From: Paenibacillus albicereus
GTDB taxonomy: Bacteria > Bacillota > Bacilli > Paenibacillales > Paenibacillaceae
Direction of reading: 5' to 3'
Assembly (NCBI RefSeq): GCF_012676905.1
Contig: NZ_CP051428.1
Coordinates: forward strand, 287,501-351,500
DNA: 64,000 nt
Shown: positions 1 to 64,000 of the stretch, one piece after another
How the letters are laid out: every line of letters begins with the position of its first letter
How positions within the stretch are numbered: the stretch's first letter is position 1
Notes under the pieces: model-generated
Seen by the model: only the letters and a program-made list of their open reading frames with translations
What the model was told of the DNA's origin: nothing
Databases searched by the model: none
Position numbers and translations under genes: made by a program

Positions 1-2439
<2,439 letters not shown>

Positions 2440-2581
2440 TATTCAAGCAAGACACAGCCGGTCATCACGGCATTTCGTTCGATCCAGTTTTCAGGGCGCA
2501 AGCTCGTTTTGCTTCAAGGACTAGTGCCGGAGAGCAGGACAAGTTGTGCAGGCATTTGGCGATGCCTGTCCTGAAACATGT
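2440..2581 (+). other. 23S-tRNA spacer without a 5S gene
   Basis: This spacer holds no sequence resembling 5S rRNA. It contains a hairpin (CAGGCAT-TTGGCG-ATGCCTG near 2550) with no T-run after it, more likely an rRNA processing stem than a terminator. The tRNA-Met gene starts directly after it. Confidence 0.6.
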
Positions 2582-2658
2582 GGCGGCATAGCTCAGCTGG
2601 CTAGAGCGTACGGTTCATACCCGTGAGGTCGGGGGTTCGATCCCCTCTGCCGCTACCA
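2582..2658 (+). tRNA. tRNA-Met (CAT), elongator type
   Basis: The cloverleaf is complete: acceptor GGCGGCA pairs with TGCCGCT (one G-T pair), the anticodon loop TTCATAC reads CAT, and the T-arm has GGTTCGATCC. CCA is encoded. The elongator form is favoured because the sequence starts with a paired G-T and lacks the G-C-rich anticodon stem and unpaired first base of initiator tRNA. It is the first of six tRNAs co-transcribed with the rRNA. Confidence 0.96.
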
Positions 2659-2665
2659 CTTATAC

Positions 2666-2741
2666 GGAAGCTTAGCTCAGCTGGGAGAGCATCTGCCTTA
2701 CAAGCAGAGGGTCGGGGGTTCGATCCCCTCAGCTTCCACCA
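2666..2741 (+). tRNA. tRNA-Val (TAC)
   Basis: Acceptor GGAAGCT pairs with AGCTTCC, the anticodon loop is CTTACAA giving TAC, and CCA is encoded. It lies seven bases after tRNA-Met in the rRNA-linked cluster. Confidence 0.96.
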
Positions 2742-2750
2742 TTATTGCCC

Positions 2751-2827
2751 GGAGCTGTGGTGTAGAGGCCTAACATGCCTGCCTGTCACGCAGGAGACCG
2801 CGGGTTCGAATCCCGTCAGCTCCGCCA
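2751..2827 (+). tRNA. tRNA-Asp (GTC)
   Basis: Acceptor GGAGCTG pairs with CAGCTCC, the loop CTGTCAC gives anticodon GTC, and the gene ends GCCA with CCA encoded. Confidence 0.96.
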
Positions 2828-2844
2828 TTTTTTCAACAACATAC

Positions 2845-2920
2845 GGCTCGGTAGCTCAGTTGGTAGAGCAAAGGACTGAAAATCCTTGTGTCGGCGGTTC
2901 GATTCCGTCCCGAGCCACCA
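2845..2920 (+). tRNA. tRNA-Phe (GAA)
   Basis: Acceptor GGCTCGG pairs with CCGAGCC, the anticodon loop CTGAAAA gives GAA, and CCA is encoded. Confidence 0.96.
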
Positions 2921-2964
2921 TTGGTTTTCTAAGTGAGCTACAATGGCGCATCTTAGAGCATTGT

Positions 2965-3050
2965 GGAGGGCTAGCGAAGTGGCCAAACGCAGCAGACTGT
3001 AAATCTGTTCTCTGACGAGTTCGGTGGTTCGAATCCATCGCCCTCCACCA
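2965..3050 (+). tRNA. tRNA-Tyr (GTA)
   Basis: Acceptor GGAGGGC pairs with GCCCTCC, the loop CTGTAAA gives GTA, and there is the long variable arm expected of bacterial tRNA-Tyr. CCA is encoded. Confidence 0.96.
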
Positions 3051-3062
3051 CTTCATTTTCAA

Positions 3063-3138
3063 GAGCCATTAGCTCAGTTGGTAGAGCACCTGACTTTTAA
3101 TCAGGGTGTCGAAGGTTCGAGTCCTTCATGGCTCACCA
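3063..3138 (+). tRNA. tRNA-Lys (TTT)
   Basis: Acceptor GAGCCAT pairs with ATGGCTC, the loop CTTTTAA gives TTT, and CCA is encoded. It is the last gene of the rRNA-linked tRNA cluster; a terminator follows. Confidence 0.96.
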
Positions 3139-3154
3139 GTTTTATCAATTCGAG

Positions 3155-3180
3155 TCCAGACGCTGTCTGGGCTTTTTTTG
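3155..3180 (+). terminator. Terminator of the rRNA/tRNA unit
   Basis: The stem CCAGAC-GCT-GTCTGG is followed by GC and a run of seven T. It ends the 23S-tRNA transcript ahead of the PucR-type regulator. Confidence 0.85.
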
Positions 3181-3292
3181 TGTTTAACGTGATTGGAATA
3201 GAGGCTCGTTGGAAGAGCCGCTCCGCTTCATGGTACACTTGGGTCATAGATCATCCAATCGCGCATCCAAAGACAGGAACAGGAGATGACAC

Positions 3293-4393
3293 ATGGCATC
3301 GGCAGACTGGCTGGAACAACTGAGGCATATCCTGGACGCAGACCTTCAGCTTCGCACCTATAAAGCAGCGGAATGGCAGCAGCTGGAGACGCTTCCCGAG
3401 GAGGATCCGGATCTGTTCCGGCTGCTGCCGGATGGAGCGGTGGCGGTGCAAGGGGCTGGAGAGCTCCTGCGAGCGGAGGTGCTGGAAATCCGGCGAGCGA
3501 GGCCGCTAGGCAAGACCGAGCTGCGCCTGGTCGGGTTGATGCTGGGTACGGTGAAGGCCAATAGAGCTTCGGTCGGAGCGTCTGCCGGAATGGAGAAGCA
3601 GACGGCTTCTCTCGGAGCCTGGATCATGGAGCAGCTGGACCGTCCGCAAGCGGACATGCTCCCGGAAGCTCTGACGATGAGCGGCCGACTTTATGCGGAG
3701 ATGATTCCATTTCTGCTCATTCGAGAATATCACGGCCTCGCCGACGAGCCTTACGCCGAGCTGGACAAGCTGCTTCGCTCGTTTTTCGAGGAGGAAATTA
3801 TCCTCCTGCCGCTGCAGCGCAATGAATGGCTCATTCTGAGTCCGACCGCCCCGCTGAGCGACACCCTCCTGGAATCGGGAGAAGAAGAAGAGTCGGAGGA
3901 GGAGAGCCTTCGTTCGATCGGACTCGGCCTGCATGAGATGCTGGCGAGCGAATGGCTCGGAGAATGCCATATCGCGATCGCCCTTCCGATCCAGCCGTCC
4001 AAATCGATCGTCGAGACGACCGCCTTGCTGCGGGAAACGGTGCAGCTTGGACGCCGCTTTCAGATTGGTGCAAGCGTACATCTGCCCTGGGAGCTTCACT
4101 TGGAAAGGCTGATCAGCGCGATTCCGGAAGGGGACCGCGCTCGATTCGTCGAGCAGGCGTTCAGCCGTTCCGATTATTATGTGGAGCCGGAGATCATGAC
4201 GACGCTCGAGACGTTCTTTTCGCTCGACTGCAACGTGAGCGAGACGGCCAAAAAGCTGTACATCCACCGCAACACGCTTCTGTACCGCTTGGACAAGCTC
4301 AAGCAGGAGACCGGCCTGGACGTGAGGCTCTTCCGGGACGCAGTCATGGTCAAGGTCATTCTGCTATTGTATAAAGTTACGAAAAGACCCTGA
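3293..4393 (+). CDS. PucR/CdaR-type transcriptional regulator
   Basis: A 366-residue protein whose C-terminal part (about residues 290-360) matches the PucR/CdaR helix-turn-helix: an L-x-x-F-F segment, then NVSETAKKLYIHRNTLLYRL and a following helix. The first 280 residues match no domain I recognise with certainty. They contain an acidic patch (EEEESEEESL) near residue 200 and probably form a sensory or dimerisation region. The start is an ATG preceded by AGGAG at a good distance. In this family, members activate or repress catabolic genes for purines, sugar diacids or amino acids; the ligand here is unknown. It lies directly upstream of an MsmX/UgpC-type sugar ATPase in the same direction with a gap of about 107 bases, so it may regulate that gene, but this is inferred from position alone. 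Confidence 0.75.
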   Translation: MASADWLEQLRHILDADLQLRTYKAAEWQQLETLPEEDPDLFRLLPDGAVAVQGAGELLRAEVLEIRRARPLGKTELRLVGLMLGTVKANRASVGASAGMEKQTASLGAWIMEQLDRPQADMLPEALTMSGRLYAEMIPFLLIREYHGLADEPYAELDKLLRSFFEEEIILLPLQRNEWLILSPTAPLSDTLLESGEEEESEEESLRSIGLGLHEMLASEWLGECHIAIALPIQPSKSIVETTALLRETVQLGRRFQIGASVHLPWELHLERLISAIPEGDRARFVEQAFSRSDYYVEPEIMTTLETFFSLDCNVSETAKKLYIHRNTLLYRLDKLKQETGLDVRLFRDAVMVKVILLLYKVTKRP

Positions 4394-4500
4394 TTTTTTT
4401 GTAGGAGTTGTGCATAGTCACACGCTTACATTTTCGGTTAAGATGGAGCTACAAGAGGAACAACTGGAACTCACCATCACTCACATAGGGGGAAACGAAC

Positions 4501-5622
4501 ATGGCAGGCGTACGTTTAGAGCATGTTTACAAGAAATACCCTGGATCCGACAACGCATCGGTCAAGGACATCAACCTCGACATCAAGGACAAGGAATTCC
4601 TCGTTCTGGTCGGTCCGTCCGGCTGCGGCAAATCCACCACTCTTCGTATGATCGCTGGCCTTGAAGAAATCTCCGAGGGCAAGCTGTTCATCGGCGACCG
4701 CCTCGTGAACGACGTCGCTCCAAAAGACCGCGACATCGCGATGGTATTCCAATCCTACGCCCTGTACCCGCACATGAACGTGTACCAGAACATGGCCTTC
4801 GGCCTGAAGCTGCGCAAGTTCAAAAAAGCGGATATCGATAAGCGCGTGCGCGAAGCCGCGAAAATTCTCGACATCGAGCATCTGCTCGAACGCAAGCCGA
4901 AGGCGCTCTCCGGCGGTCAGCGCCAGCGTGTCGCCCTGGGCCGCGCCATCGTCCGCGAACCGCAAGTGTTCCTGATGGACGAACCGCTCTCCAACTTGGA
5001 TGCCAAGCTCCGCGGCCAGATGCGCGCCGAGATCAGCAAGCTGACGAAGCGTCTGGAAACGACGACGATCTACGTTACCCATGACCAGATCGAAGCCATG
5101 ACGATGGGCGACCGCATCGTCGTCATGAAGGACGGACTCATTCAACAAAACGCATCGCCGGAAGAGCTGTACAACCATCCGGTGAACATCTTCGTCGCAG
5201 GCTTCATCGGCGCTCCTGCCATGAACTTCATCAGCGGCACGCTGAACGAAGTGGCTGGCGCCCTGCGCTTCAAGGCTCCAGGCGTGGACGTCGTCCTGCC
5301 GGAAGGCAAGGCTCAGGCGCTGCGCGACAAAGGCTTCTCCGGCAAAGAGGTCATCCTCGGCGTTCGTCCAGAAGACCTGCATGAAGAGCCGGTCTTCATG
5401 GAAGCATCCCCGAACAGCATCGTGACGGCGAACATCGAAGTGGCGGAAAACCTCGGCCACGAGATGTACCTGTACCTGAACGGCATCGGCAACGATACGG
5501 TCATCGCTCGCGTAGACGGACGCTCCGGCATGCGCGACGGCACGACCGTCAAGCTGGCGCTGGACATGAACAAGGTCCACATCTTCGACAAAGCGACCGA
5601 GCTGAACCTGTTCGAGAACTAA
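4501..5622 (+). CDS. msmX: ABC transporter ATP-binding protein, MsmX/UgpC type
   Basis: A 373-residue cytoplasmic ATPase of the CUT1 carbohydrate importers. Walker A is GPSGCGKST (residues 38-46), the Q-loop lies in [11 protein letters not shown], the signature is [15 protein letters not shown] from residue 136, Walker B is VFLMDEP from residue 157 and the switch histidine is in VTHDQ near 195. The C-terminal 130 residues are the OB/TOBE regulatory domain typical of MalK/UgpC/MsmX. No permease or binding-protein gene is adjacent, as for B. subtilis MsmX, which energises several importers. The importer at 46715-50210 in this window lacks an ATPase and is a candidate client (inference). The strong RBS (AGGGGG) and strongly biased codon use suggest high expression. 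Whether the ortholog is named msmX or ugpC is a matter of convention. Confidence 0.9.
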
Positions 5623-5635
5623 TTTCGATGAATGA

Positions 5636-5669
5636 AAAAGGCGATCCCATACGGGATCGCCTTTTTTGG
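5636..5669 (+). terminator. Terminator of msmX-type gene
   Basis: The stem GGCGATCCC-ATAC-GGGATCGCC is followed by six T and preceded by an A-run, so it can work in both directions between this gene and the convergent nagZ-type gene. Confidence 0.9.
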
Positions 5670-5706
5670 CGAGGAACGAGGACGGGAAAGCGGCGGACGA
5701 GGGGCT

Positions 5707-7212
5707 TCAGGGAGAGAAGCCATATGGGGCGAGCGCCGTTTCGACTTGGCCGTTCAGCCGCTTCAGCTCTGGAACTGCAGCAGGCGCATCGTCGAGCTTG
5801 TAGCGGAGCTTCAGCGCCAGGATGCGGTACACGCTGTCGTTGAGCCTCTGGGTCGTAATCGTCCCGTTCTGGACAGCCTTTTGCAGAGAGTCTTGGACAA
5901 GCTGCATTTGCCGAGCATCATGGCTGACGAGCACGACATCTCCGCCAGCGGCCACGAACCGCACCGCCGCTTCGCCCAGCTCATAGTTGTCCTTGATCGC
6001 GCCCATCGTCATGTCATCGCTGACGACGAGCCCTTCGAAGCCGAGCTTGCCTCGCAGCAATCCGTCGATGATCTTGCTCGAGAGGGTGGCCGGCCAGTCG
6101 GGATCGAGCTTGGGAAGCAGCATGTGCGCGATCATGACGGCATCCGCGTCTTCCTCGATGGCGGCTTCGAACGGCGCCAGCTCGATTTTTGACAATCGGC
6201 TCATCGAATGGTTCAAGACGGGAAGCTGCTTGTGCGAATCGACGGATGTATCCCCATGTCCGGGAAAATGCTTAGCGACACCGAGAACGCCAGCCTTCCG
6301 ATGGGCTTTCAGCTGGGCGATGCCCAGCTTGGCGACGAGCTCCGGGCTGCCACCGAACGAGCGGTCGCCGATGACCGGGTTGTCGGGATTGCTGTTCACG
6401 TCCAGCACCGGGGCGAAGTTCACGTTGAAGCCGAACGCCTTGACTCGTTCAGCCTGCTGTCTGCCTACGGCCCCAGCGTATGCGGCATCTCCGCTCGCAC
6501 CTACCGTGCCGCTGGCCGGCAGCCGGGTCATGGAAGAGGGGAACCGGGAGACGCGTCCGCCTTCTTCGTCTACGCCAAGAAAGAGCGGCTGTCCGCCGGC
6601 TTGGCGATTGAGTCTCTTGAGCTCATTCAACAGCGCGACGGTGCTGGAGATCGTCTCCATATTGCGGCGGAACAGGATGAACCCACCGACCTGCCGCTGC
6701 TCGATGAGGCGTACGACCGCTTGATCCGGCATGCGGCCGTCAACGCCGGCAAGCTGCAGCTGGCCGATCTTTTCCTTCGTGGCCATCCGCAGCACCTGAT
6801 CGGCGAGCTGCTTTTGCTGCGCTGCGGATAGGCCGGAGATGCGGGGCCAGGAGGTTGCAGCGGCCGCGGGCGAAGCCGGGGCGGAAAACGAAGCGGTTGG
6901 CGATCCGGGCACGGAGGGCATTGCCGTCGATGGAGCAGGGGCATATGGCGGCGCGGGCTCGGCTGCCACAGCAGAGGAGGAGCCAGGGGCATGTGCCGGC
7001 GAGCTGACCTGATCGGCAGAGGGGACAGGCCCCAAGAGAGCGGCAGATACCGGCGCGAGGGCGGCAACGGCTGCTGTGAGCGCATCCGGCGAGTCCGCCG
7101 GCCAAGTTGCCGCATAGGCGATCGGCAGCGCTGCCGCTGCAGGAAGCAGCAGGCAGGCCAAGAGCCGCAGGGGACGCAGCCGCGACGGGGACTTTCGTGT
7201 TGATCTCATCAA
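5707..7212 (-). CDS. nagZ: Secreted beta-N-acetylhexosaminidase, GH3 (NagZ type)
   Basis: A 501-residue glycoside hydrolase family 3 enzyme expected to release terminal N-acetylglucosamine from muropeptides or chitin oligomers. The N-terminus has a basic segment and a hydrophobic helix (LLACLLLPAAAALPIAYA), indicating a signal peptide or anchor. A Pro/Ala/Ser-rich linker runs to about residue 118. The catalytic domain carries VDEEGGRVSRF, the NagZ His-containing loop HFPGHGDTSVDSH (about residues 314-326), where the His-Asp pair serves as acid/base in this family, and the nucleophile motif VVSDDMTMGA near residue 397. The small second GH3 domain is absent, as in single-domain NagZ enzymes. 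It is transcribed away from hprK across a shared upstream region of about 250 bases. Confidence 0.88.
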   Translation of the reverse strand: MMRSTRKSPSRLRPLRLLACLLLPAAAALPIAYAATWPADSPDALTAAVAALAPVSAALLGPVPSADQVSSPAHAPGSSSAVAAEPAPPYAPAPSTAMPSVPGSPTASFSAPASPAAAATSWPRISGLSAAQQKQLADQVLRMATKEKIGQLQLAGVDGRMPDQAVVRLIEQRQVGGFILFRRNMETISSTVALLNELKRLNRQAGGQPLFLGVDEEGGRVSRFPSSMTRLPASGTVGASGDAAYAGAVGRQQAERVKAFGFNVNFAPVLDVNSNPDNPVIGDRSFGGSPELVAKLGIAQLKAHRKAGVLGVAKHFPGHGDTSVDSHKQLPVLNHSMSRLSKIELAPFEAAIEEDADAVMIAHMLLPKLDPDWPATLSSKIIDGLLRGKLGFEGLVVSDDMTMGAIKDNYELGEAAVRFVAAGGDVVLVSHDARQMQLVQDSLQKAVQNGTITTQRLNDSVYRILALKLRYKLDDAPAAVPELKRLNGQVETALAPYGFSP

Positions 7213-7351
7213 GCAGCACCTCCTTGGAAAAGGAACTCGCAGTCGGAACGATCCGCTTGCAGGATTGGACGAAAAGCGTTTTCAAAAGGTTTCTCCGGCG
7301 ACGATCGCGAATCCTTCCCAAAGCGGAAAAAGCGGTCCCTTCTCGGCTACG

Positions 7352-7380
7352 TTGCGCCGAAAGCGGATTTCCATTAGGAT
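7352..7380 (+). promoter_or_regulatory. Candidate sigma-A promoter of hprK operon
   Basis: TTGCGC and TAGGAT are separated by 17 bases, about 80 bases before the hprK start. The match to consensus is moderate and the call is made by eye. Confidence 0.45.
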
Positions 7381-7460
7381 GGAACTAACAGCCAAGGAGC
7401 TAAGGACGACCATTATTCCTACATAAGTCTTGCATAAGGAATCGATACAGGGAGGCTTCC

Positions 7461-8399
7461 ATGCCTAAAAAAGTGAAGGTATCCGAATTGATCCAGCCGT
7501 TCCAGCTGGAAATCCTGGCCGGCGAGGACGGGCTGATGCGTTACATCACGACCGATGATCTGTACCGGCCTGCTCTGGAAATGGCCGGCTATTTTCATTA
7601 TTACCCGAAAGAGCGCGTTCAATTGCTCGGCAAGACCGAGCTCGCCTTCATCGAGACGCTGGGCAGCGAAGAGCGCCGGGAACGTCTGGAGCGGCTCTGC
7701 CATGACGAGACGCCGTGCATTCTGCTGACGCGCGGACTCGAGCCGCCGGCGGAACTGCTGGAGCAGGCATCGGAGAAGCAGATTCCGGTGCTCCGCAGCC
7801 AGATTTCGACGACGATCTTCTCCAGCCGGCTGACGAACTTCCTGGAGCGCCGGCTCGCGCCGACGACGACGATCCACGGCGTGCTCGTCGACGTCTACGG
7901 GATGGGCATCCTGATTACCGGGGGGAGCGGCATCGGCAAGAGCGAAACGGCGCTCGAGCTCGTCAAGCGCGGCCATCGGCTCGTCGCCGACGACGCGGTG
8001 GAGATCCGCCAGACGTCGGACGGCCAGCTGCACGGCACCGCGCCGGAGCTGATCCGCCACCTGCTGGAGATCCGCGGCCTGGGCATCATCAACGTGATGA
8101 CGCTGTTCGGAGCAGGAGCGATCCGCAACAACAAGCGCATCAGCGTGGTCATTCGGCTGGAGAACTGGCAGCCGGACAAGCAGTACGACCGGCTCGGCCT
8201 GGACGAGGAGACGACGCGCATCATCGAGACCGACGTGCCGCTCGTCACCGTGCCGGTCCGTCCCGGTCGCAACCTGGCGGTCATCATCGAGGTGGCGGCG
8301 ATGAACTACCGGCTCAAGCGCATGGGCTACAATGCGGCCCTTCAGTTCACGAACAAGCTGACCGAGACGATCGCCGACGATATGGACGACTACGAATAA
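7461..8399 (+). CDS. hprK: HPr kinase/phosphorylase
   Basis: A 312-residue bifunctional enzyme that phosphorylates and dephosphorylates HPr on Ser46, setting carbon catabolite repression in Firmicutes. The N-terminal domain is followed by the catalytic domain with conserved HGVLVDVYG near residue 138, the P-loop GGSGIGKSE (about residues 154-162), LVADDAVEI, and the HPrK/P signature [10 protein letters not shown]. The length is normal for the family. GGAGG precedes the ATG. It heads the same hprK-lgt-ppaX-acyltransferase-his order known from Bacillus. An HPr-like substrate with Ser46 is encoded at 26886. Confidence 0.97.
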
Positions 8400-8423
8400 T
8401 AGAACGGAAAGAGGTCTGTCTGG

Positions 8424-9449
8424 ATGACGCCTATCAGCCTTCTCATTGACCCTATCGCTTTTAATCTGGGACCGATCACGGTCCATTGGTACGGCATCAT
8501 TCTCGGGCTCGGCGCGCTCGCCGGCCTGCTGCTGGCCATCCGCGAGGGCAAGCGCTTCGGGCTTTCCTCCGATTTCTTCATGGATATCCTGCTGCTCGGC
8601 GTGCCATCGGCCATCATCGCGGCGAGAGCCTATTTCGTCCTGTTCAAGTGGGACTACTACCGCGAGAATCCCGGCGAGATCTTCGCCATCTGGAACGGCG
8701 GCATCGCCATCTACGGCGCGCTGATCGGCGCCGTCATCAGCGCGATGATCTACTGCCGCGCCAAAGGCTACAGCTTCTGGCGGATCGCCGACATCTGCGC
8801 GCCCTCGCTGCTCATCGGACAGATCATCGGACGCTGGGGCAACTTCGTCAATCAGGAAGCCTACGGCGGACCGGTCACCAAGCGCTTCCTCACCGGCGAG
8901 CTGCATCTGCCGGACTGGATCGTGAACCAGATGTACGTCGAGAAGGACGGCTTGTTCCATCATCCGACCTTCCTGTACGAATCGCTGTGGAACGTGCTCG
9001 GCATCGCGCTGATCTTCGTGCTGCGCCGCCGCCCATGGGTGCGGTCGGGAGAAGTGTTCTTCACCTATCTGATCTGGTATTCGATCGGCCGCTTCTTCAT
9101 CGAAGGGCTGCGTACGGACAGCTTGGCGTTCAACGGCCCGTCCTGGCTCGCTTCGCTGATGGACGCGCTCTGGTCGCCGATGACCGCTGTCTTCCAAGCC
9201 GGATTCCTCGATCCGAACTACGGCGACGTCCGCAGCTCCCAGCTGATCGCGGTGCTGACCGTGCTCGCCTGCGTGATCCTGATCGCGGTACGGCGCCGGG
9301 CAGGCTGGTCCTCGGAGCGATACAGCGATCCGATCCTCAACCGCAAGACCGGCTTGCCGGCCGGCGCGGAATCCGACACGGCGACCGCCGCCGCTGCCAA
9401 GCGCAAGGAGAATCAAGATGACCCGCAAAATCAAAACCCTACTGTTTGA
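8424..9449 (+). CDS. lgt: Prolipoprotein diacylglyceryl transferase
   Basis: A 341-residue polytopic membrane enzyme that transfers diacylglycerol from phosphatidylglycerol to the lipobox cysteine of prolipoproteins, the first step in lipoprotein maturation. Early transmembrane segments alternate with conserved loops; HWYGII lies near the N-terminus and the Lgt signature GRWGNFVNQEAYGG starts near residue 136. FLYESLWN and the C-terminal RFFIEGLRTDSL also fit the family. The tail after about residue 305 is hydrophilic and slightly longer than usual. Its last 32 bases overlap the ppaX start, so the two are probably translationally coupled. Lipoproteins at 46715 and 52798 are potential substrates. 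Confidence 0.96.
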   Translation: MTPISLLIDPIAFNLGPITVHWYGIILGLGALAGLLLAIREGKRFGLSSDFFMDILLLGVPSAIIAARAYFVLFKWDYYRENPGEIFAIWNGGIAIYGALIGAVISAMIYCRAKGYSFWRIADICAPSLLIGQIIGRWGNFVNQEAYGGPVTKRFLTGELHLPDWIVNQMYVEKDGLFHHPTFLYESLWNVLGIALIFVLRRRPWVRSGEVFFTYLIWYSIGRFFIEGLRTDSLAFNGPSWLASLMDALWSPMTAVFQAGFLDPNYGDVRSSQLIAVLTVLACVILIAVRRRAGWSSERYSDPILNRKTGLPAGAESDTATAAAAKRKENQDDPQNQNPTV

Positions 9450-10080
9450 CCTCGACGGCACGATTCTGGATACGAACGAGCTCATCATCCGCAGCTTCGT
9501 GCATGCGCTGCAAGGCGTCGCGCCCGAAGGCTTCGGGCGGGAGCAGATGATTCCGCATATGGGGCTGCCGCTGCTCGATCAGATGAACCTGTTTTCCGGC
9601 TTGCCGGATTCGTCGCATCTGATCCCCATCTACCGGGAGATGAATCTGCGCCTCCATGACGATCTCGTCAAGCCGTTTCCCCATACGCTCGAAGTGCTGC
9701 AGCGCCTCAAGCAGGAAGGCTTCCAGCTCGGCGTCGTCACGACGAAAATCCGCCTGACGACGGACAAAGGCCTCAAGCTGACCGGCCTGTTCGAGCTGAT
9801 GGACGCCATCGTCACGATGGATGACGTGACCCGGCCGAAGCCCGACCCGGAGCCGGTGCGGCTCGCGATGGTGCGGCTCGGAGCGGATCCGGCGGCGACG
9901 TTCATGGTCGGCGACAGCGCGGTCGACATGCAGGCCGCGATCGAAGCCGGCGCGGTGCCGGTCGGCGTCTCCTGGTCGCTCAAGGGCGAGCAGCTGCTTC
10001 GCGACTACGGAGCCGAGCATGTGCTGTACGACATGAGGGATCTGTACGCGCTGGTCGGGCTGGAGCCGAGCTCCGCGTGA
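9418..10080 (+). CDS. ppaX: HAD-family pyrophosphatase PpaX
   Basis: A 220-residue HAD-superfamily phosphatase. Motif I is [10 protein letters not shown] with Asp11 and Asp13, motif II is VVTTK, and motifs III and IV are KPDPEPV and MVGDSAVDM. In Bacillus, PpaX hydrolyses the pyrophosphate made when HPr kinase/phosphorylase works as a phosphorylase, which fits its place two genes after hprK. The ATG lies inside the end of lgt, with AAGGAG upstream. Its own stop overlaps the GTG start of the next gene. Confidence 0.92.
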
Positions 10081-10571
10081 GGCGGGTGGAGCGGTATCCG
10101 ACCGAGGGACCGAACGCGCTGTGGCAGGTATATCGGACTGTCAGCCGCTTCAAGGCCGTCCGCAACTTCGCGGCCATCCAAGTTTCGCGGTACTGCCCGT
10201 CTCTGCCGGTCAAGAACTGGATCTACCGGAACGTGCTCGGCATGAAGGTGGGACGGACGACATCCTTCGCGCTCATGGTCATGGTCGATGTCTTTTTCCC
10301 GGAGCGAATCACCGTCGGCGACAACTGCATCATCGGTTACAATACGACGATCCTGACGCATGAGTACCTCATCCGCGAGTATCGGCTCGGCGACGTCGTC
10401 ATCGGCAACGAGGTGATGATCGGAGCCAATACGACGATCCTCCCGGGCGTGTCGATCGGGGACGGCGCGGTCGTAGCGGCCGGCTCGGTCGTGCACCGGG
10501 ATGTCCCCGCTGGAGCGTTCGTCGGAGGCAATCCGGCACGACCGATCGAGAGGAACCGGACAGACCGGTGA
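10077..10571 (+). CDS. Hexapeptide-repeat acyltransferase (YvoF-like)
   Basis: A 164-residue left-handed beta-helix acyltransferase. Hexapeptide turns are visible from about residue 80 ([45 protein letters not shown]) and the end is the family-typical GGNPARPI. It starts with GTG overlapping the ppaX stop as GTGA, so translation is coupled. The same position in B. subtilis is held by yvoF, a putative O-acetyltransferase. The acceptor is unknown. Confidence 0.82.
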
Positions 10572-10640
10572 GGGAAGGAACTTTGCAAGCTCCGAGCAGC
10601 CTTCGGCCATAGCGGACGTTAGGGGAATGGAAGCGGCACG

Positions 10641-10678
10641 AGCCGCCTCTGCCGGCGACAGCCGGCCGGAGGCGGCTT
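10641..10678. repeat. GC-rich hairpin between acyltransferase and hisZ
   Basis: AGCCGCCTC and GAGGCGGCT flank an inner GCCGGC-GACA-GCCGGC. The stem is strong, but no T-run follows in either direction, so it is not a standard intrinsic terminator. Confidence 0.5.
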
Positions 10679-10762
10679 AACGCAGGTTGACGATGAGCGG
10701 CGTTCGTGATAGTATAACCAGTACCTTTACTTTGGCAGTATGGTAATATGGTAGTACATCAA

Positions 10763-10781
10763 CGCGTTAAAGCATAACGCG
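10763..10781. promoter_or_regulatory. Perfect inverted repeat in the hisZ leader
   Basis: CGCGTTA-AAGCA-TAACGCG, seven-base perfect arms, lies about 20 bases before the hisZ ATG and just before the GGAGAA ribosome-binding site. It could be an operator or a leader hairpin affecting his operon translation. No regulator can be named. Confidence 0.45.
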
Positions 10782-10801
10782 ATCCTATAGGAGAATGATT
10801 T

Positions 10802-12079
10802 ATGTCGAAACCGAAGGTGTTTGAAAAACCGGTCGGGGTCAAGGATTACTTGCCTCACGCCGTGTCGAAGCTGCGCCAGATCGAGCGCAGCGTGCTCAGC
10901 TGCATGGCTGGCTGGGGCTATGAGCAGATCATGACGCCGACGCTGGAGTATTACGATACGGTCGGCGTCGCCAGCTCGACGTCGGACCAGCGGCTGTTCA
11001 AGCTGCTCAACAACCGCGGCACGACGCTCGTGCTGCGCTCGGACATGACAGCGCCGATCGCGAGGGTCGTCGCTTCCCTGCTGCGGGAGCAAGAGTTTCC
11101 GCTGCGGCTGTCGTATCATGCCAGCGTCTTCCGCGCATTCGAGAATGAGGCGGGGCGGGACGCGGAGTTTTTCCAGACGGGCGTGGAGTTTGTCGGAGAT
11201 GCGTCCGCCGAGGCTGATGCCGAGGTGATCGCGCTTGCTATCGCGTCGCTGCAGGCGGCCGGCGTGCAGCGGTTCCGGATGGCCGTCGGCCATGTCGGCT
11301 TCCTGAACGGGCTGCTGGAGGAGCTACTGCCGGGCCGGGAGGACGATCAGAGCCGACTCAAGGATTATTTGCTGAACCGCGATCATGTCGGCTATCGCGA
11401 CGAGCTGCGGCGCATAGGCCTCGCCGAGAGCGTGCGGGGGGAGCTGGAGGGGCTGCTGCGCCTGCGCGGCGGACGCGAGGTGTGCGAGCAGGCGGTGGAG
11501 CTTAGCGCCAACGAGACGGCACGCAGCGCGATCGGCCATTTGTGCGGAATCTGGGACGTGTTGGACGCCTATGGCGTGAGCGAGCATGTGCTGATCGACC
11601 TGACGATGATCGGCGACTTTTCCTATTATACGGGCATGACGTTCGAAGGCTACGCATCGGATCTCGGCTTTCCGGTCGCGGCCGGCGGCCGGTACGACAA
11701 CCTGCTGCAGCAGTTCGGACGTCCGGCTCCGGCGACGGGCTTCGCGATCAAGACGACGCGCGTGCTCGAGCTGGTCGGCGAGGAGAGCGAGCCGCAGCGG
11801 CGCATCCTGATCGGCTACGATGCCGCATCGCGCGAGCGAGCGCTGGCCGAGGCGAGCCGCCTCCGCAGAGAGGGCGCCGTTGTCGTAACGGCGCTGCTGG
11901 AGGCGCCGGGCGTGGCGCATGGCGAGCACGGTCAGGGCGCCACAGCTGCGGAAGAGGCATTGGAGCGCAAGGCACGGAGGCTGCCGGACGGGGAGTCGGT
12001 CCGGTACGGCGGTCAGACGTACGGGGTTTTTGTTCCATTTTTCAACGATGATGAAGCCGGAGAGGGGGCGGGCCGATGA
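10802..12079 (+). CDS. hisZ: ATP phosphoribosyltransferase regulatory subunit
   Basis: A 425-residue relative of histidyl-tRNA synthetase that lacks tRNA charging and serves as the regulatory partner of short-form HisG in the first step of histidine synthesis. The class II synthetase fold shows as [12 protein letters not shown], the motif 2 region TAPIARVVA and [12 protein letters not shown], and [11 protein letters not shown]. Length and order (hisZ first, hisG next) match Bacillus. The stop overlaps the hisG start (ATGA), indicating coupled synthesis of the two subunits. A GGAGAA site precedes the ATG. Confidence 0.95.
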
Positions 12080-12717
12080 ACGAGACGAAGGATATCCTCA
12101 AGGTGGCGATGCCCAAGGGCCGCATCTACAAGCAGGCGTCCCGCCTCTTCCGCGAAGCGGGACTGCTGATCCAGGAGGACCTGGAGGACACGCGCAAGCT
12201 CATCATCGAGGTGCCGGACGCGCGGATGGAGCTCATCATGGCCAAGCCGGTCGACGTGCCGACCTACGTGGAGTACGGCGTAGCGGACATCGGGGTCGTC
12301 GGCAAGGACGTGCTGATGGAGGAAAACAAAGACGTCTACGAGCTGCTTGATCTCGGCATTGCGCCGTGCCGCATGTCGGTCATCGGCTTGCCGGACTGGA
12401 AGCCGGTCATGAACCCGCGCGTGGCGACCAAGTATCCGAACGTCGCTTCGCAATACTTCCGCGAGCGCGGCCAGCAGGTGGAGGTCATCAAGCTGAACGG
12501 CTCGATCGAGCTGGCGCCGCTGATCGGCCTCGCCGATCGGATCGTCGACATGGTCGAGACGGGCCAGACGCTGCGCGACAACGGCCTCGTGGAGATGGAG
12601 CCGATGTTCGGCGTCACGAGCCGCCTGATCGCCAACCGCGTCAGCTACCGGATGAAGAACGACCGCATCCAGTCGCTGTGCGATCGGCTGCAGGCGACGC
12701 TGTCAGCACGAGTCTAG
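12076..12717 (+). CDS. hisG: ATP phosphoribosyltransferase, short form
   Basis: A 213-residue catalytic subunit that joins ATP and PRPP to give phosphoribosyl-ATP. It has the short-form N-terminus [12 protein letters not shown], the region [20 protein letters not shown], and the PRPP-binding stretch [19 protein letters not shown]. It lacks the C-terminal regulatory domain of long HisG, consistent with the hisZ gene it overlaps. Confidence 0.96.
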
Positions 12718-12744
12718 GAATACGAAGGAAAGGGGAGAAGGGCG

Positions 12745-14073
12745 ATGCGAATCATGCGAGCGGAGCAGTTCAAGCTGAGCCGGGAGGTCGAGTACGGGAC
12801 GCCGGAGCAGAATGAATCGGTGCGGCAGACGGTGGAGGCGCTGCGGACACGGGGCGACGAGGCGCTGCTGGAGCTGACGGAGCGCTACGACGGCGTGCGG
12901 CTGAGCGCGGCGCAGCTGCGGGTCGGGGAGGAGGAAATCCAGGCCGCCTACAGCCGGGTCGAGCCGGACTTCCTCGAGGCGCTGCGCCTGGCGGCGGCCA
13001 ACATCCGCGCCTATCACGAGCGGCAGAAGCGCCAGTCCTGGATGGACGTGCAGCCGGACGGCACGATGCTCGGGCAGGTGATCCGCCCGCTGAAGCGCGT
13101 CGGCGTCTATGTGCCGGGCGGCAAGGCAGCCTATCCGTCGTCGGTGCTCATGAACGTCATCCCAGCCCAGGTGGCCGGCGTGCCGGAGATCGTCATGGTC
13201 ACGCCGCCGGCGACCGGGGGCAAGCCGGGCATCGACCCGTACATCCTCGTCGCGGCGGCCGAAGCGGGCGTGCGGGAGATGTACCGCATCGGCGGCGCGC
13301 AGGCCGTCGCGGCGCTGGCCTACGGCACCGCGACGATCCCCCCTGTCGACAAGATCACCGGTCCGGGCAACATCTATGTCGCACTTGCCAAGCGCGCCGT
13401 GTACGGCGCGGTCGACATCGACAGCCTGGCCGGTCCGAGCGAGATCGCGGTTCTGGCGGACGAGACGGCCGATCCGGCCTACGTCGCGGCGGACCTGCTG
13501 TCGCAGGCGGAGCATGACGAGATGGCGTCGAGCCTGCTGATTACACCTTCGGCGGCGCTGGCCGAAGCGGTCGCCGCAGAGGTGGAGCGGCAGCTGCCGC
13601 TGCTGCCGCGGGCCGCGATCGCGCGCGAGTCGATCGACCGCCACGGAGCCGTATTGCTCGTCGACTCGCTGCAGGCGGGCGTGGACGTCGTCAATCGGCT
13701 GGCGCCGGAGCATCTGGAGATCATGACGGCCGATCCGATGGGGCTGCTCGGCTCGATCGAGAACGCCGGCGCGATCTTCCTCGGGCCGTACAGCTCGGAG
13801 CCGGTCGGCGATTACTTCGCCGGTCCGAACCACATCATCCCGACCAACGGGACGGCACGCTTCAGCTCGCCGGTGAACGTGGACGACTTCGTCAAGAAGT
13901 CGAGCCTCATCTCGTACAGCCGCGAGGCGCTGCTGCGGGACGGGGCGCACATCATGACGATGGCCCGTCACGAGGGGCTGGAGGGGCATGCCCGCGCGAT
14001 CGAGGCGCGGCTGGACAAGGAAGCGGCCGCAGGCGCGGCCGGACATGAGAACACAGAAGGAAAGAGGGCATAG
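12745..14073 (+). CDS. hisD: Histidinol dehydrogenase
   Basis: A 442-residue zinc enzyme that oxidises histidinol to histidine in the last two steps of the pathway. Family signatures include GVYVPGGKAAYPSSVLM, KITGPGNIYVALAKR, LAGPSEIAVLAD, LLSQAEHDEM and the C-terminal GPNHIIPTNGTARF. AAGGGGAG is placed well before the ATG. Length is normal. Confidence 0.97.
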   Translation: MRIMRAEQFKLSREVEYGTPEQNESVRQTVEALRTRGDEALLELTERYDGVRLSAAQLRVGEEEIQAAYSRVEPDFLEALRLAAANIRAYHERQKRQSWMDVQPDGTMLGQVIRPLKRVGVYVPGGKAAYPSSVLMNVIPAQVAGVPEIVMVTPPATGGKPGIDPYILVAAAEAGVREMYRIGGAQAVAALAYGTATIPPVDKITGPGNIYVALAKRAVYGAVDIDSLAGPSEIAVLADETADPAYVAADLLSQAEHDEMASSLLITPSAALAEAVAAEVERQLPLLPRAAIARESIDRHGAVLLVDSLQAGVDVVNRLAPEHLEIMTADPMGLLGSIENAGAIFLGPYSSEPVGDYFAGPNHIIPTNGTARFSSPVNVDDFVKKSSLISYSREALLRDGAHIMTMARHEGLEGHARAIEARLDKEAAAGAAGHENTEGKRA

Positions 14074-14075
14074 AG

Positions 14076-14687
14076 ATGGCGACTGGGGACAACGGGCGGG
14101 AGCTCCGCCGCGCCGAGGTGGCGCGCAAGACGAACGAGACGGACATCAAGCTGGCGTTCGCCGTGGACGGCACCGGCGTATCGGAGATCGAAACGGACGT
14201 GCCGTTCTTGAACCATATGCTGGACCTGTTCACGAAGCACGGCCAGTTCGACCTCAAGGTCGACGCCCGCGGCGACGTGGATATCGACGACCACCATACG
14301 GTGGAGGACATCGGCATCTGCCTCGGCCGGACGCTGGCCGAAGCGCTCGGCGACAAGCGCGGCATCAAGCGGTACGCGAGCGTGTTCGTGCCGATGGACG
14401 AGGCGCTCGCGCAGGTCGTCGTCGACCTGAGCAACCGGCCTCATTTCGAATACCGGGCCGAGTATCCTTCCCAGCAGGTCGGCAGCTTCTCCACCGAGCT
14501 CGTCCATGAGTTCCTCTGGAAGCTGGCGCTCGAGGGCCGCTTCACGCTGCATGTCATCGTGCACTACGGCAAAAACACGCATCACATGATCGAGGCGGTG
14601 TTCAAGGCGCTCGGACGCGCGCTCGACGAGGCGACTTCCATCGATCCCCGCGTGCAGGGCGTGCCCTCCACCAAGGGAGTGCTCTAG
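14076..14687 (+). CDS. hisB: Imidazoleglycerol-phosphate dehydratase
   Basis: A 203-residue monofunctional dehydratase that converts imidazoleglycerol phosphate to imidazoleacetol phosphate. The two manganese-binding repeats are visible as PFLNHMLDLFTKHG with DIDDHHTVEDIG, and later SFSTELVHEF with HYGKNTHHMIEAVFKALGRAL. No phosphatase domain is fused, which agrees with the separate HisJ enzyme downstream. Confidence 0.97.
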   Translation: MATGDNGRELRRAEVARKTNETDIKLAFAVDGTGVSEIETDVPFLNHMLDLFTKHGQFDLKVDARGDVDIDDHHTVEDIGICLGRTLAEALGDKRGIKRYASVFVPMDEALAQVVVDLSNRPHFEYRAEYPSQQVGSFSTELVHEFLWKLALEGRFTLHVIVHYGKNTHHMIEAVFKALGRALDEATSIDPRVQGVPSTKGVL

Positions 14688-14688
14688 C

Positions 14689-15321
14689 ATGAGCCGGATC
14701 GCGGTCATCGACTATGGGCTCGGCAATCTGCACAGCGTCAGCAAGGCGGTGGAGCGGCTCGGCTGCGAAGCGCTGGTCACGTCCGAGCAGGCGGAGATTC
14801 TAAGCGCGGACGGGGCGATCCTGCCCGGCGTCGGCGCGTTCGGCGACGCGATGGAATTCCTGCGCGAGACCGGCATGGACGAGGCGACGCGCGCGTTCGC
14901 CGCTTCGGGCAAGCCGCTGCTCGGCATCTGCCTCGGCATGCAGCTGCTGTTCGACGAGGGCGAGGAGCACGGCCCGCATCGAGGGCTGGGACTGCTCCCG
15001 GGCCGCGTCGTGCGGTTTCAGGGCGAGTACAAGATCCCGCACATGGGGTGGAACCGGCTGGAGTTCCGGCAAAAGAGCCCGCTGCTGGAAGGGCTGGAGG
15101 AGGGCCATGTGTACTTCGTGCATTCCTACCATGCGCTTCCGGCGGATTCTTCCGATCTGATCGCGGTGACGGACTACCATCAGCCGGTGACGGCGATCGT
15201 CGGCCGCGGCAACGTGACCGGGATGCAGTTCCATCCCGAGAAGAGCGGCGAGCTCGGCATGAGCCTGCTGCGCAGCTTCCTGAGGCTGGCCGGCGCGCCG
15301 GCGGCACCAGACAACCGATAG
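14689..15321 (+). CDS. hisH: Imidazole glycerol phosphate synthase, glutaminase subunit
   Basis: A 210-residue class I glutamine amidotransferase that feeds ammonia to HisF. The N-terminus is IAVIDYGLGNLHSVSKAV, the nucleophile elbow is GICLGMQLLF with the catalytic cysteine, and the His-Glu part of the triad lies in GMQFHPEKSGE. It begins one base after the hisB stop. Confidence 0.97.
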   Translation: MSRIAVIDYGLGNLHSVSKAVERLGCEALVTSEQAEILSADGAILPGVGAFGDAMEFLRETGMDEATRAFAASGKPLLGICLGMQLLFDEGEEHGPHRGLGLLPGRVVRFQGEYKIPHMGWNRLEFRQKSPLLEGLEEGHVYFVHSYHALPADSSDLIAVTDYHQPVTAIVGRGNVTGMQFHPEKSGELGMSLLRSFLRLAGAPAAPDNR

Positions 15322-15351
15322 GGCGAGAGGCCCGCTAGTGGAGGAAAAGAC

Positions 15352-16101
15352 ATGTCTACATTCACGATCTATCCCGCGATCGATATCCGCGGCGGCAAGG
15401 CGGTCCGACTCGTGCAGGGCGACTACGCCCAGGAGACCGTCTACAACGACAGCCCGGTGCAGGCGGCCCGGGACTGGGAGGCGCAAGGCGCGTCTTGGAT
15501 CCATCTCGTCGACCTCGACGGCGCCAAGGCGGGCCATCCCGTGAACGCCGAGCTGATCGGCGAGATCGCGCGCTCGGTATCGGTGCCCGTGCAGCTGGGC
15601 GGCGGCCTCCGCACCGAGGCGGACGTCGAAAGGCTGCTGTCGCTCGGCGTCTCGCGCGTCATTCTGGGCACGGCGGCGATCGAGGACCGCGCGTTCGTCG
15701 AGCGCGTGCTGGCGTCGCATGGGGAGCGCGTGGCGATCGGCATCGACGCCAAGAACGGCTACGTCGCGACGCGCGGCTGGCTGGAGACGAGCGAGGTCAA
15801 GGCCGAGGAGCTGGCCAAGGAGCTCGCGGCCAAAGGCGCGAAAACGTTCATTTTCACCGACATCTCCCGCGACGGCATGATGCAGGGCCCCAACGTGGAG
15901 GCGATCCGCTCGCTGGCCGCCTACTCGGGAGCCGAGGTCATCGCCTCGGGCGGCGTCAGCCGGATCGAGGATCTGCGCACGCTGGCCGAGCACGCCCAGG
16001 AGGGCATCAGCGGCGCGATCGTCGGCAAGGCGCTGTATACCGGAGCGATCTCGCTCGCGGACGCGGTGCGGGAGCTGCAGCCGCAGCGCCAGGGAAATTA
16101 G
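15352..16101 (+). CDS. hisA: Phosphoribosylformimino-AICAR-phosphate isomerase
   Basis: A 249-residue TIM-barrel isomerase acting on ProFAR. IYPAIDIRGGKAVRL carries the first catalytic Asp, VQLGGGLRTEADV is the first phosphate-binding loop, FTDISRDGMMQGPN carries the second catalytic Asp and IASGGVSRIEDL is the second phosphate loop. GGAGG precedes the ATG. Confidence 0.97.
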   Translation: MSTFTIYPAIDIRGGKAVRLVQGDYAQETVYNDSPVQAARDWEAQGASWIHLVDLDGAKAGHPVNAELIGEIARSVSVPVQLGGGLRTEADVERLLSLGVSRVILGTAAIEDRAFVERVLASHGERVAIGIDAKNGYVATRGWLETSEVKAEELAKELAAKGAKTFIFTDISRDGMMQGPNVEAIRSLAAYSGAEVIASGGVSRIEDLRTLAEHAQEGISGAIVGKALYTGAISLADAVRELQPQRQGN

Positions 16102-16119
16102 CGAAAGAAGGGTGAGCCC

Positions 16120-16878
16120 ATGCTGGCCAAACGAATCATTCCTTGCCTCGACGTGAAGGACGGGCGCGTCGTCAAAGGTGTCAATTTCGTCAACCTGCGG
16201 GATGCCGGAGATCCGGTCGAGCTCGCCTCCATCTATGACCGCGAAGGAGCGGACGAGCTCGTGTTCCTCGACATCTCCGCTTCGGTGGAAGGAAGGGCGA
16301 CGATGATCGAGGTCGTCCGCCGCACGGCGGGCGAGATCACGATTCCGTTCACGGTGGGCGGCGGCATCTCGCAGACGGACGACATGAAGCGCATCCTGCG
16401 CGCGGGCGCGGACAAGATCGGCATCAATACGGCGGCGGTGCTGAATCCGCAGCTCATATCGGACGGGGCGCGCCGCTTCGGCTCGCAGTGCATCGTCGTA
16501 GCCGTGGATGCCCGCTTCAACCCGGAATGGGGAGAGTGGGAGGTCTATACGCACGGCGGCCGCAAGCCGACGGGGCAGCGGGCGCTGGAATGGGTACGGC
16601 GCGCCGAGGAGCTCGGTGCCGGCGAGCTGCTGCTGACGAGCATGGATGCGGACGGCACCAAGGACGGCTTCGACCTCGCGCTCACGCGCGCGGTGTCGCA
16701 GTCGGTCGGCATTCCGGTCATCGCCTCGGGCGGGGCGGGGCGCAAGGAGCATTTCGGCGAGGTGTTCCGGGAAGCTGGCGCGGATGCGGGACTGGCGGCG
16801 ACGATCTTCCACTATAAGGAGCTGACGATCGCCGAGGTCAAGGACGAGCTGCGGCAGGAAGGAGTGGCGGTACGATGA
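16120..16878 (+). CDS. hisF: Imidazole glycerol phosphate synthase, cyclase subunit
   Basis: A 252-residue TIM-barrel cyclase that works with His[24 protein letters not shown] holds the first catalytic Asp, [12 protein letters not shown] a phosphate loop, THGGRKPTG the family signature, and [15 protein letters not shown] the second catalytic Asp. Its stop overlaps the hisI start (ATGA). Confidence 0.97.
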
Positions 16879-17576
16879 GCAAGGATCAGCAGGCGTCAGG
16901 CGGGCTCGCGCTCGATCTGAGCCGCATCAAGTACGACTCGGCCGGCCTCGTGCCGGCCGTCGTGCAGGACGCGGTCACGAAGGAAGTGCTCATGCTCGCC
17001 TACATGAGCGAGGAATCGCTGCGCCTCTCGCTGGAGAGCGGCGAGACGTGGTACTGGAGCCGCTCGCGTCAGGAGCTGTGGCATAAAGGGGCGACGAGCG
17101 GACATACGCAGCGCATCTGCTCGATCCGCTACGACTGCGACGGCGACACGCTGCTCGTGCGCGTCGAGCAGCAGGGGCCGGCCTGCCACACCGGCGCGTA
17201 CAGCTGCTTCCACAACGCGCTTCCGGTGGCTGGAGGCGAGGCTGGCGCGGAAGCTTCGGACGTAGACCGCTTCGCGATGCTCGGCGAGCTGGAGAGCACG
17301 ATCGCCCAGCGATATGCGGAGCGTCCGGACGGCGCATATACGACGTACTTGTTCGAAAAGGGGCTCGACAAAATCCTCAAGAAGTTCGGCGAGGAGAGCA
17401 TCGAGGTCGTCATCGCCGCCAAGAACGGCGACAACGAGGAGCTTCGCGCGGAGGCGGGCGACCTGCTGTTCCACCTGATGGTGCTGCTTCGCGAGCGGGG
17501 CCTCGCTTTCGACGAGGTGATGGCGGTGCTCCGCGAGCGCCACGGCCAGCCGACGACGAACAAGATGAATCGTTAG
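16875..17576 (+). CDS. hisI: Bifunctional PRA-CH cyclohydrolase / PRA-PH pyrophosphohydrolase
   Basis: A 233-residue fusion, also called hisIE, that carries out steps two and three of histidine synthesis. The N-terminal cyclohydrolase half has [30 protein letters not shown] and the zinc-binding cysteines around [10 protein letters not shown] and [11 protein letters not shown]. The C-terminal pyrophosphohydrolase half has [18 protein letters not shown] and the metal-binding [13 protein letters not shown]. It is the last gene of the overlapped hisZ-hisI run. hisC is not in this operon. Confidence 0.97.
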
Positions 17577-17580
17577 CGAG

Positions 17581-17618
17581 CTTAGAGGGCCCCGGCAGGT
17601 TGGCCGGAGCCCTCTAAG
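17581..17618 (+). terminator. Hairpin after hisI
   Basis: CTTAGAGGGC and GCCCTCTAAG form a ten-base perfect stem around a CCGG-containing loop. There is no T-run, so this may be a weak terminator or an mRNA 3'-end stabiliser rather than a standard terminator. Confidence 0.5.
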
Positions 17619-17631
17619 CGAGAAGCGGTGA

Positions 17632-17745
17632 GCAGCGAGTTCCGGGAGATGCCGGAACGAGAGCGGTTAGCAGCGAGTTCCGGGAGATGCTGGAACGAGA
17701 GCGCTTAGCAGCGAGTTCCGGGAGATGCCGGAACGAGAGCGCTAG
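17632..17745. repeat. Three tandem 38-bp repeats with internal dyad
   Basis: Near-identical units begin at 17632, 17670 and 17708. Each has GCAGCGAGTTCCGGGAGATG followed by CCGGAACGAGAGCG and contains the inverted repeat GTTCCGG-GAGAT(G)-CCGGAAC. Unit 2 has one change inside the dyad (CTGG for CCGG), and the last bases vary (GGTTA, GCTTA, GCTAG). There is no spacer between units, so it is not a CRISPR array. It fills the gap between hisI and hisJ. Confidence 0.9.
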
Positions 17746-17784
17746 GGGAGGCTGCCCTGGCGAGAGCAGGAAAGGAGTCCGTCC

Positions 17785-18597
17785 ATGACGATCCGCATCG
17801 ACTACCATACCCATCACGAGCGCTGCGGCCATGCGGTCGGCAAGCTGGAGGACTATGTCCTCCAGGGCATCCGCAGCGGCCTCGCGCAGATCGGCCTGTC
17901 CGACCACATGCCGCTGCTGCATGTGAAGCCGGAGGACTATTACCCCGAAATGGCCATGCCGATGGAGGAGCTTCCCCGCTACGTCGAGGAGGTGCTCGAG
18001 CTGCGGGAGAAGTACCGCGGCCAGATCGATATCCGCCTCGGCCTCGAGGGAGACTACATCGAGGGCTATGAGGAGCCGATCCGGGCGATCATCGAGGCTT
18101 ATCCGTGGGATTACGTCATCGGCTCGGTCCATTTCCTCGGCACGTGGGACATCACCGACTACCGGCAGACGGCGGGCTGGGAAGGCCGCGACCGGCTGAG
18201 GACGTACGAGCAGTACTACGATGCCGTCATCAAGGCGGCGCGGACCGGCTTCTACGACTACATCGGGCATATCGACGTCATCAAGCGGTTCGGCTACGCG
18301 CCGGAGCAGGACGTGACGCATCTCGAGGACGCCGCGCTGCAGGCGGTCGCAGAGGCCGGCATGGCGATCGAGCTCAACGCCTCGGGCCTGCGCCTGCCGT
18401 GCGCGGAGATGTTTCCGGGCCCGCGCATGCTGAAGCGCGCGCATGAGCTCGGCATTCCGGTCACGATCGGCTCCGACTGCCACCAGCCGGAGCGGCTCGA
18501 GCAGTACTTGCCCGAAGCGCGCGAGGCGCTGCGGGAGGCCGGATACTCCCAGCTGCTTACGTTCCGCGATCGCAAGCGCTTCCCGATTCCTTTTTGA
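17785..18597 (+). CDS. hisJ: Histidinol-phosphatase, PHP family
   Basis: A 270-residue PHP-type metallophosphatase that removes the phosphate from histidinol phosphate. The PHP metal-binding residues appear in IDYHTHHERCGHA, GLSDHMPL, GLEGDYIEGY, the H of SVHFLG, GHIDVIKRFG and IGSDCHQP. Its size agrees with HisJ/HisK. GGAAAGGAG precedes the ATG. It supplies the phosphatase missing from the monofunctional HisB. The three dyad repeats separate it from the main his run, so it may be expressed differently. Confidence 0.93.
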   Translation: MTIRIDYHTHHERCGHAVGKLEDYVLQGIRSGLAQIGLSDHMPLLHVKPEDYYPEMAMPMEELPRYVEEVLELREKYRGQIDIRLGLEGDYIEGYEEPIRAIIEAYPWDYVIGSVHFLGTWDITDYRQTAGWEGRDRLRTYEQYYDAVIKAARTGFYDYIGHIDVIKRFGYAPEQDVTHLEDAALQAVAEAGMAIELNASGLRLPCAEMFPGPRMLKRAHELGIPVTIGSDCHQPERLEQYLPEAREALREAGYSQLLTFRDRKRFPIPF

Positions 18598-18621
18598 AAT
18601 CTGCGGCTCACGATGTATAAT
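18594..18621 (+). promoter_or_regulatory. Sigma-A promoter of prs
   Basis: TTGAAA and a consensus TATAAT are 16 bases apart, about 70 bases before the prs start. The -35 hexamer overlaps the hisJ stop codon. Confidence 0.75.
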
Positions 18622-18692
18622 AGATGTGTCGAACACGCAGGCCTTTAGCAGGATGATGTCAAATTTTTGGTTGGAACGCTCAGGAGGGTATC

Positions 18693-19643
18693 ATGTTTAG
18701 CGACAAGTTGCGAATTTTCTCGGGTTCCTCGAACCCGGAGCTGGCGAGGAAGATCAGTGCGGAGCTGGGGCTGCCGCTTGGGGCGATCACGATTTCCCGC
18801 TTCAAGAGCGGAGAGGTCTACTGCCACTACGAGGAGACGATTCGGAACTGCCACGTGTTCCTTGTACAGTCTTTCTCCCACCCGATCAACGAGAACCTCG
18901 TAGAGCTGCTCGTCATGATCGATGCCGCCAAGCGCGCGTCGGCCAAGACGATCAACATCATCATGCCGTACTACGGCTACGCGCGCCAAGAACGCAAATC
19001 GGCGCCGCGCGAGCCGATCTCGGCCAAGATGCTGGCGGACATTCTGACGACCGTCGGGGCGACCCGCATCATCACGATCGACCTTCATGCTCCGGCTATC
19101 CAAGGCTTCTTCAACATCCCGGTGGACCATCTGACGGCGCTGGATCTCATCAGCGATCACCTCAAGAGCAAGAACATCAAGAATCCCGTTGTCGTTTCCC
19201 CTGATGCCGGACGGGCTTCCACGGCGGAGAAGCTGGCCAACTACCTGGATTCGCCTTTCGCTATCATGATTAAAAAACGCCCGGCCCACAACGAGTCCGT
19301 CATCACCCACGTCATCGGCGATGTCGAAGGCCAGACCCCGATCATCATCGAGGATTTGATCGACACCGGCACGACGATCGTCAACGTCGTCGAGGGACTC
19401 AAAGAGCGCGGCGCCGAGGACGTCTACGTCTGCGCGACGCATCCGCTGTTCTCGGGCAATGCCTTGCAGAAGCTGGATCATCCGCTCATCAAGGAAGTCG
19501 TCGTGACCGACTCCATCGCGCTGCCGGAGGTCCGTTCGGACCGCTTCAAAGTGCTCTCCGTCGCTCCCATGCTGGCGGATGCCACCAAGATCATCATGCA
19601 GGGCGGCTCGATCAGCACCCTGTTCAAAAATGCCGGCGTCTGA
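18693..19643 (+). CDS. prs: Ribose-phosphate pyrophosphokinase, divergent form
   Basis: A 316-residue enzyme of the PRPP synthetase family, which makes PRPP from ribose 5-phosphate and ATP for histidine, purine and pyrimidine synthesis. Family marks are FSGSSNPELARKISAELGLPLG, PYYGYARQERK, TIDLHAPAIQGFFNIPVDHL and a ribose-phosphate loop. That loop reads EDLIDTGTTIV where standard enzymes have a D-D-x-x-D-T-A-G-T pattern, and the usual SPDxGGxxRA segment reads SPDAGRASTA. It is therefore a divergent member, possibly a second copy besides a standard prs near glmU. GGAGG precedes the ATG. A dedicated promoter and a strong terminator make it a single-gene unit. Confidence 0.85.
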   Translation: MFSDKLRIFSGSSNPELARKISAELGLPLGAITISRFKSGEVYCHYEETIRNCHVFLVQSFSHPINENLVELLVMIDAAKRASAKTINIIMPYYGYARQERKSAPREPISAKMLADILTTVGATRIITIDLHAPAIQGFFNIPVDHLTALDLISDHLKSKNIKNPVVVSPDAGRASTAEKLANYLDSPFAIMIKKRPAHNESVITHVIGDVEGQTPIIIEDLIDTGTTIVNVVEGLKERGAEDVYVCATHPLFSGNALQKLDHPLIKEVVVTDSIALPEVRSDRFKVLSVAPMLADATKIIMQGGSISTLFKNAGV

Positions 19644-19666
19644 CCGGCTCACCTGCTCTTCCGAAG

Positions 19667-19698
19667 AACGGAAGGCCATTCGCGGCCTTCCGTTTTTT
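19667..19698 (+). terminator. Terminator of prs
   Basis: The stem ACGGAAGGCC-ATTCGC-GGCCTTCCGT runs into six T. Confidence 0.92.
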
Positions 19699-19747
19699 GA
19701 CGTTTCCCATCCTCATTTTCTACCGTGTGTCGTGCAATTCGTTATGG

Positions 19748-19753
19748 TATAAT
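19748..19753 (+). promoter_or_regulatory. Candidate -10 box of the TPR gene
   Basis: A consensus TATAAT (in ATGGTATAATCATG) sits about 50 bases before the start codon. No good -35 hexamer is visible at 16-18 bases upstream. Confidence 0.45.
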
Positions 19754-19800
19754 CATGTGCGTTCAATGGATAAAGGTCATAAGAGGAGGTGCCTTGGCGG

Positions 19801-21519
19801 GTGAAAGAGGACAACAGGGCGGCTGCGGACCAGGCAGCGAAGATTATACCGATCCAGTGGGACGCGACGTTCTTCTTCGAGCGTGCGGTGCGCTCGATGG
19901 ACCGCTATCACTACGACAAGGCGCTGAAATATTTCCGCAGAGCCGCGGAGTACGAGCCGGACAACCCGGTCAATCATTGCAATCTGGCCGGAATCCTGTC
20001 GGAGACGGGCCAATACGAGGAATCCAACCGGATTCTCGTCGAGATTATAGAGACGCTGGATCCGTCGATGACGGAATGCTTCTTTTATATGGCCAACAAC
20101 TACGCCAACATGGAGCAGTACGACAAGGCCGAGCGGGCACTGCTGCGTTATCTCGAAGAAGACGAGGAAGGCCACTACCTGGACGACGCCGAGGAAATGA
20201 TGGAGCTGCTCCAGTACGAGCTCAAGCGTCCGGCTCCAGCCGTGACGATCAAGGCGCGCCAGGGAACGGCGGATCATGATCGCGCCCGCTCCTTGCTCGA
20301 GGAGGGCAAGTTCGCCCAGGCGGCCAAGCTGCTGCAAGCGATATTGGAGCGGACGCCGGACTTCATGGCGGCGCGCAACAATCTCGCGCTGGCTTACTAC
20401 TATATGGGGCGTCTCGAGCAGGCGATGGAGACGATTCGCGAGGCGCTGGAGCAGGAAGCGGACAACCTCCATGCCCTGTGCAACCTGGCGATCTTCTACC
20501 AGCATGCGGACGACCGGGAGCAGCTGGAGCGGCTGGCCGACCGGCTGCGCCGGACCGTGCCCTTCCATCAGGAGCATGTGTTTAAGCTCGCGACGACGAT
20601 GGGTATCCTAGGAGAGCATGAATGCGCGCTGGGCCACTTCCGCCGGCTGCTGAAGTCGGGATCGGGAGAGCACGAGGCGTCCCTCTACCACTACGCGGCG
20701 GTGGCGGCCGTGCATTCCGACCGGCTGGAGGAGGCGGGGCGGTTCTGGCGGCAGGCGGCGCGGCTCGATCCGGAATCCGACGTAGCCCGGTACTACCTGG
20801 AGCAGCTGCCGCTGCTGAGAGAGCAGGATGCCCGAAAGACGGCCAGCTACCAGTATCACCTGCCATTCGAGGAGCAGTTCCGCATGTGGGAGCGGACGCC
20901 GGACTCGATGCCCGAAGGGATGAGCAGCAACCCGCTCGTTCGCTCGTCGTTTTTCTGGGCGCTGCGCCACGGCGACCGCAAGACGAAGCTGCAGGTCATT
21001 CAGGCGCTCGCGGCGATCGGGGACGGCGAGGTGCAGGAGGCGCTGCGGGCGTTCTTGCTGGAGCCGGACGAGGAAGACGATCTCAAGCGCATCGCGCTGT
21101 TCGTGCTGCGCAAGCTCGGCATGGACGAGCCGGTGCCTGCCGTCCTGGGCGGATGCCGCCGGATGCTGGACTGGATGGCCGAGAGCGCGAGCGAGGACGG
21201 CAGCCCGCTGCCGGGCTGGGAGCCGGGCTGGCAGACCGTGCTCGATACCGCGTACCGCCATATGGCGAAGGACTACGGGGTGCTCCAGCAATACGATATG
21301 ATGAAGCTCTGGCTCGACTATCTGGCCCGAGCCTATCCGCATGTGCCGCGCGTGGCCAAGCCGGAGAGCTGGTCGGCCGCGCTCGAATATCTGACCGCCA
21401 AGCAGCATCGTCGGACGGTTTCGTACCAAGAGGTAGCGGAGCGCTACGGCGCGTCCGCCGCTACGGTGAGCAAGCATGCGAAGCGCATCGATGAGATTTG
21501 CGGACGTTGGGAAAAGTAA
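19801..21519 (+). CDS. TPR-repeat protein with C-terminal helix-turn-helix-like end
   Basis: A protein of about 572 residues built mostly from tetratricopeptide repeats. TPR-like pairs are clear at ALKYFRRAAEYEPDNPVNHCNLA, QYDKAERALLRYLEED, ARNNLALAYYYMGRLEQA and later segments. The last 35 residues (VSYQEVAERYGASAATVSKHAKRI) look like a helix-turn-helix. The start is placed at GTG 19801 because an upstream in-frame GTG at 19789 overlaps the AGGAGG (19784-19789) that would serve as ribosome-binding site. The position between his genes and trxB matches B. subtilis yvcD, also a TPR protein. TPRs mediate protein contacts; the partner is unknown. No signal peptide is visible. Confidence 0.82.
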   Translation: MKEDNRAAADQAAKIIPIQWDATFFFERAVRSMDRYHYDKALKYFRRAAEYEPDNPVNHCNLAGILSETGQYEESNRILVEIIETLDPSMTECFFYMANNYANMEQYDKAERALLRYLEEDEEGHYLDDAEEMMELLQYELKRPAPAVTIKARQGTADHDRARSLLEEGKFAQAAKLLQAILERTPDFMAARNNLALAYYYMGRLEQAMETIREALEQEADNLHALCNLAIFYQHADDREQLERLADRLRRTVPFHQEHVFKLATTMGILGEHECALGHFRRLLKSGSGEHEASLYHYAAVAAVHSDRLEEAGRFWRQAARLDPESDVARYYLEQLPLLREQDARKTASYQYHLPFEEQFRMWERTPDSMPEGMSSNPLVRSSFFWALRHGDRKTKLQVIQALAAIGDGEVQEALRAFLLEPDEEDDLKRIALFVLRKLGMDEPVPAVLGGCRRMLDWMAESASEDGSPLPGWEPGWQTVLDTAYRHMAKDYGVLQQYDMMKLWLDYLARAYPHVPRVAKPESWSAALEYLTAKQHRRTVSYQEVAERYGASAATVSKHAKRIDEICGRWEK

Positions 21520-21620
21520 TGGATGAACGTTTCATGAAAAATCGTCTGCGGTTTTGACGGATCGCCTTGCTTTGAATTAGAATAATTATAATCAAGCAGG
21601 CAACAAGGAGGAGTTTCATC

Positions 21621-22568
21621 GTGTACAAATCCATTATTATCGGTACCGGACCTTCCGGTCTCACCGCAGCCATCTATCTGGCGCGCGCGAATATGAATCC
21701 GCTTGTCATCGAAGGCCCGGAGCCGGGCGGACAGCTGACGACGACGACCGAGGTCGAGAACTTCCCTGGTTTCCCTGAAGGCATCCTAGGTCCTGACCTC
21801 ATGGCCAACACGCGCAAGCAGGCGGAGCGGTTCGGCGCTGAATTCCGCACGGGCTGGGTCAACAGCGTCGACCTGTCCCAGCGTCCGTTCAAAATCCAGG
21901 TGGAAGGACAGGGCGAGCTCGTCGCCGAGTCGCTCATCATCTCCACCGGCGCATCCGCTCGATACCTGGGCATCCCGGGAGAGAAGGAAAACGTCGGCCG
22001 CGGCGTCAGCACATGCGCGACCTGCGACGGCTTTTTCTTCCGCGGCAAAAAGATCGTCGTCGTCGGCGGCGGCGATTCCGCCATGGAGGAAGCGAACTTC
22101 CTGACGCGCTTCGCCACCGACGTCGAGCTGGTGCATCGCCGCGACGAGATGCGGGCTTCCAAGATCATGCAGGATCGCGCCCGCGACAACGAGAAGATCA
22201 GCTTCGCGCTCAACCGCACGCCGGTCGAGGTCGTCGCCGGGCCGCTCGGCGTCACCGGCCTCAAGGTGCGCAACAACGAGACGAGCCAGGAAGAGCTCAT
22301 CGAGACGGACGGCATCTTCGTGGCGATCGGGCACACGCCGAACACGAAATTCCTCGGCGGCCAGGTCGAGACCGACGATCACGGCTATATCGTCGTGAAG
22401 CCGGGCACGACCGAGACGAACGTGCCGGGCGTGTTCGCTTGCGGCGACGTGCAGGATACGAAATACCGCCAGGCGATCACCGCTGCAGGCAGCGGATGCC
22501 AAGCGGCTCTGGACTGCGAGAAATACCTCGAAGGCTCGATGGTGCACGACTGGAGCCAATCCCTTTAA
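21621..22568 (+). CDS. trxB: Thioredoxin-disulfide reductase
   Basis: A 315-residue FAD/NADPH enzyme that keeps thioredoxin reduced. The FAD-binding GTGPSGLTAAIYLARA opens the protein, GGQLTTTTEVENFPGF follows, the redox pair is Cys132-Ala-Thr-Cys135, the NADPH site is VVVGGGDSAMEEA, and GVFACGDVQD closes the FAD fold. The start is GTG, with AAGGAGGAG well placed before it. It precedes the glk-rapZ-yvcK-whiA group, as trxB precedes yvcJKL in Bacillus. Confidence 0.97.
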   Translation: MYKSIIIGTGPSGLTAAIYLARANMNPLVIEGPEPGGQLTTTTEVENFPGFPEGILGPDLMANTRKQAERFGAEFRTGWVNSVDLSQRPFKIQVEGQGELVAESLIISTGASARYLGIPGEKENVGRGVSTCATCDGFFFRGKKIVVVGGGDSAMEEANFLTRFATDVELVHRRDEMRASKIMQDRARDNEKISFALNRTPVEVVAGPLGVTGLKVRNNETSQEELIETDGIFVAIGHTPNTKFLGGQVETDDHGYIVVKPGTTETNVPGVFACGDVQDTKYRQAITAAGSGCQAALDCEKYLEGSMVHDWSQSL

Positions 22569-22581
22569 GCTTTGCTCGCGA

Positions 22582-22618
22582 GCGTCCCCGTCCCTTCGGA
22601 TGGCGGACGCTTTTTCTT
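22582..22618 (+). terminator. Terminator of trxB
   Basis: AGCGTCC pairs with GGACGCT across a GC-rich loop and is followed by five T. The rest of the trxB-glk gap (to about 22820) shows no gene. Confidence 0.7.
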
Positions 22619-22822
22619 TCGTGACGGCCTTGACGGGGTGACGGACGGAACACATCCAATCGTATCCCGACCGCCCGCCATACCGGCTCGTCAACCGCCT
22701 GTCCGCCAACCGCGTAACCGCTTGCGGAGCGCTTGGAAAATAGGCCGCCCTGCGTGCTGAAACACGCTCGCTGCCCGCTCCTAAACGCGGCGCGGCGCGG
22801 CCCGCCGGGGTGCGTTGTTACC

Positions 22823-22851
22823 TTGACCTAACCCATGCCTTCGCTTATAGT
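22823..22851 (+). promoter_or_regulatory. Sigma-A promoter of glucokinase gene
   Basis: TTGACC and TATAGT are exactly 17 bases apart, about 40 bases before the glk start. Confidence 0.75.
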
Positions 22852-22892
22852 AGCTAAAGAAGTTAAACTTAATCAGTTGAGGTGGCTATCAC

Positions 22893-23843
22893 ATGTCAGA
22901 GACGATCTACGTTGGAGCAGATATCGGCGGCACCGCCATTAAAGTTGGAGTATGCAGCGCGGCCGGCGATCTGCTCCAGACGTACGAGGGACCGACCGAA
23001 GCGAGCCATGGGGCGGACCGCATCGTCGACAATATCGTCAAGTACGTACGCCATATCGTCGAAGCGACCGGACATTCCTGGGAGCAGGTAGGCGGCGTCG
23101 GCATCGGAATCGCCGGATTTCTCGACATTCCGAACGGCATCGTGAAGTTCTCCAATAATTTGAACATACGCAACGTGCCTCTGAAGCAGATGCTCGAGGA
23201 CCAGCTCGGCGTCACCGTCAAGGTGAACAACGACGCCAACGTGGCCGCGCTCGGCGAAGCTTGGGCCGGAGCCGGACGCGGCGTGCCGAACTGCGTCTGC
23301 TACACGCTCGGCACGGGCGTCGGCGGCGGCGTCATCATCGGCGGCCGCATCTACGAGGGCTATAACGGCATGGCCGGCGAGCTCGGCCACATGTCGATCG
23401 TGCCCGATCTGGAAGCGATCCAGTGCACCTGCGGCATGACGGGCTGCCTGGAGACGGTCTCCTCGGCGACGGGCATCATCCGCATGGCCAAGGACGCCGT
23501 TGCCCGCGGCGACAAGACGAGCCTCTCGCTCGTCCCGAACCTCATGGCCAAGGAAGTCATCGACGCCGCCAAGGAAGGCGACGAGGTCGCGGCGCGCATC
23601 GTCAACCGCGCAGCCTACTACCTCGGGCGCTCGATGGCGGCGACGGCGGTCACGCTCAACCCGCAGCGCTTCATCGTCGGCGGCGGCGTCGCCAAAGCCG
23701 GAGACTTCCTGTTCGACCAGATCCGCGAAGTGTTCGCCAAGTACACGCAGCCGGAAGCCAAGGAAGGCGTCGAGATCGTCGCGGCTACGCTCGGCAACAA
23801 TGCCGGCGTCGTCGGAGCGGCCGGCCTGATCCTCCGCTCCTAG
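22893..23843 (+). CDS. glcK: ROK-family glucokinase
   Basis: A 316-residue ATP-dependent glucose kinase. The ATP-binding phosphate 1 motif is [13 protein letters not shown], the sugar site includes [13 protein letters not shown], the adenosine side [17 protein letters not shown], and the ROK zinc motif is [10 protein letters not shown] with the preceding His in GELGHM. It makes glucose 6-phosphate for the glycolytic enzymes encoded at 30628-36769. It has its own promoter. In B. subtilis glcK lies elsewhere, so this placement before rapZ is a local variation. Confidence 0.93.
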
Positions 23844-23907
23844 TCCGGCCTGCCGCCGCGCCGCGGCGGCTTTTCGGCTTGATCCAGCCGCAGGAAGGGG
23901 AATCCCG

Positions 23908-24789
23908 ATGGAAACCAACTCGCCTCAGCTCGTCATCATCACCGGCATGTCCGGAGCAGGAAAAACGATCGCGGTGCAAAGCCTCGAGGATCTCGGCTTC
24001 TTCTGCGTCGACAATCTGCCCCCCGTCCTCATTCCGAAATTCGCGGAGCTGATCGACGGCTCGAGCGGCAAGATCGCCAAGGTCGCGCTCGTCATCGACC
24101 TCCGCGGACGGGAGTTCTTCACGGCGCTGGCGGACTCGCTGGAGCATATCCGCACTCATTTCACGATTCCGTACGAAATCCTGTTCCTCGACGCGACCGA
24201 CAACGTGCTGGTGCGCCGCTACAAGGAAAGCCGCCGCCGCCATCCGCTCGCCCCCGAGGGCCTGCCGCTGGACGGCATCGCGATGGAGCGCCGGCTGCTG
24301 GAGGAGCTCAAGGACTCGGCGACCCAGATCATCGATACAAGCAACCTCAAGCCTGCCCAGCTCAAGGAAGCGATCATCTCGCGCTTCACGACCCTCAAGC
24401 AGGCCGGGTTCTCCATCAATGTCACCTCGTTCGGCTTCAAGTACGGCATTCCGATCGATGCCGACCTGATCTATGACGTGCGCTTCCTGCCGAACCCGCA
24501 TTACGTGGACCACCTTCGTCCACGCACCGGACGGGAGCCCGATGTATATGAATATGTTATGAAATGGCCTGACACCCAGATGTTCTTGACGAAGCTGCTG
24601 GATATGCTCCAGTTCCTCATTCCTTTATACCGCAAGGAAGGCAAGAGCCAGGTCGTCATCGGCATCGGCTGCACGGGAGGCAAGCACCGCTCCGTGGCCA
24701 TAGCGGAATATCTCGGGCGGATGCTCGGCAGCAGCGAGACGGAGACGGTCCGGGTCAGCCATCGCGATGCTGACCGCGATCGCCCCTAA
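23908..24789 (+). CDS. rapZ: RapZ/YvcJ-type nucleotide-binding protein
   Basis: A 293-residue P-loop protein. Walker A is [13 protein letters not shown] (about residues 12-24), then [14 protein letters not shown], and the conserved C-terminal domain with [24 protein letters not shown] and [21 protein letters not shown]. In enterobacteria this family guides RNase E to the small RNA GlmZ; in Bacillus YvcJ binds nucleotides and has no known sRNA partner, so the function here is only family-level. Seven bases separate it from yvcK, and whiA follows. Confidence 0.93.
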
Positions 24790-24795
24790 GGCGGG

Positions 24796-25791
24796 ATGGC
24801 AATGGCAAGAAAAAGGTCCGCGGACCCGAAAAACCCCAAGATCGTCGTCATCGGAGGCGGCACGGGCCTGTCGGTCATGCTCCGGGGATTGAAGGAAAAG
24901 CCTCTCGACATCACGGCAATCGTCACCGTCGCCGACGACGGCGGCAGCTCCGGCGTGCTGCGAAGCGAGCTGCAGATGCCGCCTCCGGGCGACATCAGGA
25001 ACGTGCTGATCGCGCTCGCGGACGTAGAGCCGCTGCTCTCCGAAATGCTTCAATACCGTTTCTCCAATGGAACCGGCTTGGCGGGGCACAGTCTGGGCAA
25101 CCTGATGCTGGCGGCGATGACGGATATCTCCGGCGACTTCGTCACCGGCATCCGCGAGCTCAGCCGGGTGCTTGCCGTGCGCGGCACGGTGCTGCCGGCG
25201 TCCGACCAGTCGATCGTGCTCAAGGCGGAGCTCGAGGACGGATCGATCGTCGAAGGCGAGTCGAGCATCCCGCTGGCCGGCCAGCCGATCAAGCGGGTGT
25301 TCATCGAACCGCCGGACGTGGAGCCGCTCGAGGAGGCATGCCAGGCGATCCAGGAGGCGGATGCCATCCTGATCGGGCCGGGCAGCCTGTACACGAGCAT
25401 CATCCCGAACCTGCTCGTGCCCAAGCTCGCCGAGTGCATCGTGCAGTCGAGCGCGATCAAGATTTTCATCTGCAACGTCATGACCCAGCCGGGAGAGACG
25501 GACGGCTACGCCGTGAGCGACCATCTGGAGGCGATCGAGCGCCATGTCGGCCACCAGCTGTTCGACTACATCATCGTCAACGACGGCGAGATTCCGCCGC
25601 AGGTGCAGGACCGCTATGCCGAGATGGGCGCCCAGGCGGTCCAGCTCGATCTCGACGAGGTGACGCGCCAAGGCTACAAGGTCATCGCCGATCGGCTCGT
25701 GCTGTTCCGCACCTATCTGCGTCATGACGCCGTGCGGCTGAGCCATCATATTTACCAGCTCGTCGACAGCTGGATGGACCGAAAGGGGTGA
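24796..25791 (+). CDS. yvcK: Gluconeogenesis factor YvcK (CofD-like)
   Basis: A 331-residue CofD/YvcK-family protein. It opens with a basic stretch and VVIGGGTGLSVMLRGLK, a Rossmann-like nucleotide-binding loop, followed by VADDGGSSGVLR, PPGDIRN, and GHSLGNLMLAAM. In Bacillus YvcK is needed for growth on gluconeogenic carbon sources and for normal cell shape, and binds UDP-sugars. The ATG at 24796 and one six bases later are both possible starts; the upstream ribosome-binding site is weak (GGCGGG), suggesting coupling to rapZ. Confidence 0.93.
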   Translation: MAMARKRSADPKNPKIVVIGGGTGLSVMLRGLKEKPLDITAIVTVADDGGSSGVLRSELQMPPPGDIRNVLIALADVEPLLSEMLQYRFSNGTGLAGHSLGNLMLAAMTDISGDFVTGIRELSRVLAVRGTVLPASDQSIVLKAELEDGSIVEGESSIPLAGQPIKRVFIEPPDVEPLEEACQAIQEADAILIGPGSLYTSIIPNLLVPKLAECIVQSSAIKIFICNVMTQPGETDGYAVSDHLEAIERHVGHQLFDYIIVNDGEIPPQVQDRYAEMGAQAVQLDLDEVTRQGYKVIADRLVLFRTYLRHDAVRLSHHIYQLVDSWMDRKG

Positions 25792-25800
25792 GAGAGAAGG

Positions 25801-26733
25801 ATGTCCTTCGCCGCTCAAACGAAAAAAGAGCTGACGCTCGTCGAGAACCAGGACGCCTGCTGCGAGCAGGCGGAGCTTTCCGCGCTCATCCGCATGAACG
25901 GCTCGGTGCATCTGTCCAGCCGCAAGGTCATCCTTGACATCTCCACCGAGAACGCGGCCATCGCCCGGAGAATCTACAGCCTCATCAAGAAGCTGTTCGA
26001 CGTGCATACGGAGCTGCTCGTGCGCAAGAAGATGCGGCTCAAGAAGAACAACGTCTACATCGTGCGGATTCCGGCGCGGGTGCAGGAGATCCTCAAGGAG
26101 CTGAACATCGTCTCCGAGGGCTTCATGTTCAACCAGGGCATCGACAAGGACATGATCCGAAAGCCATGCTGCAAGCGGGCCTACATGCGCGGCGCGTTCC
26201 TCGCCGGCGGCTCGGTCAACAACCCGGAGGGCTCGTCCTATCATCTGGAGATCGCCTGCATGTACGAGGAGCACTGCTCCGCGCTCGTCTCGCTGGCCAA
26301 CAAGTTCGGACTCAACGCCCGGTGCATCGAGCGCAAGAAGGGCTTCGTCTTCTACATCAAGGAAGGCGAGAAGATCATCGAGCTGCTCAACATCATCGGC
26401 GCGCACCAAGCGCTGTTCAAGTTCGAGGATGTCCGGATCATGCGCGACATGCGCAACTCGGTCAACCGGATCGTCAACTGCGAGACGGCCAATCTCAACA
26501 AGACGATCGGCGCCGCGGTGCGGCAGATCGACAACATCCGGCTGTTGCAAAAGGAGATCGGACTCGAAAACCTGCCGGAGAAGCTGCGGGAGGTGGCGGA
26601 GATCCGGCTGCAGCATCCCGACATGAACCTCAAGGAAGTCGGTGAGATGCTCAAGGGCTCCGTCAGCAAGTCCGGGGTCAACCACCGCCTCCGCAAGATC
26701 GACGAGCTGGCCGAAAAAATCCGGGGAACCTGA
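25801..26733 (+). CDS. whiA: DNA-binding protein WhiA
   Basis: A 310-residue protein with an N-terminal degenerate LAGLIDADG-homing-endonuclease fold ([19 protein letters not shown] near residue 135) and a C-terminal helix-turn-helix ([24 protein letters not shown]). In Streptomyces it is a sporulation regulator; in Bacillus it affects cell division and chromosome segregation. Size and place after yvcK match B. subtilis yvcL. GAGAGAAGG precedes the ATG. Confidence 0.96.
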
Positions 26734-26758
26734 ACTTTCATGTTGCGCCGGCCGATGG

Positions 26759-26764
26759 TATAAT
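26759..26764 (+). promoter_or_regulatory. Candidate -10 box of HPr-like gene
   Basis: TATAAT stands in GATGGTATAATGAAAG, about 120 bases before the HPr-like start and just after whiA. The -35 is poor (TTTCAT, 17 bases upstream). Confidence 0.45.
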
Positions 26765-26885
26765 GAAAGCAATTGTCACGCAAGGTAAGGTCCGTTCCAC
26801 CCGGCGGCCCTTTGCACGAGCATGCCTCACGTTCGCCTTCCGGCGGCCATGCAGCAATGAATTAGGATTAGGGGGTACAGAGTTC

Positions 26886-27155
26886 ATGACAAGACAACCC
26901 GTAGTCGTGAGACTGAAGACGGGTCTTCACGCAAGACCGGCCGCGCTCTTCGTCCAGGAAGCGAATAAATTCTCCTCCGAGATTTTTGTCGAGAAGGACG
27001 AGAAAAAAGTAAACGCCAAGTCCATCATGGGCATCATGAGCCTGGCCATCAGTTCCGGCACTGAAGTTCACATCAGTGCAGAAGGTTCGGACGCCGAGCA
27101 GGCTGTAAACGCTTTAGTATCGCTCGTCAGCAAGGAAGAGCTGGAGAACCAGTAG
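26886..27155 (+). CDS. HPr-family phosphocarrier at the crh locus
   Basis: An 89-residue HPr-fold protein. His15 lies in TGLHARPAA and Ser46 in NAKSIMGIMSL, so both the PEP-dependent site and the HprK site are present. B. subtilis has crh at this position after whiA, and Crh lacks His15; this protein could therefore act in the phosphotransferase system as well as with CcpA. Whether it is ptsH, a crh ancestor or a third HPr cannot be settled here. The ATG at 26886 starts exactly at the HPr domain; a longer frame from 26763 would add an unrelated leader. The ribosome-binding site is GGGGG at somewhat long spacing. Confidence 0.88.
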   Translation: MTRQPVVVRLKTGLHARPAALFVQEANKFSSEIFVEKDEKKVNAKSIMGIMSLAISSGTEVHISAEGSDAEQAVNALVSLVSKEELENQ

Positions 27156-27193
27156 GCCTCGGCCTGCCGTTCCCCGAGCTATTTTCGCTGCGG

Positions 27194-27227
27194 CTCCCGA
27201 GGCTCCCATTCCGGGGGCTTTTTTTGC
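27194..27227 (+). terminator. Terminator after HPr-like gene
   Basis: A GC-rich imperfect hairpin (GCTCCCG...CCGGGGGC) runs into seven T. The stem contains mismatches. Confidence 0.6.
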
Positions 27228-27355
27228 GTCGCGATCGACCTTGGGAGTGGCTCCGGTTTGCTTGCGGCTTGCATTGGGAATCCTAACCGGAACGTGCAAC
27301 ATTTTCTCTGGAGCAAGCGTTTCAAAGGACAAACCGAAACGGGAGGCGAAAGGAT

Positions 27356-28144
27356 ATGGGGAACAAACAAAGCATCGGCAAGCTGGCGGGCCAAGGCAAG
27401 GTGCTGCTGCTGGCGGTTGGCCTGACGGCAGGCTCGCTGCTGGCGCTGAACGGAGCCGGCGTGCTGAACTCGGGATCGAAGCCCGTCTATGCGGCGGAGC
27501 AAGGAGCGGCAATGGAGAATACGATCGCAGTGCAGGGCATAGGCAAGCTGTCGGTGGCGCCGGACATCGCGTATGTGACGGCAGGCGTGAACGTGACGGC
27601 GAAGACGGCGAAGGAAGCGCAGGCCGGAGCGGCCAAGCGGTATGACGCCGTCATCAAGATGCTCAAAGGGACTTACGGCCTGGCCGACAAGGATTTGAAG
27701 ACGACGTCCTACTACGTGCAGCCGCAGTACAAGTATACGGAGAAGGAAGGCCAGGTGCTGACCGGCTACACGGCTACGCATGAGCTGAGCGTCTCCTGGC
27801 GCAGCATCGCCAAGACCGGGGAGCTGCTGGACAGCCTCGGCAACGCCGGGGCGAACCAGATCAGCGGTGTTTCCTTCGGCACGGAAAAGACCGACGCGTA
27901 TACGAACGACGCGCTCAAGAAGGCGCTGGACAACGCGCGCGCGAAGGCGGAGTCGCTTGCCGCCGCGGCCGGCCGCTCGCTCGGTCCGGTCGTGAACATC
28001 ACGGAGAACGGCGCGCAGGCGGTGCCGGTATTCCGCGAAATGGTGCAAATGAAAGCGACGGCGGACTCCGCCGCCTCGACCTCCGTCGAGCCGGGCCAGG
28101 TGGACGTGCAGGGCCAGCTGACGGTCGTGTACCAGCTGAAGTAA
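27356..28144 (+). CDS. Secreted SIMPL-domain (DUF541) protein
   Basis: A 262-residue protein with an N-terminal signal peptide (basic [14 protein letters not shown], then [19 protein letters not shown]) and a probable cleavage near VYAAEQ, residue 46. The rest is a SIMPL/DUF541 domain: [22 protein letters not shown] opens it, [28 protein letters not shown] follows, and it ends [12 protein letters not shown]. The family forms oligomeric beta/alpha assemblies outside the cytoplasm; its job is poorly defined. It is a single-gene unit that converges with clpP at a strong shared terminator. The start ATG has GGAGG upstream. Confidence 0.85.
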
Positions 28145-28229
28145 AGCTTCTCGGCGCTGCCGAGCGGCCTGGCGCCGCGCATGTCCGTGCGCGCGTCCGG
28201 GCCGCCGGGAAAGCGCCGAACGGCAATGC

Positions 28230-28268
28230 AAAGAGCCGCCTCTTCCCATGGGAAGAGGCGGCTCTTTT
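28230..28268. terminator. Bidirectional terminator between SIMPL gene and clpP
   Basis: A perfect palindrome, AAAGAGCCGCCTCTTCC-CATG-GGAAGAGGCGGCTCTTT, is flanked by an A-run on one side and a T-run on the other. It can end both convergent transcripts. Confidence 0.93.
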
Positions 28269-28286
28269 TGCCGATCGCGGCCTGGC

Positions 28287-28874
28287 TTACAGCTTCTCGA
28301 TGACCTTGTCGACGAGACCGTACTCGCGTGCGGCTTCCGCGCTCATGAAGTAGTCGCGGTCGGTGTCCTTCTCGATGCGCTCCAGCGGCTGGCCGGAACG
28401 CTCGGCGAGGATATGGTTGAGCTTGTCGCGCATCTGGAGGATGCGGCGCGCGCGGATCTCGATGTCGCTGGCCTGGCCTTCGGCGCCGCCGAGCGGCTGA
28501 TGGATCATGACCTCGCTGTTCGGCAGCGCGTAGCGCTTGCCCTTGGCGCCGGCCGTCAGCAGGAAGGCGCCCATCGAGGCGGCCATGCCGACGCAGATCG
28601 TCGAGACGTCAGGCTTGATGAACTGCATCGTGTCGTAAATCGCCATGCCGGAGGTGATGGAGCCGCCGGGGCTGTTGATGTAGATGGAAATGTCCTTCTC
28701 CGGGTCGTCGGCCGCGAGGAACAGCAGCTGGGCGATGACGGAGTTGGCGACCATGTCGTTGATGCCGGTACCGAGGAAGATGATGCGGTCCTTGAGCAGC
28801 CTCGAGTAGATGTCATAGGCGCGTTCGCCGCGATTGCTCTGCTCGATGACCATTGGCACGTAATTCATGTTCAT
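28287..28874 (-). CDS. clpP: ATP-dependent Clp protease proteolytic subunit
   Basis: A 195-residue serine peptidase that forms the ClpP barrel and degrades proteins fed by Clp ATPases, including tmRNA-tagged proteins. The catalytic Ser100 is in [10 protein letters not shown] and His125 in VMIHQPLGG; the Asp lies in the DTDRDYFM region near residue 170. [17 protein letters not shown] is also typical. An in-frame TTG two codons upstream is a possible start, but the ATG at 28874 lies eight bases after AAGGAGGG, the better choice. The promoter carries a CtsR operator, as expected for Firmicute clpP. Confidence 0.97.
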
Positions 28875-28931
28875 GTGCAAGTCCCTCCTTATATCCTCAT
28901 TAAGTAAGTTCGATGCAGATGCTGCTTTTTC

Positions 28932-28960
28932 ATTCTACGATGATCGGTTTCTAAAGTCAA
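28932..28960 (-). promoter_or_regulatory. Sigma-A promoter of clpP
   Basis: Read on the minus strand, TTGACT and TAGAAT are exactly 17 bases apart, about 58 bases before the clpP ATG. The -35 hexamer is part of the CtsR site. Confidence 0.85.
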
Positions 28961-28971
28961 ATTTGGTCAAA
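28955..28971. promoter_or_regulatory. CtsR operator at clpP promoter
   Basis: AGTCAAA-TTT-GGTCAAA matches the CtsR direct heptad repeat (A/G)GTCAAA-NAN-(A/G)GTCAAA except for the central spacer base. It covers the -35 region of the clpP promoter, so binding should block transcription until heat or protein stress releases CtsR. The ctsR gene is not in the window. Confidence 0.85.
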
Positions 28972-28993
28972 GAGGCCGGAGGCGAGTGCGGAG

Positions 28994-29023
28994 AGCCGGT
29001 TCAGTAGCCCATTTTAACCGGCT
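28994..29023. repeat. Inverted repeat upstream of clpP promoter
   Basis: AGCCGGTT and AACCGGCT, perfect eight-base arms around a 14-base loop, lie between the clpP promoter and the tRNA-Arg terminator. No T-run follows; the role is unknown. Confidence 0.4.
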
Positions 29024-29053
29024 TGGCCGCCTCTTAAACGAGAATTGAAAACA

Positions 29054-29090
29054 AAAAAAGATCGCATCCTGGAAGGACGCGATCCCTTGT
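29054..29090 (-). terminator. Terminator of tRNA-Arg
   Basis: On the minus strand, GATCGCGTCC-TTCC-AGGATGCGATC is followed by seven T. It ends the single tRNA transcript. Confidence 0.88.
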
Positions 29091-29115
29091 ATCGGCAAAA
29101 CAGCAGTTGAATGAT

Positions 29116-29190
29116 TGGCGCGCCCGCTAGGAATCGAACCTAGATCTCAGGCTCCGGAGGCCTACGTCATATCCATTGGACCACGGGCGC
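29116..29190 (-). tRNA. tRNA-Arg (CCG)
   Basis: Read on the minus strand, acceptor GCGCCCG pairs with CGGGCGC, the loop CTCCGGA gives anticodon CCG, GGTTCGATTCC forms the T-arm, and GCCA ends the gene with CCA encoded. It reads the CGG codon and stands alone with its own terminator. Confidence 0.95.
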
Positions 29191-29353
29191 ATGTATGGCT
29201 GAAAAGCGTAACGTCTAAGATTGTATAACAGGCTGCCAGAAAAAGCAACACTATCCTGTCCAAGTCTCAAATGATTCGCTCTTCACGCCTGTACAGGAAA
29301 ACATTTGGTCCGAAAGACCGTGTCGGCAACCGTTTTCAACGGGTAAAGGTCCC

Positions 29354-29382
29354 TTGCGGGGCTTTGGAAGAAGGAGTACAAT
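29354..29382 (+). promoter_or_regulatory. Promoter of the cggR-glycolytic operon
   Basis: TTGCGG and TACAAT are 17 bases apart. The CggR operator starts eight bases after the -10 box, where it would block elongation or clearance. Confidence 0.65.
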
Positions 29383-29389
29383 GAGTATG

Positions 29390-29425
29390 TGGGACGTTTA
29401 TTGAATAGCTGGGACGTTAATTGTC
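29390..29425. promoter_or_regulatory. CggR operator
   Basis: Two tandem half sites are spaced exactly as in the B. subtilis operator (CGGGAC-N6-TGTC-N4-CGGGAC-N6-TGTC): TGGGAC-N6-TGAA, four bases (TAGC), then TGGGAC-N6-TGTC. The right half is near perfect. The site lies between promoter and cggR. Confidence 0.85.
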
Positions 29426-29461
29426 CCGGACGGATAGCTAACGAGTGGAGTTGGAGCGCTC

Positions 29462-30487
29462 ATGCGCAGCCTTATTGATTTGCAGCGCCAGCTGGTGCCC
29501 GATCTGCTGGAGACGGTCCGGCTCCGCTATGCGATTCTCCATCAGGTGCTGGTGGCCGACATGATCGGCCGCCGCTCGCTCGCTTCGGCGCTCGGCATGA
29601 CGGAGCGGGTGCTTCGGGCGGAGACTGACTTCCTCAAGGAGCAGGGCTTCCTGGAGATCAACGCCGCCGGGATGCGCGTCAGCCAGAGCGGCCGGCGGCT
29701 GCTGGAGGAGATGGAGCCGGTGCTGAGCGGGCTGCTCGGCCTGTCCAACCTGGAGGAGCAGCTGCGGGCGCGCTTCGGCCTGAGCAAGGTCGTCATCGTG
29801 CCGGGCGACTCCGACCTCTCCGCCAGCACCAAGCGGGAGCTCGGCCGCGCCGGCGCCTCGGCCTTGCTGGGGCAGCTGCGGGAGGGCGACGTCATCGCCG
29901 TCACCGGCGGCTCGACGCTGGCTCAGGTGGCGGGCCATCTGACCTCGCCCGTCCCGCATCCGAGCAATCTGTTCGTGCCGGCCCGGGGCGGACTGGGGGA
30001 GAGCCTGGAGTACCAGGCGAGCACGATCGTCTCGGCGATGGCCAAGCGCACCGGCGCGCAGTACCGGATGCTGCACGTGCCGGACCATCTGAGCGAGGAG
30101 GCCTACACGAGCCTCATGCACGAGCCCGGCGTCAAGGAGATCGTCGGCGTCATCCGCAGCGCGCGCATCGTCATCCACGGCATCGGCGACGCGATGACGA
30201 TGGCGCGGCGCCGGCAGGCCGAGGCGGGCGTCGTCGAGGAGCTCCGCCAGGAGGGCGCGCTCGCCGAGGCCTGGGGCTACTACTTCGACCGGGCCGGCTC
30301 CGTCGTGCACAAGATGCCGACGGCCGGCATCCGGCTCGAGGACATCATGACGACCGAGGTCGTCATCGCCGTCGCCGGCGGCAAGTCCAAGGCGGAGGCG
30401 ATCGCGGCGGTGCTGCGCTTCGGCCACGAGGACGTGCTCGTGACCGACGAGGCGGCCGCGCTCGAGATCGCCGCGATGGCGGATTAG
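29462..30487 (+). CDS. cggR: Central glycolytic genes regulator
   Basis: A 341-residue SorC/DeoR-family repressor. An N-terminal winged helix-turn-helix (residues about 20-75) is followed by the sugar-phosphate-binding domain with VIVPGDSDL, VIAVTGGSTLAQVAGHL and VFVPARGGLGE-like features (LFVPARGGLGESLEYQAS), then VVIAVAGGKSKAEAIAAVLR. In Bacillus CggR represses its own operon and is released by fructose-1,6-bisphosphate. It heads gapA-pgk-tpiA-gpmI-eno here, and a well-conserved operator lies directly upstream. The start ATG follows GTGGAGTTGGAG. Confidence 0.95.
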   Translation: MRSLIDLQRQLVPDLLETVRLRYAILHQVLVADMIGRRSLASALGMTERVLRAETDFLKEQGFLEINAAGMRVSQSGRRLLEEMEPVLSGLLGLSNLEEQLRARFGLSKVVIVPGDSDLSASTKRELGRAGASALLGQLREGDVIAVTGGSTLAQVAGHLTSPVPHPSNLFVPARGGLGESLEYQASTIVSAMAKRTGAQYRMLHVPDHLSEEAYTSLMHEPGVKEIVGVIRSARIVIHGIGDAMTMARRRQAEAGVVEELRQEGALAEAWGYYFDRAGSVVHKMPTAGIRLEDIMTTEVVIAVAGGKSKAEAIAAVLRFGHEDVLVTDEAAALEIAAMAD

Positions 30488-30585
30488 GACCGCGGCCCGC
30501 GATCAGGGCCGCCCAGACAAGCGGCATTACGGCGAAGCGGGCTCTGCGCCTGACAGGGGCAGGGCCGAGCGCTTCGCGTTGATAG

Positions 30586-31632
<1,047 letters not shown>

Positions 31633-31665
31633 GAAGCGGCGCTTAACTGCATAGACAGCGGTAAG

Positions 31666-31705
31666 GTTAAAGAGGAGAGGCGAGCGTTTCGTTCTCCTCT
31701 TTAAC
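31666..31705. repeat. 13-bp perfect stem between gapA and pgk
   Basis: GTTAAAGAGGAGA and TCTCCTCTTTAAC pair across a 14-base loop. No T-run follows. It probably stabilises or marks processing of the gapA part of the operon mRNA, or gives partial termination. Confidence 0.65.
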
Positions 31706-31749
31706 GATGTTTAACCCATAGAAACCATATATCGGGAGGGCGAGCAGCT

Positions 31750-32931
31750 GTGAGCAAAAAAAGTGTTCGTGATGTGGAAGTAGCAGGAAAGCGCGTCTTC
31801 GTGCGCGTCGATTTCAACGTGCCGATGGAAGACGGAGCGATCACCGACGATACGCGGATCCGCGAGACGCTGCCGACGGTCAAGCATCTGATCGAGGGCG
31901 GCGCGCGCGTCATCCTGGCGGCCCACTTCGGCCGTCCGGGCGGCGAAGTCAAGGAAGAGCTGCGTCTGACTCCGGTCGCGGCCCGTCTGTCCGAGCTGCT
32001 CGGCAAGCCGGTCGCCAAGGCGGACGACACGGCCGGACCGGACGCGCAGGCGAAAGCCGCCGCGCTGCAGGACGGCGACGTGCTGCTCCTGGAGAATACG
32101 CGCTTCAACGCCGGCGAGGAAAGCAACGATCCGGAGTTCGCCAAGCAGCTGGCCTCCCTGGCCGACCTGTACGTCAACGACGCGTTCGGCGCCGCTCACC
32201 GCGCGCATGCTTCCACGGAAGGCATCGCTCATCTGCTCCCGGCCGTATCCGGCCTGCTGATGGAGAAGGAGCTGGACGTGCTCGGCAAGGCGCTGAACAA
32301 CCCGGAGCGCCCGTTCACCGCGATCGTCGGCGGCTCCAAGGTGAAGGACAAGATCGACGTCATCAACAAGATGATCGAGATCGCGGACAACATCATCATC
32401 GGCGGCGGCCTGAGCTACACGTTCTTCAAGGCTCAAGGCCATGAGATCGGCCAGTCGCTCGTCGACAACTCCAAGCTGGACCTGGCGCTCGAGTTCATCG
32501 AGAAGGCCAAGAAGCTCGGCAAGAACTTCCTGCTGCCGGTCGACATCGTCGTCACCGACGAGTTCAGCAAGGATGCCAACACGAACATCGTCGGCGTCGA
32601 CGGCATCCCGTCCGACTGGGAAGGCATCGATATCGGGCCGAAGACGCGCGAGCTGTACGCGAGCGTCATCCGGGATTCCAAGCTGGTCGTCTGGAACGGA
32701 CCGATGGGCGTGTTCGAGATCGAGCCGTTCTCCCACGGCACCCGCGCCGTCGCCCAGGCTTGCGCCGATACGGCGGGCTACACGGTCATCGGCGGCGGCG
32801 ATTCCGCTGCGGCGGCCGAGAAGTTCGGCCTGGCCGACAAGATGGACCACATCTCCACCGGCGGCGGAGCATCCCTCGAATTCATGGAAGGCAAAGCCCT
32901 CCCGGGCGTTGTCGCCCTCAACGACAAGTAG
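31750..32931 (+). CDS. pgk: Phosphoglycerate kinase
   Basis: A 393-residue enzyme that transfers phosphate from 1,3-bisphosphoglycerate to ADP. The N-terminal substrate domain has [12 protein letters not shown] and AHFGRPGGE, the link region [14 protein letters not shown], and the nucleotide domain [32 protein letters not shown] and [13 protein letters not shown]. The start is GTG with GGGAGG upstream. It follows gapA after the stem-loop and is 15 bases before tpiA. Confidence 0.98.
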
Positions 32932-32946
32932 AGAGGAGAATGACCT

Positions 32947-33702
32947 ATGGCTAGAACCCCGATCATCGCAGGCAACTGGAAAATGTTCAAGACCGTCTCC
33001 GAGGCGGTCTCCTTCTTCAACGAAGCGAAAGGCGGCGCTGAGGTCGAAGGCGTCGAGAGCGTCATCTGCGCTCCGTTCACGACCCTCCCGGCCCTCGTGG
33101 AAGCGGCCAAAGGGACCAAGATCGCCATCGGCGCGCAGAACCTGCACTTCGAGGACAACGGCGCGTATACGGGCGAAGTCTCCGGCGTCATGCTGGCCGA
33201 TCTCGGCGTGAAGTACGTCATCGTCGGCCACTCCGAGCGCCGCGCGTACTTCGGCGAGACGGACGAGATCGTCAACAAGAAGGTCGCGGCGGCGTTCAAG
33301 CACGGCCTGACTCCGATCCTGTGCGTCGGCGAGAAGCTGGAAGAGCGCGAAGCCGGCGAGACCAAAAACGTCTGCAAGGTGCAGACGGAGGGCGGCCTGA
33401 AAGGCCTGACGGCGGAGCAGGCGGCCGAGACCGTCATCGCTTACGAGCCGATCTGGGCGATCGGCACGGGCAAGTCGTCCACGGCCGAGGATGCCGAGGA
33501 CGTCATCGCCTACATCCGCGAGGTCGTCGCCGGCCTGTACGATCAGGCGACGGCGGACGCGGTCCGCATCCAGTACGGCGGCAGCGTGAAGCCGGCCAAC
33601 GTCAAGGAATACCTGGGCCAGGCGAACATCGACGGCGCGCTCGTCGGCGGAGCCAGCCTGGAGCCGGCTTCCTACATTGCCCTCGTCGAGGGGGCGAAGT
33701 AA
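32947..33702 (+). CDS. tpiA: Triosephosphate isomerase
   Basis: A 251-residue TIM barrel that interconverts dihydroxyacetone phosphate and glyceraldehyde 3-phosphate. [10 protein letters not shown] carries the catalytic Lys, [14 protein letters not shown] the catalytic His, [16 protein letters not shown] the catalytic Glu, and [11 protein letters not shown] the phosphate loop. GAGAGGAG precedes the ATG. One base separates it from gpmI. Confidence 0.98.
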
Positions 33703-33703
33703 G

Positions 33704-35242
33704 ATGGCTCCAAAACCGGTCGCGCTCATCATCATGGACGGATTCGGCCTTCGCAGCGACATCGTCGGCAATGCCGTCGCGCAGGCGAACAAGCCGAACT
33801 ATGACCGCTTCCTGGCGGAATATCCGAACACGACGCTGACCGCTTGCGGCGAGGCGGTCGGCCTGCCGGAGGGCCAGATGGGCAACTCCGAGGTCGGCCA
33901 CTTGAACATCGGCGCCGGCCGCATCGTCTACCAGGATCTGACCCGCATCACCAAGTCGATCCGCGACGGCGAGTTCTACGACAACGACACGCTGATCGGC
34001 GCCGTGCGCCATGCCAAGCTGAACAGCAAGAAGCTGCATCTGTACGGCCTCGTCAGCGACGGCGGGGTGCACAGCCACATCGCGCATCTGTTCGCGCTGC
34101 TGGAGCTGGCCAAGAAGGAAGGGCTGGAGCAGGTGTACATCCATGCCTTCCTCGACGGCCGCGATGTGGCCCCGGACAGCGCGGTCGGCTATCTGACGCA
34201 GCTTCAGGCCAAGATCGAGGAGCTCGGCATCGGCCGCATCGCGACCGTGCAGGGCCGCTACTACGCGATGGACCGCGACAAGCGCTGGGAGCGCGTCGAG
34301 AAGTCCTACCGCGCGATGGTGTACGGAGACGGACCTCGCTACGTCGATCCGATCCAGGCCGTGCGCGAGTCGTACGAGAAGTCCGTCTTCGACGAGTTCG
34401 TCATGCCGACGGTCATCACCGGCGGAGACGGCCTGCCGGTGGCGCTGGTCGAGTCCGAGGACGCGGTCGTGTTCTTCAACTTCCGTCCGGACCGGGCCAT
34501 CCAGCTGTCGCAGGTGTTCACCAACGAAGACTTCCGCGGCTTCGACCGCGGGGACAACGCTCCGTCCAACCTGTACTTCGTCTGCCTGACGCTGTTCAGC
34601 GAGACGGTCGGCGGCTTCGTCGCCTACAAGCCCAAAAACCTCGACAACACGTTCGGCGAGGTGCTCGTCCAGAACGGCAAGACGCAGCTGCGCATCGCCG
34701 AGACGGAAAAGTATCCGCATGTGACGTTCTTCTTCAGCGGCGGCCGCGACCAGGAGCTGCCGGGCGAGACGCGCGTGCTCATCAACTCGCCTAAGGTCGC
34801 CACCTACGACCTCAAGCCGGAGATGAGCGCCTACGAGGTGGCCGACGCCGCCGTGCGCGAGATCAACTCGGACAAGCATGACGCGATCATCCTGAACTTC
34901 GCCAACCCCGACATGGTCGGCCACTCCGGCATGCTGGAGCCGACGATCAAGGCGGTCGAGGCGACGGACGAATGCATGGGCCGCGTCGTCGACGCGGTGC
35001 TCGCCAAGGGCGGCGTCGTGCTCATCACGGCCGACCACGGCAACGCCGACATGGTCATCGGACCGGACGGACGTCCGTTCACCGCGCATACGACCAATCC
35101 GGTGCCGCTGATCGTCACCCAGAAGGGCGCGCAGCTGCGCGAGGGCGGCATCCTGGCCGACATCGCGCCGACGCTGCTCGACCTGCTGGAGCTGCCCAAG
35201 CCGGCCGAGATGACCGGCCTGAGCCTGATCCGCAAGGGCTGA
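33704..35242 (+). CDS. gpmI: 2,3-bisphosphoglycerate-independent phosphoglycerate mutase
   Basis: A 512-residue manganese-dependent mutase that converts 3- to 2-phosphoglycerate. The alkaline-phosphatase-like metal site begins [10 protein letters not shown], Ser62 in [14 protein letters not shown] is the phosphorylated residue, and [45 protein letters not shown] and [11 protein letters not shown] follow. The start is taken at ATG 33704 ([15 protein letters not shown]), one base after the tpiA stop; an in-frame codon inside tpiA at 33677 would add nine residues that the family lacks. Confidence 0.97.
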
Positions 35243-35458
35243 CGGCGGGGCCAGCCGGCATGAGCGGCGGGCAACCCGGACAAGCAGGACATCTTCAACG
35301 TGCTGGCTCCCGCAGGTCCACCAGGCCCCTTGCCTTCGAGCTCTGAGGGGCGCCCCGTCTGTGCCGGGCGCTCCGCACTCGTGCGGGACGTTCCAATCGG
35401 TTATACTGGTTAAAGCTTGCCACACCCGGGCGGAAGCCCGCTCTACCCCATTTTCTGA

Positions 35459-36769
<1,311 letters not shown>

Positions 36770-36778
36770 GTTATGCCC

Positions 36779-36814
36779 GATCCTGCCCGCCATCCTGCGG
36801 GCAGGATCTTTTTA
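36779..36814 (+). terminator. Terminator of glycolytic operon
   Basis: GATCCTGCCCGC-CATCCT-GCGGGCAGGATC is a 12-base perfect stem followed by five T. Confidence 0.94.
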
Positions 36815-36936
36815 TTAGGTTGTGTTAGGCCAAAATCACAAACAAACGGCGCAAAAACCGCCCTAGCACCGAAACGGATGAAACCGCTATACTTGACCCA
36901 AGCTAGACGAATCTATCGAACAGGCGGTGGGAAGCG

Positions 36937-37701
36937 ATGGCAAAACCTCAAGTCGGACTGCAGCTGTACACGCTGCGCGACCAGACGGAAAAGGACTTTC
37001 TCGGCACGATCCGCAAGGTAGCCGACATGGGCTATGAATACGTCGAATTCGCGGGCTACTTCAACACGAGTCCGGAGGATCTGAACCAGGTGCTGAAGGA
37101 GACGGGCATTACGGCCGTATCCGCGCATGTCGGCCTGAACTTCAACGATCCGGACAAGATGGTGTCGGACCTGGCGGAGCAGATTGAATACGCAAAGGCG
37201 ATCGGCCTCAAGTACCTCGTCACGCCGTGGGCTCCGCTGCCGGAAAATCCGCAGATGGAAGACGTGGACAGCCTCGCCTCGACGCTGGAGAAGGCGGGCC
37301 GCCAGGTGACGGAGGCCGGGCTGGTCTACGGCTACCACAACCATGACTTCGAGTTCAAGAAAGTAGACGGAACGCCGGTCATCGACCTGCTGCTGGAGCG
37401 GATTCCCGCCGATCTGATGATGATGGAATTCGACCTCGGCTGGGTCCATATGGGCGGCCAATCGCCGGTCGAGTATGTGAGGCGCTATGCGGGACGCACG
37501 CCGATCGCGCATCTGAAGGACTTTGGAATCGGACGCCGCGACACCGAGGTCGGCAGCGGCTCGGTCGAGTTCGATCCCGTATTCGACATCGCCGAGGAAG
37601 CCGGCATCGAGTACTTCATCGTGGAGCAGGAAGAGTTCGCCGGCTCCTCGATCGAGAGCGCCAAGCTGAGCCTGGATTACCTGCGCGGCAAAGGCTACTA
37701 G
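36937..37701 (+). CDS. Sugar phosphate isomerase/epimerase-like TIM-barrel protein
   Basis: A 254-residue protein of the xylose isomerase-like AP-endonuclease-2 TIM-barrel superfamily. The opening [35 protein letters not shown], the metal-site region [24 protein letters not shown] and HLKDFG are characteristic. Such proteins isomerise or epimerise keto-sugars and inositol derivatives; the substrate here is not readable. No signal peptide is seen. GGTGGGAAG lies before the ATG. It is a single-gene unit between eno and secG with its own terminator. Confidence 0.85.
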
Positions 37702-37762
37702 CTCAAAAGCCCCGGCGGGCGGCCGGTTCCGTCGCCTTGGCCCCGAGCCAGGGCCGGAACAT

Positions 37763-37801
37763 AGCCCGTTCGGACCTTGGCGGTCCGGACGGGCTTTTTC
37801 G
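37763..37801 (+). terminator. Terminator after TIM-barrel isomerase gene
   Basis: AGCCCGT-TCGGACC-TTGGC-GGTCCGG-ACGGGCT forms a long stem followed by five T. Confidence 0.92.
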
Positions 37802-37816
37802 GCGTCAAGGAGGCGC

Positions 37817-37846
37817 TTGTTTCCTCAGGCCAGGCTATGGTACAAT
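37817..37846 (+). promoter_or_regulatory. Candidate promoter of secG
   Basis: TTGTTT and TACAAT are 18 bases apart, about 130 bases before the secG ATG. Confidence 0.5.
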
Positions 37847-37976
37847 AAAATCGCTGTTTATGATTTGGTTTTGCCCATGCAAGCCGCTTGCTGGCCGCAG
37901 GAGACGGCCTGCATGTGCAAAACTCATAGCGGCAGGCAGCCGGGAGGCTGTACGAAGGCTGGGAGGTAACGAACGC

Positions 37977-38207
37977 ATGGATATTTTCCTGAAGATTCTG
38001 CTCGTGATTTTTTCCCTCGGACTGATTGCGGTAGTTCTGCTGCAAAAGGGTAAGAGCGCTGGCCTCTCCGGAGCGATTTCCGGCGGAGCGGAGCATCTGT
38101 TCGGCAAGCAGAAGGCACGCGGCCTGGACCTGTTCCTGCAGCGGCTGACCATCGGGCTCGCCGCTGGATTCTTCATCGTCGCGCTGCTGGTCGCCTACCT
38201 GAAATAG
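37977..38207 (+). CDS. secG: Preprotein translocase subunit SecG
   Basis: A 76-residue membrane protein of the SecYEG channel. Two transmembrane helices ([20 protein letters not shown] and [19 protein letters not shown]) flank the conserved loop [20 protein letters not shown]. The start at ATG 37977 has GGGAGGT at good spacing; longer in-frame extensions upstream are non-coding. The order secG-rnr-smpB-ssrA is the standard Bacillales arrangement. Confidence 0.96.
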
Positions 38208-38228
38208 CACGGAATACAGCCTTGAGGA

Positions 38229-38252
38229 AGCGGGGGAATCCCCGCTTTTTCT
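38229..38252 (+). terminator. Terminator of secG
   Basis: AGCGGGG-GAAT-CCCCGCT is followed by five T. Confidence 0.85.
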
Positions 38253-38274
38253 TTATATCCTGGAAGGCCAGCGG

Positions 38275-38301
38275 TTGATGACGCCCGAATTCGTGTATAC
38301 T
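38275..38301 (+). promoter_or_regulatory. Candidate promoter of rnr
   Basis: TTGATG and TATACT are 15 bases apart (a GGTTGA at 17 bases is the alternative), about 75 bases before rnr. Confidence 0.5.
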
Positions 38302-38375
38302 ATCAAGGAGATAGAAGTGGCTGGATCTGCCAGGATAGCGGACGGGTCCTTACGGCACGAGGTGAGAAGGAGAAC

Positions 38376-41300
38376 ATGACCATCGAACATCAAACATTGC
38401 TCGACTTGATGAACCAGCCGGCGTACAAGCCGATGACGTATCAAGAACTGGAACGGCAGCTCGGCATCGACAACGCTTCCGATTTCAAGGCGTTCCTGAA
38501 GCTGCTCAATGAGCTGGAGGAGCAAGGCTCGATCCTCCGCAACGATGCGGGCGCCTACGGGCTGCCGCAGCACATGGACCTGCTCAAGGGCCGGCTGCAA
38601 GTGCATGCCAAGGGATTCGCGTTCCTGCTGCCTGAGGACAAGACCCATCCCGACGTCTATATCGGGGCCAACGATCTGAACACCGGCATGAACGGAGATA
38701 CCGTGCTTGTCCGCGTCCAGACTCGCGGACCCGGGGGCGGACGGATGGAAGGCGAGGTCGTCCGGATCGCCGAGAGGGCGGTCAAGCAGTTCGTCGGCAC
38801 GTTCGAGAGCCATGAGAGCTTCGGCTTCGTGTCTCCGGACGACAAGCGGCTCGGACGCGACATCTTCATCCCGCAAGGCTCGTTCGGCGGAGCGGTGACG
38901 GGCATGAAGGTCGTCGTCGACATCACGCACTACCCGCAAGGCCGCGCCGCCGCTCAGGGCGAGGTCGTCGAGGTGCTCGGGCACAAGAACGATCCCGGCG
39001 TCGACATCCTGTCCATCATCCGCAAGCATCAGCTGCCGGAGGGCTTCCCCGACGACGTGCTGGCCGAGGCCGAAGCGGCGCCCGACTCCATCACGGAGGA
39101 GGAGATCGTCAGCCAAGGCCGGCGGGACCTGCGCGGCAAGACGATCGTCACGATCGACGGCGAGGACGCCAAGGACCTCGACGACGCGGTCAACATCGAG
39201 CGGCTGCCCAACGGCAACTACCTGCTCGGCGTCCATATCGCCGACGTCAGCTACTACGTCCGCGAGCGCAGCGCGCTCGACCAGGAAGCATACCGCCGCG
39301 GCACGAGCGTCTATTTGACCGACCGCGTCATTCCGATGCTTCCGCATCGGCTGTCCAACGGCATCTGCTCGCTGCATCCCCAGGTCGACCGCCTGACGAT
39401 GAGCTGCGAGATGGAGTTCGACGCGTCGACGCTGAAGCGCGTGCGCCACGACATCTTCACGAGCGTCATCCGCTCCAAGGAGCGCATGTCGTATACGAAC
39501 GTGCGCAAGATCCTCACTCCGGTGGAGCCGGAGGACGAGGCCGCGGAGCCTGTTCTGGCGCAAGAGCATCAGGAGCCGTTGAAAGCGCCTCAGACGGACT
39601 TCGCGTCCGACGAGGCGGAGCTCGATCCGAGCCTGAGCGCGCCGGCGGAGAAGCTGCCGCCGGGCGGGATGGGCACGATCGTAGCCGACGACGACGGCGG
39701 CGTGCCTCGCCATGCGGACGATGAAGACGAGGAGCCGATTGCCGGCGCCTCGACGGACGAGGACGAGGATGAGGACGTGCGCCAGCCGGAGCGGTTGAGC
39801 CGGCCGACAGACATGGGCCTGATCGTTCCCGGCGGCGATGCCGGCAGCCCGGGCGAGGACACCGACGAGGAGTTCGCGTCGGATGACGAGGCCGGCGCAT
39901 CCGGCGTCCAGTCGGACGACGGCGAGCCGTATCCGCTGCGCGGCGCCGGCGCCGGCGGGCCGACCCGCTCGCGCGAATCGGACAACCCGTGGATGGCTCA
40001 GGAAGCCCAGCCGGTCATCAACAACAAGCCGATCCGCAAGGCAGAAAAGGCGCGTACCCGGCAGGAGGACTTCGACCAGCTGGACGCCTTTGCCGGCGCG
40101 CAGGCTGCCGAATCCCAGCCGACGGAGACGGAGGCCGAGCGCGAAGCGCGGCTCGCCGCCGAGCGCCAGGATCGCGCCGAGCGGCGCGCGGAGCGCGAGC
40201 AGCTGCTGGAGCGCTATGCCGAGCTCGTGCCGACCTTCCAGCTGATGGAGGAGCTCGCGATGAAGCTCCGCCGCCAGCGGATGAAGCGCGGCGCGATCGA
40301 CTTCGACTTCTCGGAGTCCAAGATCCTCGTGGACGAGGAAGGCAAGCCGACCGACATCATCAAGCGCGAGCGCACGATTGCCGAGATGGTGATCGAGGAG
40401 TTCATGCTGGCGGCCAACGAGACGGTGTCCGAGCACTTCTTCTGGCTCAAGGTGCCGTTCCTCTACCGGGTGCACGAGAATCCGGAGGGCGAGAAGCTGA
40501 TGACGTTCATCCAGATCGCCTCCAACTTCGGCTACTCGGTCCGCGGCAAGAACAACACGGTCCATCCCAAGGCGCTGCAGTCGCTGCTCGAGGAGATCAA
40601 GGGCACCAAGGAAGAAACGGTGCTCTCCACGATGATGCTGCGCTCGATGAAGCAGGCGCGCTACGACGCCGAGAGCCTCGGCCACTACGGCCTGGCGGCG
40701 GAGTACTACAGCCACTTCACGTCGCCGATCCGGCGCTATCCCGACCTGGTCATCCACCGGGTCATCCGCGAGGTGCTGGAGAGCGGCGGCACGCTGTCCG
40801 AAGCCCGCATCGAGGCGCTTGCCGCCCGCATGCCGGACATCGCCCAGCAGTCGTCGGAGCGTGAGCGCGTGGCCGTCGACGCCGAGCGGGACACGGACCA
40901 GCTCAAGAAATGCGAGTTTATGCTCGATAAAGTAGGAGAAGAGTTCACGGGCCTCATCAGCAGCGTGACCGGCTTCGGAATTTTCGTGGAGCTGCCGAAC
41001 ACGGTAGAAGGTCTCATCAGGCTGAGCAGCCTGAACGACGACTACTACCACTTTGACGATCAGCAGATGATCCTCATCGGTGAGCGCACCTCCAACATGT
41101 ATCGCATCGGAGACGAGGTGAAAGTGCGCGTGGAGCGGGTAGATATGGATGACCATCAGATTGACTTCGCGATGGTCGAAGGAGGCTCGCGCGGAGCCGC
41201 TCAAGGAAGCGGAGCGCGCGGGAAGGGCCGCGGAGCCAAAGGGCGCCGCGGCAAGGAAGCCGCCGGCCGTGCAGGCGGCCAGCAAGGCGGCGCAGCCGCC

Positions 41301-42107
41301 GGGCGCGCCGGCGCAGGCGGCCGATCCGCCGCGCAGGGCGGCGGATCGACGGCAGCGCCGGCGAGCGGCGCGCGTCCGAGCGCGCAGCGCGGACGCGGAG
41401 CCGGCGAAGCCGGCGGCCGCGGCCCGGGCGGAGCCGGGCGCGGTCCTCGCGGGGGCGGCGGCGGCAGAGGCCGCCGCGACAGCGGGTTCGGCCCCAACGG
41501 CTGGCGGGGCAGCATGCCGGAGGACATCCCGAACGTGCGGGATGACAACCCTTGGAGCGTGCGCGAGGGCGGCAAGACCGAGAGCACGAAGCGCACGGAC
41601 ATGTGGGGCTTGCCGGTGCCGCCGGCCAGCCTCGGCAATCGCGGCGGGCGCCCGGGCGCAGGCCCGTCGGCCGACCGCAGCCGCGGACGCGGGCCGTCTC
41701 CGGACGGCGCGCCGCGCGGCGGCCGTCCCAAGGGCGGACGCGGTCCGACGATCAGCGGCGCTTCCGCAGCGGATGGCCAGCAGGCGTCGGCAGGCGTGCT
41801 GCAGGAGCAGGTCTCCGGCGGAGCCAAGGCGAAGCGCAAGCGCCGCAAGGGCAGCAGCACGGCGCCGTCCATCCGCGAAGTGACGCGGGCGGACATCGCC
41901 GATCTGTTCCGGGACATGGATCCGGAATCGCGCGCTTCCGTCACGCCGGACGCGCCTGCAGCCGCCGAGGGCGGCTCCAAGCGCAGCCGTTCGCGCCGCA
42001 AGAAGAACAAGGGCGCCGCAGGCACGCCGCCGGTGAGCGGCGGCGATGCGGGAGTCAATCCGAATTCCGCGCCTCAGGGCGGCTCCGGTCCGGATTCGGC
42101 GGAGTAG
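38376..42107 (+). CDS. rnr: Ribonuclease R, enlarged by an acidic insert and a Gly/Arg-rich tail
   Basis: A 1243-residue 3'-5' exoribonuclease; family members are usually about 700-820. In order: an N-terminal winged helix (residues 1-60), cold-shock domains (about 65-225), the RNB domain with catalytic Asp264, Asp267, Asp269 and Asp270 in GEDAKDLDDAV, an insert, the rest of RNB (LRRQRMKRGAIDFDF; HFTSPIRRYPDLVIHR), and an S1 domain ending near 936. The insert (about 380-608) is rich in Asp, Glu, Ala, Ser and Pro, and splits RNB between SYTNVRKIL and LLERYAELVPTF, which adjoin in ordinary RNase R. The tail (about 937-1243) is Gly/Arg/Ala-rich, with RGG-like runs and a basic end. The frame is open throughout and all catalytic motifs are present, so it looks functional. 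With SmpB and tmRNA it clears faulty mRNA. Confidence 0.93.
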   Translation: MTIEHQTLLDLMNQPAYKPMTYQELERQLGIDNASDFKAFLKLLNELEEQGSILRNDAGAYGLPQHMDLLKGRLQVHAKGFAFLLPEDKTHPDVYIGANDLNTGMNGDTVLVRVQTRGPGGGRMEGEVVRIAERAVKQFVGTFESHESFGFVSPDDKRLGRDIFIPQGSFGGAVTGMKVVVDITHYPQGRAAAQGEVVEVLGHKNDPGVDILSIIRKHQLPEGFPDDVLAEAEAAPDSITEEEIVSQGRRDLRGKTIVTIDGEDAKDLDDAVNIERLPNGNYLLGVHIADVSYYVRERSALDQEAYRRGTSVYLTDRVIPMLPHRLSNGICSLHPQVDRLTMSCEMEFDASTLKRVRHDIFTSVIRSKERMSYTNVRKILTPVEPEDEAAEPVLAQEHQEPLKAPQTDFASDEAELDPSLSAPAEKLPPGGMGTIVADDDGGVPRHADDEDEEPIAGASTDEDEDEDVRQPERLSRPTDMGLIVPGGDAGSPGEDTDEEFASDDEAGASGVQSDDGEPYPLRGAGAGGPTRSRESDNPWMAQEAQPVINNKPIRKAEKARTRQEDFDQLDAFAGAQAAESQPTETEAEREARLAAERQDRAERRAEREQLLERYAELVPTFQLMEELAMKLRRQRMKRGAIDFDFSESKILVDEEGKPTDIIKRERTIAEMVIEEFMLAANETVSEHFFWLKVPFLYRVHENPEGEKLMTFIQIASNFGYSVRGKNNTVHPKALQSLLEEIKGTKEETVLSTMMLRSMKQARYDAESLGHYGLAAEYYSHFTSPIRRYPDLVIHRVIREVLESGGTLSEARIEALAARMPDIAQQSSERERVAVDAERDTDQLKKCEFMLDKVGEEFTGLISSVTGFGIFVELPNTVEGLIRLSSLNDDYYHFDDQQMILIGERTSNMYRIGDEVKVRVERVDMDDHQIDFAMVEGGSRGAAQGSGARGKGRGAKGRRGKEAAGRAGGQQGGAAAGRAGAGGRSAAQGGGSTAAPASGARPSAQRGRGAGEAGGRGPGGAGRGPRGGGGGRGRRDSGFGPNGWRGSMPEDIPNVRDDNPWSVREGGKTESTKRTDMWGLPVPPASLGNRGGRPGAGPSADRSRGRGPSPDGAPRGGRPKGGRGPTISGASAADGQQASAGVLQEQVSGGAKAKRKRRKGSSTAPSIREVTRADIADLFRDMDPESRASVTPDAPAAAEGGSKRSRSRRKKNKGAAGTPPVSGGDAGVNPNSAPQGGSGPDSAE

Positions 42108-42185
42108 CCTAATCAGCGCAGCAGACATGGACAGGGATTGCCGATCCGGCAATCCCTGTTTTCGACGAAAGGAGGAGATCGAGGT

Positions 42186-42671
42186 ATGGCCAAGAACAAA
42201 GATCAATCGCAAAAGCCGCTTGCCCAGAACAAGAAGGCCTCGCATGACTACTTCATCGAAGAGACGTATGAAGCCGGCATGGTGCTCATGGGCACGGAGA
42301 TCAAGTCGTTGCGTACCGGCCGCGCCAATCTGAACGATGCCTTTGCCACTGTCCGTAACGGGGAGATATTTCTGAACAACCTGCATATCAGCCCGTTCGA
42401 GCAGGGCAACCGGCATAACCCGACCGATCCGACGCGGGCCCGCAAGCTGCTGCTGCACAAGGCGCAGATCGCCAAGCTGTTCGGGCAGTCCAAGCAGGAA
42501 GGCTACTCGATCGTGCCGCTCAAGATTTACGTGCGCAACGGCTACGCCAAGATCCTGATCGGACTCGGCAAGGGCAAGAAGCAGTACGACAAGCGCGAGT
42601 CCGCCGCCAAGCGGGATGCCCAGCGCGACATCCAGCGGGCGCTCCGCGAGAAGCAAAAGGTGGCTCGCTAG
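42186..42671 (+). CDS. smpB: SsrA-binding protein SmpB
   Basis: A 161-residue RNA-binding protein that brings tmRNA to stalled ribosomes. The OB-fold core has [47 protein letters not shown] and [13 protein letters not shown], and the basic C-terminal tail ([30 protein letters not shown]) enters the decoding channel. The ATG at 42186 follows AAAGGAGGAG at good spacing; an upstream in-frame ATG at 42138 has no such site. ssrA lies about 300 bases downstream. Confidence 0.97.
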
Positions 42672-42974
42672 CGGGGGCGCCAAGCCGTAGAGCAAGCAAG
42701 AGGATCGGCATCGGAGAGCGGGCGGTTGATGGGCCGGCTTGCGTGCAGAAGCGTACTTTCGGATGTCATCAAGCGTTGCTAGCTCATCCCGCTTGGTCTG
42801 GCTTCCAGCGATTCGCTTCGCTTTTTCCGATTCACCTGTGGTATACTAGGGGTATCAAGTTACGTTGGCTTTGAATGTGCAATGCTGTGCGATGATCTCG
42901 CTCAGTCCTTGCGCTTCGGACCGCCGCGCGGCTGCTGCAGCTTAGGTGCATGCGCCGGCAGGACGGATCTGTCC
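42672..42974. other. smpB-ssrA intergenic region
   Basis: No protein gene is visible. It holds a TATACT box at 42842-42847, with only a weak -35 candidate, that probably drives ssrA with a 5' leader of about 120 bases to be removed by RNase P. Confidence 0.55.
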
Positions 42975-43335
42975 GGGGGCGTTTATGGATTCGACGGGGG
43001 TAGTTCGAGCATGGGTTGCGGGTAGTGGGGACGCGTCCGCTTTATCAACGCTAAAGCCTATTAAATGGCAACCAACGTACAACTTTAGCAGCAGCCTAAG
43101 AAACTGTATGCTAAGCTCCTCTCCAGCATCGCCTATGTGCCGGATGTAGGGGCTCACCCTTAGTAGGCTACGCTGTTCGGTCTCCGCCTGGGGTCGGCAG
43201 AAGAAGACAATCAGGCTGACCTGTAGAATAGCCGGTTACGGGGCGCTTCTGCAGGTGACATCAAATCCGTGACTACACCCGTAGATGCCTATGTGCCGTT
43301 GCCTTCGGACAGGGGTTCAAATCCCCTCGCCTCCA
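42975..43335 (+). ncRNA. ssrA: Transfer-messenger RNA (tmRNA)
   Basis: The tRNA-like ends are clear: GGGGGCG at the 5' end pairs with CGCCTCC near the 3' end, TTTATGGATTCGACGGGG follows the 5' acceptor arm, and GGGTTCAAATCCC is the T-arm. The discriminator A is followed by TTA, so CCA is not encoded, unlike the tRNAs in this window. A tag frame GGC AAC CAA CGT ACA ACT TTA GCA GCA GCC TAA (43067-43099) gives GNQRTTLAAA after the initial Ala carried by the RNA; GGC as resume codon is inferred from the Bacillus tag. Tagged proteins are degraded by Clp proteases; clpP is at 28287. Confidence 0.95.
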
Positions 43336-43341
43336 TTAAAA

Positions 43342-43379
43342 GAAAACCCACAACCTGAAAAGGTTGTGGGTTTTTGCTT
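43342..43379 (+). terminator. Terminator of ssrA
   Basis: AACCCACAACCT-GAAA-AGGTTGTGGGTT is followed by a T-run and preceded by an A-run. Confidence 0.93.
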
Positions 43380-43475
43380 TTTTCTATGAAGATAGGGACT
43401 CTTACGTAACTGGAGACGGCAGCTCTTTGCTGAGAGGTGAGGCCATGATGTCTGGCATTGGAGAGTCGGCTGAGC

Positions 43476-43670
43476 ATGCAAATCCTCATCGCTGAGGACG
43501 ACAAATGGCTGACTCGAGCCATCCAGCTTCGTGACTGCTGCTTGTTCGCCTGGACCGCAAGGCTAATCATCGCTATACAAATGGAATGCCGACCCGAGCA
43601 GGACTTGCCGTGCGGAACACGAATTCATGGGTATTCATTTCGCGAAAGGCGAGGTGTAGTCCATGCATGA
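43476..43670 (+). pseudogene. Small frame with response-regulator N-terminus, probable remnant
   Basis: A 64-codon frame that begins MQILIAEDDKWLTRAIQ, the first strand and acidic pocket of a receiver domain, and then loses all similarity to the family. GGAGAG lies before the ATG at good spacing. It ends eight bases inside the start of the histidine kinase gene, so it could be translated and coupled to it. The best reading is the 5' remnant of a response-regulator gene left by a deletion; a chance match or a real small protein cannot be ruled out. The full regulator of the pair lies after the kinase. Nothing else is seen between the ssrA terminator and the kinase. Confidence 0.45.
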
Positions 43671-45411
43671 GCTGCGCCGGAAGCTGCCCGGAAGCGGATT
43701 ATTCTCGCTCCGCAAGCGGATTTTGCTGGTTCTGATTATCGGCTTCGCCGGCTTCGCCATCCTGATGGCGTCGGTCTCCTACAATGCGATCTATACGATG
43801 CAGCATGACAAGATCGAGACCTCCATGGCGTTCAACCTGTATCAGCAGACGTCCAAGCTGGACCAGACCTACGCCTATCTGCTGCAGGTCACGCAGCAGA
43901 TGATGCCGGAGGGCACGGTCGGGAACCTGATGGAGTCGTACCTGGCGGCGCCGGATTCCTACCATGAGCTGCTCCTCTCTCGCGACATCGCGTACAATAT
44001 CGGACTGGTCACCTTTTCCAACCCCGCCATCGAGCTGGTCATGTACTACAACGAGGAGCGGGACAAGGCCTCGTACTCCAATCTGCCGCTGCGCGAGAGC
44101 TTCGACCTGGACTCCCTGCCCGACACAGCCGGCATGAACGGGCTGAAGTACCAGTCGCCGCATCTGTCGATGTGCCGCTTCAGCGACGACCTGGTCGTCT
44201 CGGTGACGAGGGAGGTCCAGTTCTCCGACGGGAGCAAGCGAATCATCTATGTCGAGGCCAGGTCCGATGTGGCCAAAGACATGAATGCGCTTGCCTACGG
44301 GCTGAATCTTCCCTATACGCTCGCCTTCACCGATCCGAACGACGTCGTCACCTACAGCAGCAACCCTTCGGCCTACGAGGCTGGGCAGAGCCTGGCGCTG
44401 TCCGGCCGCGCGGGGATGGACGGCGGCTATGTCTGGAACCGCCTGGAGGGAGGCTACGGCTATGGCCTGACGCTGCTGCTCCCTGCCTCCAGCTACAACC
44501 GCGAGCTGTACACGTGGAAAAATCATATGTATGGCATCCTGGCCGTCGCCCTGCTGATGATGCTCCTGCTCACGCTGCTGCTGCGCAGGCTGTTCAATCG
44601 GCCGTTCTTCCTGATCGAAAAGGAGATGAGGACGTTCGGCAAAGGCTACATGGGGACCCGGACGGTCCGGACGGGCATCCTGGAGTTCGACCGGATCTTC
44701 GGCCAGTTCACCATCATGAAGCGGCAGATCCAGCAGCTGATGCTGGAGGCGGAGCAAAAGGAGAAGCGGCGGCATCAGCTGGAGCTGGAGAAGCTCGCCA
44801 GCCAGATCAACCCCCATTTCCTCATGAACACGCTGAACTCCGTGCGCTGGCTGGCGCTGCTGCACAAGCAGGCGGAGATCGAGAGGTTCGTCACGGCGCT
44901 GATCGCGCTGCTCAGCTACAACCTGGGCAAGTCGACCGAGCCGGCGACGCTCCGATCCGAGCTTCAAGTCATGGCGACGTACCTGGAGCTGCAGCAGATG
45001 CGCTACGACTTCGAGGTGAGGCTGGATGTTGTCGAAGGCAGCTATCTCGACGGTCCCGTCGCCCGCTTCATCCTGCAGCCGATCGTGGAGAACGCCGTCT
45101 GCCACGGCATCGACGACAACGGGAGGCTGGACATCGTCGTCCGTCCCGATCCTTCGGCAGGGACAGTCGCCATCGTCATCCGCGACGACGGCAAGGGCCT
45201 GAGCCGAGAGACGCTGGAGCTGCTGCAGCGCGGGACGCCGGACGAGCGGCAGGAGGGATGGGGCATCGGACTGCGATACGTCCGCTCGATGCTGGAAGCG
45301 CACTACGGCTTCAAGGCCCGTCTTACGATCGACAGCTGTCCGAACCAGGGCACGACGGTAACGCTGGTGCTGCCCGACTCACGTTCACAAGCAAAGGAGA
45401 GAGCGATATGA
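43663..45411 (+). CDS. Sensor histidine kinase, YesM/LytS type
   Basis: A 582-residue membrane kinase. One transmembrane helix (about residues 16-40) leads into an extracellular sensing region of about 245 residues, then a second helix (about 288-310). After a coil comes the His_kinase domain with the phospho-acceptor His385 in SQINPHFLMNTLNSVRWL. The ATPase domain follows with an N-box (PIVENAVCHGIDDNG) and G-box elements (IRDDGKGLSRETLELL, GWGIGLRYVRSMLEAHYG). Such kinases partner AraC-type regulators to sense carbohydrates. The stop overlaps the regulator start by four bases (ATGA), so they are translated together. A sugar importer follows, suggesting the ligand is its substrate or a related polymer. 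Confidence 0.93.
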   Translation: MHELRRKLPGSGLFSLRKRILLVLIIGFAGFAILMASVSYNAIYTMQHDKIETSMAFNLYQQTSKLDQTYAYLLQVTQQMMPEGTVGNLMESYLAAPDSYHELLLSRDIAYNIGLVTFSNPAIELVMYYNEERDKASYSNLPLRESFDLDSLPDTAGMNGLKYQSPHLSMCRFSDDLVVSVTREVQFSDGSKRIIYVEARSDVAKDMNALAYGLNLPYTLAFTDPNDVVTYSSNPSAYEAGQSLALSGRAGMDGGYVWNRLEGGYGYGLTLLLPASSYNRELYTWKNHMYGILAVALLMMLLLTLLLRRLFNRPFFLIEKEMRTFGKGYMGTRTVRTGILEFDRIFGQFTIMKRQIQQLMLEAEQKEKRRHQLELEKLASQINPHFLMNTLNSVRWLALLHKQAEIERFVTALIALLSYNLGKSTEPATLRSELQVMATYLELQQMRYDFEVRLDVVEGSYLDGPVARFILQPIVENAVCHGIDDNGRLDIVVRPDPSAGTVAIVIRDDGKGLSRETLELLQRGTPDERQEGWGIGLRYVRSMLEAHYGFKARLTIDSCPNQGTTVTLVLPDSRSQAKERAI

Positions 45412-46586
45412 TCCGGGTGCTGATCGTCGACGATGACAAGCTCGCGCGGAAAGGCCTGATCTCCATCCTGCCCTGGTCCAGCCAGGGCATGACGGTCGTT
45501 GGAGAAGCGGCGAACGGCGCGAAGGCGCTGGAGTTCATGGAGCGGCAGGAGGTGGATTTGCTGTTCGTCGACCTCTCCATGCCGGTCCTGTCCGGCTTGG
45601 AGCTGCTGCGTATCGTCCAGCGCCGATTCCCGAGCGTGCGCTCGGTCGTGCTGTCGTTCCACGAGGAGTTCGAAAACGTGCAGGCGGCATACCGGATGGG
45701 CGTGCTGGACTACCTGTCCAAGGTTCGGCTGGAGTCCGAAGACGACGAGCAGATTCTGCGGCGCATCCGCGAACGGCTCGCAAGCGAGCCGCCGCGTTCT
45801 GCCGGCGAGGCGGCCGCGAACAGTGCGGCAGGGTCGGAGGCCGGCCCTGCGGACATGGCGGAACGGCCTGCAGGCGCAGGCTCCGCCTCCGGGCCCGCGA
45901 CTGCTCCGGCCGACTCGTCACCCGTCGCCGCTCTGCAGGCGGCGAGACCCGGCGGCGCCCCGCGTCCTGCGGAGGAGGACTGGGCCGCGATCGAGGCCGA
46001 GTGGCGTTCGATGCACTGGCTGTACAGCGAAGCGCGGTTCCAGCGCCTATGCAAGCGGACGGCGGAGGCCGGGGCGTCTGTACCCCGGCTCGCAGGACTC
46101 TTGCAGCGCATCGCCGCTCCGCTGGAGACGATCCATGCGCCGGACTTCGGGCGCCTGGCGGAAGCAGGCGACATCGCCGCCGCCCTGCAGTGGATGCGCG
46201 ACTGCCGATCGCGCATCTACGCTCATGTCGCGGCGGCCTCCGACTGCGCCACGACGATGGAAAGCATGCTGAAGGCGGTGCTGTTCATCCGGGAAAGGTC
46301 GTCCGAGGCACTGCATGCCGAAGCGGCGGCCGAGCATGTGCATATGAGCCGCAGCTACTTTTGCCAATGCTTCAAGAAGTGGACGGGCATGACGTTCCAT
46401 GAGTATGTGCGGCAGGAGCGGATCAGCGCCGCCGAAAGGCTGCTGTGCGAGACGAACCGCTCCATCGGCTGGATCGCCCATTCGGTCGGTTACAGCGATG
46501 CCAAATATTTTTCCCAGCTGTTCCACGAGCAGACCTCGCTGCTGCCGAGCGAATTCCGCGCCCAGTTCCAGAAGGGGGAAGAATGA
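45408..46586 (+). CDS. Response regulator with AraC-type DNA-binding domain
   Basis: A 392-residue regulator. The receiver domain (about residues 1-125) has the acidic pair in LIVDDDKLARKG, phospho-acceptor Asp55 in LLFVDLSMPVLSG, and the switch Lys in DYLSKVRLE, although the usual Lys-Pro is Lys-Val. An Ala/Pro/Gly-rich linker (about 130-205) is probably disordered. The C-terminal AraC domain (about 285-385) has AAEHVHMSRSYFCQCFKKWTGMTFHEYVRQERISAAERLL and IAHSVGYSDAKYFSQLFHEQ. It most likely activates the importer genes that follow. The start is ATG 45408 inside the kinase stop; the longer in-frame extension upstream is a shadow of the kinase gene. Confidence 0.92.
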   Translation: MIRVLIVDDDKLARKGLISILPWSSQGMTVVGEAANGAKALEFMERQEVDLLFVDLSMPVLSGLELLRIVQRRFPSVRSVVLSFHEEFENVQAAYRMGVLDYLSKVRLESEDDEQILRRIRERLASEPPRSAGEAAANSAAGSEAGPADMAERPAGAGSASGPATAPADSSPVAALQAARPGGAPRPAEEDWAAIEAEWRSMHWLYSEARFQRLCKRTAEAGASVPRLAGLLQRIAAPLETIHAPDFGRLAEAGDIAAALQWMRDCRSRIYAHVAAASDCATTMESMLKAVLFIRERSSEALHAEAAAEHVHMSRSYFCQCFKKWTGMTFHEYVRQERISAAERLLCETNRSIGWIAHSVGYSDAKYFSQLFHEQTSLLPSEFRAQFQKGEE

Positions 46587-46633
46587 TCGCTCCGGAGAAG
46601 ACGTCCGCCCCCCTCCAGCGCGCAGGACGCCGC

Positions 46634-46660
46634 AAAAGGCGGCACAGCTGTCCGCCTTTT
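46634..46660 (+). terminator. Terminator/hairpin after response regulator gene
   Basis: AAAAGGCGG-CACAGCTGT-CCGCCTTTT. The stem is followed by CT, so T-run strength is moderate. It separates the regulatory pair from the importer operon. Confidence 0.7.
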
Positions 46661-46674
46661 CTAAAGCGCTTTCA
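46661..46674. promoter_or_regulatory. cre site (CcpA box) before importer operon
   Basis: CTAAAGCGCTTTCA agrees with the cre core TGAAARCGCTTTCA except in the first two bases and contains the palindrome AAAGCGCTTT. It overlaps the promoter region (TACAAT at 46678-46683), the usual position for catabolite repression. Confidence 0.75.
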
Positions 46675-46677
46675 AGC

Positions 46678-46683
46678 TACAAT
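46678..46683 (+). promoter_or_regulatory. Candidate -10 box of importer operon
   Basis: TACAAT directly follows the cre site, about 30 bases before the lipoprotein start. The -35 is poor, as expected for an activator-dependent promoter. Confidence 0.45.
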
Positions 46684-46714
46684 GGGAAAGCAACGATTCC
46701 AGGGGAGGGATCTT

Positions 46715-48421
46715 ATGAAACGAACGATGGCTGCGCTGCTCTCCGTCGCCCTGCTGGGGCTTGGCCTGACCGCTTGCACGTCCTCCAGCTCCTCGAACAC
46801 GGACGAGAAGGCGCCTGCGGCGTCGTCCGGTCCGGCGCTGTCGGGAGACGATCTGGCGTTTTACCGATTCCCCGAGCCGGTCGACGTCCATATCGGCATG
46901 CCGGTCGATCCGACCGACAAGACGCTGCCGGAGGGAGACAGCGTCAGCAATAACCAGTACACGAGATACTTGAAGGAGAAGTACAACATCAACGTCATCG
47001 TGGATTGGACGGCGGCGACCGGCAACGACTTCAAGCAGAAGGTGAGCCTGACGATCGCCTCCGGCAAGCTGCCCGACGGCATGGTCGTCGACGACCGGTC
47101 GTACATGACGAAGGCGGCCGCATCCGGCCTGCTGTACGACATCACCGACCTGTTCCAGCAGGTCCAGTCGCAGCAGGTGAAGGACATCATGGAAAGCACG
47201 GGCGGCCGCGCCATGGAAAATGCGAGCTACAAAGGCCGCATGGTCTCGCTGCCCAACATTACGGTCGACACCGACGGCGTCCACCTGCTCTGGGTACGCA
47301 AGGACTGGCTCGACAAGCTCGGGCTGCCGGTGCCGAAAACGGCAGCCGACATCGAGAAGACCGCCAAGGCGTTCAAGGACGGCAAACTGGGCGGAGCCAA
47401 CACGATTGGCATCGCCGGACCGTCGAAAAACACGTTCCCTTACGCCACGTTCCTCGCCTCGTCCAACAACCTGGGCGGATTCGACCCGCTGTTCAGCGCG
47501 AAGGACGCCTATCCGGGGTACTGGCTCGACAACGGCGACGGCTCGGTGACGTACGGAACGACGACGGAGCAGACGAAGGATACGCTGGCGCTGCTGGCCG
47601 ACTGGTACAAGAAAGGGCTGATCGACCCCGAGGCGGGCACCCGCGACAACGTCGGCGACCCGATCAACGCGAACCAGACCGGCATCTTCTTCGGTCCTTG
47701 GTGGAGCGGCGGCTATGGCAACGGCGATTCGTTCAAGAACGATCCGACGGCCAACTGGCAGGCTTATCCCGTCTACACCGACGACGGCAAGTGGAACGCG
47801 CATATGAAGACGACCGGCAGCTCCTATACGCTCATCAGCAAAAACGCCAAGCCCGATGTCGTCAAGGCGATCCTCATCATGAACAACGCGCTCGTTCGCG
47901 ACGAAGCGACGTTCGATCTGTCGGTGGCGGTCGGCTGGTATCCGCTGCGCAACGTCATGGCGGCGGCCAACGAGACGGAGTACGAATACGCCGAGCTGCT
48001 CAAGGTGCTCAAGGGCGAGACGCAGGCCGAGGACTACAACGAGCCGAACAGCCTGTACAAGCTGATGTATGCCGACGCGAAAAGAGTGAAGGATGTCGTC
48101 AAGCCGCCCTATGACGAGCTGAACGTGAGCAACTTCAATACGTCAAACTTCGGCGACTTCCAGCGCCTCTACTCGCTGCTGGTCGGCGATCGGCCGTTCT
48201 CGACCGTGCCGATCGACAAGAAGGTGTACAGTGTCACCTACAACCAGACGCCGACGATGGAGACGAAGTGGGCCAACCTCAAGAAGCTGGAGGACGAGAC
48301 CGTGCTCAAGATCATTCTCGGGCAGGCGCCGGTCGATTCCTTCGACAAGTTCGTGAAGGACTGGAAGGCGCAGGGCGGGGACGAGATCACGGCCGAAGTC
48401 GCCGAGCTGCTGAAAAAATGA
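46715..48421 (+). CDS. Carbohydrate ABC transporter substrate-binding lipoprotein
   Basis: A 568-residue secreted binding protein of the LplA/YtcQ class. The N-terminus MKRTMAALLSVALLGLGLTAC is a lipoprotein signal with lipobox LTAC and is followed by a Ser-rich linker. The mature protein begins to resemble family 1 solute-binding proteins at EPVDVHIGMP and includes RYLKEKYNINVIVDW, the class motif HLLWVRKDWLDKLGLPVPKT and a long C-terminal lobe. Long binding proteins of this class take oligosaccharides from plant or microbial polymers. The start ATG follows AGGGGAGGG. The stop overlaps the first permease start (ATGA). Lgt at 8424 would lipidate it. Confidence 0.92.
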   Translation: MKRTMAALLSVALLGLGLTACTSSSSSNTDEKAPAASSGPALSGDDLAFYRFPEPVDVHIGMPVDPTDKTLPEGDSVSNNQYTRYLKEKYNINVIVDWTAATGNDFKQKVSLTIASGKLPDGMVVDDRSYMTKAAASGLLYDITDLFQQVQSQQVKDIMESTGGRAMENASYKGRMVSLPNITVDTDGVHLLWVRKDWLDKLGLPVPKTAADIEKTAKAFKDGKLGGANTIGIAGPSKNTFPYATFLASSNNLGGFDPLFSAKDAYPGYWLDNGDGSVTYGTTTEQTKDTLALLADWYKKGLIDPEAGTRDNVGDPINANQTGIFFGPWWSGGYGNGDSFKNDPTANWQAYPVYTDDGKWNAHMKTTGSSYTLISKNAKPDVVKAILIMNNALVRDEATFDLSVAVGWYPLRNVMAAANETEYEYAELLKVLKGETQAEDYNEPNSLYKLMYADAKRVKDVVKPPYDELNVSNFNTSNFGDFQRLYSLLVGDRPFSTVPIDKKVYSVTYNQTPTMETKWANLKKLEDETVLKIILGQAPVDSFDKFVKDWKAQGGDEITAEVAELLKK

Positions 48422-49308
48422 GGAGAACAAACGTCGAAAAGCATTATTATCTGATGCTGCTGCCGGGCATGGTCTGGCTCGTCCTGTTCAGCATCGTGCC
48501 GATGGCCGGCATCGTGATGGCGTTCCAGAACTACAACCCGGGAGCGGGCCTGCTGAAGTCGCCATGGGTCGGGCTCGACAACTTCCGGTACATGTTCCAG
48601 CTGAACGACAGCCGCACGGTCCTCGTCAACACGCTCGTCATCGCCGTCGGAAAGATCGTGCTCAACCTGATCGTTCCGCTCGTCTTCGCCATCCTGCTGA
48701 ACGAGCTGCGGCATCTGCGCTTCAAGAAGCTGGTGCAGACGGCGGCCTACCTGCCGCACTTCCTGTCCTGGGTCATCATGGCGACGATCGTCATCGGCAT
48801 CTTCGGCTATTACGGCGTCGTCAATACGGTGCTCGGCATGTTCGGCGCGAGCCCGCAGCTGTTCATGGCGGACGCCGGCATCTTCCGCCAGCTGCTGGTC
48901 GGGACCGACGTGTGGAAAGAATTCGGCTACAACGCCATCATCTACCTGGCGGCGCTGACCGGCATCAACGCCAGCCTGTACGAGGCGGCCGCGATCGACG
49001 GCGCCAGCCGCTGGCAGCTGATCCGGAACGTGACGCTGCCGGCGATGTCGACGACCGTCGTCCTGCTCGGCGTGCTCAGCCTCGGCAACGTGCTCAACGC
49101 CGGATTCGACCAGGTGTACAACCTGTACAATCCGCTCGTCTACTCGACCGGGGACATCCTCGACACCTGGGTGTACCGCCTCGGCCTGCAGAACCTGCAG
49201 TTCTCGCTGGCGACGGCGGCGGGACTGTTCAAGTCGGCCATCAGCTTCGTCCTGATCGTCGTCTCGTACCGGCTGGCCTACCGCTATGCGGATTACACGG
49301 TGTTCTAA
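48418..49308 (+). CDS. Carbohydrate ABC transporter permease, LplB type
   Basis: A 296-residue inner-membrane permease with six predicted helices, beginning HYYLMLLPGMVWLVLFSIVPMAGIVMAF. The EAA loop that docks the ATPase reads EAAAIDGASRWQLIRNVTLPAM. The ATG overlaps the stop of the binding-protein gene, and it forms a heterodimer with the next gene product. A longer in-frame reading from 48268 is a shadow of the upstream gene. Confidence 0.93.
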   Translation: MRRTNVEKHYYLMLLPGMVWLVLFSIVPMAGIVMAFQNYNPGAGLLKSPWVGLDNFRYMFQLNDSRTVLVNTLVIAVGKIVLNLIVPLVFAILLNELRHLRFKKLVQTAAYLPHFLSWVIMATIVIGIFGYYGVVNTVLGMFGASPQLFMADAGIFRQLLVGTDVWKEFGYNAIIYLAALTGINASLYEAAAIDGASRWQLIRNVTLPAMSTTVVLLGVLSLGNVLNAGFDQVYNLYNPLVYSTGDILDTWVYRLGLQNLQFSLATAAGLFKSAISFVLIVVSYRLAYRYADYTVF

Positions 49309-49322
49309 GGGAGGAAGCCGCC

Positions 49323-50210
49323 ATGGTCCGAAGCAAGACAATCGGCTCGAGGGCATTCGACGGCGCCAACTACATCGTGCTCGCCCTCCTGCTGTTCAGC
49401 TGCCTGTACCCGCTCTGGTATACGTTCTGCGTGTCGATCTCCGACAAGGCCGCGGCCAACGCGGGCCTCGTGACGATCTATCCGATCGGATTCTCCCTGG
49501 CGTCCTACAAGGAAATCATGAGCGACGCCCTGTTCTTCAACTCGTTTTGGATCTCCATCCAGCGCACGGTGCTCGGCACGGGGCTGTCGCTGTTCGTGAC
49601 GGTGCTGATGGCTTATCCGCTCGCCCGGCCGTCGCGGGAATTCAGGCTGCGCAACACGTTCATGTGGATCCTCGTGTTCTGCATGCTGTTCAGCGGCGGG
49701 CTGATCCCGTGGTACCTGACCGTCCAGAGCTACGGCCTGATCGACTCGATCTGGGCGCTCGTGCTGGCCGGCGGCTTGCCGGTGTTCGACGTCATCCTCA
49801 TCATGAACTTCTTCCGCAATCTGCCCAAGGAGCTGAACGAAGCGGCCGTCGTCGACGGCGCCGGCCCGTGGGCGATCCTCTTCCGCGTCTACTTGCCATG
49901 CTCGGTTCCGGTGCTGGCGGCCGTGGCGCTGTTCATCGGCGTCTACCACTGGAACGAGTTTTTCAACGGGCTCGTGCTGATGAACACCTCCGCCAACTAT
50001 CCGCTGCAGACGTACATCCAGCAGCTGGTCGTCAACATCCCGACCGGGACGAACCTGACGCCCGACCAGTACAAGAAGCTGTCGGAGCTGTCCAACCGGA
50101 CGCTCAACTCGGCCAAGGTGTTCATCGCGATGATGCCGATGCTGATCGTCTACCCGTTCCTGCAGAAATATTTCGTCTCGGGCATCATGCTCGGAGCGGT
50201 GAAGGAGTAG
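49323..50210 (+). CDS. Carbohydrate ABC transporter permease, YtcP type
   Basis: A 295-residue partner permease. Helices start at IVLALLLFSCLYPLWYTFCVS, with MAYPLARPSREFRLRNTFMW and ILVFCMLFSGGLIPWYLTVQ typical of YtcP, and the EAA loop NEAAVVDGAGPWAILFRVYLPCS. GGGAGG precedes the ATG. No ATPase gene follows; the operon ends here, so a shared ATPase such as the MsmX-type protein at 4501 is expected to energise it. No glycosidase is linked, so the sugar cannot be named. Confidence 0.93.
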   Translation: MVRSKTIGSRAFDGANYIVLALLLFSCLYPLWYTFCVSISDKAAANAGLVTIYPIGFSLASYKEIMSDALFFNSFWISIQRTVLGTGLSLFVTVLMAYPLARPSREFRLRNTFMWILVFCMLFSGGLIPWYLTVQSYGLIDSIWALVLAGGLPVFDVILIMNFFRNLPKELNEAAVVDGAGPWAILFRVYLPCSVPVLAAVALFIGVYHWNEFFNGLVLMNTSANYPLQTYIQQLVVNIPTGTNLTPDQYKKLSELSNRTLNSAKVFIAMMPMLIVYPFLQKYFVSGIMLGAVKE

Positions 50211-50219
50211 GACCCGGTC

Positions 50220-50567
50220 CTACTTCTTTTCTTTTGCTTGAAAGTCGCCCCGAATGAACTTTTCTCCCCATTCGCATAGCAGATCCAGAATGCCGCTGAG
50301 CGATTGTCCTAGCTCGGTCATCTCATAAACGACCTTGGGAGGCACCTCGTTGTAGACGGTCCGGCCGACGATGCCGTCGTCCTCCAGCTCCCGAAGCTGC
50401 TGGGTCAGCATCTTCTGCGTCACGGCGGGCATCGCCTTCCTCAGCTCGTTCGTCCGCTTGGGACCCGAGGACAGATGGCATAGAATCAACGTTTTCCATT
50501 TCCCGCCCAGCACGTCGAGCGTAGCCTCGGACGGGATGTTGTACTTCGGCTTGGGCTGCAGTCCCAT
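50220..50567 (-). CDS. HxlR-family transcriptional regulator
   Basis: A 115-residue winged helix-turn-helix regulator. LGGKWKTLILCHLSSGPKRTNELRKAM, VTQKMLTQQLRELEDDGIVGR and YNEVPPKVVYEMTELGQSL are the HxlR core. Several family members sense electrophiles or redox state through a cysteine, and a Cys is present in LILCHL. It is divergent from the quinone-reductase-like gene at 50759, a common pairing in which the regulator controls the enzyme. GAGGAG precedes the ATG. It converges with the importer operon with only nine bases between the stops. Confidence 0.92.
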   Translation of the reverse strand: MGLQPKPKYNIPSEATLDVLGGKWKTLILCHLSSGPKRTNELRKAMPAVTQKMLTQQLRELEDDGIVGRTVYNEVPPKVVYEMTELGQSLSGILDLLCEWGEKFIRGDFQAKEKK

Positions 50568-50614
50568 CGAGTTCTCCTCCTGTTCTCCAATGCCGGAATG
50601 GCCGGCTCATGTCC

Positions 50615-50632
50615 AGGCACCATCCGGTGCCT
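50615..50632. promoter_or_regulatory. Inverted repeat in hxlR-oxidoreductase divergent region
   Basis: AGGCACC-ATCC-GGTGCCT, perfect seven-base arms, lies between the two start codons. A degraded copy of GGTGC follows near 50645. It is a candidate HxlR operator. Confidence 0.5.
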
Positions 50633-50758
50633 ATGGTCCCATTCGGTGCTTAGGGCACGATAAAGTGCGTTCTTCCCTGATGTCATTATAGGGATCATAA
50701 TCGTCCTATGCCAAGGTGTTCCAGCCATGGCGCTTGTTGAAAACGAGGAGGAGACCCG

Positions 50759-51379
50759 ATGAACGTATTGATCGTAGCGGCCCATCCGAGAAGCGATTCG
50801 CTGACCTTGGCGGTGACGGAGAGATTCAGGCAAGGCCTGCTGGATGCGGGGCATGGGGCGGAGGTGCTGGATCTTTATCGAAGCGGGTTCGACCCGTCGC
50901 TGCGGCAAGAGGACGAGCCGGACTGGTCGAACGAGCGCAAGGTGTACTCGGCCGAAGCGGAAGCGGAGATGGAGCGGATGAAGCGGCATGATGCCCTCGC
51001 CTATATCTTCCCGATCTGGTGGTACGGCATGCCGGCCATGCTGAAGGGGTACATCGACCGCGTCTGGAATTACGGCTTCGCCTACGGCTCGTCCAAGCTG
51101 TCGCATCGGCGCGTGCTATGGCTCGGACTGGCGGCGGCCACGCAGGAGCAGCTGGGCAAGCGGAGCTACGACAAGATGATGGCGCATCTGTTCAACGTCG
51201 GACTCTCCGAGTATGCCGGCATCGCCGAGTCCCGGTTCGAGATCTTGTACGACACGCTCCGCCCCGATCCCGCTTATGCGGAGCAGCTGCTGGCCGGCGC
51301 GTATGAGCTCGGACTTCATTATTCCGACGAATGGCAGGCGGCGCAGCGGTCCGATTTCAAGGTCGGAGCGGAATCGTAA
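50759..51379 (+). CDS. NAD(P)H-dependent oxidoreductase, flavodoxin-like fold
   Basis: A 206-residue FMN-dependent quinone/nitro reductase-like enzyme. The FMN phosphate loop is VLIVAAHPRSDSLTLAV, and YIFPIWWYGMPAMLKGYIDRVWNYGFAYG is the family's second flavin-binding segment, found in MdaB/KefF-type proteins. It probably reduces quinones or other electrophiles with two electrons. It is divergent from an HxlR regulator and has GGAGG before the ATG and a hairpin terminator downstream. Confidence 0.9.
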   Translation: MNVLIVAAHPRSDSLTLAVTERFRQGLLDAGHGAEVLDLYRSGFDPSLRQEDEPDWSNERKVYSAEAEAEMERMKRHDALAYIFPIWWYGMPAMLKGYIDRVWNYGFAYGSSKLSHRRVLWLGLAAATQEQLGKRSYDKMMAHLFNVGLSEYAGIAESRFEILYDTLRPDPAYAEQLLAGAYELGLHYSDEWQAAQRSDFKVGAES

Positions 51380-51465
51380 GGGGAGAAGCCGACAGTCGGA
51401 GCCTGCAGGAGACGATTCGGCAGAAAGAGCGGAACGACGGGCTGAAGATGCCCGCATCGGGCTGG

Positions 51466-51491
51466 AGCCGCTGCGCTTGCAGCGGCTTTTC
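51466..51491 (+). terminator. Terminator of oxidoreductase gene
   Basis: AGCCGCTGC-GCTT-GCAGCGGCT is followed by four T. Confidence 0.75.
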
Positions 51492-51625
51492 GGCGTGCCT
51501 CGGCTTGACGAGGGCGGCAGCGCTGTGTTAAACAGATGATAGCGTTTTCTTGCTGTCCTGCAACAGTACCATTCGGCCAGAGAAGCCGGGAACGCCACCC
51601 TTAGCGACGGAAGGATGGATGCATC

Positions 51626-52072
51626 ATGCCAAGCGGAACGCATCGTATCGAAGTCAACGCCAGTCTGGAGCAGGTCCAAGCCTTCATCCGCGATCCCGAC
51701 CGGTGGGAGCCGCTCATGCCGGGCTACATCAAGCACGAGATCGTCAGCGCGCGGGAGTCGGTCTGGACGTTCAAGGCCGATCTGGGCTTTACGAAAAAAG
51801 CGGTCGAGCTGAAGCTCGAGCTGGAGGAGCAAGCCGAGCCGAACCGGGTCTCGTTCCGCCTGACCGGACTATCCGACCCCGTCGAGGGCAGCGGCAGCTT
51901 CGAGGCTGCGGCCGCAGGCGCGGCGGCGAGCCTCGTCGGCAGCCTCGACATCAGCGGCAAGGGGCTCATGGCGATGATGATGAACAGCGTCATGAAGGAC
52001 TTCGTCCCGCGCGCGGTCGAGCAGCTCACCGATGCGACGGCAGCGGCCATCGAGGCGCAGGCGGCGCATTGA
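51626..52072 (+). CDS. SRPBCC/CoxG-like protein
   Basis: A 148-residue protein of the SRPBCC (START/Bet v 1-like) superfamily, close to the CoxG subgroup. HRIEVNASLEQVQAFIRDPDRWEPLMPGYIKHEIV is the opening typical of CoxG, ending in a long C-terminal helix (AVEQLTDATAAAIEAQ). Such folds have a deep pocket for hydrophobic ligands. No CO dehydrogenase genes are nearby, so a CoxG role is unlikely. It is a single-gene unit with its own terminator. Confidence 0.78.
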   Translation: MPSGTHRIEVNASLEQVQAFIRDPDRWEPLMPGYIKHEIVSARESVWTFKADLGFTKKAVELKLELEEQAEPNRVSFRLTGLSDPVEGSGSFEAAAAGAAASLVGSLDISGKGLMAMMMNSVMKDFVPRAVEQLTDATAAAIEAQAAH

Positions 52073-52105
52073 CATCAGGCGGATTCAGGACAGGAAGAGG
52101 CAATC

Positions 52106-52142
52106 AGCCTTCCCCGAGCGTTCGGGGAAGGCTAATTTTTTG
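52106..52142 (+). terminator. Terminator of SRPBCC gene
   Basis: AGCCTTCCCCGA-GCGT-TCGGGGAAGGCT is a 12-base stem followed by AA and a run of six T. Confidence 0.93.
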
Positions 52143-52170
52143 CCGTTCACGGGTTGGTGGCTGAATTCGC

Positions 52171-52584
52171 TCAGGTACGCTCGAAAGCGACGATCCACTC
52201 TCCTTGCGTCTGCGCGTAGCCGACATCGCCCTCGGCGACGAGGCCGTACAGCTTCTTGACGTCGAGGAACTCCTTGCGCTCTCCGTTCTCGAACTCCAGC
52301 GTGATGTAGTAGTCCGTGCGCGACGAGCCGGATGTATGGAACTGGTTGTCCGTGCCGTGCGAATGACCGGAGCTTTGATGCACTTCCATCCGCTTGGACA
52401 CGATGCGGGCGTAGACGGATTCGCGCGGCGAGCGGGCGTTCTGCGCGTAGCGGACGCCGCGCGCGATCATCGTCACGATGACGATGACGAACACGATGCC
52501 GATCAGCACCGGCACGAGGGTGAACATGAAGCTGAAGCCGGCGGGCGGTCCGAAGCCGTCTCCCATGCCGAAGGTTGAATCCAT
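52171..52584 (-). CDS. DUF2500-family membrane protein
   Basis: A 137-residue protein with one N-terminal transmembrane helix (FMFTLVPVLIGIVFVIVIVTMI, about residues 19-40) and a cytoplasmic or extracytoplasmic domain with NARSPRESVYARIVSKRMEV, a His/Ser/Gly-rich loop, and YYITLEFENGERKEFLDVKKLYGLVAEGDVG. This matches DUF2500; the function is unknown. The ATG has AAGGAGG upstream on the minus strand. Confidence 0.83.
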   Translation of the reverse strand: MDSTFGMGDGFGPPAGFSFMFTLVPVLIGIVFVIVIVTMIARGVRYAQNARSPRESVYARIVSKRMEVHQSSGHSHGTDNQFHTSGSSRTDYYITLEFENGERKEFLDVKKLYGLVAEGDVGYAQTQGEWIVAFERT

Positions 52585-52797
52585 GCGGCTGTCCTCCTTT
52601 GAAAGAAATCCTCTACATCAGACGCTGCAGAAGGGCAAAAGTTTAAAAAGTGGATGAATCTGGGCGATTGAGCGCTATACATATGATCTTCACAACCTCC
52701 GGGTAAAGTAGAGTCGTACGGGCGGTCTAGAGCGGCTGAAGGAAGGACATACTGGCCCCTAGAAGCGCCTGAAAACGAAGCGGGAGGAAGATGAAGG
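52585..52797. other. Divergent region between DUF2500 gene and YdhK-type gene
   Basis: No gene or strong motif is seen. It must carry both promoters; GAAGCGGGAGGAAG before 52798 is the ribosome-binding site of the lipoprotein gene. Confidence 0.5.
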
Positions 52798-53418
52798 ATG
52801 AAGCGAACCGGAAAAGGGATGGTAGCCGCAGCCGCGCTGGCGCTGCTGCTGGCTGGCTGCGGAGCCAAGAGCGGCGACCACGGCTCCATGAACATGAATG
52901 CGGCGAACTCCGAAACGGCGAGCCCGATGCCGGGGAACGAGGCGGCGACGAACGGGGAGGCGGGAGGCTCCGCGGCCCATGAAGGCATGAATCACGGGTC
53001 CGGCGAATTGCCGGAGGGCATGCAAGACGCGCCAAGCCCCAAGTTCCCGGTCGGCAGCCAGGCGATCCTCAAGACGGATCATATGCCGGGCATGGAAGGC
53101 GCTGAAGCGACGATCGCGGGGGCGTACGCGACGACCGCGTATGCCGTCTCCTATACGCCGACGACGGGCGGCGAGCGGGTGACGAACCACAAGTGGGTCG
53201 TCCAGGAGGAGCTCGAAGGCGCCGGCTCGGCTCCGTACAAGCCCGGCGACGAGGTTGTCCTGAAGGCGGACCATATGGAAGGCATGGACGGCGCCAAGGC
53301 GACGATCGATTCGGCCGAGCCGATGACGGTATATGCGGTCGACTATCAGCCGACCGACGGCGGCGAGATCGTCAAGAACCATATGTGGGTCACGGAGAGC
53401 GAGCTGGCGAAGGAGTAG
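52798..53418 (+). CDS. YdhK-family (DUF1541) lipoprotein
   Basis: A 206-residue lipoprotein. The signal KGMVAAAALALLLAGC has lipobox LAGC, followed by a His/Met-rich segment (GDHGSMNMN, HEGMNHGSGELPEGM) of a kind often linked to metal binding, perhaps copper. Two tandem DUF1541 repeats follow: GSQAILKTDHMPGMEGAEATI with NHKWVVQEEL, and GDEVVLKADHMEGMDGAKATI with NHMWVTESEL. The function is not established; metal stress is a guess from composition. Confidence 0.88.
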   Translation: MKRTGKGMVAAAALALLLAGCGAKSGDHGSMNMNAANSETASPMPGNEAATNGEAGGSAAHEGMNHGSGELPEGMQDAPSPKFPVGSQAILKTDHMPGMEGAEATIAGAYATTAYAVSYTPTTGGERVTNHKWVVQEELEGAGSAPYKPGDEVVLKADHMEGMDGAKATIDSAEPMTVYAVDYQPTDGGEIVKNHMWVTESELAKE

Positions 53419-53466
53419 AACGAAGAACGAAGAACGAAGAACGAAGAACGAAGAACGAAGAACGAA
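53418..53466. repeat. Seven copies of a 7-bp tandem repeat (GAACGAA)
   Basis: GAACGAA is repeated seven times without error, starting at the last base of the YdhK-type stop codon and running to the terminator stem. Copy-number changes would not change the protein. Confidence 0.93.
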
Positions 53467-53508
53467 AAACCGCCCTTTCCGGCAGAGTGCCCGGAAAGGG
53501 CGGTTTTT
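53465..53508. terminator. Bidirectional terminator after YdhK-type gene
   Basis: AAAAACCGCCCTTTCCGG and CCGGAAAGGGCGGTTTTT flank a short loop. The stem is 18 bases and works in either direction. Confidence 0.94.
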
Positions 53509-53630
53509 GGTGCCCAAATGCCGTCAAATGACGATCTTCACTCTAAGTCCAATCTAGCGTGGGTCAAGGAATGATTGAATAAGACTGATAAAATTTTACT
53601 ATCACTTAATTAAAGTTACTTAAACTACCA

Positions 53631-53650
53631 TTATAGGACAGATTTTTCAG
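53631..53650. repeat. Left inverted repeat of insertion sequence
   Basis: TTATAGGACAGATTTTTCAG; it includes the transposase stop codon on the minus strand. Confidence 0.7.
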
Positions 53651-54599
53651 GGGGCGTGTCGGTCAGGCAGGCCAATATGATCTCCTGAATGGCTACCTGA
53701 CGCTTGAATTGTCCTAAAACAAGCCGAACTCCATGCCAAGTGAGGTAAAGAGAAAGGTTGTTTTGAGCGACTCCGCGCATTCGCGCATAATGACGGTCGA
53801 AGCTATGTTGAATTTCGACGGCCTGATCCGTGTGGCGGAGCAGCCGGGTGGTGCCGGGTATGGGGGCGGCACCTTCGCCCTCCATCCACTGATCCCCGAA
53901 CGGCAAGTCTTTTTGAGTTCGATAAGGCTGGTCCATCGACAGGCTGGCTTGGAAGGCTCCAGTGGAGTCGCATTTGATTTGAAGGGTGCTGATGAATCGT
54001 TCTGCCTGCGGTTTGGGACGCTGTCCTTTTCGGGAAGGGCGCAGATGGCGGACGCTGACTTGAATGTCTTTGCTCTTTCCATCTGGCGGCTTGACCCAGC
54101 GGGCGCTACGCTCCGCCACTTTTTGGAGAATGAGGTTTTTCCAAGAGACGGCAGTCGTCCGGCTGATGCCCAGCGAGCACACGATATCCTTTAAAGAGGC
54201 TTCGTTCAACAACATAAACAGAAACGCTGGTAGATGAGTTCGCAGCTTGCGATGAGCGAGAATGGATCCGGTCCATTCATTGAAGTGGTGCTGGCAGGCA
54301 TGGCAATAATAACGATGCAGCTTATCCTCGCCATTTTTCTTTTCGGAGTACCCATATCCAATAACGTCCGCCCCTTTCCCTTTACAGCCAGGGCGAAGGC
54401 AAGTCATCTGCTTTCCTTGCCGTATTTCACGGACAAATGTGGTTGTCATGCCCACAAGTTGACCGAACTCCCGCAGAACTCGCTGCTTTTCTAGCCGCTT
54501 TTGTTCAGCGGGTCCGCTGTGGATGGCTTGCAGCCGTTGAAGCAGATGCGCCATCTCCTCGTAACGATCTCTTTCCTCGGGCGGCGTATTTTTGGGCAT
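53631..54599 (-). CDS. Transposase-like protein with zinc ribbon and helix-turn-helix
   Basis: A 322-residue protein. After a Gln/Glu-rich helix comes a zinc ribbon (CLRPGC at about residue 68 and YYCHAC about 30 residues on), then the hallmark HHFNEWTGSILAHRKLRTHLP and a helix-turn-helix (ASLKDIVCSLGISRTTAVSWKNLIL). This N-terminal order is shared by IS1- and IS1595-type transposases. The C-terminal half lacks a catalytic DDE set that I can identify with confidence, so the family is open and the protein may be divergent or inactive. The inverted repeats around it support a transposase. Confidence 0.72.
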   Translation of the reverse strand: MPKNTPPEERDRYEEMAHLLQRLQAIHSGPAEQKRLEKQRVLREFGQLVGMTTTFVREIRQGKQMTCLRPGCKGKGADVIGYGYSEKKNGEDKLHRYYCHACQHHFNEWTGSILAHRKLRTHLPAFLFMLLNEASLKDIVCSLGISRTTAVSWKNLILQKVAERSARWVKPPDGKSKDIQVSVRHLRPSRKGQRPKPQAERFISTLQIKCDSTGAFQASLSMDQPYRTQKDLPFGDQWMEGEGAAPIPGTTRLLRHTDQAVEIQHSFDRHYARMRGVAQNNLSLYLTWHGVRLVLGQFKRQVAIQEIILACLTDTPPEKSVL

Positions 54600-54645
54600 T
54601 CAAACGAACTCCTCTCTTGAGAAGGACTTCTTCACATTAAACCAA

Positions 54646-54663
54646 CTGCAAAATGTACTATAA
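54646..54663. repeat. Right inverted repeat of insertion sequence
   Basis: CTGCAAAATGTACTATAA, the inverted partner of the left end. It contains ACTATAA, which resembles a -10 box pointing towards jetA. Confidence 0.65.
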
Positions 54664-54760
54664 CGAGAATAACAACCACTCGAATGGGGTGCAAGCTTGC
54701 CGCATGAACGTGCCCCTCCTAAGATGAAGGAGAAGATGTCTGGCGACGGAGGAGACGGCC

Positions 54761-56317
54761 ATGACCGAAAAATCAATGACGCCGCAGACGCTTCGGGGAA
54801 TTCCCGAGCTGCGGTATACGAATGCCGACAATGTCGTGCGGTACCGCGCGATCATGCGGTTTTTTTATCTCGAATATAAGCGACTGCGCTACTGGCTGAG
54901 GCCGGAGGAAGTGCATGCGGCGATTGCGCAGTGGGACGTATGGCCGCACTACACGCAGGAGCTGTGTCAGCAGGACTTGGAGCAGCTGGCATCATGGCAG
55001 AATCTGACGTCCCGTCATGAGGGCGGCCGTTCGTCGACGTTGGAAGAGTACTTGAAGAAGAAGCTGCAGTATTGCCTGCGGCCGTACTCAATCGAGATCG
55101 AGCGGATGCTGGAATCACTGGAAAAGGTGACGGGGTATGGAGGCTCGCTGGAGGCGAGCTTGTTCGATACGATCGCCGACAAGCTGTTCGCGATTCGGCG
55201 CGATGCGGTTGACATCGAACCGGAAGCTGCTCTTCAGCTGTGGACATCGCTGTACGAATCCTTCGTCAAGCTGCACGAGAATGCGGCGGACTACATGGCG
55301 AGTCTGCATACGGCCAAAGCCGAGGAAATGATGGTGACGGAGGCTTTCCTGCTGTTCAAGGAAAAGCTGACGGATTATTTGCAGCATTTCGTACAGGCGC
55401 TGCAGCGGAGCTCCTACGGCATCGAAGGCCATCTGCTGCAAATTCGCGAGCCGGTGATGGAGCTGTTTTTAGAGCGGGCCGCCGAAGGCGAGCTGAGCCG
55501 TCCCCGGTTGGAGGAAGCGCCGGACAAGGAGGAGCTGCTGCAGGAGCTTCGTCAAGGCTGGAACAACATCAGGCGCTGGTTTCTCGGCAGCGGCTCCGAA
55601 GCGAGCGAGCTGACGATGCTGGAGAGAGCGACTAAAGATGCGATTGCCCGCATCGTGCGCAGCGCGATCCGCATTCAAGAGCGGAAGCGCTCCGGACTCA
55701 GCCGCAAGAAGGAGCTGGAGCATCTGGCGGGCTGGTTCGCCCGGCTGGAGACGATGGACGAGGCGCATCGGCTGGGTGCCCATGCGTTCGGGCTGTTCCG
55801 CACGCGCCATCTGCAGGGCGAGGATCTCCGCACGACGGATCGGAGCGACCAGTCGTCCTGGGACGAGCAGGCGAAGCTGCACCTGCTGCGATCGCGCAGC
55901 CGGAAGCGCTCGGCCGGTGTCGTCCCCGACTCCGTCCCGGATCATCGGGAGCGCAAGCAGCGGGAGCGAGAGGTGCATCAGTCACGTCAGGCCGAGGAGT
56001 GGCGGAGCATCGAGCGGATGCTGCGGCTCGGACAAGTGTCGATCTCCGAGCTGGGTCCGGTGACGACGTCGGAGCGGGTCCGGCTGCTGTCCTGGATCGG
56101 GCGCTGCATGACAGCAGGAGAAAAGCGCAGCTTCGTGACCGCCGAAGGGGTACGCATCACGCTGAGCCTGCCGCAGGCGCCGGGAACCTTGACCGTGCTG
56201 CTCGCCGAGGACGGAGAGCTGGAGATGAAGGATTACCGGCTTGATTTCCGACTTACGGAAGCGTCCTTGTACAGCGGGCGGGCCGAGCCGGATGACAAAG
56301 GAGATGGGGCGGGATGA
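54761..56317 (+). CDS. jetA: Wadjet type II JetA-like protein (TIGR02677/DUF2397)
   Basis: A 518-residue protein read as the kleisin-like subunit of a Wadjet type II complex. It opens with an adaptor-like winged-helix part (LRYTNADNVVRYRAIMRFFYLEYKRLRYWLRPEEVHAAI), then WDVWPHYTQELCQQDLEQLASWQNLTSRHEGG, a helical middle, and the Arg-rich HLQGEDLRTTDRSDQSSWDE region, all as in TIGR02677. Assignment rests on the opening pattern, length and four-gene order, not on an alignment. In Wadjet, JetABC form an SMC-like loop-extruding complex that finds small circular DNA. GGAGGAG lies before the ATG. Its stop overlaps the jetB start (ATGA). The right end of an insertion sequence is about 100 bases upstream. 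Confidence 0.86.
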   Translation: MTEKSMTPQTLRGIPELRYTNADNVVRYRAIMRFFYLEYKRLRYWLRPEEVHAAIAQWDVWPHYTQELCQQDLEQLASWQNLTSRHEGGRSSTLEEYLKKKLQYCLRPYSIEIERMLESLEKVTGYGGSLEASLFDTIADKLFAIRRDAVDIEPEAALQLWTSLYESFVKLHENAADYMASLHTAKAEEMMVTEAFLLFKEKLTDYLQHFVQALQRSSYGIEGHLLQIREPVMELFLERAAEGELSRPRLEEAPDKEELLQELRQGWNNIRRWFLGSGSEASELTMLERATKDAIARIVRSAIRIQERKRSGLSRKKELEHLAGWFARLETMDEAHRLGAHAFGLFRTRHLQGEDLRTTDRSDQSSWDEQAKLHLLRSRSRKRSAGVVPDSVPDHRERKQREREVHQSRQAEEWRSIERMLRLGQVSISELGPVTTSERVRLLSWIGRCMTAGEKRSFVTAEGVRITLSLPQAPGTLTVLLAEDGELEMKDYRLDFRLTEASLYSGRAEPDDKGDGAG

Positions 56318-57519
56318 TTCGTGGAGCGGCGCGGCGCGCGGCGAAGCGCGAGCGGAACGAGGAGCAGCTGCTGGAGCGCAAGCAGGAATGCGTACAGGCG
56401 CTGCTCAATCGGCCCTGGGTGGCCAAGGAAGAACATGCGGAGCTTTACTATGCCGTCAAGGATCACTATGAGGAGCTGCGCAGCTGGTTCATGGACAAGG
56501 CGGGGTTGCCGCTGCTGCTGACGCGGACAATGGCCAAGCTGGACAAGACGCCCGTGGCGGCGTATCCGTGGATGGGGTTCGAGGAGTTCAGCGAGCGGCA
56601 GGACTACGTCTTTTTCACGTACGGGCTCTGGTATATGGAGTCCAAGACGGAGCTGGACCAGTTCCTGCTGTCGGAGATGGTGGAGCAGATTCGCGAGCAG
56701 ATGATTGCCGGGGGCATGGATGCGGACTGGATGGTCTATTCCCACCGGCTGTCGATGGCGCGTGCGCTCAAGAAGTTGCGGACCCTCGGAGTGCTCGTAG
56801 GCGTGGACGGGGACGAGGCATCCTGGGCGCAGAAGAAGGAGCGAAACGTCTTGTACGAATGCTCGCCGACCGCGCGTTATGTGCTGCGCCGCTTCCCCCG
56901 CGACATTGCGGAGTGCCAAAGCTTGGAGCAGCTCCAGGACCCGATCGCCTACGCCGATACGACCGATGGACAGAACGGCCGCATCCGCCATCGGGTGTAC
57001 CGACGGCTGCTCTTCGAGCCGCTCGTAGAGGATCGGGACTGGAGCGCCGAGGAGCTGAAGTACGTGCAGGGGCAGCGACGGACCATCTTGGACCAATTGG
57101 AGAAGACGGTCGGCTGGATCGGCCGCCGCTATCGGGAGGGCATGGTGCTGTTCCATCCTGGCCTGACTTCGGTTAGCGAGCTGTTCCCGACACAGGCGGC
57201 GGTATCCGACCTGGTTCTGCTCGTCTCCGGTGAACTGCGCCGAATGATGCAGGAGGAAGGCCTGATTGTAGGGTCTGACGGAAGGATTCGGCTGTTGCCA
57301 TCCGAGCTGGAGAGAGTGCTGATGCGCTTGAAGGAGCAATACAAGGACTATTGGATCAAGGACTGGAGAGACAACCTGTCGAGCTCGGAGTTGGCGTTGT
57401 TGTGTGTGGAGCACTTGCATTCCTGGGGACTGGCAGAGCGATTGTCAGGCGGAGAAGTCGAGGTGTCGGCCTTGCTTGGTCGCTGGCGCGCCGAGTATGG
57501 AGAGGAGGAGCGGACATGA
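56314..57519 (+). CDS. jetB: Wadjet type II JetB-like protein (TIGR02678/DUF2398)
   Basis: A 401-residue protein read as the winged-helix (KITE/MukE-like) subunit. The opening AAKRERNEEQLLERKQECVQALLNRPWVAKEEHAELYYAVKDHYEELRSWF, then DKTPVAAYPWMGFEEFSERQDYVFFTYGLWYME and YECSPTARYVLRRFPRDI agree with TIGR02678. The C-terminal half contains a helical part that could contact JetC. It overlaps jetA and jetC by four bases on each side, which is consistent with tightly coupled synthesis of a stable complex. Confidence 0.87.
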   Translation: MIRGAARRAAKRERNEEQLLERKQECVQALLNRPWVAKEEHAELYYAVKDHYEELRSWFMDKAGLPLLLTRTMAKLDKTPVAAYPWMGFEEFSERQDYVFFTYGLWYMESKTELDQFLLSEMVEQIREQMIAGGMDADWMVYSHRLSMARALKKLRTLGVLVGVDGDEASWAQKKERNVLYECSPTARYVLRRFPRDIAECQSLEQLQDPIAYADTTDGQNGRIRHRVYRRLLFEPLVEDRDWSAEELKYVQGQRRTILDQLEKTVGWIGRRYREGMVLFHPGLTSVSELFPTQAAVSDLVLLVSGELRRMMQEEGLIVGSDGRIRLLPSELERVLMRLKEQYKDYWIKDWRDNLSSSELALLCVEHLHSWGLAERLSGGEVEVSALLGRWRAEYGEEERT

Positions 57520-60500
57520 CATGGGATACGCAAACGGCGGAGGCTGTAGGTGAGACGCTGGCAGAGTACGATGCGGCAACGACGGGCGAGCCGGCCGTCG
57601 CTCGCTGGCAGATGCATCGGTTCGGCATTCTGAACTTTTGGCATTACGATGAGGAAGTGTTCGAACTGGAGCAGGGCCGCATCATCCTGCGCGGCGCCAA
57701 TGGCTCGGGCAAGTCGGTGACGATGCAGAGCTTCCTGCCGCTCGTGCTGGATGGCGACAAGCGGGCGCATCGGCTGGATCCGTTCGGCTCGCGGGATCGC
57801 CGGATCGAGTATTATTTGCTCGGGGAAGAGGAGAGCGGCAAGGTCAAGACCGATTCGACCGCTTATTTATGGATGGAGTTCAGACATGGCCAAAGCGGCC
57901 TGTACCGGACGATCGGCATCGGGCTGCGGGCTCGGCGCGGCGGCGCGCAGGTGCAGTTCTGGGGCTTCGCCGTGACGGACGGGAGACGGATCGGACATGA
58001 CTTATGGCTGTATGATCACCCGGCTTACCTGGAGGACAAGGTCAGGACGCCGTTCGACCGCAAGGAGCTGGAGCGCGCAATCAGCGAAGGGGGCCAGGTC
58101 GTTCACGACCAGAAGTCGTATCAGGAGCTGGTCAACAAACAGCTGTTCGGCTTCGCCGACAGCGAGGCGTTCGAGGATCTGCTGCAGCTGATGATCCAGC
58201 TGCGCAGCCCGAAGCTGTCCAAGGATTTCAAGCCGACCGCAATCTATCAGATTCTCCATCAGGCGCTGTCTCCTCTGATGGAGGACGATTTGCGTCCGCT
58301 CTCAGAAGTGCTGGAGGACATGGACCAGATCACAGATCGGCTGGACGAGCTGCGCCGCTATCGGGACAGCATGGAGAAGCTCCAGCAGCGGTATGACTTT
58401 TACAACAAGCATCTACTTCTGCAGGGAGCAGAGGGATATCGCGCCGGGACAATCGAGCTTGAGCAAGCCGAGTTGAAGGTGCGCGAGTGCGAAGGGGAGC
58501 TGACAGCGGCGCAGAGCGAGCGGGCAGCGGCAGAGGCGAGGTTGAGAACGATCCAGGACGAGCAGCGGACGATCATCGCTGAACGGGAGCTGCTCGCGCA
58601 GCATGAGGCCATCGGCAAGCAGCAGGAGCTGGAACAGGCGCAGACGCTGCTGCAGGATCTGGAGCGCCAGCTGGAGAGGTCCAAGGAATCGTTGCGAAAG
58701 GCGCGGGACAGACAGGCGCAGCTGGTACGCCAGCTGGAAGAGCGGCAAGCAAGCCGCGACCGTCTGGCAGGCGAGCAGCGCGAACTGCTGGATGAGCTGG
58801 ATGAGCTGGCGAGTGAGCTCGAGTTTCCCGAGCATGGCGTGTACCACCGCTATTGGATGCCGGATGCGCCTTCGACCGATGCATGGCGCGATCCGTGGCG
58901 GAGCGATCTGCGGCGCCATCGTGAGCGGATTGAGGAAGCGCTGGCCAAGGCGAGGCTGGGGCGCGAAGCTGAGTTGGCCGCGCGGGATCGGGAGATCGAG
59001 CTGGGCGAATCCCGGCGCGGCCGGGACGACGCCGAGAGCGGCGTCGCGGAGAGGACGCAAGCGCTCGATGAGGCGAAGGAGCAGTTGCGGAGCCAGATGG
59101 CGCTATGGGCGCAGGGGGTGCAGCAGCTTCCCTTCGGCGAAGAGCCGCTGCGGGCGGCGCTGCGGGCGGTCAGCGAGTATGGGGCCGCGCAGAGCTCGCT
59201 CGAGCTGCTGCGGGCGCCGCTGCACGCGGCATATGACGGCGAGCGGGAGCGGCTCGTAGCCCAACGGCTGGAGCAGGAGCGGCAGCGCAGCGAGCTGGCG
59301 GCCCGGCGCAGCGAGCTGGCGGAGGAGAAGCGCCGCTGGGAACAAAGTCGCGAGCCGGAGCCGGCGCGCAGCGAGGGGCGCGGCCGCTATCGGGCGCGGC
59401 TGGCGGAAAGGCGCGGCGGAGCGCCGCTGTATGCCGCATGCGATTTTGCCCCGGGTCTGAGCGAAGAGCAGCGCGCCCGTCTGGAGGAGGCGCTGGAGCG
59501 CAGCAGCCTGCTCGACGCCTGGATCGAGCCCGACGGTCGCATGGAGGCTTCGGCTGCAGGCGAGGAAGAGAGCTGGCTGACGCCCCTACCCTATGAATTC
59601 GGCTACACGCTGGCGGATGTGCTGATCGCCGATCCCCCGGAAGGAAGCGGGCTGGAAGCGGAGCAGATCCAGCAAGTGCTGCGCAGCTTTCTCTGGGACG
59701 AATCGGGCGCGGCTGTGGGCGCGACGGACTGGAGCGCAGGCATCGGCGCCGACGGCTCTTATCGTCTTGGACCGCTGTCCGGCCAGTCTACGACCAAGCA
59801 ACGGGCGGAATTCATCGGCCGAGAGACGCGCAAGCGCACGCGGCTACTGGAGATAGATCGTCTGCAGGCAGAGCTATTGCAGCTCGGTGGTACTATGGCT
59901 GAGGCAGAGGCGGAGCTCGCTGCGACGAAAGCAGCCGAAGAGCGAATCGTTCAGGAGCGCGATGCATACCCTTCGCCTGCGAAGCTTGAACAGGCCAGGC
60001 GAGGTCTGGAAGCCGCGGAGCACCGTTTGCAGGCTGCGCTCCAGCAAGAGTCTCGTTCTCTGGAGCGCTACAAGCTGAAGGCAGAAGAGTGGCAGCGGCT
60101 GCAGCTGGAGCTGGCCGAAGCGACGGCGAATTGGAGCCGGCTGAAGCGTGAGCCGGATCTGACAGCCGCGCTGCGGGCCGCAAGTGATTACGAGGGGCAG
60201 CTGTCGGAGCTGGCCTCGCTGTGGAAGGAACATGACGGAGCGGTCCGGACGACGGAACGGCTGATGGAGGAGCTTGCCTCGCTAGGACAGGAGCTGGAGG
60301 ACGAGCTGGAGCTCGAGGATGAGCTGGATGCGCGCCGTCGCGACCAAAAGGCGAGGACGGATGCTCTGAAGCGGCTGATCGAGGAGCTGGGCCTCGCAGA
60401 CGTGGCGAGCCGGATGGAAGCGCTTCGTTTGCAGCTGCAAGTGTTGTCCCGCGCGCAGCGGGAGATGGACGGGGCAATAGATCGCGCCAAGAACGCCGCC

Positions 60501-61712
60501 GCCCGCGCCGATGCCCGGCTCGGCTTGCTCCGCGAGCAAGGGCAGGAGCGCGCCGAACGGCTGCGTCAGGCGGGCGAGCTGCTGGAGCTGGAGCTGTCTC
60601 GCGGTTTGGCCGGCGGCTGGAAAGTCCAGCTGGAGCAGACCCGCGCGGACGGAGAGGCGAACGGGGAGGCGCTAGGTCGGCTGGCATCGGAGATCCGCAG
60701 CGAGTACGCGCCTTTGTTTGAGCAGCGCAACATTGAGAATATTACGAACCGGCTGCTGGAAGAGATGGCCGCCGCGCGGACGCAGCTGAGCGACTATGTG
60801 CTGGAGCTGGCTGTCGACGAGCGTACAGGGCGCTTTCTCGTGTGGTCGATGCGCAATCCGCAGCAGCCGCTGTCGCCGCTGCGCCTGCTACAGGAGCTGG
60901 AGGAGCAGGAGGCGGAGCAAAGCGCGCTGCTCAGCGAGAAGGACCGAGTACTGTTTGAAGACATCATCTTGTCCAGCGTCGGCAAGGCGATTCGCCAGCG
61001 CATCCATCGTGCGGAGCAGTGGGTGCGCGAGATGAACCGCCTTATGGAGGCTCGCGAGACTTCGAGCGGGCTGCGGCTGCGGCTGCAATGGAACCCTCGC
61101 AGCGCCTCGACGGAACAGCAGCTCGACGTGCAGGATCTGGTCGAGCTGCTCAAGCGGGATTCGCAGCGGCTGCGCGAGGACGAGATCGAAGCGATGATTC
61201 GCCACTTCCGCGAGCAAATCCGCATCGCCAAGGAAGCTGCTCAAACCGAGCAGGAATCGTTGCGGCTGCATCTTTATCGGATTCTGGACTACCGCAATTG
61301 GTTCGAGTTCCAGCTGGAGTCGCGAAAGGGCGTACAGACGGCCTATCGGCCGCTGACCGACTCCCGCTTCAACGTCATGAGCGGCGGCGAGAAGGCAATG
61401 GCGATGTACATTCCGCTGCTGGCGGCGGCCTGGTCTCGCTATGCGGATGCCCGCGACGAATCGCCTCGCCTCATCTCACTGGACGAAGCCTTCGCCGGCG
61501 TCGATGAAGAGAACATGCGGGATATGTTCAAGCTGCTGACGGACATGGGTTTTGACTATATGATGACCTCGCAGGTGCTCTGGGGCTGCTATGATACCGT
61601 CCCTGCTCTTGCCATCTATGAGATTTCGAGGCCGAAGGACGTCGACTTCGTGACGCTGTTCCGCTACAAGTGGAACGGTCGGCGTAAAATTTATGTGGAG
61701 GCGGAGAATTGA
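57516..61712 (+). CDS. jetC: Wadjet type II JetC-like SMC ATPase (TIGR02680)
   Basis: A 1398-residue SMC/MukB-like ATPase. Walker A is RGANGSGKS (Lys66); the signature MSGGEKA starts at residue 1288 and Walker B LISLDEAFAGVD near 1319, so the ATPase head is split between the ends as in SMC proteins. Between them, Glu/Arg/Gln-rich coiled coils (about 310-440, 465-610 and 775-1060) surround a globular part (about 628-770) that may be the hinge. The opening RWQMHRFGILNFWHYDEEVFELEQGRIILRGANGSGKS and end VLWGCYDTVPALAIYEI fit TIGR02680. The start is ATG 57516, overlapping the jetB stop. A long upstream extension in the same frame is a shadow of jetB. Confidence 0.93.
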   Translation: MTWDTQTAEAVGETLAEYDAATTGEPAVARWQMHRFGILNFWHYDEEVFELEQGRIILRGANGSGKSVTMQSFLPLVLDGDKRAHRLDPFGSRDRRIEYYLLGEEESGKVKTDSTAYLWMEFRHGQSGLYRTIGIGLRARRGGAQVQFWGFAVTDGRRIGHDLWLYDHPAYLEDKVRTPFDRKELERAISEGGQVVHDQKSYQELVNKQLFGFADSEAFEDLLQLMIQLRSPKLSKDFKPTAIYQILHQALSPLMEDDLRPLSEVLEDMDQITDRLDELRRYRDSMEKLQQRYDFYNKHLLLQGAEGYRAGTIELEQAELKVRECEGELTAAQSERAAAEARLRTIQDEQRTIIAERELLAQHEAIGKQQELEQAQTLLQDLERQLERSKESLRKARDRQAQLVRQLEERQASRDRLAGEQRELLDELDELASELEFPEHGVYHRYWMPDAPSTDAWRDPWRSDLRRHRERIEEALAKARLGREAELAARDREIELGESRRGRDDAESGVAERTQALDEAKEQLRSQMALWAQGVQQLPFGEEPLRAALRAVSEYGAAQSSLELLRAPLHAAYDGERERLVAQRLEQERQRSELAARRSELAEEKRRWEQSREPEPARSEGRGRYRARLAERRGGAPLYAACDFAPGLSEEQRARLEEALERSSLLDAWIEPDGRMEASAAGEEESWLTPLPYEFGYTLADVLIADPPEGSGLEAEQIQQVLRSFLWDESGAAVGATDWSAGIGADGSYRLGPLSGQSTTKQRAEFIGRETRKRTRLLEIDRLQAELLQLGGTMAEAEAELAATKAAEERIVQERDAYPSPAKLEQARRGLEAAEHRLQAALQQESRSLERYKLKAEEWQRLQLELAEATANWSRLKREPDLTAALRAASDYEGQLSELASLWKEHDGAVRTTERLMEELASLGQELEDELELEDELDARRRDQKARTDALKRLIEELGLADVASRMEALRLQLQVLSRAQREMDGAIDRAKNAAARADARLGLLREQGQERAERLRQAGELLELELSRGLAGGWKVQLEQTRADGEANGEALGRLASEIRSEYAPLFEQRNIENITNRLLEEMAAARTQLSDYVLELAVDERTGRFLVWSMRNPQQPLSPLRLLQELEEQEAEQSALLSEKDRVLFEDIILSSVGKAIRQRIHRAEQWVREMNRLMEARETSSGLRLRLQWNPRSASTEQQLDVQDLVELLKRDSQRLREDEIEAMIRHFREQIRIAKEAAQTEQESLRLHLYRILDYRNWFEFQLESRKGVQTAYRPLTDSRFNVMSGGEKAMAMYIPLLAAAWSRYADARDESPRLISLDEAFAGVDEENMRDMFKLLTDMGFDYMMTSQVLWGCYDTVPALAIYEISRPKDVDFVTLFRYKWNGRRKIYVEAEN

Positions 61713-61743
61713 GACGCTTGGAGCGAAGGGAGGGGCACAGCCT

Positions 61744-63225
61744 TTGGGGAAAACGAAACTCGTCGCAGCAGCGCAGGACTACTTCCTCCGGCCCGGCATG
61801 AGCAGGTTTCTGGAAGCAGCCTGGAAGCGGTATGAAGGTCTGGGGCGAGTTGGCGGAAAGGCTGTCGTCCGGGAGCTGACACCGGAGGAATGCGATGCGC
61901 TGAACGGTTTTTTCGGCATGTATTTGAGACCGGGACAAGAAGCAGGGTTTCGGTTGGAGCTGTTCGAGTCGGAGCTCCTTCAATCCCCGTTTGCCTGCAC
62001 TCTGGCCGAGCTTCATGAGCGGTTGTACGAGGAGCCGCTGCTGAGCCGCGCGGATCGCGAGCTGGTGCGCCGACAAAGCTGGCAGGCGCTGTTCATGGCG
62101 ACGGAACGCCGCCTGCAGGCTGAAGGCCAAGACATTCCCAAGCACATATCCCAGTGGTGGGCGCGCGTGCGCGCCGGGGATGGCGCAGGGTATCGGACGC
62201 TGAAGGAGCTTTGGGGCCGAGGGGAGGCGCTTGCCTCGGAGGCGCTCCTGCATGCGACGCTGGCTTGGCGGCGATTGGGATGGCTGGACGGGGAGACCAT
62301 CAAGCCGATACGCAAGCCGGTTCTGGCGGCGGAGGTTTCGGGCAATCCGCATGCGCTGGATCTGAACCAGCCGGCCGGGCGTCTGTTTTTTCAGGCGCTG
62401 CTGTCTGTGTCCTATCCCGGCGAGATAAAGGACGTGCCAGATCGGGCGGCTGAGACGGGACAACCAAGCCGTGGCGCCGATGACTTCGATGCGGATGCAT
62501 TAGACACAGAATCAGATCTGAGCCGCGAAGTCTTGCGAAACCTGGATACGTTGGCGGCACGGGAGGTGTACCGGCGCTGGGGCGTGCTTGACGACGACTT
62601 TTCCTCTTATGTCCATGTGTTCTATTCCGGCAGGCACCAAGGGCGCTGGGCGCCGCGTGGCGAGGTGTGGACGCTGGCCCAGGTGGAGTCCATGTCGGAG
62701 CTTCCTCCTGTGACGGAGCTGTATGTCGTAGAGAATCCCGCCGTCTATGCCTCGCTCATCGAAAGCTCTGCTCCCGTCTATGGAGAGGGTCAGGACGGGC
62801 CGCGCAGCGGCGCAGCGCCCATGCTTCTTTGTACGAGCGGCCCTGCCAGCGCCGCCGCGCTGCGTCTACTGGATCTTTATGTCCGCTCGGGACGGCTTCA
62901 GGGATCCATTCATTATTCCGGCGACTACGACGGAAAGGGAATCGCCATGGCCAATGTGCTCTGGCGCAGGCATGGGGCATGCTTTTCTCCCTGGCGATTT
63001 GACAGCGAGACCTATGGAACTGCGGTTCAAGGGATGATTGCGGGAGGGCTTTCCTTCTCACTAGAGGAATGCAGACAGCTGATGAAGCTGCGGGCGGAGT
63101 GGCAGCCTGCGCTGAGCGCCAAGCTGCTGGAGGGCAAGCGCAAGCTGTTCCAGGAGGAGCTGCTTCCGCTGTTGGAGGCAGATTGGCGGCAAGCGCAATC
63201 CAAACGAGAAGCGGAGAACCGTTAG
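61744..63225 (+). CDS. jetD: Wadjet type II JetD-like Toprim nuclease (TIGR02679/DUF2399)
   Basis: A 493-residue protein read as the nuclease subunit that cuts DNA captured by JetABC. The C-terminal Toprim domain is visible: Glu330 in VVENPAVYASL, and Asp394 and Asp396 in SGDYDGKGIAMANVLW, the acid set that binds metal. The N-terminal region (RFLEAAWKRYEGLGRVGG, TPEECDALNGFF) matches the DUF3323-type part of TIGR02679. The TTG at 61744 is chosen because AGGGAGGGG lies nine bases before it; an ATG at 61693 inside the end of jetC has no ribosome-binding site and would add 17 residues. It is the last gene of the cassette. Confidence 0.87.
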   Translation: MGKTKLVAAAQDYFLRPGMSRFLEAAWKRYEGLGRVGGKAVVRELTPEECDALNGFFGMYLRPGQEAGFRLELFESELLQSPFACTLAELHERLYEEPLLSRADRELVRRQSWQALFMATERRLQAEGQDIPKHISQWWARVRAGDGAGYRTLKELWGRGEALASEALLHATLAWRRLGWLDGETIKPIRKPVLAAEVSGNPHALDLNQPAGRLFFQALLSVSYPGEIKDVPDRAAETGQPSRGADDFDADALDTESDLSREVLRNLDTLAAREVYRRWGVLDDDFSSYVHVFYSGRHQGRWAPRGEVWTLAQVESMSELPPVTELYVVENPAVYASLIESSAPVYGEGQDGPRSGAAPMLLCTSGPASAAALRLLDLYVRSGRLQGSIHYSGDYDGKGIAMANVLWRRHGACFSPWRFDSETYGTAVQGMIAGGLSFSLEECRQLMKLRAEWQPALSAKLLEGKRKLFQEELLPLLEADWRQAQSKREAENR

Positions 63226-63688
63226 AAGCGCCACGCATCCCGCGCATCCTGCAAGCGCGATACAGTGGCAACGACTATTTTAATGTAACAAAATTAGCCG
63301 AACCTTGCCGGACATGCTGCCTAACTGATGCTGATGTCTATTGGCAAGGCGGAGCCTGTTCGTCCATCGCGACCGCCCGCCGTACATCCGCTTTCGCCTG
63401 GAGGAGCGGCTAGTCTATTACAACGAGGAGGATCACGCCCGGACGAGAGAGCTGTACGAGCGGCTTTGCGGAAACATTATCCAATGATTTCAGTATCGGC
63501 TATCCGTTAGAATACAAGAAGAATCAGGCCTTCTTCGGGGAACTTCGACCCTCCCTGGAAGAGGCTATTTTTGTGTAATTTTGAAACTTTTATCCTATTT
63601 GGACTAGGACTATAAACCTATTTCTTATTCGTACCGATAAAGACAGAAACAATCACTTTTTTGATTATTTCTTTCAGAGGAGGCCGAC
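63226..63688. other. Region between jetD and the guanylyltransferase gene
   Basis: The first part holds a probable gene remnant (63335-63487). The rest, from about 63490, is AT-rich and contains a short imperfect hairpin near 63510-63530, plus a candidate TTGAAA (63581) and TATAAA (63611) that are too far apart for a standard promoter. No complete gene is visible. Confidence 0.5.
63335..63487 (+). pseudogene. Possible C-terminal gene remnant
   Basis: A frame open for about 50 codons ends RPPYIRFRLEERLVYYNEED and ELYERLCGNIIQ, a charged helical pattern like a genuine protein end. There is no start codon with a ribosome-binding site. It may be the tail of a gene lost by rearrangement after the Wadjet cassette. 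No family is recognised. Confidence 0.3.
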
Positions 63689-64000
63689 ATGAGGCTGATC
63701 CTGCTATCCGGCGGTTCAGGCAAGAGGCTGTGGCCGCTGTCCAACGACCTGCGCTCCAAGCAATTCATCAAGAGCCGGCAGAAGGGCGAGCCCGAGTCTG
63801 CGCCCCCAACGTCCATGATCCAGCGGGTGTGGGAAAAGCTCGGCCGCCACGGCCTTCAGCACCGGTCCGTCATCGCGGCCGGGTTGACGCAGCAGAGCTT
63901 GATTCAGACGCAGCTTGGCGCCTGCGTGCCGCTCGTGCTGGAGCCGGTTCGCCGCGATACGTTCCCGGCGGTCGCTCTCGCGACGCTGCATCTGCGGGCC
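63689..64000 (+). CDS. manC: Mannose-1-phosphate guanylyltransferase, cut by window end
   Basis: The first 104 codons of a nucleotidyltransferase. The opening MRLILLSGGSGKRLWPLSND is the GTP-binding signature (GGSGKRLWP) of GDP-mannose pyrophosphorylases, SKQFI follows as expected, and LEPVRRDTFPAVALATLHL matches the conserved P-x-R-N/D-T-x-P-A segment. It makes GDP-mannose for surface polysaccharides. GAGGAGG precedes the ATG at good spacing. The frame has no stop before position 64000, so the gene continues outside. A polysaccharide cluster may begin here. Confidence 0.88.
   Translation, partial: MRLILLSGGSGKRLWPLSNDLRSKQFIKSRQKGEPESAPPTSMIQRVWEKLGRHGLQHRSVIAAGLTQQSLIQTQLGACVPLVLEPVRRDTFPAVALATLHLRA

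Follow-up and report, generated by a model that had tools for sequence, protein, structure and literature searches.

The ribonuclease R (RNase R) gene of Paenibacillus albicereus encodes, inside the catalytic RNB domain of the enzyme, an acidic insert of 229 residues that is present in an open frame, has homologues throughout a small clade, carries a duplicated motif and other short segments that are more constrained than the spacers around them, and leaves the sequence of the enzyme core intact. Because several short sequences inside it are kept nearly unchanged, the arm is probably a docking or regulatory element; the reading we favor, with moderate confidence, is a lineage-specific, disordered docking arm with short linear motifs for one or more protein partners. 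RNase R is usually viewed as a stand-alone enzyme that varies at its ends. While RNase R itself is known, an internal appendage limited to a small clade is new, and literature searches within an open-access library yielded no account of such an RNase R arm.

All positions below refer to the window, the whole stretch of 64,000 nucleotides that was analysed. The gene, its catalytic cluster and the insert are located as follows.

38376 to 42107, + strand: rnr, RNase R of 1243 residues, with HTH, CSD1, CSD2, RNB and S1 domains and a basic G/R-rich tail; the insert lies within RNB.
39150 to 39191, + strand: catalytic aspartate cluster TIDGEDAKDLDDAV, residues 259-272, intact.
39513 to 40199, + strand: acidic insert, residues 380-608, 229 residues, interrupting RNB at a loop.

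The armed protein is an RNase R by all features tested. Its reading frame is complete, with zero internal stops over 1243 residues; the RNase R model TIGR02063 matches it in two stretches (E 4.5e-262, 871.5 bits against a cut-off of 597.85), and Pfam recognizes OB_RNB, CSD2, RNB and S1, with the RNB match broken into two. The domain order HTH-CSD1-CSD2-RNB-S1, the basic tail and the active-site aspartates are those of RNase R, and the alignment with Bacillus subtilis RNase R (8cdu), in sequence as well as in fold, starts at the N-terminal HTH region. The 3'-5' exonuclease activity on structured RNA that is typical of RNase R is putative for the armed protein. The gene order at 35474-43335 is eno, a sugar-phosphate isomerase-like gene, a secG-like gene, rnr, an smpB-like gene and ssrA (42975-43335, tmRNA tag GNQRTTLAAA), where all names other than rnr and ssrA come from reading the translations. 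An open frame of 1480 residues, antisense to rnr (38253-42695, - strand), is most likely a mechanical by-product of G+C-rich DNA.

The insert, with a G+C content of 72%, is rich in P, E, D, S and T and contains 61 D/E and 22 K/R residues, for a net charge of -39. The initial annotation had described an insertion of about 229 residues in the RNB domain with the reading frame and catalytic residues kept on both sides, and this is borne out: query residues 7-382 and 607-959 align with residues 9-380 and 382-735 of 8cdu, where the two stretches abut, the family models are split, and in the open frame both TIDGEDAKDLDDAV and, on the other side of the insert, HFTSPIRRYPDL (residues 780-791) are intact. 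The linker from VRKIL to ERYA measures 8-14 residues in 48 relatives of the order and, by an equal rule, 231 in P. albicereus; since the insert took the place of this ancestral linker, the net gain is about 220 residues. There were zero family matches to the insert in Pfam (up to E 10) and NCBIfam (up to E 1), which together with its predicted disorder rules out an intein or other known inserted domain. Spread via mobile DNA was likewise rejected, as a plasmid search came back empty and the GC3 of the insert (0.86) is so close to that of the core (0.88-0.90) that there is no sign of foreign DNA.

A homologous in-frame insert of 224-245 residues is found in seven of the eight genomes of the GTDB genus, namely P. 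albicereus and six other species assemblies; P. pasadenensis DSM 19293, P. pasadenensis MER37, P. herberti R33 and P. humicus NBRC 102415 are among the carriers. The prospect that the insert might exist in one assembly only, raised in the initial annotation, is contradicted by these open-frame homologues, and the six other assemblies rule out an assembly artefact. A profile of the insert searched against 394 family genomes found the seven carriers and one weak match (G329), a polyketide synthase that we read as chance, and the homologous insert is absent from the 386 other family genomes in this search. A tree built from the RNase R core unites the carriers in one clade (100/100), which is small and recent, comprising seven species. 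The eighth genus member (G001) has a shorter insert of about 74-79 residues, and the linker is thus enlarged in all eight. The whole G001 insert aligns with those of P. albicereus (G000), G005 and G006 better than all 3000 shuffles; without the helix, it is not convincingly above them. In the core tree G001 groups weakly with other sequences, and a tree that places it as sister to the carriers is neither supported nor rejected (p-AU 0.33). Insertions of about 43 residues (G037) and 30 residues (G045) at the identical site elsewhere in the order indicate that the loop tolerates length change. Across the phylum, no large insert occurs at this site among the single-span RNase R matches listed, a set that leaves weaker and split matches outside.

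From N to C terminus, the insert consists of an acidic spacer, a first motif copy, a second acidic spacer, a second motif copy, an acidic and G/A-rich spacer, an NPW module, the EDFDQLDAFA segment and a charged helix that joins the RNB helix. The individual elements are:

39645 to 39707, + strand: repeat motif copy 1, AEKLPPGGMGTIVADDDGGVP, residues 424-444.
39708 to 39779, + strand: acidic spacer between the copies, residues 445-468, charge retained and sequence changed.
39786 to 39851, + strand: repeat motif copy 2, PERLSRPTDMGLIVPGGDAGSP, residues 471-492.
39981 to 40028, + strand: NPW module, DNPWMAQEAQPVINNK, residues 536-551, NPW[ML].
40065 to 40094, + strand: EDFDQLDAFA module, residues 564-573, EDF[DE]QLDAFA.
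40131 to 40232, + strand: charged helix, or stalk, about residues 586-613 in the AlphaFold2 model, conserved in all seven species and continuing as RNB helix ERYAELVP.

The acidic spacers agree with the earlier description of the insert as low-complexity, but the conserved motifs that alternate with them make it a mosaic. The two copies are diverged duplicates with the consensus ..P..MG[TL]I....D[AG]G..P, whose copy-against-copy alignment score was reached by two of 5000 shuffles in P. albicereus and by none of 5000 in G005, G006 and G002. They are spaced 45-57 residues apart, and each of the seven species has 10-13 acidic residues in the middle spacer even as the spacer sequence diverges. In the P. 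albicereus genome, a profile of the motif matches only the insert (6.7e-17 and 8.5e-17; the next match is at 0.83), and in relatives, too, the matches above chance are confined to the insert; occurrence in other proteins of the genome was rejected, as nothing exceeded chance. Since the motifs are absent from the other proteins searched, the partner cannot be inferred by sharing, and none of the motifs has been paired with a known ligand motif. The insert motif was also compared by eye with the SGIFxG of other RNase R tails; the context differs, and homology is not claimed.

Selection on the insert was analysed by segment, using Nei-Gojobori dN/dS ratios in seven species pairs, of which several deep ones give rough ratios because synonymous sites are near saturation. 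Taken whole, the insert has a ratio of 0.12-0.18 in every one of the seven pairs but the deepest (G000/G002), which gives 0.41; the catalytic core has 0.02-0.09 in all but that deepest pair. The motifs overall have ratios of about 0.02-0.13 in most comparisons. Repeat 1, for instance, gives 0.027 in both G000/G004 and G000/G006 and, where computable, 0.027-0.10 in all pairs except G000/G002 (0.42), and the segment from NPW to DAFA gives 0.024 in G000/G004, 0.046 in G000/G006 and 0.024-0.12 in the computable pairs except G000/G002 (0.21). For acidic spacer 446-468, five of six computable pairs have ratios of 0.33-1.3, whereas G002/G003, a very close pair, has 0. Because choosing motifs by their conservation is circular, blocks were also set from five other species and then tested on the held-out pair G000/G004, in which codon changes number 13 synonymous and four non-synonymous in the blocks against 27 and 32 in the spacers (Fisher p=0.030). 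The sequence comparisons show constraint concentrated in the motifs and fast evolution in the spacers, the held-out support being only p=0.03; none of the seven species has lost a motif. Separately, over 38376-42107 the synonymous divergence of the RNBb-S1 segment (residues 609-934) is lower than that of the first 379 rnr residues in every pair tested (0.68 and 1.95, respectively, in G000/G006), for which recombination or codon constraint are possible explanations.

An AlphaFold2 model built on a 12-sequence alignment (mean pLDDT 69, pTM 0.64) places residues 385-584 below 50, with block means of 22-31, residues 586-613 in a helix and most of the core at 70-90. In Foldseek, the modeled core matches 8cdu with a TM score of 0.83 by target at 44% identity, and matches other RNase R structures as well. 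The charge-hydropathy relation also classes the insert as disordered. The insert is therefore predicted to be a disordered arm on a helical stalk over an intact RNase R fold.

Disorder, duplicated private motifs and charge-conserved spacers together have what we take to be the look of a docking arm. In such a mechanism, the arm would be carried by a lengthened helix of the enzyme's catalytic domain, and its motif array (the duplicated P..MG[TL]I....D[AG]G..P, NPW[ML] and EDF[DE]QLDAFA) would bind one or more proteins, by which the exonuclease may be tethered to, or controlled by, some other part of the RNA-metabolic machinery. Between the motifs, the acidic spacers would act as separators and keep the arm extended and away from RNA; their conserved acidity possibly also repels RNA or binds the basic tail. 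The arm presumably matters in the cell and leaves catalysis unblocked. The suggestion in the initial annotation of a tolerated, perhaps functional, partner-binding surface insertion gains support from purifying selection on the motifs, their duplication and the disorder outside an intact fold. Against docking, the clade is small and recent, the held-out test reaches no better than p=0.03, the motif dN/dS rises to 0.2-0.4 in the deepest pair, G000/G002, and part of the constraint could be structural, residing in the helix, and not due to binding.

Docking fits better than pure charge mimicry, because the strongest constraint falls on the uncharged or hydrophobic MG[TL]I, NPW and EDFDQLDAFA. RNA mimicry, also put forward in the initial annotation, in which the acidic arm would lie over the positive CSD/S1 funnel and compete with RNA in an autoinhibitory manner, is unlikely but has points in its favor: every one of the seven species has a net charge between -29 and -45, with acidity kept despite sequence change, the acidic tails of Hfq work in this way (PMC5606850), and mobile autoinhibitory elements occur in the eukaryotic RNB relatives Rrp44 and Ssd1 (PMC8934651). 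Mimicry, however, needs none of the uncharged motifs that are most constrained, and ahead of the stalk the AlphaFold2 model shows no part of the arm as confidently ordered. In addition, the known RNB autoinhibitors are a CSD1 insertion and an RNB loop (PMC8934651), which may lie at other sites than the arm.

A different use of the same charge would be an intramolecular clamp, with the arm binding the basic tail of its own chain and gating how that tail reaches RNA, SmpB or the ribosome. The tail features concerned are:

41178 to 42107, + strand: disordered G/R-rich tail, 309 residues, net charge +28.
41541 to 41573, + strand: NPW motif of the tail.
41589 to 41624, + strand: DMWGLP motif of the tail.

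The opposite charges of arm (-39) and tail (+28), the NPW motif common to both and the smpB-like gene and ssrA adjoining rnr are consistent with a clamp, as is the E. coli enzyme, in which the K/R-rich tail folds back onto the RNB domain, and tail and S1 jointly bind SmpB (PMC12320835). We nevertheless consider it quite unlikely, given that many arm-less relatives have tails equally long and basic and that charge covariation between insert and tail is not seen across the order (Spearman rho 0.008); the lengths do correlate (rho 0.42), in an analysis that counts related species as independent.

The tails have conserved motifs of their own. D[MI]WGLP, mostly after a basic residue, occurs in 19 of 55 RNase R tails and in none of 200 shuffling rounds, and is replaced by DFWGF in G039, G041, G048 and G056. 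Of 21 genomes, 11 have an exact DNA match to DMWGLP, each at a single place and mostly at the RNase R gene; the match in G002 is on a different contig from its truncated rnr. Two further motifs recur in the tails of relatives such as G001, G017 and G029: an AFVRK-like motif in 16 of 55 tails (shuffled mean 0.2) and SG[IV]F.G in 13 of 55 (shuffled mean 0.03), the latter present in G001 and missing from the insert carriers.

Neutral, repeat-driven growth of the loop in a GC-rich genome, harmless and tolerated, would account for the fast evolution of part of the arm, its G+C content and the small insertions accepted at the site in G037 and G045; it is very unlikely in view of motif dN/dS values near those of the catalytic core, the low ratio of the insert in six of seven pairs and the retention of the motifs in all seven species. 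A PEST-like degradation signal read by a protease and setting the RNase R level is highly improbable, for although the arm has the composition and E. coli RNase R stability is controlled via tmRNA-SmpB and HslUV or Lon (PMC12320835), no degron was found, the constraint lies in specific motifs and composition alone is weak evidence.

Of the known systems, B. subtilis RNase R (8cdu, PMC10901742) shares its domain order with the armed protein, as well as the active-site motif and the basic tail, but is without the arm, its aligned stretches abutting at residues 380/382. In state I of its complex with the 30S subunit, RNB makes contact only via tri-helix 477-534 (PMC10901742), which places the arm outside the 30S interface by sequence position, although a chain of 200 residues could reach it. 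Extra segments of the RNB-family proteins Rrp44, Dis3L2 and Ssd1 regulate or block the RNA channel (PMC8934651); these lie in CSD1, S1 or an RNB loop that may be at another site, and no sequence relation to the arm was found. The C-terminal domain of the RNA-binding protein Hfq is acidic and disordered and in this resembles the arm (net -39, predicted disorder), but it is terminal and mimics nucleic acid, and the abstract on it describes no comparable motif array (PMC5606850). The closest logical parallel is offered by the C-terminal microdomains of RNase E, which are disordered and fast-evolving and contain conserved short partner-binding segments (PMC4435900). The arm likewise combines predicted disorder with short conserved segments. 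The RNase E region, however, is C-terminal, belongs to another family and has known partners (PMC4435900), whereas the arm lies within the catalytic domain and has putative partners. Because no RNase E homology was found, the significant family and structure matches being to RNB, cold-shock/OB and S1 proteins, the armed RNase R is not classed as a member of the RNase E-type scaffolds. We tentatively propose, with somewhat less confidence than in docking itself, that RNase R gained, once and recently, an in-domain scaffold arm for a private RNA-decay complex or switch. If so, it would follow a logic like that of the RNase E scaffold with a separate origin, and would make it possible to trace how a housekeeping exonuclease recently acquired a new surface for interaction or control, its arm-less relatives serving as natural controls.
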